DNA of 64,000 nt, taken from assembly GCF_003725415.1 (NCBI RefSeq), contig NZ_RJQC01000002.1, positions 240,580 through 304,579 of the forward strand, written 5' to 3'. Shown here in pieces: positions 1 through 64,000 of the stretch. How positions within the stretch are numbered: the first letter of the stretch is position 1; each line of letters starts with the position of its first letter. Made by a program: the position numbers and the translations under genes. Under the pieces are notes generated by a model. It searched no databases and was not told where the DNA came from. It saw only the letters and a program-made list of their open reading frames with translations. This DNA is from Absicoccus porci (GTDB lineage Bacteria; Bacillota_I; Bacilli_A; Erysipelotrichales; Erysipelotrichaceae).

Positions 1-279
1 TTCCTTCATGTAGAACAGCTGTTTGATTATGGATCTGCTGTTCGAAAAGTCATGTATACGACAAATGCGATCGAATCGGTAAATTCCTCCTTTCGAAAAG
101 TGACGAAAAAAGGGTCATTTCCAAATCATGAAGCTGTATTCAAGCTGCTCTATTTACGGGTGAAGGAACTACAGAAAAAATGGGACAAAGGACATTTGAA
201 TAATTGGTCGATGGTATTGAATCAATTGTTGGTCAACGATCAGTTTAAGGATCGTATCGAAAAGTACATTCAATACTGA
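1..279 (+). CDS. IS256-family transposase, C-terminal part (cut by window start)
   Basis: The frame is open from base 1 and ends with TGA at 277-279, so only about the last 92 residues are present. The stretch TTNAIESVNSSFRKVTKKG (about residues 19-37 of this fragment) is the C-terminal block of mutator/IS256-type DDE transposases; the Glu in NAIES is the family's last catalytic acidic residue. The enzyme cuts and joins insertion-sequence DNA. The upstream part carrying the two catalytic Asp residues lies outside the window, so intactness cannot be judged. The element's right end should lie shortly downstream, possibly in the sequence around 300-340, but I cannot fix the inverted repeat without the left end. 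Confidence 0.85.
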   Translation, partial: FLHVEQLFDYGSAVRKVMYTTNAIESVNSSFRKVTKKGSFPNHEAVFKLLYLRVKELQKKWDKGHLNNWSMVLNQLLVNDQFKDRIEKYIQY

Positions 280-344
280 ATCTTGAAATGATATATATTC
301 CAAGTTCCTTGTTTACAATGAGACTCCGCCCCTAAGAACCCGAA

Positions 345-386
345 AAAACGGCCAGTCAAAAAAATCAATTTTCAGCTGGCCGTTTT
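345..386 (+). terminator. Hairpin after IS256 transposase
   Basis: Perfect 11-bp inverted repeat AAAACGGCCAG (345-355) and CTGGCCGTTTT (376-386) around a 20-base loop, ending in a short T run. It probably stops transcription leaving the transposase. It could also lie just outside the element and protect the flanking DNA. Confidence 0.55.
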
Positions 387-513
387 AAGCATACCTTAGG
401 GTCGATCATTATAAACAAGTTTTCTCGGCATAAAACATCATTTTAAAAACAAGATCGAGAACTTATCAAAATCGACTATAAAATATTAAATACACACTTT
501 TCTTGACAAACCC

Positions 514-654
514 GCGAAAGCCAATGAACTGGATCCATATAAATATCTGAATCTTCTATTCAATTCATTACCTGGACTAGACTTTATATCCGATCCTTCA
601 TTACTGGATGATTATCTGCCATGGTGCAGTGATATAAAGACAATATGTAAATAA
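514..654 (+). pseudogene. IS66-type transposase, C-terminal remnant
   Basis: Bases 514-654 read as 46 codons ending in TAA. AKANELDPYKYL, then SLPGLDF, then LLDDYLPW match the usual end of IS66-family TnpC transposases (ANGLxPYxYL ... LLPW). The same frame has a stop at 487-489 and there is no start or ribosome site, so this is a dead tail. No other part of the IS66 element is recognisable in the window. Together with the adjacent IS256 end it marks 1-720 as a place where mobile elements have repeatedly inserted and decayed. Confidence 0.8.
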
Positions 655-700
655 ACCCGTTATGATACAAATAACTGTTTGTTCACAACGGGTTTTGTTT
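653..700 (+). terminator. Hairpin terminator of the IS66 remnant
   Basis: AAACCCGTT (653-661) pairs with AACGGGTTT (687-695), followed by a T-rich tract. It starts inside the transposase stop codon, as expected for the native terminator of that gene. Confidence 0.6.
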
Positions 701-720
701 ATAACATCATAGACACTGAT

Positions 721-891
721 TTATCTGACGCTTACCTTAGAACGATTATTTAAGCTTTTAAATAAGCATTTATTATTATTTTGTTTCAAACCATTTATCA
801 CTATATTTTTTAGATGTGGAAATTGCTTAATAAATATTTCTATTTCAGCATAAGTTTTTTCATAACTTTCAATATCTTTTTTATTTATCAT
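721..891 (-). CDS. Small hypothetical ORF (56 aa)
   Basis: ATG at 891 to TAA at 721 gives a 56-residue, charged, Asn/Lys-rich protein with no motif I recognise. Only a weak purine stretch (GTGAG) precedes the ATG. The frame stays open upstream of the ATG into the guaA terminator, so the ORF may be the remains of a longer reading frame or may be chance. It is transcribed in the same direction as guaA but lies beyond its terminator. Base composition is more AT-rich than the neighbouring genes, in keeping with the IS-scarred surroundings. Treat it as doubtful. Confidence 0.25.
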   Translation of the reverse strand: MINKKDIESYEKTYAEIEIFIKQFPHLKNIVINGLKQNNNKCLFKSLNNRSKVSVR

Positions 892-917
892 TTTGTACTC
901 ACGGCCAAAATTGGCAT

Positions 918-945
918 ATAAAAAAGCCCTTATATAAAGGACTTT
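918..945 (-). terminator. guaA terminator
   Basis: On the minus strand AAGTCCTT (944-937) pairs with AAGGGCTT (931-924, one G-U pair), followed by a run of T. It lies 15 bases after the guaA stop and ends the long minus-strand operon that starts near 9685. Confidence 0.8.
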
Positions 946-959
946 TAATGTTTATTGAA

Positions 960-2501
960 TTATTCAAACTCAATCGTTCCAGGAGGCTTAGAAGTGATGT
1001 CATACACTACGCGATTGACATGATCTACTTCATTGACGATACGATTGGAAATACGATCTAATACCTCAAATGGGATCTTTGCCCAATCGGCTGTCATACC
1101 ATCGATTGAAGTAACAGCTCGAATCGCTACGGCATAATCATAGGTTCTTTGATCCCCCATGACACCCACACTACGCATATTCGTCAGAGCTGTAAAATAT
1201 TGCCAGATTTCCTTGTTTAAACCAGCCTTGGCAATTTCTTCACGCAAGATATAATCACTATCTTGTACAATCTTGATCTTTTCATCGGTCACATCGCCTA
1301 AGATACGAATACCCAAACCAGGACCTGGGAACGGCTGACGCCATACCATCTCTTCTGGAAGACCTAGTTCTTCACCTAAAGCACGTACTTCATCTTTAAA
1401 TAATGTATTTAATGGCTCGATCAATTGAAACTGCATATCTTTTGGCAAACCACCTACATTGTGATGCGATTTGATCGTTTGTGCCGTCTTGGTACCCGAT
1501 TCAATGACATCGGTATACAACGTCCCTTGTGCCAACCACTTGATTTCTTCACCAGCTGTTAACTTCTTGACCTCATCATCAAATGTATATACAAATTCAT
1601 TACCAATGATCTTACGTTTCTTTTCTGGATCCGTAACACCTTTCAACTTGGACATAAAACGATCTTTCGCATCGATCTTGACCAAATTGACATTCATGTT
1701 CTTACCAAATGTCTCTACAACACTTTCGGCTTCACCCTTACGCAATAGACCATGATCAATAAACATACAAATCAATTGATCACCAATGGCCTGATGTAGT
1801 AAAGCAGCCACTACGCTAGAATCCACACCACCAGATAAACCTAATAAGACTTTATCCGAACCGACTTGTTCTTGGATTTTCTTCGTCTGTGTCGCAATAA
1901 AATCTTTCATCGACCAATTGTTTTTGGCCTGACAAATCTTGAATACAAAGTTTCGTAAAATATCATTTCCATATTCCGAATTTCGTACTTCCGGATGAAA
2001 TTGTAATGTATAAATCTTCTTTTCAATATTGGCTGTCGCTGCATTTGGACACGTATCACTCGTTGCCAATACTTCAAATCCCGGTGCCAATTGGGATACT
2101 TTATCCCCATGTGACATCCAAACGGTTTGTTTCTTTGGCGTTCCCGCAAATAATTCATTTTCATGATCAATCGTTATTTCCGTACGACCATATTGTCTTT
2201 CTTCACTGGATTCGACTTTTCCACCCATTTCATAGTGAATCATCTGCATACCGTAACAAATACCTAAAATTGGTAAGCCACTGGTAAAGATAGCTGGATC
2301 ACATTTTGGTGCATCCGCTTCATAGACACTATTCGGACCACCACTAAATACGATTCCCTTAACATCACCTAAGGCAAGAATATCTTCCAATTTCATTTCA
2401 TTCGAATGCAACTCGGAATACACTCCAAATTCACGAATACGACGAGCAATCAATTGATTATATTGACTTCCAAAATCCAAAACAATAATTTTATCTGGCA
2501 T
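960..2501 (-). CDS. guaA: GMP synthase (glutamine-hydrolysing)
   Basis: Converts XMP to GMP with ATP and glutamine in the cytoplasm, the last step of guanine nucleotide synthesis. All parts of the 513-residue enzyme are visible: an N-terminal class I glutamine amidotransferase with nucleophile Cys82 in GICYGM and the His169/Glu171 pair in QFHPEV; the ATP-pyrophosphatase loop SGGVDSS at 223-229; and the C-terminal dimerisation domain ending in the typical KPPGTIEFE-type tail. Length is normal for the family. A clear site (AAGGAG) precedes the ATG. It is the last gene of the minus-strand block, 24 bases after the HAD gene, and has its own terminator. No purine riboswitch is visible directly upstream. 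Confidence 0.97.
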
Positions 2502-2525
2502 GAATTATTCTCCTTCTTATGTTTA

Positions 2526-3188
2526 TTATTCTAGCATATTCTTTTCTAAATAATCTATAACGTCATGGAGCGTATGCATACGCAATTGAATATACGGATA
2601 CATTTGCCGATCCTGCTCGATCCGATCCGGAATAAAAATCGTTTGACAACCAGCTCGACGACCCGCCATGATGCCAAATTTCGAATCTTCTAAGACAAGA
2701 CATTGTTCGGGTGCCTTGCCCAATCGCTTTGCCGCTTCTTTAAAGATCATCGGATCCGGTTTGGAAGGGATGCCTGTTTCTTTACTGGAAACAATTTCTC
2801 GTGGATGAATATCACAATGCGCATACGCAATCAAACGCTCAATGTCTTTTCGCATGGAACTCGAAGCAATCGCATACGGAATCTTCTTTTGATTCAAATA
2901 ACGAATCAACGCTTTCAATCCCGGTTTACAACCATCTTTCGGATTGGGAAACATCCGCATAAAAATATCTAAACGCACTTTTTGGAAATGGTCCATACAC
3001 GCAATGATACCTGGATACGCATCTTCAAACTTCTGCACCGTTCGCGAATCACACCCAATCAATTGACTCACTTCTTTATCCGTGATCATAACGCCTCGTT
3101 CATGACAGACTTGTTTGAATCCTTTAAAAAAAGTCGCTTCGGTATCAAACATCAATCCATCCATATCAAAAATTACCGCTTCAATCAT
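2526..3188 (-). CDS. HAD-superfamily sugar-phosphatase or phosphoglucomutase-like hydrolase
   Basis: A 220-residue subfamily IA HAD protein. Motif I FDMDGLMFDTE sits at about residues 7-17 with the nucleophile Asp and the acid/base Asp two residues later. Motif II is the SS of AIASSSM near 110. Motif III Lys (KPDP) is near 145, and the metal-binding LVLEDSKFGI near 163. An alpha-helical cap lies between motif I and II. Such proteins dephosphorylate or isomerise small phosphorylated sugars or nucleotides; the substrate cannot be read from sequence. It overlaps the upstream hexapeptide-repeat gene by 8 bases and precedes guaA by 24, so it is co-transcribed. Confidence 0.85.
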   Translation of the reverse strand: MIEAVIFDMDGLMFDTEATFFKGFKQVCHERGVMITDKEVSQLIGCDSRTVQKFEDAYPGIIACMDHFQKVRLDIFMRMFPNPKDGCKPGLKALIRYLNQKKIPYAIASSSMRKDIERLIAYAHCDIHPREIVSSKETGIPSKPDPMIFKEAAKRLGKAPEQCLVLEDSKFGIMAGRRAGCQTIFIPDRIEQDRQMYPYIQLRMHTLHDVIDYLEKNMLE

Positions 3189-3630
3189 TCTCTTTCTTCG
3201 CTTCCTCTATATATTGCTTCGCATTGTTGATGATCATTTCTACTTGTTCCTTTGTGGTTTGTTTAATGATTTTTCCTGGACAACCAACCACTACACTATT
3301 AGCTGGAATTTGGGTATTTTCAGGAATTAAGGCACCCGCACCAATGATGGAATGCGTCCCAATGGAAGCCCCATTCATAACGATAGCTCCCATACCAATC
3401 AACACTTCATCTTCAATCGTACAACCATGAATAATGGCGCCATGTCCAATCGTTACGCGTTGTCCAATATGAACGGGAAAACCCTTGTCCACATGGATCA
3501 CACAACCATCTTGAACATTGGTTCCATCCGCAATTTCGATTGCATCACTATCGCCACGAATGACCGCATTGTACCAAACACTGACATCCTTGCCTAAAAT
3601 GACATTGCCTTTCACAATTCCTTTTTGCAC
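3181..3630 (-). CDS. Gamma-carbonic-anhydrase-like hexapeptide-repeat protein
   Basis: 149 residues, nearly all left-handed beta-helix: repeated [IV]-G-x-x-x units such as IGHGAIIHGC, IGMGAIVMNGA and IGAGALI. The conserved R-G-D of AVIRGDSDAI, and His residues in VIHVDKG, IGHGAIIHGC, fit the YrdA/gamma-carbonic-anhydrase group, which form zinc-binding trimers. True carbonic anhydrase activity is often not demonstrated in this group, so function is open. The start is GTG at 3630, which shares one base with the tsaD stop codon (TAGTG), indicating translational coupling. Confidence 0.8.
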   Translation of the reverse strand: MQKGIVKGNVILGKDVSVWYNAVIRGDSDAIEIADGTNVQDGCVIHVDKGFPVHIGQRVTIGHGAIIHGCTIEDEVLIGMGAIVMNGASIGTHSIIGAGALIPENTQIPANSVVVGCPGKIIKQTTKEQVEMIINNAKQYIEEAKKEND

Positions 3631-4631
3631 TATTGGATCTCCCAGTTGGCATCGGCTGTCAACGAAGCATCGGCTCGACGACCATGTTCATACGCAATCG
3701 TTCCGGCAACCGCAATCATGGTCGCATTATCTGTGCACGCAAACATTGGTGGTACCGTAAATGTCACATTTGGATATTCACCTTTTAATTCTTCCACTTT
3801 TTCACGCAAACGACTATTGGCCGAAACGCCACCACCAACAACAAAATGTTTGATGTCTGGAAAATCATTCAACACCAAGCGAATCTTATCAAAGATCTCA
3901 TTCAACGCACATTCTTGGAAGGAACAAGCCAAATCCGCATCACTATATGTTTTTCCTTGGCGTTCCATTCGCTTCGTAAATTGCAGAACGCCACTCTTTA
4001 ATCCCGAAAAACTAAAATCATATTTACCTTGTGTTTTTGGTTTTGGCAAAGCATAGACGTTCTTTCCTTGTTTTGCTAACTTATCAATCTTTGGTCCACC
4101 TGGATAACCCAAATTCATGACACGTGCGACTTTATCAAACGCTTCCCCAATCGCATCATCTTGGGTCGTTCCTAAGATTTCAAAGGAACCCTCTTCTTTC
4201 ATATAGATCAATTGACTATGGCCACCCGATACAACCAATGCCAATACCGGATAGTGTACATCTGTAACCAATTCATTGGCATAGATATGGGCCGCAATAT
4301 GATGCACTGGCACCAACGGTTTATGAAACGCAAACGCCAATGTTTTGGCTGCTTGTACACCGACATGTAAACAACCAATCAAACCAGGTCCTTTGGTTAC
4401 CGCTACCACATCGACATCATCCATCGTCAAATTGGCTTTCTTTAAAGCATCTTCAATCAAATACGAAATATTTTCGACATGAATTCGACTCGCTACTTCG
4501 GGTACGACTCCACCAAATTCTTTATGTACATCGATTTGTGAGGCTACAACACTCGATAAAATGTCTTTGCGATCTTTTACGATCGCTACCGCTGTTTCAT
4601 CACAACTCGATTCAATTCCTAAAACGATCAT
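3630..4631 (-). CDS. tsaD: tRNA N6-adenosine threonylcarbamoyltransferase TsaD
   Basis: Transfers the threonylcarbamoyl group to A37 of ANN-decoding tRNAs, working with TsaB and TsaE, both encoded just upstream. The 333-residue ASKHA-fold protein starts with the canonical MIVLGIESSCDETA. The metal-binding pair H111 and H115 lies in HHIAAH, and the nucleotide-binding VVSGGHSQL follows. The start was put at 4631 because AGGAGG (4643-4638) sits six bases before this ATG; an ATG at 4637 directly abuts the AGGAGG and a GTG at 4652 lies upstream of it. Its ribosome site overlaps the rimI stop. Confidence 0.97.
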   Translation of the reverse strand: MIVLGIESSCDETAVAIVKDRKDILSSVVASQIDVHKEFGGVVPEVASRIHVENISYLIEDALKKANLTMDDVDVVAVTKGPGLIGCLHVGVQAAKTLAFAFHKPLVPVHHIAAHIYANELVTDVHYPVLALVVSGGHSQLIYMKEEGSFEILGTTQDDAIGEAFDKVARVMNLGYPGGPKIDKLAKQGKNVYALPKPKTQGKYDFSFSGLKSGVLQFTKRMERQGKTYSDADLACSFQECALNEIFDKIRLVLNDFPDIKHFVVGGGVSANSRLREKVEELKGEYPNVTFTVPPMFACTDNATMIAVAGTIAYEHGRRADASLTADANWEIQ

Positions 4632-4641
4632 CGTCATCCTC

Positions 4642-5055
4642 CTATAATTCACAGATCATGATCCAAGCATCTTCCCCATCTTGGTAATGATGCTTCGAAC
4701 AATGACTCTTGATAAAACCACACATTTCATATAAACGAATCGCTGGTATATTGGATACCCGCACCTCCAATGTCATTGTTTCACAACCAGCTTGTTTGGC
4801 ATGGACCATACATTCGATCAATAAACGATGGGCATAGCCTTGTTTACGATACGTTGGCAAAATGCCAATTCGTACCAATTCTGCTTGTTCGTAAGCTTCC
4901 CACACAAAGGCATATCCTTCCTTTGTCATCCACGCATGAAAAAAAGGATTGTTTTGAAATTCGGATTCAATTTGTTCCTTGGTCCATGCATCTAGAAAAC
5001 ATTGCGATTCAAAATTTGCCAAAACATTGGCTTTCTTATCATCCACCAACATCAT
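4642..5055 (-). CDS. rimI: Ribosomal-protein-alanine N-acetyltransferase RimI-like
   Basis: A 137-residue GNAT acetyltransferase. The acetyl-CoA binding core reads GILPTYRKQGYAHRLL (about residues 69-84), followed by the RimI-typical TLEVRVSNIPAIRLYEMCGF. RimI acetylates the N-terminus of ribosomal protein S18 in the best-studied species, though the homologue next to tsaB/tsaD may act on other proteins. The ATG overlaps the tsaB TGA (ATGA), and the gene ends in TAG 11 bases before tsaD. The order tsaE-tsaB-rimI-tsaD is common in Bacillota. Confidence 0.88.
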   Translation of the reverse strand: MMLVDDKKANVLANFESQCFLDAWTKEQIESEFQNNPFFHAWMTKEGYAFVWEAYEQAELVRIGILPTYRKQGYAHRLLIECMVHAKQAGCETMTLEVRVSNIPAIRLYEMCGFIKSHCSKHHYQDGEDAWIMICEL

Positions 5056-5648
5056 TTATTTTTATATGCATTGGAAGACTTTAAATATTGCGGAACCAAC
5101 GCATGAATATTCTCGATTTTTCGAGCCGGTACCTGCATAAAATTCGCTAAGAAATCACTTGGTTTGCCTTCTTGATCCAATAAGTACGCATCACCCATTA
5201 AGGTACCTGGATGTTGATCAATAAATGTCTTCACTTCATCCAATGACAAAACTTGTGTTTCCGGATGAATGATGCCATTTTCCACATGTGCAATATAGGC
5301 ACGATGACTACGTGCATCCAAGATTACGTTAGCACTTGGTTCCATACCGGCATACAACTGCATCGTTGAAATACAATATAGTTCTTTATGCATTTGGGTA
5401 CACAACACTTTCGCAATGGTCATCGCAATCCGAATGCCCGTATACGAACCTGGCCCATCGGTAATGATCACCCGATCAATATCGGCATAATCCAAATGGG
5501 TTTGTGCCAATAATTGATTCAATTCCACAAAAATGGTTTCACTTTGTTGCTTAAACGCTTCCTTGGCAATTCCTGCCAATAAACGATCATCTTCATATAG
5601 GCCTAAGACTAAATTTTTATAGGCACTATCCATACATAAACTAATCAT
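5052..5648 (-). CDS. tsaB: tRNA threonylcarbamoyladenosine biosynthesis protein TsaB
   Basis: Partner of TsaD, structurally the same ASKHA fold but lacking its metal site. Diagnostic stretches in the 198 residues are MISLCMDSAYKNL at the N-terminus and ITDGPGSYTGIRI near 62-74, followed by AKVLC. TsaB scaffolds the TsaD-TsaB-TsaE complex that makes t6A37. Its start overlaps the end of tsaE by 8 bases and its stop overlaps the rimI start, so stoichiometric expression by coupled translation is likely. The C-terminal half is less conserved, as usual. Confidence 0.95.
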   Translation of the reverse strand: MISLCMDSAYKNLVLGLYEDDRLLAGIAKEAFKQQSETIFVELNQLLAQTHLDYADIDRVIITDGPGSYTGIRIAMTIAKVLCTQMHKELYCISTMQLYAGMEPSANVILDARSHRAYIAHVENGIIHPETQVLSLDEVKTFIDQHPGTLMGDAYLLDQEGKPSDFLANFMQVPARKIENIHALVPQYLKSSNAYKNK

Positions 5649-6093
5649 TGTATGCCTCCACTATCGTTTGACTTACACTTCCTGTATAGGTCATTTCAAT
5701 TGTTCGTTCTTCATCAATGCCTTCTTCAATCGAGATCGAGATATGATCGTCAGGAATTTGATTGGCGATAAAATTTCCCCATTCGATCACACAAATGCCT
5801 TCATCAAAACAATCTTCAAACCCTAGATCTTGATCAATGCCTTCTAATCGATAGGCATCAATATGATAAAAAGGTTGTCCATTGCCTTGGGTATACGATT
5901 TCATGATCGTAAACGTTGGTGAATTTATGACTTGTTGAATACCTAAAGCCTTGCCAAACGATTGTGTCCAAGTCGTTTTTCCTGCACCTAAATCTCCATC
6001 CAAACAAAGGATGACATGTTTATCTCGACAAAGATCTGCCATTTTTTGTGCAAATCGTTGCGTTTCTGCTAATGAATGAATTTGGATTTTCAT
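5641..6093 (-). CDS. tsaE: tRNA threonylcarbamoyladenosine biosynthesis ATPase TsaE
   Basis: P-loop ATPase that resets the TsaD-TsaB complex during t6A synthesis. The Walker A motif GDLGAGKT is at residues 33-40. It is followed by the family signature SPTFTIMKSY and the HIDAYRLEG stretch, then CVIEWGN. The start was set at ATG 6093, giving 150 residues. A purine-rich site (GGAAG) precedes it, and the upstream in-frame alternative at 6117 lies inside rarA and would add eight residues that family members lack. It overlaps tsaB by 8 bases. Confidence 0.95.
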   Translation of the reverse strand: MKIQIHSLAETQRFAQKMADLCRDKHVILCLDGDLGAGKTTWTQSFGKALGIQQVINSPTFTIMKSYTQGNGQPFYHIDAYRLEGIDQDLGFEDCFDEGICVIEWGNFIANQIPDDHISISIEEGIDEERTIEMTYTGSVSQTIVEAYND

Positions 6094-6094
6094 A

Positions 6095-7429
6095 CTATTT
6101 CTTCCTTTTCTGTTCATGAATCATATGCTTGATATTCTTGATATCTTGCATACGCTTCTTTACTTTTAATTCCGATCCTTGATCTTTCGGTACATAATAT
6201 ACACGATCTTTTAATGCCTCTGGCAAACAAACCATATCCGTCATGTGATATTTGTAGTCATGGGAATATTCATAATCTTTGCCATAGCCAAGATCTTTCA
6301 TCAATCGTGTCGGTGCATTGCGAATTTGCAACGGTACCGGTTGATCCAATGTTGCTTTAGCATCTTGCGACGCATGAATATATGCCGTTTCTAAGGCATT
6401 GGATTTTGGTGCCAAGGCACAATACACGACCGCATGCGTTAAATGCACATTGCATTCGGGCATGCCTAAATAATGACACGCTTGATAGGCGGCAATACAA
6501 ATTTCCAAAGCCCGTGAATCGGCCATACCAATATCTTCCGAAGCAAATCGAACAATGCGACGAGCCACATATAAGGGATCTTCGCCAGCTTCCAACATGC
6601 GTGCTAACCAATAGATGGATGCTTGTACATCACTATTTCGCATACTTTTATGCAAAGCTGAAATGATATTATAATGCTCCTCACCTTGACGATCATATAA
6701 TAGTGATCGTCGTTGCAGACATTGTTTGATGATATCTTGGGAAACATGGATGCCTTCCACATCACTTGGACTATTATATACCACCATTTCTAGAGTATTT
6801 AAAGCAAATCGAGCATCTCCACCCGAAAAATTCGCAATGGCTTCGATTTGCGCATCACTCATATCAATATGTAGTTCCCCAAATCCTTTGGGACTGGAAA
6901 TAGCCCGATGGAGAAGTTCCACAATATCTTCTTGACTTAAGGACTGCAACACAAAAACACGACAACGCGATAAAAGGGCGTTATTTAGCTCAAAACTCGG
7001 ATTTTCCGTCGTTGCCCCAATCAAGGTGATGCTGCCATTTTCTACATACGGTAAAAATGCATCTTGTTGGGCTTTATTGAAACGATGAATTTCATCCACA
7101 AACACAATGGTTTTTTGTCCCAATACTTTGTGTTGTGCCGCTTCTTTCATAACTGCCTTGATATCTTTGATTCCCGACGAAACCGCGGAAAATGTCACAA
7201 AATGGGCTTTGGTCTTATGCGCGATCATTCGCGCTAATGTCGTCTTGCCAACACCGGGCGGGCCCCAAAAAATCATGGATGGTACACTATCATGTTCAAT
7301 CATTTGCCATAATATCCGTCCAGGAGCTACCAATTGTTTTTGACCCACATATTCTTCCAAGGTTTCGGGTCGCATGCGATCCGCTAAAGGACGTGAATCC
7401 GTCGTATCAAATAAAGAAGCTTGTTCCAT
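6095..7429 (-). CDS. rarA: Replication-associated recombination protein A (RarA/MgsA AAA+ ATPase)
   Basis: A 444-residue clamp-loader-like AAA+ ATPase acting at stalled replication forks. MEQASLFD at the N-terminus resembles the SSB- or clamp-interacting start of the family. [13 protein letters not shown] follows, then Walker [10 protein letters not shown] at 56-64, Walker [10 protein letters not shown] near 105, sensor 1 [10 protein letters not shown], and the C-terminal tetramerisation region with [11 protein letters not shown]. The start at 7429 has GGAGG upstream. The reading frame stays open further upstream to 7501, but that would overlap the preceding gene and lacks a ribosome site. 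It ends 1 base before the tsaE start. Confidence 0.95.
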
Positions 7430-7463
7430 ATCGTTCCTCCGTCCTCCATTATAGCATGGTTCC

Positions 7464-9326
7464 TTATAGGCGCTGTCGTAAATAGTCACGAAGACAAGCA
7501 TTCGTACAATAGATGTAACAACCCTTCATGGCTCGCGTCATCAAGGTTCGATAGGTATTCTTGATAATTTCATCCGCTCGTGCTAAGGCTTGTTGCGGAT
7601 CTTGTTTATATAATTTCTTTAAACCACGAATGGATTGATCACTTTTGGCCCGTTTAGTGAAATCAGTCACGATATGACCATTTTCATAACGCATATCATC
7701 GCCAATGATCACACCCACATAATCAAATTCCAAGCCTTGGGTCGTATGAATACAACCAGCCTCATGGACGGATGTTTCACTAATCGCAAAGGCTTGGCCA
7801 TCATCCAAATTCCAACTGATGCCAAAATCACCAATCTGAATATCATGATAGGAACTATCCTGTCGCTTGGCTTTAGGCCATTCCCAACAATAACCCGCCA
7901 ACATTCGGGCTCGATTGGCGACCTTATTTTTTTCTAAGATCAAATCTTGTACATCTTGGGGATCATCAAAAACACGAATATCATAGTCCAAGCCTTCCAG
8001 ATTAAAATTGGCTGTTTGTCGAATTTCTAAGACATCATCCACCCAAGCCAAATAGCCATTGGATCCATTACACCGAAATTGCGAAAGCAATTCGAGTTCT
8101 GTTACTTGAGAACCTTCCGCTTTGGCCCATTTGCAAATTTCTTCTACCGACCCTATATCTGACATAGTGACTCGTTGACTTTCATCAATAAAGAAGACGG
8201 AACAACCAGCCGCATGGATGATTTCTTTGATTTGATTTTCGCCTTTATTATGAAACAAACCCGATTTTTCATTCAATCGATGCGCTTCATCCACCAATAA
8301 TGTATGGATTTGATTACGTCCTACATCCACATAGGAACCAGAATTTTTAAACATATTATCTACACTGCTTTTTGTGATTTGCCCTTTTAATTTTGATGCA
8401 TACACCTGCCGTGGTGCCCTATTTTTGGAAACATATTGGACAAACTGGCCTTTTTGGGTCAAAGTCGCCAAACACTGAACCGCAATCACGCTTTTACCTG
8501 TTCCAGGTCCGCCGGTACAAATGATCGTTCGTTTTTGATGATCTTTTTGACACTGACAAGATAAGCGAAGAATTTCTTCATACACAACACGTTGTTCATC
8601 GATCATGATAAATTCAGGATTTCCCGCAATCATCGAAGCAATCGCATCCTGCAAGCTTTTTGAAGGCCGAATCGTGCCATGATCGATCTTGTATAATATG
8701 TCTTCATTATCTCCTTTTCGCACAAATCGTTTGATCAATGCGCGTAATTGACTCACTTGACCTTTGGTGAAAGCGGGTGCTTCGGAAGTGTATGCTTCAT
8801 ATTGCTCATCATCCAATAGATCTTGATCCGAACGAATATAATTGTGTAAATAGGCACAAGGAATCAATTGCACATGTGCATCTTGAACCGCCGTATTATA
8901 ATCTTGGATCAATTGCGCATACGACCAAGCTTGATAGGAAGGATGGACCACTTTACGTTGGGCATGGCCAGTATAGGTTTCCACCAAAGTATGCGAATTG
9001 CCAACTTTTTGAAGTTCTTCCCATTGTTTTAATTCAATGATGATCAGGCCTGGATGATTTTCTTCGTCATAGCCCGAAATCATAAAATCGACACGTTTGG
9101 CCGTTTGGGGAATATTGTATTCAATCGCAATGCCTACGTTATCTGGTATATCGGGATCATTCATCACTTTATACATATACTGCATAGAATTGTCCCATGC
9201 TCGAAATTCATTTTTTGATGTATGGCGTCCCATCTTTTTTAATATATTTTGTTCAATATCGATCGCAATGGTATCATTTTCAACACTTTCAAGAAAATCC
9301 CGTCGCGAACCATCATAGACAATCAT
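7464..9326 (-). CDS. DUF2075-type helicase with N-terminal PD-(D/E)xK-like nuclease motif
   Basis: A 620-residue protein. The N-terminal ~170 residues carry a candidate restriction-nuclease core: RVDFMISG (Asp80) and, 18 residues later, LIIIELKQW with Glu98 and Lys100, the D...ExK spacing of PD-(D/E)xK enzymes. The C-terminal part is a superfamily 1-like helicase/ATPase of the DUF2075 type: Walker A GGPGTGKS at 272-279, Walker B LLVDEAHRL near 345, FIDESQRV, the SQFRCNGS motif, and HTTQGLEFDYVGVI near the end. This combination suggests a nucleic-acid processing or defence role; the function is not established. It overlaps the mazG-like gene by 4 bases (ATGA) and precedes rarA by 34. Confidence 0.8.
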   Translation of the reverse strand: MIVYDGSRRDFLESVENDTIAIDIEQNILKKMGRHTSKNEFRAWDNSMQYMYKVMNDPDIPDNVGIAIEYNIPQTAKRVDFMISGYDEENHPGLIIIELKQWEELQKVGNSHTLVETYTGHAQRKVVHPSYQAWSYAQLIQDYNTAVQDAHVQLIPCAYLHNYIRSDQDLLDDEQYEAYTSEAPAFTKGQVSQLRALIKRFVRKGDNEDILYKIDHGTIRPSKSLQDAIASMIAGNPEFIMIDEQRVVYEEILRLSCQCQKDHQKRTIICTGGPGTGKSVIAVQCLATLTQKGQFVQYVSKNRAPRQVYASKLKGQITKSSVDNMFKNSGSYVDVGRNQIHTLLVDEAHRLNEKSGLFHNKGENQIKEIIHAAGCSVFFIDESQRVTMSDIGSVEEICKWAKAEGSQVTELELLSQFRCNGSNGYLAWVDDVLEIRQTANFNLEGLDYDIRVFDDPQDVQDLILEKNKVANRARMLAGYCWEWPKAKRQDSSYHDIQIGDFGISWNLDDGQAFAISETSVHEAGCIHTTQGLEFDYVGVIIGDDMRYENGHIVTDFTKRAKSDQSIRGLKKLYKQDPQQALARADEIIKNTYRTLMTRAMKGCYIYCTNACLRDYLRQRL

Positions 9327-9685
9327 TTCTGATCTCCTTGGTAGGCCGTATATTTCAATGACTTCCCATAGGCTTGTTCCACCGGATATTTTTTCTCATT
9401 CACTGCTAATTTATCTTGAATGATCTGCAACACGTCTAAATCAAGATCATGTGCCATCATCAGTGAATAAATCAATACATCTGCTAACTCTTCTTTGATC
9501 TTATCCATTTTCTCTTTTGTATCGGCTTGCGTATCTGCACCGGTCCATTGAAATACTTCCAATAGTTCGGCTGCTTCCAAAGAAATGGAAATGGCCAGAT
9601 CTTTGGGATTATGAAATTGTTGCCAATTGCGTTGATCACGAAACGCAATGATTTTTTGTGTTATGGTTTGGATGGTATCTTCCAT
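9323..9685 (-). CDS. MazG-like nucleotide pyrophosphohydrolase
   Basis: An all-alpha NTP pyrophosphohydrolase of 120 residues. The metal-binding pattern is visible as ExxE (Glu37, Glu40 in SLEAAELLEVFQW) and, about 26 residues on, EELADVL (Glu66/67 and Asp70). Members hydrolyse canonical or damaged (d)NTPs to monophosphates; which ones cannot be told here. The start at 9685 is chosen because GAGGTG sits six bases ahead; an in-frame GTG nine bases upstream overlaps that site. It is the first gene of the minus-strand block and its TGA overlaps the helicase start. Confidence 0.88.
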   Translation of the reverse strand: MEDTIQTITQKIIAFRDQRNWQQFHNPKDLAISISLEAAELLEVFQWTGADTQADTKEKMDKIKEELADVLIYSLMMAHDLDLDVLQIIQDKLAVNEKKYPVEQAYGKSLKYTAYQGDQK

Positions 9686-9712
9686 ATAAATCACCTCTGT
9701 TACCTATTATAC

Positions 9713-9742
9713 AAAAAAAGTGCAACTCGAATCGAGTTACAC
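9713..9742 (-). terminator. Terminator of the decayed nitroreductase-lactonase operon
   Basis: GTG-x-AACTCG and CGAGTT-x-CAC form a stem with one mismatch (9720-9742), and the minus strand runs on into seven T (9719-9713). It starts inside the stop codon of the lactonase-like pseudogene and separates that operon from the mazG-rarA block. Confidence 0.8.
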
Positions 9743-10522
9743 ATTTTCATGGTCAGCATAAATATCTATACAATGGGGATCTTCACTCAATTGCTTGACC
9801 CAACGTAAGGTTTTTTTCATGGACTGTATATCATATATTGGTCCAGGCAATTTTTGTTCTTCCCACGAATGATGATTATAGGAATCATCGCCAATAAAGG
9901 CGGCATATTGCTTGTGCTCGTATACCAAGATTGCCATTGATCCTTCACTATGTCCCGGTGTTAAAATCAAGATAAAACTACCATCGCCAAATAAATCACA
10001 ACTCTTTCCAAATGGGGCCGATGTATCCTTTTTCATAGATACTGTTTCTATGTGAACACCTTCCCAAAAAGCTTTGCGATAGTGTACATCTCTGGTTTGG
10101 GCATGTTGCTATTCTTCTTTGGAACAATAGATGTGTTTGGCTTCTTTTAAAGGTCGTAAACCCGACACATGATCACAATCCAGATGCGTCAATACAATCG
10201 CATCGATGTCTGATGGTTTCAGTGACAATTTCTGTAGTTGATACGGTATTGCTTCTTCTCTTTTCAAAACCGGTTCACTCGCAAACCATAAACCAAATCC
10301 AAGATGAGAAAGGGGATGATCGACACATGCTTCCGACCAACCTGTATCAATCAATACCCGATGGCCTTGGTTTTCCACCAAAAAGGCTTTAACAGGTACA
10401 CAAATTCGCTTCTTTCTTCATTGAAACAAGCCCGTATAGGCATAGGTCCATCGATGCGAGCTTCGATCCGGAACCGCACTGGAAACCAAGGTACTACCGG
10501 TTTGTAAGGTATAAATTTTCAT
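9737..10522 (-). pseudogene. Metallo-beta-lactamase-fold lactonase-like gene with two in-frame stops
   Basis: From ATG 10522 to TAA 9737 the same frame runs through a complete metallo-beta-lactamase protein of about 261 codons, close to the N-acyl-homoserine-lactonase-like group: MKIYTLQTGS at the start, VLIDTGW, the metal-binding HxHxDH-type motif as LTHLDCDHVSG, then LTPGHSEGS and FIGDDS. Two nonsense codons break it: TGA after YTGLFQ (near 10422-10420) and TAG at 10111-10109 after YCSKEE. No frameshift is needed to join the pieces, so these are point mutations (for example a Trp or Arg codon for TGA and a Trp codon for TAG). Its ATG overlaps the ArsR stop. Confidence 0.85.
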
Positions 10523-10775
10523 TCATCCCCACTCCGATTGGGTAATTCTTTGGTGATTTCTATGGCTAAATGCAACACATCAATCAACGCATTCATGGAT
10601 TTCATATCGGGATCAAAATAATAGAAGATCTTGGTCCCTTCTTTTCGTGTCTTTAATAATCCCGCATCTTTCATGATTTGGAGATGATGTGCTGGCGACT
10701 TTCATCACCCAACGCAATCAACAATTTTTGACTCGCACCAAATGCACGGGCAAGTTTTTCAATCTTCTTATTCAT
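10519..10775 (-). pseudogene. ArsR-family regulator with internal deletion
   Basis: The 5' part reads MNKKIEKLARAFGASQKL then LIALGDESRQ, the usual ArsR opening. The 3' part, in another frame, reads SPAHHLQIMKDAGLLKTRKEG then TKIFYYFDPD, the recognition helix and wing. The stretch between (roughly 25-30 residues of helix-turn-helix) is missing and the frame changes at the junction near 10695-10688. The 5' frame therefore ends after about 34 codons. The protein would have repressed its own operon in response to a ligand or metal; here it cannot bind DNA. It overlaps the nitroreductase end by 8 bases and the lactonase start by 4. Confidence 0.85.
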
Positions 10776-11424
10776 CAAAAGTATGCCCACTTGCCAATTC
10801 AAAATCGCACTTCACAATGCCTAGATCCACTTTGGAAAAGAAACCTCGACCATTCACTTTAGCACTCAGTTTCTTTCCATCATAAGAAATCAAAAACTTT
10901 TGTTGGTTAACAGCGGTTGGCGAAAGCATGGCTGCTTCCATGCCCGTATGAAACCAAGTGGGTACATCTCCGGTAACAGAACATAGTTTATCCATGGGTT
11001 TACTTTTATGGGCAACGCCTTGGTTTTCTCCATATCCCAGGGATACAACGATGACTTGTTTCTCGTCTTTGTTTATGATCGCATCACTTTTACCATGGGT
11101 CATGCCGACCCAACAACTGTTGATACCTAAACTTTGCGCCAACAACACCACTTTTTCACCATAGTATCCAGTTTTTTCTTCTAGTTTTGGTTCTTTCTTA
11201 CCGACAATGGAAAGATAATTTTTCACATCGGTAAATTTTCCATAATGTGCCATGCGAGAATCAAAACAAACGGGTTCATCAAAGAATAGTTGCATATGGA
11301 GGCCGCTTTCGGTATTTAAGCGTTCCACTTCTGCTTTCAATTTTTCTTGTATTTCCATGGGAATCTTTTGATCCGTATATTGACGGACACTATGTCGTTG
11401 TTTCATGACTTCGATCCATTCCAT
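10768..11424 (-). CDS. Nitroreductase-family protein
   Basis: A 218-residue FMN-dependent nitroreductase fold. It starts with MEWIEVMKQRHSVRQYTDQ, the R-x-S-V-R phosphate/FMN-binding opening. It continues with GYYGEKVVLLAQSLGINSCWVGMT, the usual core helix and glycine turn, and has a C-terminal half typical of the larger putative TM-nitroreductase-like subgroup (EAAMLSPTAVNQQKF). The substrate is unknown. It is the first gene of a three-gene unit whose other two members are broken, so it may be the only functional survivor. An AT-rich intergenic gap of 82 bases separates it from the acetyltransferase gene upstream. Confidence 0.8.
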   Translation of the reverse strand: MEWIEVMKQRHSVRQYTDQKIPMEIQEKLKAEVERLNTESGLHMQLFFDEPVCFDSRMAHYGKFTDVKNYLSIVGKKEPKLEEKTGYYGEKVVLLAQSLGINSCWVGMTHGKSDAIINKDEKQVIVVSLGYGENQGVAHKSKPMDKLCSVTGDVPTWFHTGMEAAMLSPTAVNQQKFLISYDGKKLSAKVNGRGFFSKVDLGIVKCDFELASGHTFDE

Positions 11425-11506
11425 ACTTGTTTCCTCCGTTCATTTGCTTGAACATTATACCAAATCAAAATAGAAATAGATCATCTGTAAAGAAAATCGA
11501 GATGGA

Positions 11507-12091
11507 TCATTCTTTTTGATCATTTGGATCTAACATCTTGATTACTTTAGCAGGTACACCGGCAACCACGGCATAGTCAGGGACACCTTTTGTGACCACA
11601 GCGCCTGCTCCAACGACGGCATATTTACCAATGGTCACACCGGGACAAATGGTTACATTCATGCCAATCCAAGCATTTTGTTTCACAGTGACTTTGCCAT
11701 AGGTATAAATCGTATGTCTTTCATTCATATCATGGTTGATTGTGGCAATGCGTAAACCGGGAGCTGCCATACAACCATCTTCAAATTCGATACCACCCGA
11801 AGCTGATAGAATCGCGGAATGATTGATAAATACATCTTTTCCAAATGTAACCCGATTGCCAAAATCACAAATAAAGGGAGTTAAGATTCGTACATCATCC
11901 AATTTACGACCAAATAATTCTTCCAAATACTGCACATACGATGGATCATCAGGTAAAGTCGCATTGGCTTTTTGACAAAGGGTACGAGCTCGCATCATTT
12001 CTTCCACGGCTTCTTTAAAATACGATTCGCGCACATCAGTAGGACCGCCTCGGTCCATCAATTCATAAACATATCCTTTTTTATATTCCAT
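11507..12091 (-). CDS. Maltose/galactoside-type sugar O-acetyltransferase
   Basis: A 194-residue left-handed beta-helix acetyltransferase (MAA/LacA group). The N-terminal helical Mac domain includes MMRARTLCQKANATLPDD. The catalytic His lies in ATINHDMNERH near residue 118. Hexapeptide repeats follow (IGMNVTICPGVTIGKYAVVGAGAVVTKGVPDYAVVAGVPAKVIK, quoted only by its ends here as IGMNVT...AKVIK). It transfers acetyl from acetyl-CoA to a sugar hydroxyl; the acceptor is not predictable. It follows the flavodoxin by 12 bases and is probably in the unit controlled by the divergent LysR protein. Confidence 0.85.
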   Translation of the reverse strand: MEYKKGYVYELMDRGGPTDVRESYFKEAVEEMMRARTLCQKANATLPDDPSYVQYLEELFGRKLDDVRILTPFICDFGNRVTFGKDVFINHSAILSASGGIEFEDGCMAAPGLRIATINHDMNERHTIYTYGKVTVKQNAWIGMNVTICPGVTIGKYAVVGAGAVVTKGVPDYAVVAGVPAKVIKMLDPNDQKE

Positions 12092-12103
12092 AATCTTTTC
12101 CCC

Positions 12104-12616
12104 CTATAAACTTTTTGCCCATGTTTTTACTTGATTGGCACTCTTTGGGGCATCGGCACCATGAATAGCTAAGCCAGGACCAAACGTGGCACCTTTCAAT
12201 CCTTTTTTCAAATCGCGTTCACAATTTCCCATGCCACTACCTTCATGCGTTACGACAACATATACATTTTTATTCGTAAAATCCAATCGTTCCAATTGAG
12301 AATAGATTGGCATGGGGAACAACCCCCACCAGCAGGGTCCACAAATAAAGATGTTGTCGTAATCGGAAATATCATCGATATAGTGAACCAAAGCAGGTCG
12401 TGCATGGGCATTCATTTCTTTTTTCGCTTGATCAATGCAGGCCATATAATCATTTGGATACGCATCAACCGTTTCAATGGGAAACAAATCCCCACCAATT
12501 GCTTCTTGAATATATGTAGCCACATAGGCCGTGTTGCCTTTGGAAATTTTTTGAATACTTCCATTGACATAATTTTCACCTGTTCGTGAGTAATATAGAA
12601 TTAAGTTTTTTGACAT
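12104..12616 (-). CDS. Flavodoxin
   Basis: A 170-residue flavodoxin-like protein. The FMN-phosphate loop region is YYSRTGENYVNG at residues 8-19, with family features CGPCWWGLFPMPIYSQL near 92 and the FMN-contacting VVTHEGSGMGN near 122. It is likely a low-potential electron carrier or an NADPH-independent reductase partner. It has the longer-chain form often annotated as flavodoxin family protein beside LysR regulators. The promoter is in the 101-base gap shared with lysR, and the acetyltransferase follows. Confidence 0.85.
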   Translation of the reverse strand: MSKNLILYYSRTGENYVNGSIQKISKGNTAYVATYIQEAIGGDLFPIETVDAYPNDYMACIDQAKKEMNAHARPALVHYIDDISDYDNIFICGPCWWGLFPMPIYSQLERLDFTNKNVYVVVTHEGSGMGNCERDLKKGLKGATFGPGLAIHGADAPKSANQVKTWAKSL

Positions 12617-12646
12617 CTGTATACCTCGTTTCTGTATTCATCTTAA

Positions 12647-12687
12647 AATCGATATATTAATTTTTCAAATTGAAATAATCGATATAT
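12647..12687. promoter_or_regulatory. Divergent LysR operator candidate
   Basis: Two copies of AATCGATATAT start at 12647 and 12677, exactly 30 bases apart, and flank a perfect palindrome TTTCAA-A-TTGAAA (12662-12674). The arrangement of spaced sites in a shared promoter region fits LysR-type binding to a recall and an activation site. The binding itself is inference. Confidence 0.45.
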
Positions 12688-12717
12688 AATAGAATTATTA
12701 AATTATAAGGAGATAAA

Positions 12718-13605
12718 ATGAACACCAAACAAATTGACTATATATTAGAACTCGCACAAACCTTAAACTTTAATCGTGCCGCTGAAAATCTTTATATTTC
12801 CCAACCAACCTTGACCTATCAGATTCATGCAGCCGAAGAAGAAATTGGCTTTATTATTTTTGATCGGAGTGGCAAGGGAACGAATATCACGCCGGCCGGC
12901 CAACAATTTGTGGCGAGTCTTCGTAGTATTCGGGCTGAATTAAGAAAAGCCATTGAACAAGGGCAAAACTTTTCAACCAAGTATCGTGAAAATATTCAAA
13001 TTGCCTTACCCGTTCGTTCGGCACTCTATTTCTTGCCCCAAGTGATCCAAGAAATTTCAAAGGGAGATTCGGGTATTTTGGTTACGCCTTTTTTTGATTC
13101 AAATCATATATTGGATTCTTTTTTACAAGGCGAACAAGATGTACTCTTTGCGATCCAAGATGAGATTCGTCATATTCCTAATATTCAAGTTCATCCACTG
13201 TATGACTCTAAAATCTATTTAGTAGCTCGTCATGATGATCCGTTAGCGCAAAAATCACGTATTGAACCCGAAAATCTAGCGGGTCGAACCTTGATGGTAG
13301 GCGGTCCTTCCCCTATTCCTTTGCGTCAAGTCCAACAACGCATGATCGAAACCCAACCGATTGATTATTTCAATAGTGATGATTATGATACTTCTTTGAC
13401 CAATGTCGCAGCCAATCGAGCCCTTGTGCTTTCTCCTGGTTTTTTAAATGATCATACCAATGAATTTGCGTGGATTCCCTTTGATTGTGAAGAAACCATA
13501 CCTTGTGTATTATGTACCCATGCTTCAGATCATCGAGACATTATTCATAATTTTGTCCAAATGATCCAGAAAATGTATGAAGACCATCCGGATTTTGCGG
13601 TATAA
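12718..13605 (+). CDS. LysR-family transcriptional regulator
   Basis: A 295-residue LysR regulator. The N-terminal winged helix reads MNTKQIDYILELAQTLNF then NRAAENLYISQPTLTYQI, with the recognition helix at about 29-45. The periplasmic-binding-fold effector domain spans about 90-290. AAGGAG precedes the ATG by five bases. It is transcribed away from the flavodoxin/acetyltransferase pair, the classic layout for a LysR protein controlling its neighbours and itself. The effector is unknown. The end of the gene shares a hairpin with the oppositely transcribed pyrE. Confidence 0.92.
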   Translation: MNTKQIDYILELAQTLNFNRAAENLYISQPTLTYQIHAAEEEIGFIIFDRSGKGTNITPAGQQFVASLRSIRAELRKAIEQGQNFSTKYRENIQIALPVRSALYFLPQVIQEISKGDSGILVTPFFDSNHILDSFLQGEQDVLFAIQDEIRHIPNIQVHPLYDSKIYLVARHDDPLAQKSRIEPENLAGRTLMVGGPSPIPLRQVQQRMIETQPIDYFNSDDYDTSLTNVAANRALVLSPGFLNDHTNEFAWIPFDCEETIPCVLCTHASDHRDIIHNFVQMIQKMYEDHPDFAV

Positions 13606-13608
13606 AAA

Positions 13609-13631
13609 AACAGAAGAACTAGTCTTCTGTT
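13609..13631 (-). terminator. pyrE terminator (also at lysR end)
   Basis: AACAGAAGA (13609-13617) and TCTTCTGTT (13623-13631) form a 9-bp stem. On the minus strand it is followed by seven T, making it a strong terminator for the pyrimidine operon. On the plus strand there is no T run. The pyrE stop codon lies inside the loop. Confidence 0.85.
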
Positions 13632-14281
13632 GCACCATATTCTTGATAGTATGCATCAATGCGTGCTTTTAGATCATCATCCAAACGATCACCTAAATAT
13701 TCAATAACTTCTGGCATCGAGACAATGGCTGCTGTTGGGAAACCATACAACTCACTAATTTCTTTTAATGCGGTCTTGTTGCCTTTTCCCTTCTCATATC
13801 GATTCAAAGAAACCATCAAACCAACAATATCGACATTAGCAGCCCCTCTTACTTTTGGCACCGTTTCTTCCATCGATTTACCCGAAGTTGTGACATCTTC
13901 AATCATTACAACACGGTCGCCATCTTTCAATTTTGTACCCAAGAATTTGCCTTTATCCGCACCATGATCTTTTGCTTCTTTACGATCCGAACAATAGCGA
14001 ACTTCTTTGCCATATAAGGTATGTAACGCAATCGCTGTCACAACGGCCAATGGAATCCCTTTGTATGCGGGTCCAAATAATACATCAAAATCGAGACCAT
14101 ATGTATCCACGATAGCTTTGGCATAAAATTCGCCTAATTTCTTTAATTGTTCTCCTGTGACATAAGCCCCTGCATTCATAAAGAAAGGACTTTTTCGACC
14201 GGATTTTAAGGTGAAATCCCCAAATTTTAAGACATCGGATGCCAACATAAATTCAATAAATTCTTGTTTATATTCGTTCAT
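13619..14281 (-). CDS. pyrE: Orotate phosphoribosyltransferase
   Basis: Makes OMP from orotate and PRPP in UMP synthesis. The 220-residue enzyme shows the orotate-loop start DFTLKSGRKSPFFMNAG near 21-37, FGPAYKGIPLAV near 63, the catalytic loop around KEAKDHGADKG near 102, and the PRPP-binding MIEDVTTSGKSMEET near 125-139. It is the last gene of the pyrimidine cluster but sits after a terminator and a peptidase gene, so it may depend partly on read-through or on a separate promoter. A site (GGAG) precedes the ATG. Confidence 0.96.
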   Translation of the reverse strand: MNEYKQEFIEFMLASDVLKFGDFTLKSGRKSPFFMNAGAYVTGEQLKKLGEFYAKAIVDTYGLDFDVLFGPAYKGIPLAVVTAIALHTLYGKEVRYCSDRKEAKDHGADKGKFLGTKLKDGDRVVMIEDVTTSGKSMEETVPKVRGAANVDIVGLMVSLNRYEKGKGNKTALKEISELYGFPTAAIVSMPEVIEYLGDRLDDDLKARIDAYYQEYGATED

Positions 14282-14307
14282 ATTTGTACTCCTTTTTCGC
14301 TATTATA

Positions 14308-15699
14308 TCATGCATCCGAACGACTGAATGCATTCTTCATTTGATTACTTAGGATATAAAGGACTTGATTCAATACTTCGGTTGTTTGATCTTGTAGCCA
14401 TTGTGCCATGTCTTCATTGGCTTGATGACGCAATTGTAACTTTTTGCCCTCATCGGTTTCATGTTCCAATAGACCATTATAGGTATGAATTATTTGATGC
14501 GCTTTAGCAGCAACTTTGTTTTGATAGCGTTCAATTTCAAAAATTGATTGGCGATAGGAAGCATCGGCCATAGCGGCTAATAAACGACTGGACCAGTAAA
14601 AATTATCACTCGAAACATCTTTTGTGGTATTGGCCATGTATTCTGGTGTCGTTTCAATATTCGCATAGAATGGCACCAATGCATTGAAGACATTGGAAGC
14701 AAAAGCAACCCATTCAATCGTTTCACAGTTTGGTTTCATCTGGGTAATCGTTAAAAAATCATTGCGATTGATACCAATCGAACGATACTTACCTGCTTGG
14801 GCTTCTTTTCCATACGGATCATATGGTGTGCCTTGATAATGCAAACTTAAAACATATTTGACATCCTCTACCGTTATTTTCTTTTCTGGAACCATACACC
14901 ATGGTAAATCATCGGCTTCGGGTTCAAACTTTGTATGCGGATTCAAGGTTCGTAAAATATCCCAAGCTCTTGGCGTATTGTAGATGTGATCACTATCCTC
15001 ATGGGAACCAAACGCCGCCCGAGGATCAAAAGCACCATACGAAGATAGATTCAAATGATTCGTTTGTACAAATTTCTTTAGATCGAATGAACATATATAA
15101 TTTTCTTCATCTTCAAAATCAAAACGATCAATACCTAATTGATTGGGCATGACCACATAGACATCATCGGGTACTTTTCGTGCCATCCAATGATGACCAC
15201 CAATCGTTTCTAACCACCAGATCTCATTGACATCACAAAAGGCAATCCCATTCATTTCGTAAGTTCCATACGTTTCCAATAAGGAACCCAAACGTAGTAC
15301 TCCTTCTTTGGCCGAATGAATATATGGCAAGACCAATGTCACCATATCCTCTTCGCCAATACCATTTTCAACCAATGGATCCGCACCTAATACACGAGGA
15401 TTGGACGTAATCGTTTCGGTAGCGGTCATGGCCACATTGGCTGCATTGACCCCACTGGCTGCCCATACGCCTTCACTTTCAATCGCATTGGGCATCGATG
15501 TATAACGCATTGGCTCATCCGGCAATTCTATTTCGACATGCGATAAAACCGAACAATATTGTTTCGGTTGTTCTTCGGGATGAACAACCACAAATTTCTT
15601 TGGGGTAAATTGTCCCGATGGTGAATCATCATTTCGTGCAATCATACAAGATCCATCATAGGAAGCTTTCTTACCCACTAATACGGTTGTACAAGACAT
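14308..15699 (-). CDS. pepD: C69-family dipeptidase
   Basis: A 463-residue Ntn-hydrolase of peptidase family C69. The N-terminus MSCTTVLVGKKASYDGS places the putative nucleophile at Cys3. Cys3 must become the N-terminal residue by processing, as known for the family. Further family blocks are ARNDDSP near 22, GVNAANVAMTATETI near 92 and GIGEEDMVTLVLPYI near 125. No signal peptide is seen, so it acts in the cytoplasm, releasing amino acids from small peptides. Its position between pyrF and pyrE, 26 bases before pyrE and after the pyrF terminator, is unusual and suggests a later insertion into the operon. Confidence 0.88.
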   Translation of the reverse strand: MSCTTVLVGKKASYDGSCMIARNDDSPSGQFTPKKFVVVHPEEQPKQYCSVLSHVEIELPDEPMRYTSMPNAIESEGVWAASGVNAANVAMTATETITSNPRVLGADPLVENGIGEEDMVTLVLPYIHSAKEGVLRLGSLLETYGTYEMNGIAFCDVNEIWWLETIGGHHWMARKVPDDVYVVMPNQLGIDRFDFEDEENYICSFDLKKFVQTNHLNLSSYGAFDPRAAFGSHEDSDHIYNTPRAWDILRTLNPHTKFEPEADDLPWCMVPEKKITVEDVKYVLSLHYQGTPYDPYGKEAQAGKYRSIGINRNDFLTITQMKPNCETIEWVAFASNVFNALVPFYANIETTPEYMANTTKDVSSDNFYWSSRLLAAMADASYRQSIFEIERYQNKVAAKAHQIIHTYNGLLEHETDEGKKLQLRHQANEDMAQWLQDQTTEVLNQVLYILSNQMKNAFSRSDA

Positions 15700-15725
15700 G
15701 TTTATTCCTCCTTATGTATCTTAAA

Positions 15726-15758
15726 AAGAGCTGTATCGATGGGGATGATACAACTCTT
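15726..15758 (-). terminator. Terminator after pyrF
   Basis: AAGAGTTGTATC (15758-15747 on the minus strand) pairs with GATACAGCTCTT (15737-15726, one G-U pair), then TTTTT. It lies 8 bases after the pyrF stop and before pepD, so it splits pepD-pyrE from the rest of the cluster. Confidence 0.82.
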
Positions 15759-15765
15759 CTTTCCA

Positions 15766-18095
<2,330 letters not shown>

Positions 18096-18096
18096 C

Positions 18097-21000
18097 TTAG
18101 TTCTCCATTTCATTCATGCTGACCAAAGAGAAAGATCGTGATTCCAATACACCTAATAAAGCATAGGCCGTATCTAAGCTTGTCATACAAGAAATATTAT
18201 TTTCGGCCGAAACACGACGAATCAAGAAACCATCACTGGAACTGGAACGTTCTTTGGTTGAAATGGTATTGATCACAAAGTTGACATGGCCTTTACTGAT
18301 GACATCCAAAACATTTTCTTGTTCGCCTTCTTCACTGACTTTCGCAACGACATGGACAAATAAGCCATGATCCGATAAGAACTTAGCTGTTCCTGCGGTC
18401 GCATATAAGCCATAGCCAATATTGGAGAAACGTTTCGCTACATCCAAGGCAGCATCTTTATCTTCATCCGCAATCGTCAATAATACCGAACCATGACTTG
18501 GAACTTTGACACCACTGGCAATCAACGCTTTATACAATGCTTTTTCTAAATTCACATCGCCACCCAAAGCTTCACCCGTTGATTTCATTTCTGGTCCTAA
18601 AACCGTATCAACACTACGTAATTTCGCAAAAGAGAATACCGGTGCTTTGACAAATACACGGTTCTTATCTTCTGGTTTATAGCCTGGTGTATAGCCTTGA
18701 TCCACAATGGATTGACCCAAAACAGCACGTGTTGCCATATTGGCCATTGGTACACCGGTGATCTTGCTTAAGAAAGGTACCGTACGACTGGATCGTGGAT
18801 TGACTTCCAATACATAGACTTTATTACTTTTATCGACGATGAATTGAATATTGTACAATCCCACAAAATGGAATCCTTTACCAATGCGTGTACCATAATC
18901 AATGATCGTATTTTTAGCGGTTTGATCCACGATCTGCGTTGGATAGACAGAAATACTATCACCACTATGGATACCGGCACGTTCAATGTGTTCCATAACA
19001 CCTGGAATGTATACATTTTCACCATCGGCAATGGCATCGATTTCCAATTCTTTTCCTAAGACATATTTATCGACAAGGATTGGTGCATCATGGCTGATTT
19101 CTTTAACGGCTGTGGCCATATATACACGTAATTCATCGTCATCATGAACGATTTCCATAGCTCGTCCACCCAAGACATAACTTGGACGAACCAAAACAGG
19201 ATAACCAATTTTATTGGCAATGACCAAAGCGTCCTCGACGGTTGTAGCCGTTTGTCCTTCGGGTTGTGGAATATCCAATTTTTCCAACATTTCTTCAAAT
19301 TCATGACGATCTTCGGCACGATTGATATTTTCTAAGGATGTACCTAAGATCTTCACGCCATGTTGCGCTAAACTATCCGCAATATTGATAGCGGTTTGAC
19401 CACCAAATTGAACGATGACACCCAATGGTTGTTCCACTTCGATAACGTGCATGACATCTTCGGTGGTCAATGGTTCAAAATACAATTTATCACTGATACT
19501 GAAATCGGTAGACACGGTTTCAGGGTTATTGTTGATGACGATGGCTTCATAGCCACATTCACGTAAGGTTTCCACACAATGGACAGTCGCATAGTCGAAT
19601 TCCACACCTTGACCGATACGAATAGGTCCCGAACCTAAAACGATGATTTTTTTATTGTTGCTTGGAATGGATTCATTTTCTTGTTCGTAAGTGGAATAGA
19701 AATATGGTGTTTCACTGGTAAATTCACCAGCACAAGTATCGACCATTTTATAAACCGGCATGATGTTGTTTTCTTTACGCAAGTTATAGACTTCCATCTC
19801 CGACATATTCCAGTTACGAGCAATATAAGAATCACTAAAACCGTTTTGTTTCAAAGTACGCAATGTATTTACATCTTTGACATGTTTGGCCATTTGTTTC
19901 TCTAATTTTAGGATTCGTTGTAGATGGGCCAAATAGAATAAATCAATATTTGTCACATGCATGACGGTTTCCATGTCATAGCCTTTGCGCAACCATTCCA
20001 TGACCGCAAAGATGCGTTCATCATCACGGGCTTTAATCTTATTGAACAATTCTTCTTTGTCCATTTCTTTCAATTCGGCTTTTTCCAAATGATCCACTTT
20101 CATTTCCAGAGAACGAACGGCTTTTAAGAAACTTTCTTCAAAGGTACGGCCAATGGCCATAACTTCACCGGTTGCTTTCATTTGTGTACCCAATTGACGA
20201 TCGGCATTCGGGAATTTATCAAATGGCAAACGAGGGAATTTCGTTACGATATAGTCTAAGGCTGGTTCAAAACATGCATAACTTGTTTTCGTGATAGGGT
20301 TGATGATTTCATCCAAACCTAAGCCAACAGCTAATTTGGCACTGATCTTTGCGATTGGATAACCCGTTGCTTTCGAAGCTAAAGCAGAACTTCGCGATAC
20401 ACGAGGGTTAACTTCAATAACATAGTATTTAAAGCTATGCGGATCCAAGGCTAATTGGACGTTACATCCACCACAGATACCTAAAGCACGAATAATTCGT
20501 AAAGAGGTATTACGCAACATTTGATTTTCGCGGTCCGTTAAGGTCTGAACGGGTGCGACAACAATGGAATCACCCGTATGGATACCAACCGGATCCACAT
20601 TTTCCATATTACATACAACGATGGCATTGTCTTTGACATCGCGCATAACTTCGTATTCGATTTCTTTATAGCCAGCAATGCTTTGTTCAATCAAACATTG
20701 AGTAACGGGACTCATCTTTAATCCCGCATCGGTAATATGGCGTAGTTCTTCTTCGTTATGCGCAAAACCACCACCAGTACCGCCCAATGTATAGGCTGGA
20801 CGAACAACCAATGGATAGCCTTCGGTTTTCGCAAATTCAACCGCTTCTTCAACGGTGTGAACGATACGTGATTCTGGAACGGGTTCGCCCAATTCATTCA
20901 TCAAAGCACGGAACAATTCACGATCTTCCGCATGGTTGATGGCTTCTAGGTGAGTACCTAAAATTTCTACACCGAATTCATCCAAGATTCCATCTTCATG

Positions 21001-21306
21001 CAGTTCGACAACCAGATTTAATCCGGTTTGTCCTCCTAGGGTACCTAAAATGGCATCGGGTCTTTCTTTGTAAATGACACGTTTCGCAAAATCAACGGTC
21101 AATGGTTCAATGTATACACGATCCGCAATAGTCGTATCGGTCATAATGGTGGCTGGATTGGAGTTGATCAAAATAACTTCATATCCTTCTTCACGCAATG
21201 ACTGACAAGCTTGTGAACCGGAATAGTCGAATTCAGCCGCTTGACCAATGATGATAGGTCCGGAACCAATCACCAAAATTTTATGAATATCCGTACGTTT
21301 AGGCAT
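18097..21306 (-). CDS. carB: Carbamoyl-phosphate synthase, large subunit
   Basis: Makes carbamoyl phosphate from bicarbonate, ammonia and two ATP. At 1069 residues it is full length, with the usual internal duplication: the first ATP-grasp half starts [22 protein letters not shown] and the second [21 protein letters not shown] at about residue 553. The C-terminal MGS-like regulatory domain ([16 protein letters not shown], then [12 protein letters not shown]) would bind UMP or other effectors. It overlaps carA by 8 bases. Being the only carAB pair here and embedded in the pyr operon, it is the pyrimidine enzyme. Confidence 0.98.
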
Positions 21307-22378
21307 GGGCTTCCTCCTTATCCATCATGGCCATGAATTCATCAAATAAGTAGTTACTATCTTGTGGACCGGCACTGGCTTCGGGGTGATATTGTACCGA
21401 GAAGACAGGATATTTTGTATGTCGTACGCCTTCACAGGATTTATCATTCAAAGCTTGGTGGGTCATTACTAGATCAGTATTTTTCAAACTATCGATATCG
21501 ACCGCAAAACCATGGTTTTGGCTGGTGATTTCAACCGCACCGGTTGCGAGGTTGACAACCGGATGGTTGGCACCTCGATGACCGAATTTTAATTTATAAG
21601 TCTTTGCACCACAAGCTAAACAAATCAATTGATGACCTAAACAAATGCCAAAGATACATGTTTTACCAATCAATTGTTTGATGGTTTCGATCGCAATCGT
21701 TACATCTTGCGGATCGCCTGGACCATTGGACAACATGACACCATCGGGATGATAACCTAAAATGGTTTGGGCTGGGGTATCATATGGTACGACGATCAAG
21801 TCGCAGCCGCGCTTGCTTAATTCACGAACGATACCTAATTTAGCACCAAAGTCCATCAATACGACTTTCTTGCCGCGATTCGGAATGGGGAATACTTTCG
21901 TAGTCGATACGCGTTTGACTTGATCATGTAGATAATCGGCATTTTTCAAATCTTGTACCATGGCGTCCACATCTACATCGGGATCGGCAAGAATGGCTTT
22001 CATCGTTCCATATTCGCGCAATTTCAATGTGATGGCTCGGGTATCAATGCCATAGATACCGGGGATATCGGTACGTTTCAAATAATCATCTAAGGTTTCT
22101 TGGGAACGCCAGTTACTTGGGACGTCGCAATAATCGCGAATCACAAATCCAAAAGTTGCCGGAATCATGGATTCGCTATCATCGCCATTAAAGCCATAAT
22201 TTCCAATCAATGGATAAGTCATCATGACAATTTGTCCACAATAGGAGTTATCCGTAATAATTTCTTGATAGCCTGTCATCGAAGTATTGAATACGAGCTC
22301 TCCCATACGGAAGTGATCGGATCCGAAAGCTATTCCGTGATATACGCTACCATCTTCTAAAATCAATAGTCTTTCCAT
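21299..22378 (-). CDS. carA: Carbamoyl-phosphate synthase, small (glutaminase) subunit
   Basis: Hydrolyses glutamine and channels ammonia to CarB. The N-terminal domain begins [19 protein letters not shown]. The class I amidotransferase part has the nucleophile Cys in [27 protein letters not shown] (quoted: FGICLGHQ) near residue 247 and the His/Glu pair in [10 protein letters not shown] near 330. The start at 22378 has AAAGGA upstream. A second ATG at 22396 would overlap pyrC and lacks a ribosome site. Length 359 is normal. Confidence 0.97.
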
Positions 22379-22383
22379 AGATT

Positions 22384-23640
22384 TTATCCTTTCCATACTG
22401 TCTTACCACCAACAATGGTTTGACAGATCTTTCCTTGTACTTGCCATCCATCAAATGGCGTATTCTTGCCTTTTGAGACAAATGTCGAAGCATCGATCGT
22501 ATAGGTGGCATCCAAATCGGCAAACACAAAATCGGGATACTTACCGACTTTGATTTCGCCAGCAGGAATACCAAATCGTTTGGCTGGTTTCGTGGCCATC
22601 CAGTTGATCAATTGTGTCAATGTCCAGCGTTTTTCTTTTACAACAAATTCGCTATACAACAAAGGAAAACTGGTTTCCAAAGAAACAATGCCAAATGGAG
22701 CTTTTTCCATCGATTGATTTTTTTCCGCTAAGGTATGTGGGGCATGGTCATTGGCAATGAAGTCCAATGTGCCATTTTCCAAACCTTCAATCAAGGCCAT
22801 CCGATCGGCATGGCTACGAAGGGGTGGATTCATTTTCCACATGGGTCCCTGAACATCTTTATCTTCCAGCAACAAATGATGGGTCGTGACTTCAGCACTG
22901 ATATTGCCACCAGCGGCTTTTGCTTCTTGTAGATATTGTACACTTTCTATACAAGAAATGTGACATGCATGATATTTATTTCCAATTGAAACCGCCAAGT
23001 CCAAATCACGTTTTAGGGGTTCGGCTTCACATGCACTGGGAATGCCGATGTATCCACGATCTCGATTGATTGGACTATCGTGAACGGAGGCTCCTGGTTT
23101 GCGATAGGCCATATCTTCGGTATGCATCGCAATGAGCACATCTTCTTTTTTAGCAGTTTCCATAGCTTCTTTCATTACATCATCATTATCAATGCCTACG
23201 CCATCATCACTAAACCAATGGGTATAGGCTTTTAGATCATGCATAGGAACCACTTCTTTGCCGGCTTCTTCGGTCGTGATCGTCGCATACGGGAAGGTAC
23301 GAACCACGGATTCCTTTTGAATCAGGGCTTTGTATTCTTGCATGGTTTTAACATCATCCGGAAAAGGAATGACGTTGGGCATCGCAAAAATCGAGGTAAA
23401 TCCACCATGGGCTGCTGCCAAGGTTCCAGTATGGATGGTTTCTTTTTGTTCGCGTCCAGGTTGTCGTAAATGGACATGGACATCGACCAACCCAGGTAAG
23501 ACGGTTAAGCCATGGGCATCCACGATTTCATCTCCATCTAAGTTTTCACCAATCGCGATGATCCGGTTTTCATCAAATTGGATATCGACCTTTTGTAGGC
23601 CATTTTCCGTCAGGACTTTGCCACTTTTTATTACTTTCAT
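22384..23640 (-). CDS. pyrC: Dihydroorotase
   Basis: Closes carbamoyl-aspartate to dihydroorotate. The 418-residue enzyme is the long class I type with metal ligands in DVHVHLRQPG near 53-62, the FAMPNV block near 90, and NDHAPHTLAEKNQ near 297 carrying the catalytic Asp. C-terminal GKYPDFVFADLD is the family's small beta-sandwich. It overlaps the pyrB stop (ATGA-type overlap of 4 bases) and ends 5 bases before the carA start. Confidence 0.97.
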   Translation of the reverse strand: MKVIKSGKVLTENGLQKVDIQFDENRIIAIGENLDGDEIVDAHGLTVLPGLVDVHVHLRQPGREQKETIHTGTLAAAHGGFTSIFAMPNVIPFPDDVKTMQEYKALIQKESVVRTFPYATITTEEAGKEVVPMHDLKAYTHWFSDDGVGIDNDDVMKEAMETAKKEDVLIAMHTEDMAYRKPGASVHDSPINRDRGYIGIPSACEAEPLKRDLDLAVSIGNKYHACHISCIESVQYLQEAKAAGGNISAEVTTHHLLLEDKDVQGPMWKMNPPLRSHADRMALIEGLENGTLDFIANDHAPHTLAEKNQSMEKAPFGIVSLETSFPLLYSEFVVKEKRWTLTQLINWMATKPAKRFGIPAGEIKVGKYPDFVFADLDATYTIDASTFVSKGKNTPFDGWQVQGKICQTIVGGKTVWKG

Positions 23641-24539
23641 AGATTCTCCTTAAAGGGTGCATAGCCAAATGCACGTTTCATGATGGCTTTGCGGACCAAC
23701 ATACCATTATGCATCTGTAAGAAGATGCGACTTTTTGGGGCTTCCACTAAATCGGTATCGATTTCAATGCCGCGATTCACAGGAGCTGGATGACAGACAA
23801 TGGCATGTTTTTGCATGCGACTATATCGTTCTTTAGTCAGGCCATATTGTTTTAAATATTCTTCATTGGTCATACTGGCCAAGGAGGCACCGCGTTCTTT
23901 TTGGATGCGTAGCATCATGACAACATCAGCCCATTCAATGGCTTGATCAAAATCCATTGTTGGATAGCCGGGTCGTTCCCATTCTTTGGGTCCAGCAAAG
24001 ACAACGGTGGATCCCAATCGTTCCAAGGCTTCTTTGTCAGAGGAAGCAACGCGAGAGTGACTGATATCGCCACAAATCACAATTTTTAGACCACGCAATG
24101 TGCCAAATTCATTATAGAAGGTCAATAGATCCAATAAACATTGACTAGGATGATTGCCTTTGCCATCACCAGCATTGACAATAGGAATGTTTATTCCCTC
24201 TAATTCTTTAAAGTATTCATCTTTGGGATGGCGAATGACGACACATTTATAGCCAATCATTTCAAAGGTTTTGACCGTATCATAGAGGCTTTCACCTTTT
24301 TGTACGCTGGATGCTTTGGCATCAAAATCAGCCACTTTGCAGCCGAGTTGTAGTTGGGCGCTTTCAAATGAGAAATGGGTCCGTGTTGAATTTTCAAAAA
24401 AAAGATTAGCAACCAATGCGTTATGCATTGGCAATTGCCAATCTTTCATAGAATTATCAAAAAGTTTAGCATCATGAAGAATACTAAAAATATCATCATC
24501 GGATAAGTCACTCATCGATAGCAACGAATATTGATTCAT
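23637..24539 (-). CDS. pyrB: Aspartate carbamoyltransferase, catalytic chain
   Basis: Commits carbamoyl phosphate and aspartate to pyrimidine synthesis. The 300-residue chain shows the carbamoyl-phosphate loop NSTRTHFSFESA near 50-61, HPKDEYFKEL near 103, GDGKGNHPSQCLLDLLT near 123, and CHPAPVNRGIEI near 252. No regulatory pyrI is present, as usual in Bacillota. It is the first gene of the operon, with AGGAGG 8 bases before the ATG. It is preceded by a leader with an internal terminator (separate entry). Confidence 0.97.
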   Translation of the reverse strand: MNQYSLLSMSDLSDDDIFSILHDAKLFDNSMKDWQLPMHNALVANLFFENSTRTHFSFESAQLQLGCKVADFDAKASSVQKGESLYDTVKTFEMIGYKCVVIRHPKDEYFKELEGINIPIVNAGDGKGNHPSQCLLDLLTFYNEFGTLRGLKIVICGDISHSRVASSDKEALERLGSTVVFAGPKEWERPGYPTMDFDQAIEWADVVMMLRIQKERGASLASMTNEEYLKQYGLTKERYSRMQKHAIVCHPAPVNRGIEIDTDLVEAPKSRIFLQMHNGMLVRKAIMKRAFGYAPFKENL

Positions 24540-24642
24540 AGAATCAAACCTCCTATCTTTTTAAAAAAAAGGATTTTCAAAATCCCGCATCAACTATATC
24601 TCTATATCGGATATATTCTACCATAATGTATATGAATTTCAA
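24540..24642 (-). promoter_or_regulatory. pyr operon promoter and attenuator-like leader
   Basis: On the minus strand, TTGAAA (24642-24637), a 16-base spacer and TAGAAT (24620-24615) form a promoter. About 25-35 bases into the transcript lies GGATTT-TGA-AAATCC (24585-24571) followed directly by eight T (24570-24563), an intrinsic terminator in front of pyrB. A nine-codon ORF, MRDFENPFF (24590-24561), spans the hairpin and ends right after the T run. No PyrR-binding-loop consensus is visible. Premature termination relieved when pyrimidines are low is the likely logic; the sensor is unknown. Confidence 0.6.
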
Positions 24643-24654
24643 GTTCCTTTTTCG

Positions 24655-24888
24655 TTAATGAATGGCTTTCCTTGCGTGCAGTTCTTCTTCGCAAATTTTC
24701 TGCCAATCCTCATCGGGAAACGCTTTGTATAATTGATGAGATACATAATAAGGGATAAAGATGCCTTTGTCTTTCATTAAGTTATCGGATATATAGATTT
24801 CCGATAGTCTGGATTTTGCTGACAGTTGACGATATCCCCAATTGTTTTGATTCATTTTTGATTGAAGAATTTCTGATAATCTTGTCAA
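24655..24888 (-). CDS. Small HTH-like hypothetical protein
   Basis: A 77-residue protein. LQSKMNQNNWGYRQLSAKSR then LSEIYISDNLM resembles the first helices of a Cro/XRE helix-turn-helix (helix 2 WGYRQLSAKSRL, helix 3 SEIYISDNLM), though the match is weak. The rest is charged with a C-terminal DWQKICEEELHARKA helix. The start is probably TTG at 24888: AAGGGGTGAT sits four bases before it, while the GTG at 24897 lies inside that ribosome site. It sits between the pyr promoter and a divergent CBS-domain gene. No partner suggests its role. Confidence 0.5.
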   Translation of the reverse strand: MTRLSEILQSKMNQNNWGYRQLSAKSRLSEIYISDNLMKDKGIFIPYYVSHQLYKAFPDEDWQKICEEELHARKAIH

Positions 24889-25032
24889 TTCAATCACCCC
24901 TTTTTAGATAATGACTATTACTATATAATAAATTTGTTGATAAATCAAATAATTCGTATTCCAAAGATTTCCCATAATTTATTGACTTTCTTGGCATAAA
25001 AATTTGTTAGGATGGAACACGAGGTAAGAAGT

Positions 25033-25443
25033 ATGTTAGATAATGTATTTTTCTTTTTGAGACATAAAGAAGATGTCCAATATTTATATAATGAGATGAG
25101 TATTTCCGAAGCACTTGAAATATTTAAACAATATCGCTTTACAGCCCTTCCCGTTATTAATAAGGAAGGGGCTTATGTGGGCACATTGAGTGAAGGTGAT
25201 TTTCTTTATTATTGTTTAAGTCATGAGAATCAAAGTGTTCCAATCAAAAAATTGATTCGGAAGAATTTTAATCCGGCCTGTACGATTACGACACCGGTAG
25301 CGGAGTTGTTTGAGCGATCATTGGATCAAAATTTTGTCCCCATCGTCGATGATCGGAATATTTTTATTGGGATCGTTACGAGAAAGCGGATCTTAACTTT
25401 CTTGATGAAACAACTACAAGATCATAAAACGAAGTCGGTTTGA
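25033..25443 (+). CDS. Two-CBS-domain protein
   Basis: 136 residues forming one CBS pair (Bateman module). The first CBS includes MSISEALEIFKQYRFTALPVI then NKEGAYVGTLSEGDFL. The second runs FNPACTITTPVAELFERSLDQ then NFVPIVDDRNIFIGIVTRKRI. Stand-alone CBS pairs bind adenine nucleotides (in some Bacillota cyclic-di-AMP) and modulate a partner protein. The start at 25033 follows GAGG by eight bases; an in-frame ATG at 25012 has no ribosome site. The HlyC/CorC-type protein with further CBS domains follows 51 bases downstream. Confidence 0.85.
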   Translation: MLDNVFFFLRHKEDVQYLYNEMSISEALEIFKQYRFTALPVINKEGAYVGTLSEGDFLYYCLSHENQSVPIKKLIRKNFNPACTITTPVAELFERSLDQNFVPIVDDRNIFIGIVTRKRILTFLMKQLQDHKTKSV

Positions 25444-25494
25444 ATTCCTATGTAAAATTCGCTATCATAGCTAAAAAGGAGTGAGAACCGTTTT

Positions 25495-26649
25495 ATGGAC
25501 GATTTCCCGAGTCGACCCTATTGTATAGGAATTCTTATTTTATGTGCTATTGTTGCGATTTTCGCATCCATTGCTCAAACAGCCATTGATGAAGATGATA
25601 TCCCAAAGACCAATCGAACGTATGCCACTACGCGTTGGTTACATATTTTTTGTGGTTTTTGTTTTGTGCAATGTGGTGTGCAGTTTTTTGATCAATATCG
25701 ATGGTTATTTGCGATCGTATTGATTTATGTGTTTACATTACTTTGTATTCAATTGCCAAAGCGCTGGATCCATCAGCATCCAGCGAAATGGCCACTCAAT
25801 ATATATCGTGCATTTGAAGGGCTTTTTTATCTTTTCAGCTTGCCGGTTCAAATCACCACTTTCTTTGAAGATGAAGATATATCGGAAGAAGAAATTCGTG
25901 AAATGATCAAAGATGGTTCGGAATCGGGTCATATTGATCAAGCCCAAACAGCTATGATTGAAAATGTTTTTGAGATGGATGATGTCGCCGTAGAAGAAAT
26001 TTGTACCCATCGAAGTGAAGTCATCACTCTAAATTTGAATCAAGATGTAGATGTATGGCATCAAATCATTCATGATCATCGGCATACCTTTTATCCGGTC
26101 TATAAAGATGATGAAGATGATGTTGTTGGTTTATTGGATACGCGTGATTATTTTCGCATGAATCAAAATGCATCCAAAGAAGAAATCATGAAGGTCGCAG
26201 TGGATGATCCTTTCTTTGTGGCAGAGAGTACAAAGATTGATCATTTATTTAAAGAAATGACAGCTCGAAAGAATTATTTTGCGATCGTTTTAGATGAATA
26301 TGGCGGACTAACTGGTATTTGTACGCTTCATGATATTATGGAAAGCTTAGTTGGTGAAATCTATGAAGAAGATGAAGTCGACACCAAAGATATTCAACGA
26401 TTGGATCAATATCAGTGGCGTATTCATGGGCGTGCCGAACTCGAAGATGTAGAAGAAGCGTTGCACATTGATTTGCATGATGAAGATGATGAAACGTTTA
26501 ATGGCTATATCTTATCGCAATATGGTCATATTCCGGAAGATGGATCCCATTTTGAAGTGGATACGGATCAGATGCGCATCATTGTACGTGAAGTAAAGAA
26601 TCATCGAATTGGCCAAACCATCGTAGAATTGAGGGAAACGGCATCTTAG
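25495..26649 (+). CDS. HlyC/CorC (CNNM-like) membrane protein with CBS pair
   Basis: A 384-residue protein. The N-terminus has about three hydrophobic segments (10-30, 47-65, 68-86). A linker EDEDISEEEIREMIKDGSESG, typical of the family, precedes a CBS pair at about 165-300 (VITLNLNQDV ... FVAESTKIDHLFKEM), with the LDEYGGLTGICTLHDIMESLVGEI motif at its end. The C-terminal CorC/HlyC transporter-associated domain covers 305-384. Relatives are linked to magnesium or sodium export. The membrane part is shorter than the usual four-helix DUF21 domain and lacks its familiar motifs, so it may be a divergent or reduced version. Confidence 0.78.
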   Translation: MDDFPSRPYCIGILILCAIVAIFASIAQTAIDEDDIPKTNRTYATTRWLHIFCGFCFVQCGVQFFDQYRWLFAIVLIYVFTLLCIQLPKRWIHQHPAKWPLNIYRAFEGLFYLFSLPVQITTFFEDEDISEEEIREMIKDGSESGHIDQAQTAMIENVFEMDDVAVEEICTHRSEVITLNLNQDVDVWHQIIHDHRHTFYPVYKDDEDDVVGLLDTRDYFRMNQNASKEEIMKVAVDDPFFVAESTKIDHLFKEMTARKNYFAIVLDEYGGLTGICTLHDIMESLVGEIYEEDEVDTKDIQRLDQYQWRIHGRAELEDVEEALHIDLHDEDDETFNGYILSQYGHIPEDGSHFEVDTDQMRIIVREVKNHRIGQTIVELRETAS

Positions 26650-26689
26650 ATGTCGTCCTTTTTTGATAAACAAATTAAGGAGAAGCAAT

Positions 26690-28429
26690 ATGAAAAAAAT
26701 ACTATCCATTCTGTGTGCAGCAACTTTGTGTGCGACTTCCGTTGTGCCGGTCTATGCCAAAACCGCAAGCACACCCAATGCGGATTTTGATACTTTCTTA
26801 CGAGAAGATTTTAAGGAAACCATGGAAGATGACTATACGACCATGCATAGTTATCTTTCCAATCCAGAAGCCTATGGCATCAAAGCTTCGGATGTGAAGG
26901 TAACTTTGGGTACGATTAGTTACACCAAAGAAGATAAAAAAGAACTGAGCGATACGATCCAAAAACTAAAAAAATTTAAGCGTAGTTCTTTGGATCAAAC
27001 GCAACAAGAAATCTATGATGAATATGTTTCATCCAATACCTTGGCAAAAAAGCAGATGCAGGCAAAGTATCGTTATCTACCAAATATTTGGTCAAGTTCC
27101 AATGGAATTCAAAGTGTTCTATCCAATTACTTCGCTAATTTTGATATGTATAGTGAAGATGATGTTAAAGCTTTCGTTAAATTATTGAAAGATACCGATC
27201 GTTATACGGATGATGCGATTGCGTTTTCCAAAAAACAGGCGCAAAAAGGAACGTTGTGTTTTGACTATGACGATGTGATGGATACGATCAATACGACCAT
27301 CAAGAATAAAGATCAAAATGAAATATATAATAATGCATCTTCTGAAATCGATGCTTTAAATTTAGATGCGGCCAAAACCGCCAAATACAAAGAACAAGTT
27401 CAAAAAGCTTTGGATACGGATTATTTTCCAGCGTATCAAACGATGAAAACGGAGCTCAAGAAATTGAAATCCAAAAATAGTAAGGCTACACCAATCACAA
27501 AACAAAAAAATGGTTTAGCTTACTATAAATTATTGGTGGAACAAAATGCGGGAACGACGCGGAGTGCCAATAAGATTATGGTCGATCTTGCGAATGGTTG
27601 TGATGATATGATTTCGCAGCTACAATCTTCCAATTCGACAAGTGAAGAAGCGAAGACCAATTTTACATCGGCCAACGAGATCATGGAGTTTTTAAAAGCA
27701 AACTATACGCAAAATAATCCTGAAATTCAGATTCCAAATTATGAAATTCAAGACTTGCCTGAAGAACAAACAAGTGATAATGTAGTTGCTTATTATGTAG
27801 AACCTCCATTTGATAGTAATGATACCAATCGCATTCGTTTCAATGCGATAGATTATGGTGGAGATGTCACTTCATTGAGTACGTATATGACCTTTGCACA
27901 TGAAGGTATTCCGGGCCATATGTATCAAGCCAACTACAACCATCAACACTTGACCTATCCCATCCAACATTGTTTCTCAGAAATTGCTTTTACAGAAGGA
28001 TTTGCGATGTTGGCTGAAGAAGATGCTTTGAGCTATTTAGATACAAATTTGGTTAGCAATGATGCCAAAGAAATGCAACTTGCGAATGATAAGTTTTCTT
28101 ATTATTTACCAGCCACATTTGATTTGATGATTCATCTTCGTAAATTATCAAAATCTGAATTTGTGGATCAAATGAAAGATATGTATGACGAAGATACATT
28201 AAAAGATATGTATGATAGCTTCTGCTATGAGCCTTGTATGTATTTACCTTATGCTTATGGATGGTATCAATTGGATAGTCTAAGAGACAAAGTCAAAAAA
28301 GCATTAGGTGATTCCTATGATAATAAAGAATTTATTGATACGTTATTAAAATATGGCGTAGTTAATTTTGATATCATTCGTAAGAATGTCAATACTTATA
28401 TTGCCCAAAAAACAGGCACCGAATCTTAA
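26690..28429 (+). CDS. Secreted DUF885-family putative metallopeptidase
   Basis: A 579-residue exported protein. MKKILSILCAATLCATSVVPVYA is a standard signal peptide with AYA-like cleavage near residue 23. The mature part is alpha-helical and carries THEGIPGH at about 401-408 (FAHEGIPGHMYQ), the H-E-G-x-P-G-H motif of DUF885 proteins, which resembles an HExxH-type zinc site. A conserved SEIAFTEGFAMLAEE follows. The start at 26690 has AAGGAG. The upstream neighbour is the HlyC-like gene 40 bases away, so co-transcription is possible. Substrate unknown; peptide or ester hydrolysis outside the cell is an inference. Confidence 0.82.
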   Translation: MKKILSILCAATLCATSVVPVYAKTASTPNADFDTFLREDFKETMEDDYTTMHSYLSNPEAYGIKASDVKVTLGTISYTKEDKKELSDTIQKLKKFKRSSLDQTQQEIYDEYVSSNTLAKKQMQAKYRYLPNIWSSSNGIQSVLSNYFANFDMYSEDDVKAFVKLLKDTDRYTDDAIAFSKKQAQKGTLCFDYDDVMDTINTTIKNKDQNEIYNNASSEIDALNLDAAKTAKYKEQVQKALDTDYFPAYQTMKTELKKLKSKNSKATPITKQKNGLAYYKLLVEQNAGTTRSANKIMVDLANGCDDMISQLQSSNSTSEEAKTNFTSANEIMEFLKANYTQNNPEIQIPNYEIQDLPEEQTSDNVVAYYVEPPFDSNDTNRIRFNAIDYGGDVTSLSTYMTFAHEGIPGHMYQANYNHQHLTYPIQHCFSEIAFTEGFAMLAEEDALSYLDTNLVSNDAKEMQLANDKFSYYLPATFDLMIHLRKLSKSEFVDQMKDMYDEDTLKDMYDSFCYEPCMYLPYAYGWYQLDSLRDKVKKALGDSYDNKEFIDTLLKYGVVNFDIIRKNVNTYIAQKTGTES

Positions 28430-28446
28430 GATTCGATGCCCTTTTT
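28415..28446 (+). terminator. Terminator of DUF885 gene
   Basis: GGCA-x-CGAATCTT pairs with AAGATTCG-x-TGCC (28415-28440), followed by CTTTTT. The stop codon lies in the loop. Confidence 0.85.
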
Positions 28447-28458
28447 ATTGCATCTATA

Positions 28459-28530
28459 ATGTGATGATTCCAGCAACAACTTCTTTTTGAATAGCCTTGT
28501 AGTTATGTCATGGCCTGTAGTCTGGTGGTT
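28459..28530 (-). pseudogene. Fragment of an alpha/beta hydrolase gene (3' end)
   Basis: Read on the minus strand the segment gives HNYKAIQKEVVAGII, nearly the same as HNYKDIQDEVVAGII at the end of the hydrolase encoded at 30338-31267. At DNA level the runs CAACAACTTC and GTTATG and their surroundings align over about 50 bases, then further upstream a CATGACCTGTA-like stretch aligns after a gap. It is therefore a decayed copy of that gene's 3' end. It has no start and is not expressed as a protein. Confidence 0.75.
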
Positions 28531-28627
28531 TTTTATACCGATGCTCATTAATACTATATAAATACTTCTTTTTGATTTAGTTTTCTTAATTTTATGATAT
28601 AATTTAATTAATTAGGAGGAGAAAGAG

Positions 28628-30272
28628 ATGAAAGTACGATTAAACATTTATTTGCGATTGTCGTTTGTTTGACTATGGCATTGACATTCAGCATGCAAAA
28701 CAAGGTATTTGCGCTTGATGCAGGTTGGCAAGATGGCGATCCTTTATCGGTACGTTTCGTGTATGATGACAATGCTGGTCCTTATGCCGGACAAGAAACC
28801 ATGCACTACACCATTGTTAGTAACCAACAGAAAAAATTTATGGAAAGTCAAATTACCGGCTATTCTTCTTTTCAGGATACTGATGGTGCAAAATACACTA
28901 TGTCAGGCATTGTTTGGCAAAGCAATAATACCAGTGTAGATTATTCCAAATATTATAGTTACAATGATTTAAAAGCATTATCTAATGGTCATGGTATCGT
29001 CACCGGATTGGTAAAATATTCCAAGGAGCCAGCACAGGCCCCTATTCAAGTCGTAGGTATTTATGATGCAGCTGCCCTACAAGGCCAAGAAGTTTCATTG
29101 TATCAATCCCAACCGGGATCGAGCAAAGCACGTAAAGGCATTGAAAATCTTGCCGAAGTTGATGATGGTCGTCAAAAATATACAAAATTCAATGTTGACA
29201 ATGATTTTTATACCTATAAAACAATGGTCTGGGCAGATACACAAACCGAAGTAGAAAGTAATGTAGATTATCAAACCGTAGCACAACATGCAAACAATGG
29301 TGTAGCAAAAATATTGATTCAATTTCATGTGGTACATTATTATGATTATACGTTGAATGGTATTGATAACATATCTACGGGTAGTTTTCATTGGAGCGAT
29401 AAAGAGAAAATGCCGCTACTGTAACAAATTATACACAGACTTTTTCGGATCCTTCAAAAGGAACCCCAAAAGAGGATTATCAATTCTTATATTGGGAATT
29501 AAATGGGAATCCATATAAAGAAGGCGATACCTATACAAAAGATTTAACGGCTCTCACGGAAAATACGACAGAAGAAGCTCATGCTTGGTGGCAACCAGCT
29601 ATTCAATTGCACGTATATGATGTGGATCATAAGACAGAATTAGGTCATGCAAAATCGTTTGATCAGTTGACACTTGCTGATGCACTGAAAGAAGAGCCTT
29701 CGATGAAAGGTCGAAAATTCACCGGGTTTGTAGATGAAAATGGAAACAAAGTAGATATCGATACTGTATTCAAGGCACCAGAAGCCGGCTATGAAAATAT
29801 CCAGCCAAAGACGGTCAATCTGTATGCGACATATTGTTATACGATCACATACAAGACAAATGGTGGTGTATGGAAAGATGGCAGTGATAAAAATAAAACC
29901 GAAACACATGATGTTACAGAAGGCACAAAAATCTTAGAAGCACCAAAGAAGGAAGGATATACTTTCAAAGAGTGGAAAGGTAGCTCTTCTTATCAACCAG
30001 GTGATGCATATAGTGAAAAAGCAAAAGATGGATACTATACCAGCGATACATTAGAAGCTGTTTGGGAAAAGAATCCAGCCACTGCCAATGATTCGTCTTC
30101 AAAAACGAAAAACTCTGCCAATACAACATCTAAAAAAGATTCATCTTCTTCAAAAGAAACAAAGTCTGTTAGTACAGCAGCAAATATAAACATTCTAAGC
30201 TATACGATTACAGTCCTTGCTTCGCTCATTCTATTTGTATTGATTTTAAAATTTAGAACTCTTCAAGACTAA
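28628..30272 (+). pseudogene. Surface protein with InlB B-type repeat, two frameshifts
   Basis: A strong site (AGGAGG) and ATG at 28628 open a frame that stops after 14 codons. One frame over, the sequence reads STIKHLFAIVVCLTMALTFSM then QNKVFALDA, a good signal peptide, so one base is missing in the AAA at 28631-28633. The frame then runs to a stop at 29422-29424, but changing frame at AAAA 29407-29410 restores NAATVTNYTQTF and continues to 30272. The 3' part has two repeat-like units, the last (TITYKTNGGVW ... EGYTFKEWKG) resembling the InlB/Listeria-Bacteroides repeat. A Ser/Lys-rich linker and a C-terminal membrane helix (about LSYTITVLASLILFVLIL) follow. Intact it would be an anchored adhesin-like protein of about 548 residues. 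Confidence 0.8.
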
Positions 30273-30303
30273 TTCTTGATAGGTCATAGATTCAATAAAA
30301 AGT

Positions 30304-30325
30304 GGGCCTCATGATAATGAGGCCC
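30304..30325. terminator. Bidirectional terminator
   Basis: GGGCCTCAT (30304-30312) and ATGAGGCCC (30317-30325) form a 9-bp stem with TTTT on the plus side and AAAA before it, serving both the surface-protein gene and the convergent hydrolase. Confidence 0.85.
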
Positions 30326-30337
30326 TTTTCATTTACA

Positions 30338-31267
30338 TCAACAATGATCATTCATAAAATCAATGATACCTGCAACAACTTCGTCTTGAATATCCTTATA
30401 GTTATGAATTTCATGACGATAGCCAGGATATAGTTTGGTCGTAACATCATGACCTGTATCAATCAACCAATTGGCTACTTGATAAATGCCACTACCATAT
30501 TGACCAACGGGATCTTGATCACCGGCAATATTATAAATTGGTAAACTTGTTGGTACTTTCTTGGCCCAATCCACACTGGAAATATATTCCATCATTTGGG
30601 CAAAATATAAGAAGGCACGATTGGTGGTTGGTTTTGTGAAGGCATCAAATGGATCATTAGCATGATCATATTGTACATTTGGATCGGAACAAATCCATTC
30701 ATTGCCTAATTTCACACCTTCCGGACAACGTGCAAACATCCAACCCATTAAGGCATTGGCTGCTTCTGGATCGGATTCATTGCCTTTATGTTCGGCCACA
30801 TCTTGTTCCAATATCTGAATTCCTTTTTCCAAATCTGGCCAAACACCGGTCGTTCCACAAATGGTAGCACCAGCCAATTCATCGCCATATTTTGACATGT
30901 AGTCACGTACGATGAACGAACCCATGCTGTGGCCATATAGGAAATATGGTAGATCTGGATATTTCTCTACCACAAGATCATGTAAACTGTGCTCATCTTC
31001 CATCATCGTATGGAAGCCTTTATCGCCCCAATCGCCCCAGCTATTATTATTGACGATAGCGGTTTTTCCATGGCCGACATGATCATCGGCTGCAACGATA
31101 TAATCAGCATCTAAGTATTGTACGATCATCTTCAAATAACGACGGGAATGTTCCCCAAAGCCATGCACCAATTGCACGATGCCTTTGGGTTTGGCAGCTG
31201 GTACATAGATCCAGCCTTGGACTTGATCGCGCTGATTATACGATAGAAATTGTACTTCATATAACAT
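30338..31267 (-). CDS. Alpha/beta hydrolase, monoacylglycerol-lipase-like
   Basis: A 309-residue cytoplasmic serine hydrolase. LVHGFGEHSRRY near 35 is the oxyanion strand. The nucleophile elbow is GHSMGS near residue 106. The acid is the Asp of IAGDQDPVGQYG near 250, and the His is in LYPGYRHEIHNY near 282. This is the PldB/monoglyceride-lipase group that cleaves acyl esters. The start at 31267 follows AGGAGG by about nine bases; an upstream in-frame codon lies within the leader. A candidate catabolite-control site overlaps its promoter. A decayed copy of its 3' end lies at 28459. Confidence 0.87.
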   Translation of the reverse strand: MLYEVQFLSYNQRDQVQGWIYVPAAKPKGIVQLVHGFGEHSRRYLKMIVQYLDADYIVAADDHVGHGKTAIVNNNSWGDWGDKGFHTMMEDEHSLHDLVVEKYPDLPYFLYGHSMGSFIVRDYMSKYGDELAGATICGTTGVWPDLEKGIQILEQDVAEHKGNESDPEAANALMGWMFARCPEGVKLGNEWICSDPNVQYDHANDPFDAFTKPTTNRAFLYFAQMMEYISSVDWAKKVPTSLPIYNIAGDQDPVGQYGSGIYQVANWLIDTGHDVTTKLYPGYRHEIHNYKDIQDEVVAGIIDFMNDHC

Positions 31268-31312
31268 ACAAATACACCTCCTGGTATGATATGAATACAC
31301 CTAACAAAGCTA

Positions 31313-31326
31313 TTATAACGCTTACA
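31313..31326 (-). promoter_or_regulatory. Candidate cre site overlapping the hydrolase -10
   Basis: The minus strand reads TGTAAGCGTTATAA, matching the Bacillus CcpA consensus TGNAANCGNTNNCA at every fixed position except one. The same bases hold the -10 hexamer TATAAT of the hydrolase promoter, so binding would block transcription. No CcpA gene is in the window. Confidence 0.45.
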
Positions 31327-31390
31327 TTTTAAAATAAAATATGCATTTCATGAATTTAATCACAATGAAAGAGTTTCATACATACGAAAA

Positions 31391-31414
31391 AAGCACATCT
31401 TTGATGATGTGCTT
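31391..31414 (-). terminator. Terminator of cca-rmuC-macro-mnmM operon
   Basis: AAGCACATC pairs with GATGTGCTT across a six-base loop, followed on the minus strand by TTTTTT. Confidence 0.85.
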
Positions 31415-31418
31415 GTTA

Positions 31419-31937
31419 CTACTTTTTCTCAATTTCAATAAGATATGGGGCATCATGATTCATCATTTGTACTTTACAGACATCGCATGAAGTTAAACAA
31501 GATAAATAGGATTCAATGGCTTGTTGTTCTTGCTGGGCTTGAGAATGATGATAGAAAACCAAAGCCATTCTGCCTTTTTTCCGCAACAAATCCATTCCTT
31601 TTTGTACGGCTTCCAAACTCGTTTCTGGTAATGTCGTGATTTCTTTTTTACCATGGGGACAATAACCAAAATTAAATATAATGGCATCCACCACTTCATG
31701 GATACGATCCATGTGTTCATGTCCTATATGATAAATGAACACACGATCATCATCGATTTCTTTTTTTGTCTTTGCGATCACATCTTCTTGGATCTCAAAT
31801 GCATAGACTTTTTGTACATTTTGCGATAAGAAATATTTGGTATCTTTGCCATTGCCTAATGTTGCATCGATACAAATGGCTTGGGGATGCAAAGCTTTGC
31901 TTAAAAAGTCATGTGATCTTTCAACCATGGATTTCAT
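31419..31937 (-). CDS. mnmM: tRNA (mnm5s2U34) methyltransferase MnmM-like (YtqB family)
   Basis: A 172-residue class I SAM methyltransferase of the YtqB/rRNA-methylase-like family. The SAM site is CIDATLGNGKDTKYFL near 22-37, then VYAFEIQEDVI, and IIFNFGYCPHGKKEITT near 86, a block typical of the family. Homologues (MnmM in Bacillus subtilis) methylate the 5-aminomethyl-2-thiouridine at the tRNA wobble base. Other members remain untested, so the exact assignment is by family. ATG overlaps the macro-domain stop (ATGA). Confidence 0.82.
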   Translation of the reverse strand: MKSMVERSHDFLSKALHPQAICIDATLGNGKDTKYFLSQNVQKVYAFEIQEDVIAKTKKEIDDDRVFIYHIGHEHMDRIHEVVDAIIFNFGYCPHGKKEITTLPETSLEAVQKGMDLLRKKGRMALVFYHHSQAQQEQQAIESYLSCLTSCDVCKVQMMNHDAPYLIEIEKK

Positions 31938-32458
31938 CGTACATGCATCGCTTTCTTATAGATCATATAATTTTCTTCATCGTAACAGACAAAAGTCACA
32001 TCAATATGTCGTGTATCTTTGTATTGGGCATACATCCGTTGTACGGTGCGAATAGCGATCTTACATGCTGCTTCTTTGGGATAGCCATAAATACCGGTAG
32101 AAATACATGGAAAAGCCAAGGTCAAATGATCCATATGATTTTTTGTCATGAAATCATAGGCCAGCACCATGCTGTTCCAATATGCTGCTTCTAGATATTC
32201 TTTATCTTTTGGTGAACCCGAATAAATCGGACCCACGGCATGAATGACCGCTTTACAAGGTAATTCATACGCATGTGTCATTTTCGCTTGTCCCGTTCGA
32301 CAACCACCCAATTTCCAGCATTCAGCGGCCAATGCTTTTCCAGCCACTTGATGGATAGCGCCGCAAACACCACCTCCTGGTGCCAATTGTTCATTGGCTG
32401 CATTGACGATCACATCAAAATCCAAACGGGTAATATCTCCTTTTAGTACATGCATCAT
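31934..32458 (-). CDS. Macro-domain ADP-ribose hydrolase
   Basis: A 174-residue macro domain. DVIVNAANEQLAPGGGVCGAIH at about 15-36 is the ADP-ribose binding and catalytic loop with the conserved Asn and Asp-type contacts. FPCISTGIYGYP near 114 forms the diphosphate-binding loop. MacroD-type enzymes remove ADP-ribose from proteins or deacetylate O-acetyl-ADP-ribose. No ADP-ribosyltransferase partner is nearby; the gene is embedded in an RNA/DNA-metabolism operon and overlaps rmuC by 4 bases (ATGA) and mnmM by 4. Confidence 0.88.
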   Translation of the reverse strand: MMHVLKGDITRLDFDVIVNAANEQLAPGGGVCGAIHQVAGKALAAECWKLGGCRTGQAKMTHAYELPCKAVIHAVGPIYSGSPKDKEYLEAAYWNSMVLAYDFMTKNHMDHLTLAFPCISTGIYGYPKEAACKIAIRTVQRMYAQYKDTRHIDVTFVCYDEENYMIYKKAMHVR

Positions 32459-33357
32459 AGTTCATCATTCTTTCCATTTGCCATACGTTCCATACGTCCG
32501 GCTACTTTATGTGCGGAAATGGATACTTCATGAAATTGTTTTTGTAGCGTATCCATCGTTTTTTCCGCCTTTTCACTTCTTAAACATAATCGCTTTACGT
32601 CTTCCTGTAAAGAAAGAATCGTGGATTCAATTTCTTCCATATGACTGGCACGATAAAAATCACGTGTACTGGCTAATAATGTATAGATTACCCCAATCAA
32701 TGTCGTGGGGGATGTCAATAAAACATGCCTTTGTAGGGCATAGTTTAATACATCAACTTGTTTGGCACAGATAAATTGATAGATAGCTTCACTTGGCAAA
32801 AACAAGATGGCTTGATCTACGGTTTCGTATATGATGTATTTATCAGCAATATCATCAATATGTTTTTTCATATCCCGAACAAATAAATGATCTTGTTTGG
32901 ATATATAATTCTCCATGGGAAATTTGGAATCAATACATAAAACCTTTGGCGTATCGGGAAGATGCAAGATCGCATCGGCAATTTTCCCATTTTGTAGACT
33001 ATACTGCATCGTATAGATTTCCGGATTGGATCCGGCATACATTTCTAATAAAGATTCGAGTTGATATTCACCCCAATTTCCGCGCGCCTTGGTGTTGGTC
33101 ATGATACGGTTGATACTATCCAATCGAGCATCCATCGCATCCATGGTTTGAAATGAAACGCTCTGCTCACTTCGTAAATTCTGGATTTGTTGGAGAATAT
33201 GATCAAATTGATGGGAAATGTCTTGGGTATGTGTTGCACTTTCCTGACTTTTCATCATCATTTGAAGACTGTTGGTTTGTTGGTTCTTCAATTGTAGGAT
33301 CAATACGATCAAAGCGCATAAAACCAAGATCAATAAAAGTAAAATGCCTATTTCCAT
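32455..33357 (-). CDS. rmuC: DNA recombination protein RmuC homologue
   Basis: 300 residues. A single N-terminal membrane helix (IGILLLLILVLCALIVLIL) is followed by a coiled coil (about 25-85). The conserved RmuC nuclease-like core begins NTKARGNWGEYQLESLL near 91 and includes VLCIDSKFPMENY near 137, with the acid/Lys pair of the PD-(D/E)xK fold. VDQAILFLPSEAIYQF and LTSPTTLIGVIYTLL follow. RmuC limits inversion rearrangements in E. coli; in other bacteria its role is less clear. The start overlaps the cca end by 10 bases. Confidence 0.9.
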   Translation of the reverse strand: MEIGILLLLILVLCALIVLILQLKNQQTNSLQMMMKSQESATHTQDISHQFDHILQQIQNLRSEQSVSFQTMDAMDARLDSINRIMTNTKARGNWGEYQLESLLEMYAGSNPEIYTMQYSLQNGKIADAILHLPDTPKVLCIDSKFPMENYISKQDHLFVRDMKKHIDDIADKYIIYETVDQAILFLPSEAIYQFICAKQVDVLNYALQRHVLLTSPTTLIGVIYTLLASTRDFYRASHMEEIESTILSLQEDVKRLCLRSEKAEKTMDTLQKQFHEVSISAHKVAGRMERMANGKNDEL

Positions 33358-34667
33358 GGATACCTCGATTCTATATATACGAATAAATCTGTTTTGTGAT
33401 TCTTTTCGGGATGGTCAAATGCATATTCCAAACAGGCTTGCAGAGCATTCGCAATGTCTTTACCAGAAAGATTGGTATTTTCGACAATATCTTTGCCATT
33501 GATGGCCAATTGGGAATACTCCATGGGACGATCACATCCTTGATAACAATCTTCCAGTGTTTCTAATTTTTTTATTGTTTGTTGGCCATAAACGGAATGA
33601 GCCATGATATCGCAATATTTCACAATAAATAATTGTTTGATCCATGCATCGCTCCAATGTTTTTCGATCCGAAATTTACGAATGAAGGCCAAGGGGTCTT
33701 TCATCTTTTCATCGTGATAACGAACCAATAAGGGAATGACTTTTTTTTGGGTATTGGTCATTTTAAATTCTTTACAGATACGAGATGAGATTTCGGCACT
33801 CTTGGCGGGATGGCCTTTAAAATGATCAATGCCATTTTTTGTTGTATGACAAGCTGGTTTTCCGAGATCATGAAACAATAGTGTCCAGGCTAGTGTTTCA
33901 TCAAATGGATCCAATAGCTTAACGGCTCTTAAAATATGGTGCAGAACATTTGTATCGTGATAAGGGGTTTGTTGGAGACATGTTCTGCACGATTCTAATT
34001 CTGGCATCCAATGTGACAGTAACAATGTCATATTCTCAATTTCGTAGGGATTGGATCTTAAAATTTCTAAAACTTCATGGCGAACACGTTCTACCGATAC
34101 GTATTGAATATCCTCATGCAATTGTTGGATGGCTTTTTCGGTTTGGGTTTCAATTTGAAAATGAAAGCGAGCTGCAAACCGATGGGCACGTAACATGCGT
34201 AAGGCATCTTCTTGGAAGCGTTGATAGGGATCGCCTACCGCACGGATCCTTTGTGCTTTTAGATCGGCTTGCCCACCAAAGGGATCGATCAATCCGGTTT
34301 TGGGATCATAGGCCATCGCATTGATCGTAAAATCACGACGAGCAAGATCTTCAGTCAAATCATTCACAAAGGCAACATGGTCCGGATGACGATGATCGGA
34401 ATACATGGATTCTTGTCGAAAGGTTGTCACTTCCACGGGTTGATCACTTAAAATCGTAATGGTGCCATGGGCAATGCCTGTGGGAATGGTTCGTTCAAAT
34501 AGGGCTTGTACTTGTTCGGGTTTGGCATTGGTCGTTACATCATAATCTTTTGGGGTTAAATTCAATAAAGCATCGCGTACACAACCACCGACGATATAGG
34601 CTTGAAAACCGGCTTGATGGAATGTATCGAGTATATTTTTCACATAATCGGGACAAAGTATTTTCAT
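33348..34667 (-). CDS. cca: CCA tRNA nucleotidyltransferase (class II, with HD-like region)
   Basis: Adds or repairs the 3'-CCA of tRNAs. The 439-residue enzyme has the pol-beta head YIVGGCVRDALL at about 24-35, the catalytic DYDVTTNAKP near 41-50, the RRDFTINAMAYDP block near 108, and DPYQRFQEDALRMLRAHRFAARF near 142. The C-terminal half includes LLFHDLGKPAC, an HD-type motif near 258, and RYHDEK near 312. The enzyme group contains both CCA-adding and A-adding members; I see no second such gene here. It lacks a ribosome site: TATAAT ends seven bases before the ATG, so the message may be leaderless. Confidence 0.93.
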   Translation of the reverse strand: MKILCPDYVKNILDTFHQAGFQAYIVGGCVRDALLNLTPKDYDVTTNAKPEQVQALFERTIPTGIAHGTITILSDQPVEVTTFRQESMYSDHRHPDHVAFVNDLTEDLARRDFTINAMAYDPKTGLIDPFGGQADLKAQRIRAVGDPYQRFQEDALRMLRAHRFAARFHFQIETQTEKAIQQLHEDIQYVSVERVRHEVLEILRSNPYEIENMTLLLSHWMPELESCRTCLQQTPYHDTNVLHHILRAVKLLDPFDETLAWTLLFHDLGKPACHTTKNGIDHFKGHPAKSAEISSRICKEFKMTNTQKKVIPLLVRYHDEKMKDPLAFIRKFRIEKHWSDAWIKQLFIVKYCDIMAHSVYGQQTIKKLETLEDCYQGCDRPMEYSQLAINGKDIVENTNLSGKDIANALQACLEYAFDHPEKNHKTDLFVYIESRYPWK

Positions 34668-34674
34668 TGGCTAC

Positions 34675-34696
34675 ATTATAGCACATAGCGTATAAT
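34675..34696. promoter_or_regulatory. Back-to-back -10 elements of cca and the membrane-protein gene
   Basis: TATAAT occurs on the minus strand at 34680-34675 and on the plus strand at 34691-34696, only ten bases apart. The minus copy lies seven bases before the cca ATG. The plus copy lies 21 bases before the ATG of the gene at 34718, which has a GAGG. No good -35 is seen for the minus promoter. Confidence 0.45.
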
Positions 34697-34717
34697 ACCC
34701 TTTAGCGAGGTACCATC

Positions 34718-35344
34718 ATGATTACAGAAAAATATACAACACAAAGAAAGATCCTTCTGATCATTGCGATTTTGATCGAGGTCATTTGGTTGGCACAATA
34801 TGCCGTAATCTTAACACAACTGGCTTCTTATTCATGGATCGTTCATTTTAATTTTTTGACTGTTTTGGTTGTTTTGGGATTTATTATTCATTATTTATAT
34901 ATTCCAGAAAGTTTAAAGGTTGTGAAAGATAAGATTTCTTATAAAGAATTAGAGGAAATCATGAAAGATGAAAAATATCATAAATTGTCCTTCTCATTGA
35001 CCAAAAAGGCCTATTTGCCTTCGGATATTTGTTTATCGAAACATTGGGCGTATATGGGAAAAGTATATATTCCTCGTAAGATGATCACACGATTGAGTGG
35101 TCAAGAATCACGTCATTATACGATCTTCTATGTACAAACCGTCAATGGCAAAGAAATTCGAATTGGTGATGTGGAAACCGAAGAAGCCAAGCGTTTCTTA
35201 AAGGCATTGAAAAGACAGATTCCGGAAATCAAAACAACGCCTACTGAATTGTATGAAAACTTTGGCAAGGTGTTAGTTGATGATGATTATAAACAACTTT
35301 CTCGTGAACAATGGAAAGAAGAATATGCAGGCCTACATGTGTAG
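34718..35344 (+). CDS. Hypothetical membrane protein (208 aa)
   Basis: No family recognised. Two hydrophobic helices lie near the N-terminus (about 12-34 and 43-63). A cytoplasmic or exposed domain of about 145 residues follows, with mixed alpha/beta character: KLSFSLTKKAYLPSDICLSKHWAYMGKVYIPRKMI, here given only as its ends, includes several beta-strand-like stretches. YTIFYVQTVNGKEIRIGDVETEEAKRFLKAL, which resembles a small PH-like or DUF fold, follows, then charged helices. It is preceded by a TATAAT and GAGG and has its own terminator, so it is a single-gene unit. Function unknown. Confidence 0.7.
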   Translation: MITEKYTTQRKILLIIAILIEVIWLAQYAVILTQLASYSWIVHFNFLTVLVVLGFIIHYLYIPESLKVVKDKISYKELEEIMKDEKYHKLSFSLTKKAYLPSDICLSKHWAYMGKVYIPRKMITRLSGQESRHYTIFYVQTVNGKEIRIGDVETEEAKRFLKALKRQIPEIKTTPTELYENFGKVLVDDDYKQLSREQWKEEYAGLHV

Positions 35345-35353
35345 GTCTGTTTT
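35328..35353 (+). terminator. Terminator of the 208-aa membrane-protein gene
   Basis: CAGGCCTAC pairs with GTAGGTCTG (one G-U) around ATGT, followed by TTTT. The hairpin starts inside the last codons. Confidence 0.75.
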
Positions 35354-35355
35354 AT

Positions 35356-35382
35356 TTAGCACTTTTTATTTTTGATTGCTAT
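35356..35382. promoter_or_regulatory. CIRCE-like HrcA operator, copy 1
   Basis: TTAGCACTT-N9-GATTGCTAT. Against the consensus TTAGCACTC-N9-GAGTGCTAA the left arm matches 8 of 9 and the right arm 7 of 9, with the exact nine-base spacer. It lies upstream of the hsp20 promoter. Confidence 0.65.
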
Positions 35383-35402
35383 AAATTATAAAAATAAACT
35401 TT

Positions 35403-35429
35403 TTAGCACTTTTGTGTTGACGCTGCTAA
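35403..35429. promoter_or_regulatory. CIRCE-like HrcA operator, copy 2, overlapping the hsp20 promoter
   Basis: TTAGCACTT-N9-CGCTGCTAA: left arm 8 of 9, right arm 6 of 9, exact nine-base spacer. The right side overlaps the -35 TTGACG (35417-35422), and a TATTAT-type -10 lies about 16 bases downstream, so a bound repressor would block polymerase. Confidence 0.65.
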
Positions 35430-35475
35430 AAAACGTGTTATTATACTCGTAGAAAGAAACAGGAGGTGCAGATAT

Positions 35476-35862
35476 ATGAGATATTATCCATTGAATCACT
35501 TATTCGATGACTTCTTCACCGATGAGCCATCCAGACTAATGAAGACCGATATTCATGAAAAAGATGGTATGTATGAATTGAATATGGCAATTCCCGGTGT
35601 CAAAAAAGAGGATATTCAAATCGAATTGAGCGATGGCTATTTGAAAGTAACCGCAACGCGTAAGACCAATCGTGATGATTCAAATAGTCGTTATGTTCAT
35701 AAAGAACGGTATGAAGGTACTTGTTCAAGAAACTTCTATATTGGTGATGGATATCATCAAGAAGATATCAAAGCTTCTTTCGATAATGGTGAATTAAAGA
35801 TTACCTTGCCAAAGGAAGTAAAAGAGCCAGAAGCAAAAAGCAAAATGATCACAATTGAGTAA
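35476..35862 (+). CDS. Small heat-shock protein Hsp20, copy 1
   Basis: A 128-residue alpha-crystallin-domain chaperone that holds unfolding proteins. The N-terminal arm is YPLNHLFDDFFTDEPSRLMKTDI. The domain starts ELNMAIPGVKKEDIQIELSDG (about residues 32-52) and ends ASFDNGELKITLPKE. The C-terminal I-x-I anchor appears as MITIE. It follows an AGGAGG site and the double CIRCE-like region. Two close paralogues follow at 13- and 15-base gaps, so all three form one transcript. Confidence 0.93.
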   Translation: MRYYPLNHLFDDFFTDEPSRLMKTDIHEKDGMYELNMAIPGVKKEDIQIELSDGYLKVTATRKTNRDDSNSRYVHKERYEGTCSRNFYIGDGYHQEDIKASFDNGELKITLPKEVKEPEAKSKMITIE

Positions 35863-35875
35863 GGAGGTATAAATT

Positions 35876-36280
35876 ATGGCATATTATCCAGGATTTGGAC
35901 GTGTATTTGATGATTTCTTTAATGGTGGTTTTTCAAGTCAAACCGGTGTATTAAAAACCGATATTGTTGAAAAAGATGGTAACTATGTATTATCCATGGA
36001 AGTACCTGGTTACAAAAAAGAAGATATTCAAATTGAATTGACCGAGGGTTATTTGAAAGTAACTGCTACAAAACATAGCAACACGGATGAGAAAGATGAT
36101 AATGGTCGGATCATTCGTAAAGAGCGTTATTCAGGAACGCAATCAAGAAGTTTCTATGTAGGTGATAACTATCATCAAGAAGATATCAAAGCTTCCTTTG
36201 ATAATGGTGAATTAACGATTACTTTACCAACGGAAGCAAAGAAGATCGAAGCAACGAAACAGTATATCTCTATTGAATAA
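35876..36280 (+). CDS. Small heat-shock protein Hsp20, copy 2
   Basis: 134 residues, same architecture as copy 1: short N-terminal arm with FGRVFDDFFNGGF, domain start VLSMEVPGYKKEDIQIELTEG, IRKERYSGTQSRSFYVGDNY loop, and the C-terminal YISIE. Copies 1 and 2 share YHQEDIKASFDNGEL exactly, pointing to a recent tandem duplication. AAGGAGG precedes the ATG. It probably forms mixed oligomers with its neighbours, an inference from co-expression. Confidence 0.93.
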   Translation: MAYYPGFGRVFDDFFNGGFSSQTGVLKTDIVEKDGNYVLSMEVPGYKKEDIQIELTEGYLKVTATKHSNTDEKDDNGRIIRKERYSGTQSRSFYVGDNYHQEDIKASFDNGELTITLPTEAKKIEATKQYISIE

Positions 36281-36295
36281 TAGGAAGGTGATATT

Positions 36296-36697
36296 ATGAT
36301 GTACTATCCAACATTTGATCGTTTATTTGATGATTTCTTTGATACCCAATGGACCGGCTCAAACGATGTCATGAAGACAGATATCGTTGAAAAGGACGGC
36401 AACATCCAATTCAATATGGAAGTGCCTGGTGTAAACAAAGACGATATCCAAATTGAATTGAATGATGGAGTATTAAATATCACAGCTAGTCGTGATCAAA
36501 ATCACGAAGATAAAGATGATAATGATCAGCTCATTCGTCAGGAACGCAATTATGGACGTTATACACGTAGCTTCTATGTAGGCGACAATGTAAAACCAGA
36601 AGATGTTAAGGCCCACTTCGAAAATGGTGAACTACAAATCACAGTTCCTGATAAACAAGATGCCATTGAAAATCATGAAACCATTTCTATCGAATAG
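36296..36697 (+). CDS. Small heat-shock protein Hsp20, copy 3
   Basis: 133 residues, third paralogue: FDRLFDDFFDTQWTG arm, FNMEVPGVNKDDIQIELNDGVL domain start, HFENGELQITVPDK end and TISIE tail. It is the most diverged of the three; it keeps the DDNxxxIRxER and RSFYVGDN blocks of copy 2 but replaces YHQEDIKASFDN by VKPEDVKAHFEN. The charged DDxNDQLIRQER loop is in the dimer-forming region. It ends the heat-shock unit, with a terminator starting seven bases after the stop. Confidence 0.93.
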   Translation: MMYYPTFDRLFDDFFDTQWTGSNDVMKTDIVEKDGNIQFNMEVPGVNKDDIQIELNDGVLNITASRDQNHEDKDDNDQLIRQERNYGRYTRSFYVGDNVKPEDVKAHFENGELQITVPDKQDAIENHETISIE

Positions 36698-36703
36698 GCA
36701 TTC

Positions 36704-36731
36704 AACCAGCTTGAAAAAGCTGGTTTTTTTA
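36704..36731 (+). terminator. hsp20 operon terminator
   Basis: AACCAGCTT (36704-36712) pairs with AAGCTGGTT (36717-36725), followed by a T run to 36731. Confidence 0.9.
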
Positions 36732-36734
36732 TTG

Positions 36735-37141
36735 CTAATGCGAGAAGTTACATCGTTGCATGGCTACGCCATCATCCATAACTTCAAAACCAAATCGTTC
36801 ATAAAAGGAAGCATTTTTTATTCTTCAGGCATCAATTCGATATACAAATAATCTTTATATTTTTCTTTGATCCTTTCGATTATATGCCCCGCAATACCAT
36901 GTCCTTTATTAGCTGGATCCACCAATACATAGTGTATATACGCCAACATTTCACTATCATCCAAAACACGAACCACCCCAACTAGGTGTTTATCATCCCA
37001 TGCCGTAATGACCGTAGAAGAATGCATCAATGCGTTATATAGTCTTTGTGGATATTGACCCGATATCCAATGAACAGATAAAAATAACTGTTGGACTTGA
37101 TCTTGGGTAAATCGCTTTTCTTCTGTGTAATAAATATTCAT
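36735..37141 (-). pseudogene. GNAT acetyltransferase, frameshifted near the C-terminus
   Basis: From ATG 37141 (AAGGAA upstream) the frame gives MNIYYTEEKRFTQDQVQQLF and the acetyl-CoA loop DPANKGHGIAGHIIERI (about residues 76-92), then stops with TAA at 36820-36818 after LMPEE. In another frame the sequence continues KNASFYERFGFEVMDDGVAMQRC to TAG 36735, which is exactly the missing final strand (xxASxFYxRxGF) of GNAT enzymes. One base has been lost near the A-run at 36819-36814, though a simple A loss would not by itself remove the TAA. The truncated product lacks the last beta strands and is probably inactive. Start could also be further upstream at 37192 without a ribosome site. Confidence 0.75.
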
Positions 37142-37321
37142 CGTATTCCTTCTATCTATATTCATACTGTAAGGGTTATTTTCTTTTTTCAAAACATATT
37201 GTGTTATTTATTAATCATATTATTCCTATAGTTTATATATATATCATTTGACAACAGCACTCTCTCCATTTATCATAGTAATCACATAAGATATATAAGT
37301 TTTAAGAAAGAGGTGGTCTTG

Positions 37322-37369
37322 ATGTGTTGTCGCAACATGAATAAACGAATGTGTTGGTTTAAACAATAA
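37322..37369 (+). CDS. Cys-rich leader peptide candidate (15 aa)
   Basis: ATG at 37322, preceded by AAGAGGTGG five bases away, encodes MCCRNMNKRMCWFKQ and stops at 37367-37369, 40 bases before the transporter ATG. Three of 15 residues are Cys and three are Met. The leader RNA can fold: TGTTG-TCG-CAACA inside the ORF, and AGGTGGT (37311-37317, the ribosome site) pairs with ACCACTT (37369-37375) after the stop. I see no U-tailed terminator between ORF and transporter, so any control would be translational. Expression is not shown. Confidence 0.5.
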   Translation: MCCRNMNKRMCWFKQ

Positions 37370-37409
37370 CCACTTATGTATTTATATTTTTTAGGAGGAG
37401 AGAAACATT

Positions 37410-38765
37410 ATGAATATAGATATTTTAGAATTAGCCGCTTTAGGCCTTGTCCTTGTATTTTATGCGATTATTTGGTACTTACGAAAGAAAAAAGATTGGA
37501 GCTTCACCAAAGCAACCTTCCTTGCCGTTGGTCTTGGCGTGATTGTTGGTCTTGCCTTTAAGAATAAATATACTTACTATTCTGCTTTCGGAACGATCTA
37601 TACACGATTGATCAGTGCCATCGTTGTTCCATTACTATTCTTTAGTATTATTTCCAGCATCACCAACCTTACCGAAAAAATTAATTTAAAAAAGATTGGT
37701 TTAAAATCCGTTGGTTTCTTACTATTGAATACATTGATTGCGAGTACATTCGCTTTATTGTTTAGTGTTTTCTTCCATATTGGCAAAGGATTCCAATATC
37801 AACTAGCTACAGACTATAAAGCAGAAGAAGTTCCATCTTTTATTGATACGATCACAAATTTATTTCCATCCAATTTAGCCAGTCATTATGTGAATGGAGA
37901 AATCGTACCCATCGTGCTTTTTGCCATCTTTGTGGCTTTGGCTTACAACGCATTGATCAAATATGGCGAAACCGATATCAAGATCTTTAAACAATTTGTC
38001 GATGCAACCAATAAGATTTTAGGTACCGTCGTTAGTTATTTGATTGATTATACGCCATATGCTGTATTGGCATTGATTGGTCGTGCCATTAGTTCTCATA
38101 CATTATCTGATTTATTACCTTTGCTTAGTGTTCTTGTTATCGTTTATGTTTTATGTGCAATTCAGATTTTCTTAGTCGAAGGATCTTTATTGACAGCGAT
38201 TGGCAAATTGAATCCAATTGCCTTCTTTAAAGGCATTTTCCCAGCTGGTTTGGTTGCTTTTACATCCCAAAGTTCGGTTGGTACCATTCCTGTCACGACA
38301 GATTCCTTAAAGAAATTAGGTGTACAAGAAGATATTGCATCGTTTGTTGCTAGTTTAGGTGCCAATCTTGGTATGCCAGGATGCGCCGGTATTTGGCCTG
38401 TTGTATCTGCTATCTTTGCTATCAATCTATTAGGAATTCATTACAGCGTTGGTCAATACATCTTCTTAATTGTCTTAACGTTAGTTGTAGCCATTGGTAC
38501 TGTTGGTGTACCAGGAACAGCCACCATTACCGCAACAGCTGTATTTATTGCTGCTGGATTACCGGTTGAAGTTATCGTCTTATTAACACCAATTTCCAGT
38601 ATTGCCGATATGGCTCGTACCGCAACCAATGTGGTTGGTGCCGCAACAGCAACCGTCTTAGTTGCAAAAACGGAAAACGAATTAGATTTAGTCGCATACA
38701 ATCAGAAAAATCCAGAAGATAAACAAGATTCTGAATCCGTTGATCTAGAACATGCGAATGCATAA
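37410..38765 (+). CDS. tcyP: TcyP-like cation symporter, probably L-cystine uptake
   Basis: A 451-residue membrane protein of the dicarboxylate/amino-acid:cation symporter family. There are about eight helices and two hairpins: LISAIVVPLLFFSIISSITNL near 69-89; FTSQSSVGTIPVTTDSLKKLGV near 286, the serine-rich re-entrant loop and substrate region; GANLGMPGCAGIWPVVSAIFAIN near 317; and PGTATITATAVFIAAGLPVEVI near 366. The N-terminal extra helix with a basic YLRKKKDWSF and the overall pattern resemble TcyP/YhcL cystine carriers more than glutamate or C4-dicarboxylate carriers. The specificity is an inference, supported by the Cys-rich upstream ORF. AGGAGG precedes the ATG. Confidence 0.78.
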   Translation: MNIDILELAALGLVLVFYAIIWYLRKKKDWSFTKATFLAVGLGVIVGLAFKNKYTYYSAFGTIYTRLISAIVVPLLFFSIISSITNLTEKINLKKIGLKSVGFLLLNTLIASTFALLFSVFFHIGKGFQYQLATDYKAEEVPSFIDTITNLFPSNLASHYVNGEIVPIVLFAIFVALAYNALIKYGETDIKIFKQFVDATNKILGTVVSYLIDYTPYAVLALIGRAISSHTLSDLLPLLSVLVIVYVLCAIQIFLVEGSLLTAIGKLNPIAFFKGIFPAGLVAFTSQSSVGTIPVTTDSLKKLGVQEDIASFVASLGANLGMPGCAGIWPVVSAIFAINLLGIHYSVGQYIFLIVLTLVVAIGTVGVPGTATITATAVFIAAGLPVEVIVLLTPISSIADMARTATNVVGAATATVLVAKTENELDLVAYNQKNPEDKQDSESVDLEHANA

Positions 38766-38773
38766 CATTAAGG

Positions 38774-38808
38774 GAGAACTATTTTAGCGATAGTTCTCTT
38801 TTTTTTAT
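38774..38808 (+). terminator. Terminator of tcyP-like gene
   Basis: GAGAACTAT (38774-38782) pairs with ATAGTTCTC (38790-38798), then a run of T. The same stem sequence recurs at 42197-42220. Confidence 0.9.
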
Positions 38809-38974
38809 ATAAAATAATACTCCAATATCCTTTCTCTCTATCTCTATGATTCTACATTTTCAAAATGCTGAATTTATATTTAAGTAATAATAGTTATTAA
38901 CAAATATTAATTAATATACTATCCTATAGTATAGAAGTTAAACGTATAAAGATGACTAAATAGAGAGAGGCGAA

Positions 38975-41900
38975 ATGTATATGAAAACTTTAGCTTTAAA
39001 AAAGAGTTTAGCTATGGGATTTGTAGCTACAGGTATGACCGCATTGGCTAGTACAACAATTCATGCAGAAGATATTCAACCGGCAACAAATGCTATGGAT
39101 ACTACGACAACTACTGCAGAAACTTCGAATTCGACAGAAGTTCAAAAAACAACAAGTGAGAAATTAACGGATGCTCAATCGGAATTAAATCAAATGAAAG
39201 AAAACGAATCATCTGCACAAAAAGATTACAACAACAAACAAACTACTGCTAACGAAATTAAAGCTTCCATTGACTCAACCATCACAACCGAAGAGTCAAA
39301 AGAGCAAGCAGCGATTGATGAAAGCCAAAAGGGATTGGATGAAAATACGCAAAAATTGAATGATCTTCAAAAACAAAAAGATGAACTAACCCAAAAGCAA
39401 CAAGATCTATCAAAGGCACAAGATACGTATCAAAAAGCATTGGATACAGCAAAATCTAATGCAGGAAATATCACAGAAGACGATTACAATACGGCTAAGA
39501 AAAATGCAGATGCTGCTCAAGACGCATACAATACGGCCAAAGCAGATTTAGATGCTAAACAAGCTGAAAAAGATAAACAAACGGCTGATTATAACCAAGC
39601 TGTATTGGATGAAGCTTCTGCAAAAACTCAATTAGATGAGCTAACATCTAAACAAAGTGAATTAGAGAAGAATTTGGCCGATGCACAAGCTGCTCAAAAA
39701 GAAGCTCAAGATGCATATGATCTGATCACAACTGGAGAACAAGGAGAAAAATATAAAGAAGCCGTTCAATCTTTAGAAGATGCAAAAAGTGCATTGGAAG
39801 AAGCCAATCAAAAGGTACAAGATGCAATTGCTGCTCGTGATATCGTCAATGCACAAATTGCCACACTGAATCAGACTTTAGCTCAAGCTCAATCAGAATT
39901 GGCATCGATCACTGCTCAACAAGATTCCTTGGATAAGGCTGTATCAGATGCTCAATCTAACTTGGATGCTGCTCAAGTTACTTTAACAGAAAAACAAAAA
40001 GCAGTTACGGATGCAGAGAACAAATATAATGCCTATAAAAATAATCATAAGGACGCATATGAAGCCTTGGATCAAGCGGAAACAAAATTGTCAGAGGCTA
40101 CGAATGCCTATAATAAGGCCAAAGCAGATTATGATGCTGCATTGAAAGCATATGATCCGGAATTGAAGACAAAAGCAGATGAAGCTAATACGGAGTATGA
40201 TAAAGGACTAGCTGGATTCTACACATGGTTACAAGAAAAGACAGGTGTAGATTTGACAACTGCCATTAAAAATACAAATCTTAATGGATATACAGATTCT
40301 TCAAAAGAAGCAGATGCCACTACATTAAAACATGTGAAAGATGCTATCTCGTATATTAAATACTTCAATGAAAGACGTAAAGAATTGGGATTGAATGAAT
40401 TAATGATTTCTCCGAATGCGATGGCTATCGCTGCTAATAATGTGAATGTTACAGCTGCTAAAAATCTATATGGTCATACCGGTAATTTCCCAATGGGAGG
40501 TTCTGATCAGATTTATTCCGTAGGTGAAAATATGATTCCTAGATGGTCAGAATTAGATGAACAAACTTCAACAAATCCTCAAAAAGCAGCATTTGACATG
40601 TGGTATGACCAAGAAAAAGCTAAATATGATGCCGGAGAAAGAAATTTTTCAACAGTTGGTCACTATTTAAATATTGTCAATCCTGACTGGAATGTCACTG
40701 GTTTCTCAGCTGTAGGCAGTGCTATCCAAAACTTTGGAACGGCATCAAAACCTGAAAACGACTTTACCGTAACGGATTTTGAGAATTATCTGGATGAATA
40801 TTGGAAGAGCATTGCACCAGAAAAATTTGCATACTATACAATGAATCGAGCTATGATAGCTTCTAAAAATGCATATAATAATTCCAAAGCCGAATATGAA
40901 TCCGCTAAAGCAGATATAAATTATTTACGAACATATGGTGGATGGGACAGTACAGAAGATAGTCAAGATTGGCCAGAAATATATAAATCCGGTGAGCAGC
41001 TGAGCAAAGCTATCGAAACATCCAAATCTGCTGTTAATGTAGCACAAAAAGCTGTCGATTCAGCTCAATCTGATCTTACAGCCAAAAAGCAAGTTGCTGA
41101 TCAAAACAAGCAAAAACAAACGGCAAAACAAAATGAGATCAATCAAATAAACACTGATATCACAAATGCCAAAGCTGATCTGGATGCCAAAACAAGTGCT
41201 GTTACTGCGACTGAAAATGCTCAAAAAGATGCAGAAAATACCGTATCAGAACGTCAAAAAGCTGTTGATTTATACGGAGCAACATTAAATACTGCTAAGA
41301 ACAATTTGGATAAAGCCAAAGACGCTACAGAAGATGCACAAAACAAAGCAAAGAGCAGTCAAGCCAAAGTTGATGAATCAACGAAAAAACATAATGATCT
41401 TTTAGAGAAAGTCAAAACTTTAAAAACATCTGTAGATGCGATCACTTTAGATACTAATAAAGCGCAAGCTACAGCAGATGCAGCTAAAACTGATGCCAAG
41501 AAGAAGTCTTCCATCGCTTCTGATTTACGTGCTAAATTGGATGCTGTGGCAAATGCACAAAAGGATCTGGATAAAACGTTATCTAACATCCAGACTACAA
41601 AAGATAGTTTAGCTGCAAATGAAAAAGAGCAAAGTACTACAAAAGATTTGATCAACAAGTATGAATCCGATTTTAACACCCATAAGACTCGTTTAGCGAA
41701 GATTCAAAAAGAAAAAGCAGATCTAGCTGCTATCACTGCGGATTCTGTGCTTCCATGGGAATCCGATCCATCTTATTCTTACAATGATGATATTATGGAT
41801 AGTCTCATGCCAACCATGACAGAATATCGGGATGCTTTAAGAACTGCTAAAAACGCAAAAGATAATTTGGATAAAGCGTATGCCGCACGTAAAGAAGCGC

Positions 41901-42172
41901 AAAGCAAATACGATGAAATCAAAGCGATTTTTGATCGAGAAGAAGCAAATAAACAGGCCATCAAAGAAACACAAGCTCGTGCTCGTATGAGTGCTATGGC
42001 AAATCCATATGCATCTACAAATGCTATATCAACTAGTTCAAAGGTAAAACCAAATCAATCATCCACTTCTACCAACACTGGTACTCATTTAGATTTATTC
42101 AGTGCTGAATTAGCAACCAGCTTAGCTGCTCTAGGCATGGTATTAGCTTCTAAGAAAAGAAGAAATATTTAA
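38975..42172 (+). CDS. Large coiled-coil surface protein with CAP/SCP domain (SEC10/PgrA-like)
   Basis: 1065 residues. A signal peptide covers about 1-32 (KKSLAMGFVATGMTALASTTIHAED). A long Gln/Ala/Asp/Lys-rich coiled coil runs about 50-425. A CAP/SCP-like domain lies at about 440-615: FNERRKELGLNELMISPNAM, YGHTGNFPMGG near 499, VGENM near 516, AAFDMWYDQEK near 538, VGHYLNIVNPDW near 558. A second coiled coil covers about 640-1000. The tail STNTGTHLDLFSAELATSL ends in a hydrophobic helix and KKRRNI, a wall-anchor layout with a degenerate LPxTG. The arrangement resembles SEC10/PgrA surface-exclusion proteins of streptococci and enterococci, some of which block plasmid entry; here a scaffold or adhesion role is as likely. 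It is a single-gene unit, and 38809-38974 holds only AT-rich promoter sequence. Confidence 0.82.
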   Translation: MYMKTLALKKSLAMGFVATGMTALASTTIHAEDIQPATNAMDTTTTTAETSNSTEVQKTTSEKLTDAQSELNQMKENESSAQKDYNNKQTTANEIKASIDSTITTEESKEQAAIDESQKGLDENTQKLNDLQKQKDELTQKQQDLSKAQDTYQKALDTAKSNAGNITEDDYNTAKKNADAAQDAYNTAKADLDAKQAEKDKQTADYNQAVLDEASAKTQLDELTSKQSELEKNLADAQAAQKEAQDAYDLITTGEQGEKYKEAVQSLEDAKSALEEANQKVQDAIAARDIVNAQIATLNQTLAQAQSELASITAQQDSLDKAVSDAQSNLDAAQVTLTEKQKAVTDAENKYNAYKNNHKDAYEALDQAETKLSEATNAYNKAKADYDAALKAYDPELKTKADEANTEYDKGLAGFYTWLQEKTGVDLTTAIKNTNLNGYTDSSKEADATTLKHVKDAISYIKYFNERRKELGLNELMISPNAMAIAANNVNVTAAKNLYGHTGNFPMGGSDQIYSVGENMIPRWSELDEQTSTNPQKAAFDMWYDQEKAKYDAGERNFSTVGHYLNIVNPDWNVTGFSAVGSAIQNFGTASKPENDFTVTDFENYLDEYWKSIAPEKFAYYTMNRAMIASKNAYNNSKAEYESAKADINYLRTYGGWDSTEDSQDWPEIYKSGEQLSKAIETSKSAVNVAQKAVDSAQSDLTAKKQVADQNKQKQTAKQNEINQINTDITNAKADLDAKTSAVTATENAQKDAENTVSERQKAVDLYGATLNTAKNNLDKAKDATEDAQNKAKSSQAKVDESTKKHNDLLEKVKTLKTSVDAITLDTNKAQATADAAKTDAKKKSSIASDLRAKLDAVANAQKDLDKTLSNIQTTKDSLAANEKEQSTTKDLINKYESDFNTHKTRLAKIQKEKADLAAITADSVLPWESDPSYSYNDDIMDSLMPTMTEYRDALRTAKNAKDNLDKAYAARKEAQSKYDEIKAIFDREEANKQAIKETQARARMSAMANPYASTNAISTSSKVKPNQSSTSTNTGTHLDLFSAELATSLAALGMVLASKKRRNI

Positions 42173-42194
42173 TAATTGATTCTTAAATTAGAAA

Positions 42195-42226
42195 GGAGAA
42201 CTATTCAACCGATAGTTCTCCTTTTT
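42195..42226. terminator. Convergent terminator, surface protein and glycosidase
   Basis: GGAGAACTAT (42195-42204) pairs with ATAGTTCTCC (42212-42221), followed by TTTTT on the plus strand. It contains the stop codon of the opposing glycosidase. The inner 9-bp arms are identical to those of the terminator at 38774-38798. Confidence 0.85.
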
Positions 42227-43589
42227 GCATGACATTTTGTAACCAATGCAATGATTTTTTCGGGATACGTTGATATGTATTCAAATCCAATTCCAACAAT
42301 CCATAACGATTCTTAAAAGCATTGATTGCTGATAAATTATCAATAAATGACCAAATCAAATAACCATACACATTGCAGCCTTCTTCTTTCGCCTGTAGAG
42401 CATAACCCAAATGTCGTTGGATAAAATCGATGCGGTAATCATCATCGATATACCCTTTGTCATTTCGATATCGATCTTCTCCTTCGATCCCAATGCCATT
42501 TTCTGATACAAACCATGGCTTATTACCATAATCCTTTTGGATACGTCGTCCTACATCCAAAATAGCTTTTGGATAGATTTCCCATCCGCGATTGGCATTG
42601 TATTCGCGTTCTGGCCAAACATAGTCTTCATAATACACCTTTGAGCAGAAAGGTCCTTCATAAGGTGTATTTCGAGCTTGGACCCGAATTGGAAAATAAT
42701 AATCAATACCCAATAAGTCAACTGGATTTTCATGAATGATCTCAAGATCATTCGGTCCATACGCAAATAAACAATTGTACTTTTTTAACTCCGTAAAAAT
42801 TTCCGAAGGGATTTCGCCTTTTAAGTAGGCATCCAAATAAAGACGAACCTCAAACAAATCGGTATAATACGCCGCTTGTACATCCCGAATATCATTGGAA
42901 GCGGCATAAATAGGTGTCATATGCACCATTGCTCCCATCGTGATATTTGGATATTTTTGATGCGCTAAGGCTACCGCTTTGGCCGTTGCCAAGATCTTAT
43001 GAAAATGAGCTTGATATGCCCTTTGGGGATCATGGACAAAAGGATACCAAATCTTTTTGATATATCCATTATCGATAGGAATATTAGGTTCCGTAAACGC
43101 AAACCACGTATCGACATCGTCATGAAAAGCATGGAGTGCACAATCCACATAATGAAGATACGCATCGATCGTTTTTCTGGATACCCACCCGTCTTGTTCT
43201 TTGAATAGCTTTGCAGGTATCTCCCAATGTTCCAAAGAAATGATTGGTTTCATACCATGGGCTTTGATGGTATTGATGACATCTTGATAATAGGCCGATT
43301 CATCGGGATCAACTTCATTGCCTTGCATGAACCGCGGCCATTGAATCGTAAACCGAAAGGTATTCATCCCAAACTTGGCCATCGTGGCGATGTCGTCTTT
43401 ATAGTGATGATAAAAATCACTTGCCTTTTGTGGCCCCCTTTCATCATACCAACGATGTGGATTGGTTTGATAAAACAATTCAGCCCAGCTTTCCTGTCCT
43501 GGTTTCTTACCGGCACAACCTTCAATTTGCCAGGCACTTGAACTGGTTCCAATCATAAAATGATTAGGAATTTCATATGTTTTTTTCAT
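42201..43589 (-). CDS. Glycoside hydrolase family 1 beta-glucosidase / 6-phospho-beta-glucosidase
   Basis: A 462-residue GH1 enzyme. SSSAWQIEGC near 17-25 is the family's N-terminal signature. The acid/base is Glu167 in FTEPN and the nucleophile Glu363 in SENGIG. The C-terminal IPKKSLHWLQNVM occupies the place where 6-phospho enzymes have K-K-S-x-x-W/Y. It cleaves beta-linked glucosides from the non-reducing end. Its position after a PTS component suggests it acted on phosphorylated disaccharides; this is inference, as the PTS is now broken. The start at 43589 has AGAGGAG upstream and overlaps the preceding gene's TGA. Confidence 0.9.
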   Translation of the reverse strand: MKKTYEIPNHFMIGTSSSAWQIEGCAGKKPGQESWAELFYQTNPHRWYDERGPQKASDFYHHYKDDIATMAKFGMNTFRFTIQWPRFMQGNEVDPDESAYYQDVINTIKAHGMKPIISLEHWEIPAKLFKEQDGWVSRKTIDAYLHYVDCALHAFHDDVDTWFAFTEPNIPIDNGYIKKIWYPFVHDPQRAYQAHFHKILATAKAVALAHQKYPNITMGAMVHMTPIYAASNDIRDVQAAYYTDLFEVRLYLDAYLKGEIPSEIFTELKKYNCLFAYGPNDLEIIHENPVDLLGIDYYFPIRVQARNTPYEGPFCSKVYYEDYVWPEREYNANRGWEIYPKAILDVGRRIQKDYGNKPWFVSENGIGIEGEDRYRNDKGYIDDDYRIDFIQRHLGYALQAKEEGCNVYGYLIWSFIDNLSAINAFKNRYGLLELDLNTYQRIPKKSLHWLQNVMQKGELSVE

Positions 43590-43885
43590 GATCCAACTCC
43601 TCTTATGAACATCCATGATCCTATGATAATTGGAACAATCAAGATACATAGATAAACAACATATGCCCTGCGCTTTTCGTGTTGATATTTTTGTTTGTTT
43701 AAATAAAATCGATTATTCGTAACATAGATCATTTCATTTCGCACAAATTCGTTGAGCAATAAAAACTTTAGTTTATCCGGACATTGTGTATCAATTTGTT
43801 GAAAAGATAGACTTGTATCTTCACTAAAAGCTTCTTGGCTCGTCAGCGAATAGATAATTTGGCTATTATATTCTCGTAATGTCAT
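43586..43885 (-). CDS. Hypothetical small membrane protein in PTS/glycosidase operon
   Basis: 99 residues, family not recognised. The first 70 are soluble and mixed in charge (SQIIYSLTSQEAFSEDTSLSF, then KLKFLLLNEFVRNEMIY). A short hydrophobic helix (about YVVYLCILIVPIIIGSWMFI) spans residues 75-94. Its ATG overlaps the restored IID stop (TAATG) and its TGA overlaps the glycosidase ATG (ATGA), so the three are translationally coupled and it probably belonged to the PTS unit. Topology would place the N-terminal part in the cytoplasm. No function can be assigned. Confidence 0.7.
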   Translation of the reverse strand: MTLREYNSQIIYSLTSQEAFSEDTSLSFQQIDTQCPDKLKFLLLNEFVRNEMIYVTNNRFYLNKQKYQHEKRRAYVVYLCILIVPIIIGSWMFIRGVGS

Positions 43886-44663
43886 TAGAATAATCCAATA
43901 CCGACACCAATCAAGGCAATCGCAAAGAATATACCTAACATTTTGATGGCCGATACATTCTTTTGGACATCAAAAACCAAGCCAATAGAACAACGCATAA
44001 TGGTAATAATTTTGGATAAATAGTATTGATCATATCGTTCGCAACGATTCCTTTACTACCATTCATAGCACCAATAGTTACGGCTAAATTCAAATTCACA
44101 TAGGAAGCACCAACACCACCCACAACAATGGCACCTAATAGATTGATGGCTTCACGCACTTTCTGGGCTTTTTCACCAATCAATGCATCAATGGATTTTG
44201 TTCCCAGTTCATATCCCTTTTTAAATAAATACCAAGAACCAAATGCTGCCGTAGTAAAATAAACGATCATATAGAAGAGTGGACCCAATGGATTTCCACC
44301 CGTTGATAAATCAACGCCAATCGACAACAACAATGGGATATACATACCCGGGATCATTGAATCACCAATTCCCGCTAATGGTCCCATCAAACCAATCTTG
44401 ATACTATTGATCATTTCATCATCAATTTCCGCACCATTGGCACGATCTTCTTCAAGACCACAAACGATTCCACCAATGATTGATCCCAATTGTGGTTCGG
44501 TACAATAAAAATCACTATGTCGTTGCATGCCTTCTTGCAGGGCTTGGGCATCAGCGGGATACAGTTCTTTAAACACGGGGATCATCGAATCGCAAAAGGC
44601 AAAGGCCATTTCCCAACGCATCCACGAACGTTTTAATGTCTTTTCACTTAATTTCTTTTTCAT
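43885..44663 (-). pseudogene. PTS mannose-family IID component, frameshifted near the end
   Basis: From ATG 44663 (GAGGTG upstream) the frame carries the standard IID sequence: LKRSWMRWEMAFAFCDSMIP, GIVCGLEEDRANG, IGLMGPLAGIGDSMIPGMYIP, and GSWYLFKKGYELG. After AWFLMSKR it leaves the family frame and stops at 43937-43935. Moving one base at the four-A run (43964-43961) restores KNVSAIKMLGIFFAIALIGVG to TAA at 43885, the normal last membrane helix. One A has therefore been lost. The IIA, IIB and most of IIC genes are missing. A IID protein alone cannot transport, so the system is dead even if the frameshift were a sequencing error. Confidence 0.85.
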
Positions 44664-44664
44664 A

Positions 44665-44697
44665 TTATAACACCTCGTCCATATCGTCATCATCAAC
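44665..44697 (-). pseudogene. Possible tail of the PTS IIC gene
   Basis: Directly before the IID ATG the minus strand reads VDDDDMDEVL then TAA (44667-44665). An acidic, Asp-rich tail stopping just before IID is what mannose-family IIC genes show. Only about ten codons remain before sequence of the opposite-strand DeoR remnant begins, so the assignment rests on composition and position. Confidence 0.4.
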
Positions 44698-44957
44698 AGA
44701 TACACCAGCTACAATTGCTTGTGTAGGTGTTGATATTGCGAATGATATGACATCCACCGCAGAAACCGAAACAACAGCCATCAAACAAATTGCCATGCGC
44801 AACGCCAAACAAAACCTCTTGGTTTTTGACTCACATAAATTGAATGTGAAAGCTTTTTGTAAGTTTGTTCCCCTCTCTACTTTTGATCTTGTTTTTTGCG
44901 ATCAAGATCCACAAAGAGAATGGCCGAAACTGCCGGATATTTTGTTCTCGTCCCATA
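44696..44957 (+). pseudogene. DeoR-family regulator, C-terminal remnant
   Basis: The plus strand reads TIACVGVDIANDMTSTAETE, then IKQIAMRNAKQNLLVFDSHKL, then KAFCKFVPLSTFDLVFCDQ. This is the effector-binding C-terminal part of a DeoR sugar-operon repressor (GxDxxxGxTT ... KRAMI ... LLxDSSKFG ... FxxV ... D). No DNA-binding domain, start or ribosome site is present. It lies head-to-head with the IID gene, so the original divergent regulator/PTS layout has been cut down to its two outer ends by a deletion. Confidence 0.75.
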
Positions 44958-44959
44958 AG

Positions 44960-44983
44960 AAAAGCTGGGTCAATACCCAGCCT
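44960..44983 (-). terminator. telA terminator
   Basis: GCTGGGT and ACCCAGC (44964-44970 and 44975-44981) form a stem, with AAAA before it giving TTTT on the minus strand, starting one base after the telA stop. Confidence 0.75.
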
Positions 44984-46117
44984 TCATTGCTTTGTGACTT
45001 CTAATACTTTTTGTTTCAATTCCGATTCAATTTGTCGTAATTCTTGTTCGGCTTCTTGACGTTTTTGACGGCCTTCATTTTGTATCTGCATCACGTCATC
45101 TAACGTTTGGATCAATTGTTCATTGGTATGTTTTAAAGTTTCAATATCCACGATATCCCGATTGGATTCCTTGGCCGTTTCTACCGTTGCGGTATGTAAT
45201 GCATTTGCATTTCGTCGTAATAATTCATTGGTCGTATTGGTGACTTCTCGTTGTGCTTTGGCTGCTTGGGTGGCATGATTCAAGCCCAAAGCAATGACCA
45301 TTTGACTTTTCCATAATGGAATCGTATTGACAAGTGTTGACTGAATCTTTTCGATCATCAAGGAATTGTTGTTTTGCAGCAAGCGCAATTGTGGTGCCGT
45401 TTGGATAGCGATCATACGACTCATTTGTAGATCATGTAATTTCTTATCGAAACGATCGCAGGCTTGGGCAAGATCTTGTGCGGCTTGCATATCTTCGGGA
45501 TTTTGGGTTTGTTCCGCTTTGGCACGCAATGCCGGTAATTCCTTTTGATACGTTTCATTTAGCCGTTGTTTACCGGCAATGATGTACATATTTAATTCTT
45601 TATAATAGGTATTATTCATTTGAAACATTTGTTCCAACATGCTGGTATCTTTCATCAATCGCACTTGATGATCTTCCAACATGGTGGCTACTTTATTCAC
45701 ATTGCTTTCTACCGCATTATATCGAACCGTTAATTTTTCGACACGATTCTTGCCTTTATTAAAAAGTCCGGCAAATCCTTTCTTTTCTTCGTTGACATCA
45801 AAATCGCGCAGTTGCGTAACAACATCACTCAGCATATTGCCGACTTCGCCTAAATCTTTGGTGCGTACTTCAGCTAAGGCTTTATCCGAGAAATTCGCTA
45901 ATTTCTTTTGGGCATTGATGCCATATTGTAAAACGACCATATTATCGGTAATATCGATTTTTTTGGCAAATTCTTGGATTTGTTCCTTTTCTTCGGGAGT
46001 AAATTGACTTTCATCAATTTGAATATCTTCTGCCAATGGAGGATTTTTCTTTGTGAGATTTTCTTCGATATTCGTATCTTCATCTGGATTTAATGTTAAA
46101 TGTGGTTTTTCTTGCAT
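44984..46117 (-). CDS. TelA/toxic-anion-resistance family protein
   Basis: A 377-residue soluble helical protein. The family region includes ITDNMVVLQYGINAQKKLANFSDKAL near 55-80, VEKLTVRYNAVESNVNKVATMLE near 121, and LPLWKSQ-type TIPLWKSQMVIALGL near 268 with NELLRRNAN near 296, a hallmark of TelA. Founder members were linked to tellurite resistance; in Bacillota (YceH) the role is in general stress or envelope function and is not settled. The protein is Gln/Glu rich with coiled coil at 315-377. The sseB-like gene follows upstream in the same direction; a terminator separates them, so each is probably its own unit. Confidence 0.88.
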   Translation of the reverse strand: MQEKPHLTLNPDEDTNIEENLTKKNPPLAEDIQIDESQFTPEEKEQIQEFAKKIDITDNMVVLQYGINAQKKLANFSDKALAEVRTKDLGEVGNMLSDVVTQLRDFDVNEEKKGFAGLFNKGKNRVEKLTVRYNAVESNVNKVATMLEDHQVRLMKDTSMLEQMFQMNNTYYKELNMYIIAGKQRLNETYQKELPALRAKAEQTQNPEDMQAAQDLAQACDRFDKKLHDLQMSRMIAIQTAPQLRLLQNNNSLMIEKIQSTLVNTIPLWKSQMVIALGLNHATQAAKAQREVTNTTNELLRRNANALHTATVETAKESNRDIVDIETLKHTNEQLIQTLDDVMQIQNEGRQKRQEAEQELRQIESELKQKVLEVTKQ

Positions 46118-46155
46118 AGTACTACTTCCTTTATTTCTAGTGTACCACTAGAAAA

Positions 46156-46181
46156 GGCATATTCCATATAAAGAATATGCC
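46156..46181. terminator. Terminator between sseB-like gene and telA
   Basis: GGCATATTC (46156-46164) pairs with GAATATGCC (46173-46181). On the minus strand it follows the sseB-like stop and is followed by TTTTC. Confidence 0.6.
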
Positions 46182-46187
46182 TAATTG

Positions 46188-46958
46188 TTAATTTGTTTTT
46201 TCTTGATAAATCGGCTCGTTTTCCTGTGCAATCTTTTCACCTTGTGGAGTAGAAGCAAACATAAATTCAATACCTTTGCCTTTGGCAACAGGGGCACATG
46301 TCGTTCCCATGCTTCGGAATATTTCTGGATTTTCTGGATCCATGTCCACCATCACGAGCCAATGAGATGGTTTTCCTTTGACCAAGCGTTCTTTAAAATA
46401 AATGGCTTTGATTTCCGGATATCGTTTTCCTAGATATTGCAGTTGGCTGATCATCGCTTCCACATTCGCAACGGGTTCTCTAAGATCAAATTCATCGTCA
46501 GCGCGAATATCTCTGGCTTGGAATTCACTATCTTTTTGTTCACTGATATCAATGATATATTCACAACTTAATGGTACATTTTCACTATAGGGATCGATCA
46601 CGATGCCTTGGATATCATGTTGGGCCACTTTCACAAATGGTAAATATTGATCAAAAGTCATGACCAAAGATTGCACTTCTTCATCTTTATCCCATTTGCG
46701 CAATTCTTCCATACTGGTAAACATTGGAAAATAATAGTTGCCTTCATCATCGGCAATCACCATCAATTGAAATTTTGTATCTGGTGAGAAAACCATTTGT
46801 CCATGATTATCTTTAACGGGGTCTTTATCCCATTGAGCCGGTACTAATAATTGCCCAACAACCAAGCAATCGCGCATATGTTGAATCGTTATGGGATTTT
46901 CATCTTGACGCAATGATTTGATTGCTTGTTTCATGGCTGTGTTTCGAAATTGTTGCAT
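46188..46958 (-). CDS. SseB-family protein
   Basis: A 256-residue protein with an SseB N-terminal-like domain: LVVGQLLVPAQWD near 30, FSPDTKFQLMVIADDEGNYYFPMFTSMEEL near 56, and the repeat of the motif type in DQYLPFVKVAQHDIQGIVIDPYS near 102. A less conserved C-terminal domain (AMISQLQYLGKRYPEIKAIYF) follows. Overproduction of E. coli SseB changes serine sensitivity; the molecular role is unknown. AAGGAGG precedes the ATG. It follows the pmbA-like gene by 10 bases and is part of the same minus-strand unit. Confidence 0.82.
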   Translation of the reverse strand: MQQFRNTAMKQAIKSLRQDENPITIQHMRDCLVVGQLLVPAQWDKDPVKDNHGQMVFSPDTKFQLMVIADDEGNYYFPMFTSMEELRKWDKDEEVQSLVMTFDQYLPFVKVAQHDIQGIVIDPYSENVPLSCEYIIDISEQKDSEFQARDIRADDEFDLREPVANVEAMISQLQYLGKRYPEIKAIYFKERLVKGKPSHWLVMVDMDPENPEIFRSMGTTCAPVAKGKGIEFMFASTPQGEKIAQENEPIYQEKTN

Positions 46959-46968
46959 AAAAACCTCC

Positions 46969-48294
46969 TTATTGGCCGCTTATGGCACATTTTGTAAAGC
47001 GAATACTTGGACTTGCGACTTGATGATATTGCCAATCGAGATCATTTCCTACTTCAACGACTTTATTCATTAATTCTAAGAAATTATCAGCCACTGTGAT
47101 CAATGCCAAAGCATGATCTTTTTTACCGTCTTTGACTGTATAGCCACTGGCCTGTAGAGAAAAATTGCCACTCACAAAATCCAAACCTGCATGGAGTCCT
47201 TGAAGATCGGTAATCACCACGCCATCTTTCATTTGTTCACACAATTCATCCAACGTATATTGTCCAGGTTCGATATAACAATTCATAGGTTGCACGCTAA
47301 CGGCGCCGGCATACCCGGATTTAAAACCATTTCCAGTCGATTCCATGCCCATGCGATTGCCGCTTTTTGTATCATGCAACATATTGGCGAAAATGCCATC
47401 ATTGACAAGGACTTTGGCTCGGGTTGGGCAACCTTCATCATCGAAGTTCGCAATCGTTAAACAATCGGTATTTTGAGGATCATCAATGATCGTGATCTTA
47501 TTGGAAAAGATGCGCTCATTTAATTTATCTTTAATGGGTGAAATGCCTTTATAGATCAAATCCCCATTAAAAAAATTCACAAAAGATCCAAATAAGGATG
47601 TCATGGCTTCATAAGAGAAAATCACAGGATATTCGCCTGACTTTAATGATGTGGCATGAAGCTTAAATAAAGCTTTATCACATAACTTTTTCACGAAGGC
47701 TTGATGGTCAAATTGATTTAAATTTTCAATAATTTCAATTTGATAATCATCTTTAATGACATCATTTTCACGCACAACAACGCTGGCTATTAAATATTGT
47801 ACTTGCGTTTGATCGGCTACGTGCATGCCATAGGAATTCGTGATTTCGCGACTGGATGTGCTTTCTTCCCATCCCAAGGATGCCACTTGGATCACACGGG
47901 GATCATAAGCCAACAATTCTTTTTCCAATGACATCAAACAATCTTTGATGTCATCCGTTGTAGGGGCTACCCAATCTTTCGGTGATTCCACATCATCAAA
48001 GGATTCTGGTTTTCGTAACACATCTTTGTCTTTGGTCGTAATCACCTTGGCTTGTTCAATCAATTCGTCTAGTACATCATCCATCTGATCGTCATTGACT
48101 TCTTCCATAGCTATATTGGCCATATTTCCATCATAAATCCCACGAATGGAAGTGCCTAATACATGACTGGTCGTCATGGTATCCATATGACCATCAAACC
48201 ATGTGATACTTTTTTCCGTTTGTACACTTTGATAAATTTCAAAAGCTTCTATGCCTTTTTGTAAGGCACGCTTGATCCATTGTTCTTTATTCAC
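46969..48294 (-). CDS. pmbA: TldE/PmbA-type metallopeptidase subunit
   Basis: 441 residues, the TldE/PmbA partner of TldD. The N-terminal domain carries FEIYQSVQTEKSITWFDG; the C-terminal beta-rich domain includes GEYPVIFSYEAMTSLFGSFVNFF, NRMGMESTGNGFKSGYAGAVSV and ITDLQGLHAGLDFVSGNFSLQASGYTV (last shown in part). PmbA lacks the HExxxH zinc site that TldD carries. Together they form a heterodimeric protease that trims unfolded or leader peptides and matures microcins in enterobacteria. It overlaps tldD by 8 bases. Confidence 0.9.
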   Translation of the reverse strand: MNKEQWIKRALQKGIEAFEIYQSVQTEKSITWFDGHMDTMTTSHVLGTSIRGIYDGNMANIAMEEVNDDQMDDVLDELIEQAKVITTKDKDVLRKPESFDDVESPKDWVAPTTDDIKDCLMSLEKELLAYDPRVIQVASLGWEESTSSREITNSYGMHVADQTQVQYLIASVVVRENDVIKDDYQIEIIENLNQFDHQAFVKKLCDKALFKLHATSLKSGEYPVIFSYEAMTSLFGSFVNFFNGDLIYKGISPIKDKLNERIFSNKITIIDDPQNTDCLTIANFDDEGCPTRAKVLVNDGIFANMLHDTKSGNRMGMESTGNGFKSGYAGAVSVQPMNCYIEPGQYTLDELCEQMKDGVVITDLQGLHAGLDFVSGNFSLQASGYTVKDGKKDHALALITVADNFLELMNKVVEVGNDLDWQYHQVASPSIRFTKCAISGQ

Positions 48295-49675
48295 TGGTCG
48301 TACCTCCTACTGTAATACTGGAAACACGAATGGCTGGTTGACCGACATCTACAGGAATCGAACCACTCACTGATCCACACATGCCTTGACCGCGCTCTAA
48401 GTTATCACTGACCATATCAATATTCATTAATATTTCAGAACCCGTACCAATCAAAGAAGCGCCTTTCACTGGATCTGTGATCTTACCATCTTCAATCAAG
48501 TAGCCTTCGTTGACCGCAAAGTTAAATTCACCTGTTTGCGGATTGACCGATCCACCGCCCATTTTTTTGGCATATAAACCTTTTTTGATACCCACAAACA
48601 TGGATTCGAATGAATCTGTACCAGCAGCAATGTATGTATTGGACATACGACTCGTTGGTTCAAATTTATACGATTGACGACGGGCGGAACCTGTGGATTC
48701 CATACCCATACGACGTCCATTCAAACGATCGATCATATACGACTGTAAGATGCCCTCTTTGATCAATACACGTCGAGTCTGTGGATTGCCTTCATCATCG
48801 ATATTTTCTGAACCCCAACCATTGGGAATGGTACCATCATCAATAGCTGTTACTTTTGTACTGGCAATTTGTTGACCTAATTTATTCGCAAAAACACTTT
48901 GGTTTTTGGATACGGCCGTTGCTTCCAGTGCATGTCCACAAGCTTCATGGAATATGACACCACCAAAGCCATTATCGATAATGACTGGCATCTTGCCAGA
49001 TGGACAATCTTTGGCCGACAACATAACAATCGCAATACGAGCCGCTTCTTTCCCAATTTCTTCCGGCGTAATGGTTTCAAAATATTCTAGGCCACTACTA
49101 GCTCCTGGTCCATAAAAACCAGACTGCATATTATTTCCTTCATTGGCATAGGCCGAACAAACCAAACGACATCGAGTTCGTGTATCTTGTACCAATTTTC
49201 CCTCACTGTTGGAAATTTGAACATGTTGACGAACGGATAATAATCCGGTTTGTGTTTTGGAAATGCGTGCATCGTATTGTTTAGCAGCGGTATCCATCCG
49301 TGTGATCAATGCGACTTTATCGGTTAATTTCGCATCGATGGGATCAATTTTCACAAGATGTTTATTTTCAATGGTTTCTGGATGTAAAGAAACGGAAATG
49401 TATGTATCCTTCCGTCCAAATCCATCCCGCAAGGAATCAACCAATTCATTTAACGATTCCATGCTGGTATCATTGGTATAACCGTATACAGATTGTACGC
49501 CTTGATATAGACGAATGCCAACACCGGCTTTTTGGGTGCGATTGACACGTTCCACTTCGTCATTGATCATGGCAATATTTTCATTTGTGCCTTCTTCTTC
49601 GAAGATTTCTGCAAAATCTGCGAAAGAATGCATAGCACGTGTTAAAAGTGCTTCCAATTGTTCTTTTTTCAGCAT
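48287..49675 (-). CDS. tldD: TldD-type zinc metallopeptidase
   Basis: 462 residues. The zinc motif HEACGH is in GGVIFHEACGHALEATAV near residue 247. Other family blocks are SNSEGKLVQDTRTRCRL near 153, RMGMESTGSARRQSYKFEPTSRM, and the glycine-rich CGSVSGSIPVDVGQPAIRV near the end. It pairs with the downstream PmbA-like subunit. No bacteriocin precursor or maturation gene is evident nearby, so a housekeeping role in peptide clean-up is more likely. GAGGTG precedes the ATG. Confidence 0.93.
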   Translation of the reverse strand: MLKKEQLEALLTRAMHSFADFAEIFEEEGTNENIAMINDEVERVNRTQKAGVGIRLYQGVQSVYGYTNDTSMESLNELVDSLRDGFGRKDTYISVSLHPETIENKHLVKIDPIDAKLTDKVALITRMDTAAKQYDARISKTQTGLLSVRQHVQISNSEGKLVQDTRTRCRLVCSAYANEGNNMQSGFYGPGASSGLEYFETITPEEIGKEAARIAIVMLSAKDCPSGKMPVIIDNGFGGVIFHEACGHALEATAVSKNQSVFANKLGQQIASTKVTAIDDGTIPNGWGSENIDDEGNPQTRRVLIKEGILQSYMIDRLNGRRMGMESTGSARRQSYKFEPTSRMSNTYIAAGTDSFESMFVGIKKGLYAKKMGGGSVNPQTGEFNFAVNEGYLIEDGKITDPVKGASLIGTGSEILMNIDMVSDNLERGQGMCGSVSGSIPVDVGQPAIRVSSITVGGTTSE

Positions 49676-49798
49676 TTTTTCACCTCATTCTATCCCATTA
49701 TTATAGCCTATCCTTTGAAGGATGCAATGTAAGATGCTATAATGGCATCACAATTTTGTTGTTTACACAACATTTTGTTAGAAAGGAGAAGAATACCT

Positions 49799-51391
49799 AT
49801 GAAAACACGATTCAAACACTATTTTCCTTTATTGCTTTTCTGCGTTACCTTTGGTCTGCTGTTTTCTTTTATAACGGTTTCTTCTACCATCCATGCGGAA
49901 GAAGCAGAACCGGTCGCTACAGAAACAACAAACACAACAGTAGAAGCAACAACAGAAGATACATCCAATGCCAATATTCAGACAACCGATACAACGACTA
50001 CTGAAGAAAATACCACAACATCGGCTAATGACCCCATAAAGATTGAATATGACGAGGCTACAGATATCCATTCAGCTGAAAATGGAACTATTATTCTTTA
50101 TTGTATGAATAATGTACTCCATTGGCCTCATGATACGCCAACTTTTAAGGCACCTACTTATACGTATGTCAATATCGATACGACCAAATTAAGTCCAGCA
50201 TTGATCCAGAAAATTCAAACTTTATTATATGCTGGTTATCCATACAATGGTCTAAATCTATACAAAGTCGTTTCGGAACCCGTGATCATGTCCGAAAATG
50301 AATTCAATGCTTTGTTGAGCCCACCAGATTGGCTTCGTTCCGATTTTTATACCACTCTAGGTGATACGATATTTACGTACGATGACTACAAAAATAAGAC
50401 GGAAAACTATCAAAAATTGGTAAAATTTACGTCGGAAATGGCATCTTATTATGGCTCTACTCCCTCTTCGGGCCATTCTACTACCCCTTCGGGCCATAGC
50501 CATACAGATATCACCAATACATCGTTCTACAACGCGATCTACTTAATGTTAAATTCGAATAATCCTTTGGAAGACTATAGTAGAGAATACGGTACCGATT
50601 ATGCCGTTACCGAAGCCCAGGCGTATAAAAGCACCGCTTATGCACTATGGAAATTAATGTATGACAATGGCATTACCAACAACAACATTTCGGATGTTTC
50701 TCGTTATCCATTAGCCGTAAAATTATTGAATGCATCTGCCACTCTATTAAGTGAAGAACCATCTTCAGATCAGATCAAAGTTGTCGGTGATACAACCTTC
50801 CGCTACAATAAAGCCGATGGCAAATGGTATACCGGTACATTGACCTTACAAGTACCCGATACATACTATGGTGATTTCACTTTAACATTACCGGCTGGTA
50901 TCGAAACCACAACAGGTGTTACTTCGATCACAAACAATGGTTCATTTGTCTTAGTATCCCAAGAAGAACCTTCCAAAGATACATCGATGGAATTGGCTTC
51001 TACTTTAGCTTACATATATGGTAAGACACGTGTGTATATTCCTGCCGCTGGTGCCGTAGACTCAAACGGAAAAGGTTTCCAAAACATGGTTGGTGCCATG
51101 ATCCAACAAAAGAAGATTGCAGCTACAACGGCACTATCGGTTGAACCATATACAGAAGATTCAGGAACAGACCCAAGTACAGATCCAAGTACAGATCCAG
51201 GTACGACCCCTAGTACCCAAGATCCAGCGTCAAAAACAGAACAAATCAATAACGAAAAAGAAACAAAAACGGTTCAATCCGTTGCAACAACCTCCGTACA
51301 AACAAGTACACAAACACATATTCTTGGTTCTTTCTTTGGCCTTTTGATCACCACAATGGGCCTTATGTTTATTACCAAACGAAATCATTAA
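49799..51391 (+). CDS. Thioester-domain-like surface protein
   Basis: 530 residues with a signal peptide (1-33, KTRFKHYFPLLLFCVTFGLLF and HAEEAE) and a Thr/Glu-rich linker (35-78). A domain at about 80-300 then starts with YCMNNVLHWP (Cys102) and later has TEAQAYKSTAYALWKLMYD (271-289). This is the Cys ... TQxAxW arrangement of thioester (TQXA) adhesion domains, but the Gln of TQxA is Ala280 here. A beta-rich domain (305-440), a Pro/Ser/Thr/Asp repeat (TDPSTDPSTDPGTTPS) and a C-terminal helix with KRNH follow. It is likely anchored in the envelope. The start at 49799 has AAAGGAG; an in-frame ATG lies upstream at 49742 without a site. Confidence 0.72.
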   Translation: MKTRFKHYFPLLLFCVTFGLLFSFITVSSTIHAEEAEPVATETTNTTVEATTEDTSNANIQTTDTTTTEENTTTSANDPIKIEYDEATDIHSAENGTIILYCMNNVLHWPHDTPTFKAPTYTYVNIDTTKLSPALIQKIQTLLYAGYPYNGLNLYKVVSEPVIMSENEFNALLSPPDWLRSDFYTTLGDTIFTYDDYKNKTENYQKLVKFTSEMASYYGSTPSSGHSTTPSGHSHTDITNTSFYNAIYLMLNSNNPLEDYSREYGTDYAVTEAQAYKSTAYALWKLMYDNGITNNNISDVSRYPLAVKLLNASATLLSEEPSSDQIKVVGDTTFRYNKADGKWYTGTLTLQVPDTYYGDFTLTLPAGIETTTGVTSITNNGSFVLVSQEEPSKDTSMELASTLAYIYGKTRVYIPAAGAVDSNGKGFQNMVGAMIQQKKIAATTALSVEPYTEDSGTDPSTDPSTDPGTTPSTQDPASKTEQINNEKETKTVQSVATTSVQTSTQTHILGSFFGLLITTMGLMFITKRNH

Positions 51392-51394
51392 TAT

Positions 51395-51422
51395 GCCTCC
51401 ACTTTGGTGGAGGTCTTTTTTT
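51395..51422 (+). terminator. Terminator of thioester-domain-like gene
   Basis: CCTCCAC (51396-51402) pairs with GTGGAGG (51407-51413), followed by TCTTTTTTT. A separate hairpin ACCGATG/CATCGGT (51432-51454) lies just before the dxs end and probably serves dxs on the minus strand. Confidence 0.85.
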
Positions 51423-51459
51423 ATAAAGAATACCGATGACAAAATGCCATCGGTAGTAC

Positions 51460-53214
51460 TTATATCATTTGTTTGATCTCTTCTATGATTTGTGGAGTTG
51501 TCATACCCAGTTCTTCTAATAGTTTTGCTGGATCATATCGATCATAGAAAACTTTTTGGAGCCCATAGTTTTTTACTTTCATCGGTTTGGCACCATAGAA
51601 ACGACTGATCTTTTCACCAAAACCGCCATCTAATACCCCATCTTCTAAGGTAATCACAATTTCATGATTTGTTTCCAAACGCTTCAACATATCTTCATCC
51701 ACATTCGATGCGAAGCGTGGATCTATCAAAGTTGGTTGAAAACCAAAGTTCTCTTCTATTGCTTGCGCTAATTCTTGACCTCTTTGATAGAAATCACCCA
51801 AAGCTAAGATAGCAACTTTCTCACCTTGTTGTTCGATACGATACTTCAAATCTTCATATGTGGTATCCACATCTCGATGAACTGGCTCATTGCCTGGAAT
51901 CAAGATCAATACCGGATGATCAGTTTGATCGACCGACCAATCCAGCATGGTTTTATATTCTTCTACACAAGTAGGTGCCAATACAACTAAATTGGGGATA
52001 TTGATAAATGTCGATAAACCAAAAATACCCAAATGCGTCACATCCGTCAAACCATCAAACGATGAAAAGTTCATGACCATCGTTACAGGATTGTTGTTGA
52101 TACAAACATCTTGCGAAATTTGATCATACGCACGTTGAATAAAGGTCATATTGGTGATGACCAATGGTTTACCACCATTCCGAGCTACACCGGAAGCCAT
52201 AGAAACCGCTGCTTCTTCCGAAATACCCGTATCCACATACTGATTTTTTAGTTGTTCTCTTTGTTCTGGCATCAAGCCAATAGAACCAGGCATAGCCGGT
52301 GTTATCACCACAAACTTTGGATCGGCTTTCGCTTTTTCAAGGATATAGTTTTGTGTCATGGTCAAATAATTTTCACCTTGACCAAAATCAACCGTTGGCA
52401 AACCGGTTTTTCGATCAAATGGCAGGCACCAATGCCAAGCTTCTTTATTTTGTTCAGCCATTTCATACCCTTTTCCTTTTTGCGTATGCATATGCACAAC
52501 GATAGGATGATCGATATCCTTTACTTTTTCAAATACCGCAATCATCGATTCGATATCATTGCCATTTTCTTCATAAATATAATCCAAACCAAATGTTTTA
52601 AAGATATTGTTAGGGCTAGTTCCCTTTGATATGCGAAGATCCTGCAAGCTCTTGTAGAGACCACCATGCGTTTCCGCAATGGCCATTTCATTATCATTCA
52701 CAAGAATAATAAAGTTGGAATGCATTTCACCCGCTACATTCAAACCAGCCAGTGCTTGACCACCACTTAAAGAACCATCACCAATGACAGCCACAACATT
52801 TTCATACATCCCTTTTAAATCACGAGCTTTGGCCAAACCAAGCGCCAATGTGATGGAAGTGGATGTATGACCCACATTAAAGAAGTCATGTTCACTTTCA
52901 TTGGGATTCGTATAGCCTGAATCTTCTAAGAAATGTTCGTCTTCCACATAGCCTTGCCAACGTCCTGTCAACATCTTGTGCGGATAGGACTGATGCGAAA
53001 CATCAAACACAAACTTGTCATTGGGTGAATCAAACACATAGTGCATCGCAATTTCAGCTTCGACCATCCCGAAGTTTGGTCCAAAATGACCACCAATCTT
53101 GGTTAGACGGTTAAATAAAGCCTCACGCATTTCATTCGATAATGTATGTAATTGATCCATTGATAGTTTTTTTACATCTTCTGGACCAGAAATCGTTTTT
53201 AAAATATCGTACAT
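51460..53214 (-). CDS. dxs: 1-deoxy-D-xylulose-5-phosphate synthase, divergent short form
   Basis: Condenses pyruvate and glyceraldehyde-3-phosphate with thiamine diphosphate, the entry to isoprenoid (MEP), thiamine and pyridoxal synthesis. 584 residues, shorter than the usual ~620. Active-site landmarks: GGHFGPNFGMVE near 41 (usual GGHLASNLGVVE), FDVSHQSYPHKMLTGR near 70, VGHTSTSI near 114, and the ThDP/Mg motif GDGSLSGGQALAGLN near 144. The C-terminal transketolase domain is present (ITLEDGVLDGGFGEKI near 535). The departures GGHFGPNFG and SLSGG mark a distinct DXS subgroup; activity is likely but not shown. It is the only MEP gene in the window. Confidence 0.85.
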   Translation of the reverse strand: MYDILKTISGPEDVKKLSMDQLHTLSNEMREALFNRLTKIGGHFGPNFGMVEAEIAMHYVFDSPNDKFVFDVSHQSYPHKMLTGRWQGYVEDEHFLEDSGYTNPNESEHDFFNVGHTSTSITLALGLAKARDLKGMYENVVAVIGDGSLSGGQALAGLNVAGEMHSNFIILVNDNEMAIAETHGGLYKSLQDLRISKGTSPNNIFKTFGLDYIYEENGNDIESMIAVFEKVKDIDHPIVVHMHTQKGKGYEMAEQNKEAWHWCLPFDRKTGLPTVDFGQGENYLTMTQNYILEKAKADPKFVVITPAMPGSIGLMPEQREQLKNQYVDTGISEEAAVSMASGVARNGGKPLVITNMTFIQRAYDQISQDVCINNNPVTMVMNFSSFDGLTDVTHLGIFGLSTFINIPNLVVLAPTCVEEYKTMLDWSVDQTDHPVLILIPGNEPVHRDVDTTYEDLKYRIEQQGEKVAILALGDFYQRGQELAQAIEENFGFQPTLIDPRFASNVDEDMLKRLETNHEIVITLEDGVLDGGFGEKISRFYGAKPMKVKNYGLQKVFYDRYDPAKLLEELGMTTPQIIEEIKQMI

Positions 53215-53260
53215 AAGATACCTCCCGGGAAGTATCCTACGACTTAAAGGATACTTTAAG

Positions 53261-53608
53261 TCAAGCTTTTTTCTTTAAATATGCAATATACGCATTGCCC
53301 CACTTTTCAATACTATCTAAAACAATATGAAATTCTTTGCCAATATCCGTTAATGTATATTCCACTTTTGGTGGCACTTCTGGATAAATGGTTCGTAAAA
53401 TCAAACCTTCTTCTTCCATCTTTTTCAATTGTGATGACAAAGTGGCTTGGGTAATATCGATACTTTTTCGTAATTCACCAAATCGTTTGGGACCTTCATT
53501 CAATTCATGCATGATCAAGATGGCCCATTTGCCTTTTAACAATTGTTGCGCTGTCACAAATGGACACTTTCCAAATTCACCAGCTTTTTGACATGTTTCT
53601 TTTTTCAT
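53261..53608 (-). CDS. HxlR-family transcriptional regulator
   Basis: A 115-residue winged-helix protein. The N-terminal CPFVTAQQLLKGKWAILIMHEL is the HxlR signature, followed by the recognition-helix region ITQATLSSQLKKMEEEGLI and wing YPEVPPKVEYTLTDIGKEF. Members often sense thiol or electrophile stress through a Cys (here Cys5 and Cys15). It is divergent from the dioxygenase-like pseudogene and shares its promoter region, so that gene was probably its target. It precedes dxs by 46 bases in the same direction and could also affect it. Confidence 0.9.
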   Translation of the reverse strand: MKKETCQKAGEFGKCPFVTAQQLLKGKWAILIMHELNEGPKRFGELRKSIDITQATLSSQLKKMEEEGLILRTIYPEVPPKVEYTLTDIGKEFHIVLDSIEKWGNAYIAYLKKKA

Positions 53609-53659
53609 TATTTCTCCAATAGTTAAGGAAAAGATACTTACTTTAGTAAAAAATCCTAC

Positions 53660-53715
53660 TTGTTGCTTATAGTGTATATAAGTATAATATTTTTATCAAG
53701 TATATTTTTTATACT
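53660..53715 (+). promoter_or_regulatory. Promoter and candidate HxlR operator
   Basis: TTGTTG (53660-53665), a 17-base spacer and TATAAT (53683-53688) form a strong promoter for the dioxygenase-like gene. Downstream AGTATA-N5-TATACT (53699-53715) is an inverted repeat, and AAGTATA occurs at both 53680 and 53698. These are candidate HxlR sites. Which is used is not known. Confidence 0.5.
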
Positions 53716-53729
53716 AAGGAGGAATCACA

Positions 53730-54488
53730 ATGAAAATGCCCATTATTTTTTCGGGACATGGCAGTCCAATGATTGCATAGGAAAATAATGAAATCACTCA
53801 AACCATGAAAGCCGTTGGTGATTCGATTGATAAGCCCAAAGCCATCTTGGCAATTTCAGCACATTGGTTTACGGATCAAACCTATATTCAAAGTGCACCT
53901 ACCCCTAAACAAATTTATGATATGTACGGATTTCCAAAAGAATTATATGAAGTCAAATATCCCGTTTCAGGCTATGCCCCATTGACCGAATCCGTCCAAT
54001 CCTTGCTTGAATCTTCGGTTTCCATCAATGATACGTGGGGCATTGACCATGGCACTTGGACGGTTCTTGTTCATATGTTTCCGGATGACGATATTCCAGT
54101 TGTGCAACTATCAGTAAATCGCCATTTGGATCCGCAACAAAGTTATGAATTGGGTCAAAAACTAGCCTCTCTTCGTGAACAAGGCTATTTGATTTTTGGC
54201 AGTGGTAACGTTGTTCATAACCTAGGTCGTGTGGAATGGGACAATCCCGATGGTACTGAAATGACACATCGATTCAATGATGCCATTACCCAGTCCATCG
54301 TATCTCATGATCATGCATCTGTGATTCATTATGATACCCATCCCGATGCCGCTTATGCCGTACCAACACCCGATCATTTCTTACCTTTATTGTATTGTTT
54401 AGGTGCAGCCAGAAACGACAAGGTCAAGGTATTTAATAATGTATGTAACCTAGGCTCCATGGCCATGACTGGATATGTATTTGGATAA
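53730..54488 (+). pseudogene. ygiD: Extradiol dioxygenase (YgiD/DODA-like) with in-frame TAG
   Basis: From ATG 53730 (AAGGAGG upstream) codons read MKMPIIFSGHGSPMIA then TAG at 53778-53780, then ENNEITQTMKAVGDSIDKP and on without frame change to TAA 54486. The remainder is a complete class III extradiol dioxygenase: ILAISAHWF near 39 (metal His), HGTWTVLVHMFP near 109, NVVHNLGRVEW near 155. The first metal His is in GHGSPM, upstream of the stop. Re-initiation at ATG 53805 would lack it. The stop could have come from a Leu or Trp codon. So the gene is probably inactive unless TAG is read through; TAG ends other genes here normally. Confidence 0.82.
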
Positions 54489-54518
54489 AAAAGTAGGACG
54501 TCGATTGTCCTACTTTTT
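54489..54518. terminator. Bidirectional terminator, dioxygenase and DUF3021 genes
   Basis: AAAAGTAGGAC (54489-54499) pairs with GTCCTACTTTT (54507-54517). T runs are present on both strands. Confidence 0.85.
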
Positions 54519-54905
54519 CAATTGTTGATTGATTTGCTTGGCTTCTTTGCGATAATGATAGGCAAAACCAATCCAAACAACAAGGCTCATGCCAATTTCG
54601 ATAAATGCACCGACTAAATTCGTAAACCATCCAACCATATATCCCGTTATCAAAAGGATTGCACAACCAATACCCAGATGGAAAAGCACCTGCATACTAT
54701 ACGGTATTTGTTCTTTATCGTAGATGAGGCTTGGTAACCCAAATCCCAGTCCAACAATGATGGTTCCTACTGCCATTTTTGTATATTGATAGTTTTCCAG
54801 AGGTAAAAAGCCTTGGTGCGTTTGATCAAAGATAATGCCAATGATCACAAAAATAAGCAAAGCTATACTTACACCAATCCAACTGGATTTCATGACTTGT
54901 TTCAT
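54510..54905 (-). CDS. DUF3021 membrane protein
   Basis: 131 residues, four hydrophobic helices (about 8-28, 44-63, 75-95, 98-118), with the opening SSWIGVSIALLIFVIIGI typical of the family and a charged tail. DUF3021 proteins are nearly always encoded next to a LytTR regulator and hold it at the membrane or modulate it. The regulator lies 9 bases upstream here, so it is co-transcribed. No ribosome-site anomaly (GAGG near the ATG). Confidence 0.85.
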   Translation of the reverse strand: MKQVMKSSWIGVSIALLIFVIIGIIFDQTHQGFLPLENYQYTKMAVGTIIVGLGFGLPSLIYDKEQIPYSMQVLFHLGIGCAILLITGYMVGWFTNLVGAFIEIGMSLVVWIGFAYHYRKEAKQINQQLKK

Positions 54906-54914
54906 ATTGACCTC

Positions 54915-55346
54915 CTACAATCCAATTTGTTTCTTAAAATTTTTCAAATAATGTCGTGATACATAGGTTTTCAATCCATTTTTCACATGCAAGACCAATA
55001 CGCCACCAAAATCAACTTCTACACTTTCACAAGCTTGCATACGAACGATGGATGATTTGGATATTTGTACAAAATCATGACCTAAGATTTGTTTTAATTC
55101 ATACAATCGTTGTTTGGAACGATACATTTGATTCATGGTATAAACATAAGTTTTTTCCTCTTTGACTTGTACAAAGACAATCTCATTGATGAATAACACA
55201 TATTGTCGATCTTCTTTTTGGCCAATCAACGTCTGGGTATTCTGTTGCATATACGATAGGATGCGTTGGACTTCTTTATTGATTTCGGGTGTATAAATGA
55301 TCGCATAGGGTTCTGGGCAATTTTCAATTTTGATTTCTGCTTTCAT
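54915..55346 (-). CDS. LytTR-family transcriptional regulator
   Basis: 143 residues. A short N-terminal region (VQRILSYMQQNTQTLIGQKEDR) precedes a LytTR DNA-binding domain from about 45 to the end: VLFINEIVFVQVKEEKTYVYT, LKQILGHDFVQISKSSIVRM and a C-terminal LKTYVSRHYLKNFKKQIGL. There is no receiver domain, so it is the stand-alone type paired with a DUF3021 membrane protein. Such pairs control competence, bacteriocin or transporter genes in streptococci; here no target is known beyond itself. A 9-12-9 repeat upstream fits autoregulation. The first codons have only a weak ribosome site. Confidence 0.88.
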   Translation of the reverse strand: MKAEIKIENCPEPYAIIYTPEINKEVQRILSYMQQNTQTLIGQKEDRQYVLFINEIVFVQVKEEKTYVYTMNQMYRSKQRLYELKQILGHDFVQISKSSIVRMQACESVEVDFGGVLVLHVKNGLKTYVSRHYLKNFKKQIGL

Positions 55347-55405
55347 GGGCCGTTATCTTTCTTCACTTACACTATATAAAATTGGCTGGTTCTTGTCTTG
55401 TGTTT

Positions 55406-55435
55406 ATCGGTAAGTGGTCCATATTTGTTGGTAAG
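55406..55435 (-). promoter_or_regulatory. LytTR-type direct-repeat operator
   Basis: On the minus strand CTTACCAAC (55435-55427) and CTTACCGAT (55414-55406) are nine-base repeats separated by exactly 12 bases, the spacing of LytTR-domain targets. A weak promoter follows (AAGACA, 17 bases, TATAGT at 55376-55371), so the regulator could activate its own transcription. Confidence 0.6.
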
Positions 55436-55440
55436 GCGTA

Positions 55441-55464
55441 AAAAAAGCCATGCATCTGCATGAC
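55441..55464 (-). terminator. nanE operon terminator
   Basis: GCCATGCA and TGCATGAC pair around a short loop, followed by TTTTTT on the minus strand, immediately after the nanE stop. Confidence 0.8.
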
Positions 55465-56151
55465 TTATTCACCATCAACAGCTTTCACAAAGCGTTTTGT
55501 GATCAATTGTGGACGGGTAATGATGGAACCAACCACCACACTGTAACATCCTAAATCCAATACTCTTCGTGCCTTTTCTGGTGTATCGATATTTCCTTCC
55601 GCAATCACAGGACGATCACTTTGAGCAATGAACGTACGAATCAATTCAAAATCATTCGTTTCAATATGATTGCCTTTACTTTCTTCGGTGTAACCAACCA
55701 ATGTCGTACCTACAAAATCAAAGCCTAATTCATCGGCGTGTTTCATTTCATCCAAAGTGGAACAATCCGCCATGATCTTTTGATCGGGATATTTGGCGCG
55801 AATTTCTTTGACCATTTCATCCAATGTTTTACCATCTGGACGAGGTCGACATGTCGCATCCAACGCAATGACGGCTGGTTTCACTTCCATCAAAGCATCG
55901 ACTTCCTTCATGGTTGGCGTAATAAATACGGGATTATCACCATATGGATGTTTGATGATTCCAATGATTGGTAAATCAACCGTTTTTTGAATTTCTTTGA
56001 TGTCTTCGACTGTATTCGCACGAATTCCTTTGGCGCCTCCTTGATAGGCAGCTAAAGCCATTCTTCCCATGATGAAACTTGAATGCAATGGTTCATCTGG
56101 CAAAGCTTGACAAGACACAATTAAATGTCCTTTTGTGTTACTAATTTCCAT
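55465..56151 (-). CDS. nanE: N-acetylmannosamine-6-phosphate 2-epimerase NanE
   Basis: Interconverts ManNAc-6-P and GlcNAc-6-P, a step of sialic-acid or ManNAc use. The 228-residue TIM barrel shows VSCQALPDEPLH near 13-24, GAKGIRANTVEDI near 40, PIIGIIKHPYGDNPVFITPT near 61 with the catalytic Lys region, ALDATCRPRPDGK near 95, MADCSTLDE near 121, and VVVGSIITRPQLIT near 206. The start at 56151 has GAGGAGG; an upstream in-frame codon would overlap the Sel1 gene. No nanA, nanK or sialic transporter is nearby, so substrate would come from elsewhere. Confidence 0.93.
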   Translation of the reverse strand: MEISNTKGHLIVSCQALPDEPLHSSFIMGRMALAAYQGGAKGIRANTVEDIKEIQKTVDLPIIGIIKHPYGDNPVFITPTMKEVDALMEVKPAVIALDATCRPRPDGKTLDEMVKEIRAKYPDQKIMADCSTLDEMKHADELGFDFVGTTLVGYTEESKGNHIETNDFELIRTFIAQSDRPVIAEGNIDTPEKARRVLDLGCYSVVVGSIITRPQLITKRFVKAVDGE

Positions 56152-56860
56152 TTTTTGTTTCCTCCTCAATATGATCGAGTATCCGTCGTATTTTTCGAAT
56201 GATCTTATCGGCTTCAACCGGTCCATCAATTTCTTGTTCGATGGATTCCAATTGTTCACTGACTCGTTCAAGATCTTCGACAACATAATACGATGGTAAT
56301 TGACCTAAATATTCACCAGCTTTATGATACCCCTGATTGGCTGCTTGAGACAACCAATAATGTGCTTTTACCAAGTCTTTGGAAACGCCCCATCCTTTGT
56401 GGTAACAAACGCCTAAATTAAATTGAGACCGTGCATGGCCCAACACAGCCGCCTTTTCAAAATAATGAACAGCTAATTTTTTATCACTTTCAATACCCGT
56501 ACCATTAAAGTACATCAATGCGATATTAAACATCGCATCCTGATCATTGTATTGACAAGCTTCTTTAAAAAAGCGGAAAGCTCGTTTATAACTTTGGCCC
56601 ACACCTTTTCCTTCGTAGTAATCCCAAGCAACAGCAGTAATGGCTGGTATATAACCCAATCGCGTCAATTCGGCATAGATCAAATGAGCATGTAGTTCGC
56701 TTTTATCACAACCCCAACCATGGCGATAACAGTTTCCTAATTCGTAAATGGCATCCAAATTACTGCCTTTTGCATGATATTGACAATAACGAAATAAATT
56801 ATAATAGTCTTTATCTTTTTTTAATCGTTTCACACGATCGATGGTAAATTCTTCTTTCAT
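56141..56860 (-). CDS. Sel1-repeat protein
   Basis: 239 residues with at least four Sel1-like (TPR-type) repeats, for example AIYELGNCYRHGWGCDKSEL, AMFNIALMYFNGTGIESDKK and AQFNLG-type SQFNLGVCYHKGWGVSKD. Each repeat holds the A-x-x-x-L-G/A-x-x-Y-x-x-G-x-G-V pattern. The C-terminal 60 residues are helical and acidic, with LESIEQEIDGPVEADKIIRKI. Sel1 repeats make a right-handed superhelix that binds proteins. The ATG overlaps the stop of the 817-residue gene, and its end overlaps nanE by 11 bases, so it is tightly coupled with the unknown protein and may serve as its partner. Confidence 0.9.
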   Translation of the reverse strand: MKEEFTIDRVKRLKKDKDYYNLFRYCQYHAKGSNLDAIYELGNCYRHGWGCDKSELHAHLIYAELTRLGYIPAITAVAWDYYEGKGVGQSYKRAFRFFKEACQYNDQDAMFNIALMYFNGTGIESDKKLAVHYFEKAAVLGHARSQFNLGVCYHKGWGVSKDLVKAHYWLSQAANQGYHKAGEYLGQLPSYYVVEDLERVSEQLESIEQEIDGPVEADKIIRKIRRILDHIEEETKNGN

Positions 56861-59310
56861 TCGAATAATCGCTCCTGCGTAAAGATAGCTTGTGGCCGTG
56901 ATTCGTACATGCGGTCTGTATCTAAACTATAGAATAGACCCGCATCGATGATATGTTCAAGCATATATCTTCGATCCACACGTATACCATACCACTGATA
57001 GAGATAGGTAATGCAACTATTGACTGTCAATCCTGGTTGTTCATGCATCAATTGTAAAAAGAAATCACGCATATTGGGTGGGGTATTTTTCACAAAGACC
57101 CAACTATCGCCAACTGTCATCATTTGAATGCTTGTTTCACTCTTCAATAACGATTTATAAAAAGAATTTGCTACTTGTTGCGATACAATACGTAATTGTT
57201 TCAAAGATTGTTGTGTAAAGTATTGTCCATCTGCCACAGCATCTTTGATTTGTTCAATGTATTGTTTTAAATCTTTTTTAGAAATATCGAGTTGTTTCAA
57301 TGTGACATAATGACCAGGTGTCCATTCAAATACATCCAATCGTTTTTCTAATCGTTCCAAGGCATATTGGAAAGTAAGAATATCCATATGACGCGGTTGA
57401 ATCTCCGAAGCATGTTCTTGTATCCATTGTTCAAAGTATCGACCCGGCGTATGAGGTTCTTTTAGTAAATAACCAGCATATAATTTATATCCCAAACGAC
57501 GAATCACATACGCATCCATCAATTGGGAATTCAAATGTTGTTCTTCAATGGCATTTTGATAATCTTCCACAAAATAGAAATCTTCCGTTAAGCTATTTTT
57601 CATGGTCTGGAAATCTTGGGAATGCAAGATGGCCTCATCCACAATATCAATGCGATTTTCTTCAATATAAACATTAAAATTGCGTCGCAAATACGAATAG
57701 AAAGATCTAATATCATAACCATATTTATTGGCCATATGACGAGCAAATACTTCCACGTCGATAGGCGCACAGGCTTTGATTTCTTGTTTCACAATTTCAT
57801 TTTCATTGCCGTGTCCAAACACCAACATTGGCATACGACTAAATTCCATTTCATTCACATCGATTTGATACCGTTCTTTCCCTGTACGTAATAAGGAATG
57901 CAATTCATATTGATCGCGAATATCATACATTTCCATGACATCACGATGATCTTCAAAGACCTTTTTTGTCGAAACAATCGTATCTTTATATTGTGCTAAT
58001 TGTGTGTAACGGATAATGGCTTGTACCAATTTGCGACTCACGATTCGATATCGAGATCCTTTCTTGGCAGAATGAACGAGATAACCTTGTTTCAAAATAG
58101 AATTTAAACGAAAATCATGCAGAGCCCATTCTTCTTGTTTTTCGGGATAAACAGCATGTAAGATTTTATTATAGCGTTTTTCCACATCTTTTTTTTGGAA
58201 ATAGCCATCAAAAGAATGACAGATGGCTTGTAGAAAACCATTGCGATCGTCTTTGGAAACCCATTGATCATATACATGTAAATAATGTTTCGCTAAGTAT
58301 TGTTTTAATTTTTTCGTATTAATGACGAATTCTTTTGCCACATCACGACTAAGAACATCCCCATTCAATTGTATTTTTGTCCCATCAAGATCTTCGTGAT
58401 ATCGTTCTTGAATATATCCATAGGTTGGTTCCAAGGCATCGGTCAACGCATAAAAGGTGTCTTTATCCATATCATAATGCATCAATAAATCACGATAGAC
58501 ATCTTCTTTCACGATGGGAAAATGATCGATTTCTTGATGAAAGATTTGACTGACCCGTGATCGAGAAATGGGTGGCGATAAACGCAGGCCAATGGATTCC
58601 ATCGTTTTTCCATACAAATGTTCTACGACGATCGTACGAGCCGTCATATCGTGAATGGAATCCAGCACTTCGCTTAAACTTTTATGAGGGAAGATCTTTT
58701 TGTTCTTATATCCACGGGCATCGTGAATGATCAAGTCTTCCTCTTCCAAGGTATCCAAAATATGGATCAATAGATCTTCATCGGATCGCCACAACATGGT
58801 TTCCATGATTTCTTCAATGGTATAGATGGTGTTGGTACCACGAAAGAAATCACAGACATCTTTCCGAAGAATTTCTTGTTTGCGATAGTCACTATCTTCT
58901 ACTAACATATGCATCGCAAACCGACAGGCTTCCATGATTTTGGATGCGGTATAGACAGAAAGATCTAAGGTTTTCATGATTTGTTCACGATTCATGAAGA
59001 GAAGATCTTCCAAGTTCACTTTTCCAAAAATATAATCACGAATGATCGTACGCGATAAACCATAATTCAATAGTAGATACACACTATTGCCATCTATACC
59101 ATGCACGGCTTTGATCTCTTCTTTATGATCATCAATAATATCCATTATTTTTAATACTTGTTTCCATTCAAAAAGTGGTTGCAATTGAATCATCAAAGCA
59201 TTATGTGTATCTTGGATCTGGATGCCTTGTTCAATAAGTTCTTGAACGATTTGTGGACAATATGCATAATCCATTAATTTCCAGTTTTCGATGCCTAATT
59301 GTTTTTCCAT
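56857..59310 (-). CDS. Large unknown protein with HTH and helix-hairpin-like regions (817 aa)
   Basis: Not recognised as a named family. At 99-134, NLEDLLFMNREQIMKTLDLSVYTASKIMEACR (shown in part) resembles an alpha-CTD/helix-hairpin stretch. At 227-258, HLYGKTMESIGLRLSP then ISRSRVSQIFHQEI strongly recalls sigma-70 region 4 (YGxTLEEIGxxLx-ITRxRVxQI). The middle and end hold several winged-helix-like units (DVEVFARHMANKYGYDIRSFYSYL; LTVNSCITYLYQWYGIRVDRR). No membrane helix, nuclease or ATPase motif is seen. The ATG at 59310 lies four bases after the HAD stop without a ribosome site, so it depends on coupling. It is likely a DNA- or RNA-polymerase-binding regulator, inferred only. Confidence 0.7.
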   Translation of the reverse strand: MEKQLGIENWKLMDYAYCPQIVQELIEQGIQIQDTHNALMIQLQPLFEWKQVLKIMDIIDDHKEEIKAVHGIDGNSVYLLLNYGLSRTIIRDYIFGKVNLEDLLFMNREQIMKTLDLSVYTASKIMEACRFAMHMLVEDSDYRKQEILRKDVCDFFRGTNTIYTIEEIMETMLWRSDEDLLIHILDTLEEEDLIIHDARGYKNKKIFPHKSLSEVLDSIHDMTARTIVVEHLYGKTMESIGLRLSPPISRSRVSQIFHQEIDHFPIVKEDVYRDLLMHYDMDKDTFYALTDALEPTYGYIQERYHEDLDGTKIQLNGDVLSRDVAKEFVINTKKLKQYLAKHYLHVYDQWVSKDDRNGFLQAICHSFDGYFQKKDVEKRYNKILHAVYPEKQEEWALHDFRLNSILKQGYLVHSAKKGSRYRIVSRKLVQAIIRYTQLAQYKDTIVSTKKVFEDHRDVMEMYDIRDQYELHSLLRTGKERYQIDVNEMEFSRMPMLVFGHGNENEIVKQEIKACAPIDVEVFARHMANKYGYDIRSFYSYLRRNFNVYIEENRIDIVDEAILHSQDFQTMKNSLTEDFYFVEDYQNAIEEQHLNSQLMDAYVIRRLGYKLYAGYLLKEPHTPGRYFEQWIQEHASEIQPRHMDILTFQYALERLEKRLDVFEWTPGHYVTLKQLDISKKDLKQYIEQIKDAVADGQYFTQQSLKQLRIVSQQVANSFYKSLLKSETSIQMMTVGDSWVFVKNTPPNMRDFFLQLMHEQPGLTVNSCITYLYQWYGIRVDRRYMLEHIIDAGLFYSLDTDRMYESRPQAIFTQERLFE

Positions 59311-59314
59311 GGGT

Positions 59315-60091
59315 TCATTCGATCCAACCAAATTTTTGGCATGCATGATAGATGCCATCGTCCACATTGGCATCGGTCACATAACTTGCATGACTTTTTA
59401 ATTCATCAGTGGCATTGCCCATCGCAATGGATGTCCATTGTGGATCGAACATGACTAAATCATTATGATCATCACCAAATACAACAACATCTTTTGGATT
59501 GGCATGAAGGGTTTCCATCATATCGAGAATGCCTTGTCGTTTGGCATCGTATTGATACATCAAATATTCCGGTTGAAAACGCAAATTGCCCAATGTATCT
59601 TTTAACTTCAATTTATATTCTTCTTCTTTGGGAATGGAAAAATACATCTTATATATTATAGGTAAAGTTTCATAGTCTAAATCGGGATCAATGATATATT
59701 CCGTTGGTTCTTTGCGAGGACCACATTGTTCTCTGAACTTATCATCTTTCGCATAAACTTTTACAGAATCATCCAACATCAAAAGCGCCCCATATCCAAG
59801 GTCGGTTTCTTCTTTTAAGATGGCTTTGGCCTTGGCTAGATCCAATGGTTCATTTTTGATCAATTGATCATCAACTACGAGTCCCCCACCGCCGCAGCAG
59901 ACCATATTATGTAAACCGACTTCTTCCATAAAAGGAACGGCTTTATAGTGAGCACGACCCGTAGCAATCGCAACAAAATGTCCATTCTCTTGGAGTTCAT
60001 TCAAAGCTTGTTGCGCTGAAGGAACAATCTTTCCTGTTGAACGATCTGTCAATGTACCATCAATATCGAAAAAGAAATATTTTTTATTCAT
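59315..60091 (-). CDS. Cof-type HAD hydrolase
   Basis: 258 residues, subfamily IIB. DIDGTLTDRSTG at 9-20 is motif I, then IATGRAHYKA near 42, GDDHNDLVMF near 205 for motif IV, and a lid domain between about 80 and 190. These enzymes dephosphorylate sugar phosphates or similar small molecules. Its ATG overlaps the DeoR stop (ATGA), and DeoR-HAD pairs are common in sugar-phosphate loci. Its stop precedes the 817-residue gene by four bases. Confidence 0.9.
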   Translation of the reverse strand: MNKKYFFFDIDGTLTDRSTGKIVPSAQQALNELQENGHFVAIATGRAHYKAVPFMEEVGLHNMVCCGGGGLVVDDQLIKNEPLDLAKAKAILKEETDLGYGALLMLDDSVKVYAKDDKFREQCGPRKEPTEYIIDPDLDYETLPIIYKMYFSIPKEEEYKLKLKDTLGNLRFQPEYLMYQYDAKRQGILDMMETLHANPKDVVVFGDDHNDLVMFDPQWTSIAMGNATDELKSHASYVTDANVDDGIYHACQKFGWIE

Positions 60092-60855
60092 CTGTCAATT
60101 ACCTCTAAACTATCTAATGCGCGAATATATTTTTCTTCAGGACTTTTTTCCATGATAACACCCGTAAAATCGGAAATATGTGCAAAAGCATAATTTCCTG
60201 TCATTTCAAACTTTCTTGTTTCTAACATCATATACGTGGATTTGGTTTGTTTCAATACAGCTTGTTTGGTCAATGCATCTTCCACGCTGTAATTAAAGAT
60301 CTTGCCAGATTCAATGTCCACGCCTTCTATACCAATGAATGCTTTATCAAATTGATAGGGACTCAATTGCGCCATAGCTAAAGCGCCGGCAAAGGCATCG
60401 CCTTGTTGATTCAAATGGCCACCCAGCAATATAAAATGTCGATTATTTGTTGTCGCATAAAGATTCGCAATATCGAGCATATTGGTCACAATGGTTGCGC
60501 CTTTATCGTTGTCCACTAATAATCGTGCTAATTCTAAATTCGAGGTGGAAAGATCTAAAAAAATTAAATCATTGGGTTCGATCAATTGATAGGCTCTTTG
60601 TGCAATCGCTTGTTTGGCTGGTCGATTTTGACTGATTCGTTTGGATGCCACAAGATCCTGGGCTGCAATTTTTTTACGAATGCGAACCGCCCCTCCATAT
60701 GTCTTTTTTAGTAAGCCTTGTTTCTGTAAAACACTCAGATCCTTACGAATACTATCCTGTGTTACATTATATTTAATGGCTAATTCTTTCACCAAAACAG
60801 ATCCTTTTTCATTGACTTCTTCAACGATGGCTTCTTGTCTTTGTTGGGCTAACAT
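60088..60855 (-). CDS. DeoR-family regulator
   Basis: 255 residues. The N-terminal winged helix reads MLAQQRQEAIVEEVNEKGSVLV then VKELAIKYNVTQDSIRKDLSVL, with the recognition helix near 35-50. The sugar-phosphate-binding domain includes FLDLSTSNLELARLLV near 98 and TKQAVLKQTKSTYMMLETRKFEM near 200. Such regulators repress sugar-phosphate genes and are released by a phosphorylated metabolite. It is the first gene of the HAD-817aa-Sel1-nanE unit, so ManNAc-6-P or a related compound could be its effector, an inference. Its promoter lies in the gap shared with the radical SAM gene (TATAAT near 60892 on the minus strand). Confidence 0.92.
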   Translation of the reverse strand: MLAQQRQEAIVEEVNEKGSVLVKELAIKYNVTQDSIRKDLSVLQKQGLLKKTYGGAVRIRKKIAAQDLVASKRISQNRPAKQAIAQRAYQLIEPNDLIFLDLSTSNLELARLLVDNDKGATIVTNMLDIANLYATTNNRHFILLGGHLNQQGDAFAGALAMAQLSPYQFDKAFIGIEGVDIESGKIFNYSVEDALTKQAVLKQTKSTYMMLETRKFEMTGNYAFAHISDFTGVIMEKSPEEKYIRALDSLEVIDR

Positions 60856-60947
60856 CCTTTATTCCCCCTAGAGTTCATTGTCTTTATTATACTATAGAAA
60901 ATTTTATTGGTCATTTTTTATGAAATGCTTAAATTTCGCCTATCTAA

Positions 60948-60996
60948 GGCCTTTGGTCCCTTGCATATTTATTTTGGAACCATTAAACTAAAGGCC
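60948..60996 (+). promoter_or_regulatory. Leader hairpin before the radical SAM gene
   Basis: GGCCTTTGGT (60948-60957) pairs with ACTAAAGGCC (60987-60996, one G-U) in the 5' region of the gene, 26 bases before its ATG. A second short pairing GGT/ACC lies inside. No T run follows, so a terminator is unlikely; it may affect stability or translation. Confidence 0.35.
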
Positions 60997-61022
60997 ATGA
61001 GACTATAAGGAGGAAACGTATT

Positions 61023-62390
61023 ATGGATATCAGTGCAAACATTAAGCGCCTAGGCCTTGGCAAAGCCATCGACTATGCGATCAAAGATCCCAAAAAAAAC
61101 TTTCCAAAATTACTGGATTGGGCTGATAAATTTTCTGGTGGAGGATTCGAGCGTGAACGTGTAGGAATTCGTAAAATCATCGAAGATCCATCTAACCCAT
61201 ACTATTCATTCATCTATGACCGTTTATTAACGTTAGATCCTGAAATGATCAAAAAAGTTGGTGTCAACTTCTTCATCAATTCTGCTTTGGAAGGATGGAA
61301 GAAACAAGATGAATATCGTGAAAAATACCAATGCAATATTCCTTGGGCTATTTTACTCGATCCAACCAGTGCTTGTAATCTACATTGTATTGGCTGCTGG
61401 GCTGCCGAATATGGAAATAAATTGAATCTTTCCTATGATGAGATCGATGACATCATTCGTCAAGGAAAAGAAATGGGTGTCTACATGTATATCTATACAG
61501 GTGGAGAACCATTGGTACGTAAAAAAGATTTGATCAAATTATGTGAAAAACATGATGACTGCATCTTCTTAAGCTTTACCAACTCCACTTTGATTGATGA
61601 AGCATTTGCGGATGAAATGCTTCGTGTAAAGAATTTCATTCCTGCCATCTCTTTGGAAGGTAATGAAGAAACAACCGATGCGCGTCGTGGTAAAGGTGTC
61701 TATCAATCCGTTATGCGCGCTACTCAATTGTTGCGTGAACGCCGCTTGCCATTTGGATTTAGTTGCTGCTATACCAGCCAAAACTGGGATGCCATCACAA
61801 GCGATGAATATTTCCAAAAGATGATCGATTTGGGTGCTTACTTCACATGGTATTTCCATTTCATGCCAACAGGTATGGCTTCATCACCTGAATTGATGCC
61901 AAATCCAGAACAACGTACGGCAGTTATGCGTCGTATTCGTAAGGCACGTGCAACCAAGCCATTATTCTTGTTGGATTTCCAAAATGATGGTGAATATGTT
62001 GGTGGATGTATTGCCGGTGGTCGTCGTTACTTACACATCAATGCGCGTGGTGATGTCGATCCTTGTGTATTTATCCACTATAGCGATTCCAACATTCGTG
62101 AAAAATCTTTGTTGGATTGCTTACGTAGTCCAATGTTCATGGCTTATCATGATGGACAACCTTTCAATGACAATCAATTGAAACCTTGCCCAATGCTCGA
62201 AAACCCTGATGCTTTACCAGAAATGGTCAAAAAAGCAGGTGCCCATTCAACGGACCCTGAAGAACCAGAACCAGTTGATCATTTACGTTCGAAAACCGTT
62301 GAATACGCAAAGAATTGGGGTCCTGTGGCTGATCAATTGTGGGAGCAACGTAAAGCCGAATTACGTGCTAAATACAATTTACATGACTAA
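61023..62390 (+). CDS. Radical SAM protein with extra C-terminal Cys motifs
   Basis: 455 residues. DPTSACNLHCIGCWAAEY carries the CxxxCxxC cluster at Cys118, Cys122 and Cys125. YTGGEPLVRKKDL near 158 is the SAM GGE motif. The C-terminal part has Cys in GGCIAGGRRYLHINARGDVDPCVFIHY near 322-344 and KPCPMLENP near 388, a SPASM/twitch-like arrangement for auxiliary clusters. The first 100 residues are a distinct helical segment (DISANIKRLGLGKAIDYAI). It is a widespread gut-Bacillota family with no peptide substrate or transporter nearby, so the reaction is unknown. AAGGAGG precedes the ATG. Confidence 0.87.
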   Translation: MDISANIKRLGLGKAIDYAIKDPKKNFPKLLDWADKFSGGGFERERVGIRKIIEDPSNPYYSFIYDRLLTLDPEMIKKVGVNFFINSALEGWKKQDEYREKYQCNIPWAILLDPTSACNLHCIGCWAAEYGNKLNLSYDEIDDIIRQGKEMGVYMYIYTGGEPLVRKKDLIKLCEKHDDCIFLSFTNSTLIDEAFADEMLRVKNFIPAISLEGNEETTDARRGKGVYQSVMRATQLLRERRLPFGFSCCYTSQNWDAITSDEYFQKMIDLGAYFTWYFHFMPTGMASSPELMPNPEQRTAVMRRIRKARATKPLFLLDFQNDGEYVGGCIAGGRRYLHINARGDVDPCVFIHYSDSNIREKSLLDCLRSPMFMAYHDGQPFNDNQLKPCPMLENPDALPEMVKKAGAHSTDPEEPEPVDHLRSKTVEYAKNWGPVADQLWEQRKAELRAKYNLHD

Positions 62391-62394
62391 GACA

Positions 62395-62424
62395 AAAACT
62401 TGCATCGATTTGGTGCAAGTTTTT
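62395..62424 (+). terminator. Terminator of radical SAM gene
   Basis: AAAACTTGCA (62395-62404) pairs with TGCAAGTTTT (62414-62423), followed by more T. Confidence 0.9.
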
Positions 62425-62508
62425 ATTTTTTTTAACATTCATCTTGTATAAAAAAATTGAACACAATCTACCTTTGCCACGTATCTAAAAAAGAAAGGAG
62501 TTTTATTT

Positions 62509-62850
62509 ATGGCAAAAATTAAACGTTCAAATTGTATTCAAGGTTTTGTATTTAAAGATGGTCGTTATGATAAGCCGTATGTCTTTTTACGTACACCAGA
62601 AAATATCGTACGTTTCTTATTGACCCATACGCAAGAACAAATTAGTCTAGCAGATGTTAATTATCATGATTTATTAAAGGTAGATGACAAAGGTCAAATC
62701 GATACACACTTTGATCAATCTTTCTATGATGAGATTCGTCCGGTATGGGAGGCCTATAAAGTGAAAGAAATGATTCATCCATTAGCTTTTAAAGAATTTG
62801 CTTCCGAACGTCTACAAAATGAAATTGCTGATCAAATTCAAATCATCTAG
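62509..62850 (+). CDS. Hypothetical protein (113 aa)
   Basis: Not recognised. 113 residues, soluble, with an N-terminal MAKIKRSNCIQGFVFKDGRY and alternating helix/strand pattern (ENIVRFLLTHTQEQISLADVNYHDLL; HPLAFKEFASERLQNEIADQIQII). No metal, nucleotide or membrane motif is visible. AAAGGAG precedes the ATG. It is a single-gene unit between the radical SAM gene and the P-type ATPase, with terminators on both sides. The Asp/His-rich middle gives no hint of role. Confidence 0.6.
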   Translation: MAKIKRSNCIQGFVFKDGRYDKPYVFLRTPENIVRFLLTHTQEQISLADVNYHDLLKVDDKGQIDTHFDQSFYDEIRPVWEAYKVKEMIHPLAFKEFASERLQNEIADQIQII

Positions 62851-62858
62851 ATAAAAGA

Positions 62859-62886
62859 AACCTCCAGGGCTTTGTTCCTGGAGGTT
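62859..62886. terminator. Bidirectional terminator
   Basis: AACCTCCAGG (62859-62868) pairs with CCTGGAGGTT (62877-62886), touching the stop of the P-type ATPase on the minus strand and following the 113-residue gene on the plus strand. Confidence 0.85.
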
Positions 62887-64000
62887 TATGCATTTCGTAA
62901 GAATGTTTTATCCACTGCTTTTTTCATGATCAATAGACAATCCGGTATGATGGCTAAATTACATGCTACATAGATACCTTGCCAGAAGGTCAATCCAACC
63001 AGATAAAGTAAGCTATGGAACAGAGTCAAACCAATCACGAGTCCCGCAAACATACAAATCAATAAGAGTTTGCGAAGTTGTGTCATTGGTGTACATACGG
63101 TATATAACACACACAAAGAGTTCCATGAGGCAACGATGGTACAAATCGTTGAAAATTGGGCACCACTCATTTGGAGCGGTTGTCTAAATAAATTCGCAAA
63201 GACAACGGATAAGATAACCATAACGGCTCCTGGTAAGGCTCGTCCAAATACATGTTGTAAGAAATGGCCAGTGACTCGTTCTTCATTGGGTTCCAGCGCC
63301 AAGACAAAACCAGGAATACCTGTTCCTAATAGGGATACCAATGATAATTGAATCGGTTTAAATGGATACGCACTAAACCAGAAAATCGTAATCAAGGATA
63401 AACCAAAGGAGAACATGGTTTTTACCAAGAACAACGAGGCCGAACGTTGAATGTTATTAATGACAATACGGCCTTCACGTAGGATCGATGGCATCGCCCG
63501 AAATTGATCTTTCAATAAGACCAAGCTGGCCACACCTTTGGTGGCTTCTGATCCGGATCCCATCGCAATTGAGCAATCCGCTTCTTTTAAGGCCATAACA
63601 TCGTTGACACCATCACCCGTCATGGCTACGGTATGACCTTGACCTTGTAACGCAACGACCATTTGTTTCTTTTGTTCTGGGGTGACACGTCCAAAAATGG
63701 AATACGTTTGTACGGCTTGATCAATATCTTTGACCGTTGTCATATCAACAGCTCGACCTTTTACACCGGCTTTTTGAGCAATCGCAGCCACAGTACGCGG
63801 ATCATCACCAGAAATGATCTTCACATTCACATTTTGTTTATAGAAATACTGTAAGGTACGACGAATATTTGGTCGTAATACATCTTGAATACCAATCAAA
63901 CCAATCACTTCATTATTACCACGAATTTGATCACCCATGATGCGACCTTTTGCCAAAACAAGAACACGCATACCTTGTTGAGCATAGGATTCAATGCGTT
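62886..64000 (-). CDS. P-type cation-transporting ATPase, C-terminal part (cut by window end)
   Basis: The frame stays open to base 64000, so the N-terminus is missing. Visible are the end of the P domain, IISGDDPRTVAAIAQKAGVKG and MTGDGVNDVMALKEADCSIAMGSGSEATKGVASLVLL (metal-hinge motif TGDGVND), then six membrane helices (about LVKTMFSFGLSLITIFWFSAYP onward). This layout matches HAD-IC-type P-type ATPases of the calcium/magnesium or K-like groups; the ion cannot be read because the ion-binding TM4 is outside the window. It ends just at a bidirectional terminator. Confidence 0.88.
   Translation of the reverse strand, partial: RIESYAQQGMRVLVLAKGRIMGDQIRGNNEVIGLIGIQDVLRPNIRRTLQYFYKQNVNVKIISGDDPRTVAAIAQKAGVKGRAVDMTTVKDIDQAVQTYSIFGRVTPEQKKQMVVALQGQGHTVAMTGDGVNDVMALKEADCSIAMGSGSEATKGVASLVLLKDQFRAMPSILREGRIVINNIQRSASLFLVKTMFSFGLSLITIFWFSAYPFKPIQLSLVSLLGTGIPGFVLALEPNEERVTGHFLQHVFGRALPGAVMVILSVVFANLFRQPLQMSGAQFSTICTIVASWNSLCVLYTVCTPMTQLRKLLLICMFAGLVIGLTLFHSLLYLVGLTFWQGIYVACNLAIIPDCLLIMKKAVDKTFLRNA

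Follow-up and report, generated by a model that had tools for sequence, protein, structure and literature searches.

Ribosome pausing at the codons of the regulated amino acid selects the RNA fold in the trp, his and ilv leader peptides. Leader peptides with Cys codons precede the cys operons of Mycobacterium and Propionibacterium and the cbs gene of Bifidobacterium, and those of the Mycobacterium and Propionibacterium cys operons also lack terminators (PMC1262725). The mycobacterial polycysteine small ORFs of Canestrari et al. 2020 are reported to be cysteine-responsive attenuators in M. smegmatis, as cited in PMC13236596. In Rhodobacterales, the uORFC-8-2 motif located before cysS combines two tandem Cys codons with an intrinsic terminator (PMC8632094). 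Cys leaders are known as a kind; their placement before cystine transporters appears to be undescribed, given that the openly licensed literature yielded no account of a Cys leader located before tcyP or a cystine transporter, or in the Firmicutes considered here.

The window analyzed here is a stretch of 64,000 nucleotides from Absicoccus porci, a member of the Erysipelotrichales (contig NZ_RJQC01000002.1, positions 240,580 to 304,579), in which a Cys-rich mini-ORF directly precedes a gene for a TcyP-like transporter; the promoter, leader and transporter features described below are on the forward strand. From sequence comparison, we conclude, with a probability of about 0.8, that this mini-ORF is the cysteine-sensing leader peptide of the transporter gene. 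It resembles the actinobacterial cys leaders in being a short ORF with a Cys run directly before a gene with a known or, here, predicted role in cysteine supply, with no conserved terminator in between, but belongs to another phylum, and both the leaders and the genes differ (biosynthesis there, a predicted cystine transporter here). The mycobacterial small ORFs are leaderless, whereas the window mini-ORF has a strong Shine-Dalgarno sequence (SD); in addition, unlike the mycobacterial type, half of the Firmicutes leaders in the present set have intrinsic terminators. These terminator-bearing relatives share with uORFC-8-2 the combination of tandem Cys codons and a terminator, whereas the window leader has no terminator, and uORFC-8-2 belongs to Alphaproteobacteria and to a cysteinyl-tRNA synthetase gene. 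The likeness to the trp, his and ilv attenuators lies in the predicted selection between RNA folds by pausing at the sensed codons; the target, an uptake gene, and the codon, Cys, are different.

The gene at 37410-38765 encodes a 451 aa protein of the SDF family (PF00375; Pfam E-value 1.3e-98) that is 31% identical to TcyP of Escherichia coli and shares with it the motifs AFTS.SS...IP and GCAG, the latter being the TM7 signature that replaces NMDGT. Both motifs are missing in GltP and in the closest solved relative, the aspartate transporter 9bgz, which has NMDGT. In the phylogenetic tree, where some branches are long, the protein clusters with TcyP of E. coli and separately from the GltP, DctA and SstT proteins, and identity as GltP, DctA or SstT was rejected, being weaker than TcyP. 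None of the NCBIfam equivalog models matched the transporter at the cut-off. With the SDF fold, the placement in the TcyP clade and the GCAG signature all found, the label TcyP-like is fair, and cystine is the predicted substrate. Because a terminator-like hairpin followed by a T run, read from the sequence by eye, lies 3' of the gene (38774-38808), the transporter is probably transcribed alone. Three tandem genes for Hsp20-like proteins are located at 35476-36697, one of them confirmed by Pfam and the others identified by inspection, and the region at 38975-42172 encodes a large protein of surface type in which a CAP domain is flanked by long coiled-coil stretches.

The mini-ORF (37322-37369) consists of 15 codons, from an ATG at 37322 to a TAA at 37367-37369, and encodes the peptide MCCRNMNKRMCWFKQ. 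It is preceded by the SD GAGGTGG (37310-37316; a 6-nt match) and contains three Cys codons, namely the adjacent codons 2 and 3 (TGT TGT, 37325-37330), the presumed stall site, and codon 11 (37352-37354). A 40-nt spacer (37370-37409) separates the stop codon from the transporter ATG at 37410 and includes the transporter SD AGGAGG (37393-37398), about 24 nt downstream of the mini-ORF stop. As is typical of leader peptides, this is a short ORF with an SD of its own, close upstream of a gene. These coordinates and the SD agree with the initial annotation, which had reported a 15-codon ORF with a good ribosome site that stops 40 nt before the transporter ATG. The same annotation had proposed that AGGTGGT (37311-37317) pairs with ACCACTT (37369-37375). 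The complementarity is real, but its stability is not above that of shuffled sequence (z = -0.36), with 64 of 200 shuffles folding equally well or better. When the upstream 250 nt of the window itself were put through 10,000 dinucleotide shuffles, a mini-ORF containing CC and preceded by any SD appeared 74 times, and the combination of an ATG, an SD of at least 5 nt and a CC mini-ORF 12 times. Thus, the mini-ORF is unusual in its own right, and the helix is not. Elsewhere in the same genome, a second Cys leader was searched for and rejected: the other in-frame matches to the pattern that were examined overlap ordinary genes or lie within them, a CsoR-like gene being one example, or are on the opposite strand of a coding gene. 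The two other SDF paralogues of this genome have no Cys leader upstream.

A sigma-70-type promoter, TTGACA-17-TATCAT, identified by a consensus scan with 11 of 12 matches, lies just upstream, at 37248-37276, so that the mini-ORF should fall inside the transcript, the start of which is expected near 37283, about 40 nt ahead of the mini-ORF. Many of the homologous TcyP-like loci have, immediately downstream of the -10 box, a palindrome with the approximate consensus CATAnTAAACATATATGAATAG, matched at up to 20 of 21 positions in the homologues compared with a maximum of 14-17 in shuffles. The window copy, CATAGTAATCACATAAGATATA (37274-37295), is a weak match (14 of 21) that falls within the shuffle range and is not significant alone. 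The loci listed with this palindrome are the window, L085, L081, L079, L070, L069, L082, L075, L074 and L135. It is a possible repressor operator that might provide a second layer of control; its binder, we would guess, is a cysteine repressor of the Rrf2/CymR type. Three of these loci (L074, L081 and L135) still have the palindrome but no longer the mini-ORF, which, along with the presence of only three Cys codons in the window peptide, is what would be expected if the window mini-ORF were a decayed remnant or a chance ORF and control were exerted by the promoter-proximal operator only. We consider this highly unlikely because a strong SD, an ATG and adjacent Cys codons come together in only 12 of 10,000 shuffles.

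The leader reading is supported by recurrence among related Firmicutes of gut and soil. Homologues of the transporter were gathered from the order Erysipelotrichales and from genomes sampled at one per species, and the 250 nt upstream of each gene were searched under fixed criteria: an SD of at least 4 nt, at most 45 codons and adjacent Cys codons. An SD-preceded CC mini-ORF was detected at the homologous position in 31 of the 52 close homologues, which come from Erysipelotrichales, Lachnospiraceae and Sedimentibacter, among others, compared with 0.5 expected from dinucleotide shuffles; the homologues are not independent, and this count is to be read alongside the tree. The reverse strand of the same regions yielded no CC mini-ORFs, and CC (31) was the commonest homodipeptide in the mini-ORFs, the next being that of Leu (10). 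Among remote homologues, a CC mini-ORF was found in none of 38, and among control transporters of the same order (GltP-like or other SDF genes) in 1 of 26. Widening the search to 600 nt added L054, L062 and L134, with L053 and L059 as possible further cases. The initial annotation had named lack of conservation in relatives as one outcome that would count against it, and the idea survives this search; the enrichment of Cys codons is apparent at the level of the family, the window peptide itself having three.

Across lineages, the peptides are unrelated except for their Cys runs (CCSCCCCCCC, CCCC, MVCCHNRC), as exemplified by Herbinix (...YSMCCSCCCCCCC), Lachnoclostridium (...FMCCSCCCCCNS), Sedimentibacter (...KICCCCRYN), Thomasclavelia (...IGRCCCCFFNKE), UBA4808 (MRIRVLRMVCCHNRC) and Butyrivibrio (MLNFRNLKSEYMCCRMTEFRASYMAGML...). 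Some have a CC(R)xM core in common: MCCRNM in the window, MCCRMTEF in Butyrivibrio and ECCRMP in UBA5450. An NCBIfam scan of ten leader peptides matched no model. Variable peptides that keep their Cys runs are characteristic of amino-acid-sensing leaders, in which the codons, rather than the product, would matter. In close relatives, the Cys run is degenerate in L048 (RCYYYF) and L037 (ending in RCW) and absent upstream of the transporter in L003, L004 and L035. L048 and L037 have decayed leaders of the Thomasclavelia type, with RCCCC changed to RCYYYF in L048.

An intrinsic terminator separates the mini-ORF from the gene in half (15) of the 30 positive leaders that were examined; 14 of these were found by the detector and one (L036) by eye, and a weak, poorly tailed call in L002 was left out. 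In L041, L044, L045 and L046, the stem sequences differ, and the position and T run are kept. The 5' arm of the terminator has a potential pairing partner 3' of the Cys codons, inside the mini-ORF or a little further on. This antiterminator pairing is significant in L036 (p = 0.008), L038 (p = 0.010), L056 (p = 0.018), L057 (p = 0.042) and L060 (p = 0.006) and not individually significant in L041, L044, L045, L046 and L051; over nine representatives, the combined p is 2e-4. In L036, L051, L056, L057 and L060, the partner begins 6-14 nt past the CC codons, roughly at the point to which a ribosome stalled on them would extend. This is the textbook geometry of attenuation, in which stalling at Cys codons would allow transcription. 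The layout also bears on the view that the peptide itself is active, for instance as a small protein or as a Cys peptide that senses metals or redox state, with the codons not serving as a gauge. Cys-rich peptides can bind metals, but the peptides of different lineages have nothing in common beyond the Cys runs, their position directly before the transporter is kept and the terminator/antiterminator geometry is tied to the codons, which makes this view extremely improbable.

Under the leader reading, scarcity of charged tRNA-Cys would cause the ribosome to pause at the paired Cys codons 2-3, perhaps also at codon 11, and the paused ribosome would alter the folding or occupancy of the leader RNA such that more transporter is made; when cysteine is ample, the ribosome would finish quickly and expression would stay low. 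In the terminator-bearing relatives, the switch would act on transcription, through an antiterminator formed just after the Cys run. For the window species, we infer the dependence on Cys, its direction and a translational mode. Two scans detected no intrinsic terminator between the window mini-ORF and the gene, in agreement with the initial annotation, and a terminator in the window was accordingly rejected; Thomasclavelia and the Herbinix/Anaerocolumna/Sedimentibacter group are likewise terminatorless. Because there is no terminator, the switch in the window would most likely act on ribosome access to the transporter start. This elimination makes a translational mode reasonable, and our reading for the window is control at the level of translation that responds to Cys-tRNA, with about even odds for the mode.

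The absence of a terminator would be only apparent if the AGGUGGU/ACCACUU stem together with AUGUAUUUAUAUUUUUU formed a weak one, with the mini-ORF in its loop, so that the window would also work by transcription attenuation. The U-rich stretch after the stem and the terminators in half of the related leaders would fit this; however, apart from the two negative scans, the stem has only 7 bp and is no better than in shuffles, its loop is very long and the U run starts late, and we regard such a terminator as very unlikely. A comparison of the whole window with Rfam gave no family at its gathering score, and a T-box or another Rfam riboregulator was rejected for lack of a match.

How a stalled ribosome might affect the window's transporter start was addressed by modelling. 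A ribosome placed on the Cys codons lowers the energy needed to open the transporter start from 5.3 to 4.2 kcal/mol; this small relief of 1.1 kcal/mol has p = 0.11 against shuffled spacers, and the fold of the whole leader is at z = 0.05. Of the earlier proposal, the part that stands is control of the TcyP-like transporter by a Cys-codon leader, which the conservation in homologues and the terminator layout of relatives favor; the claim that stalling opens the transporter SD does not gain support from the modelled relief. The lack of a significant fold in the window leader would suit simple coupling, whereby ribosomes translating the mini-ORF keep the leader open or are handed over to the SD 24 nt downstream, without any alternative RNA structure, and pausing at Cys codons would alter the number of ribosomes near the transporter start. 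The short distance from the mini-ORF stop to the SD points the same way, as do the similarly short gaps (34-62 nt) in the terminatorless L069, L079, L082, L083 and L072. L002 and L032, however, have plausible sequestering helices, with a relief by the stalled ribosome of 2.5-2.8 kcal/mol (p = 0.05-0.11), and overall we consider coupling without an RNA switch unlikely.

Returning to a leader that acts through RNA structure, one terminatorless case is that of Thomasclavelia (L002), where the relief is 2.8 kcal/mol (p = 0.05). As read from the sequence, the last codons of its mini-ORF, AAUAAAGAG, repeat AUUAAAGAG, which lies next to the transporter SD, and both can pair with CUCUUUAUU, making these segments an attractive candidate for a sequestor and antisequestor pair. 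Release of a sequestered SD by a stalled ribosome was rejected as a general rule for terminatorless leaders, the relief being near shuffle levels in most of them. Direct pairing of the Cys run with the region before the transporter was likewise rejected as a general mechanism, with p <= 0.05 only in L032, L083 and L057.

A further lead comes from codon usage. In all eight loci of Lachnospiraceae and allied taxa (L067, L068, L069, L070, L071, L075, L079 and L134), the first Ser between Cys codons is encoded by UCC, even though the Cys codons vary. This codon creates (C/U)UCCU within the Cys run, complementary to SD sequences, either that of the mini-ORF or that of the transporter, and might act as an anti-SD. 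We tentatively propose, with the odds somewhat against it, that the family of Cys leaders before TcyP-type transporters repeatedly swapped its output stage, with terminators in some lineages and terminatorless control at the level of translation in others. Among the latter would be Lachnospiraceae whose Cys-Ser-Cys codons (UGC UCC UGU, with UCC kept) would form an anti-SD such that the sensing codons are themselves the lock.

If these predictions are correct, the range of Cys leader peptides, so far genes of biosynthesis and tRNA charging, would grow to include import. Close relatives in which the same sensor occurs, some with a terminator and others without, would offer a natural series for following how the output stage of an attenuator changes. 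Such ORFs are too short for the usual annotation, and with them many anaerobic Firmicutes, including common gut genera, gain a predicted cysteine gauge on cystine uptake.
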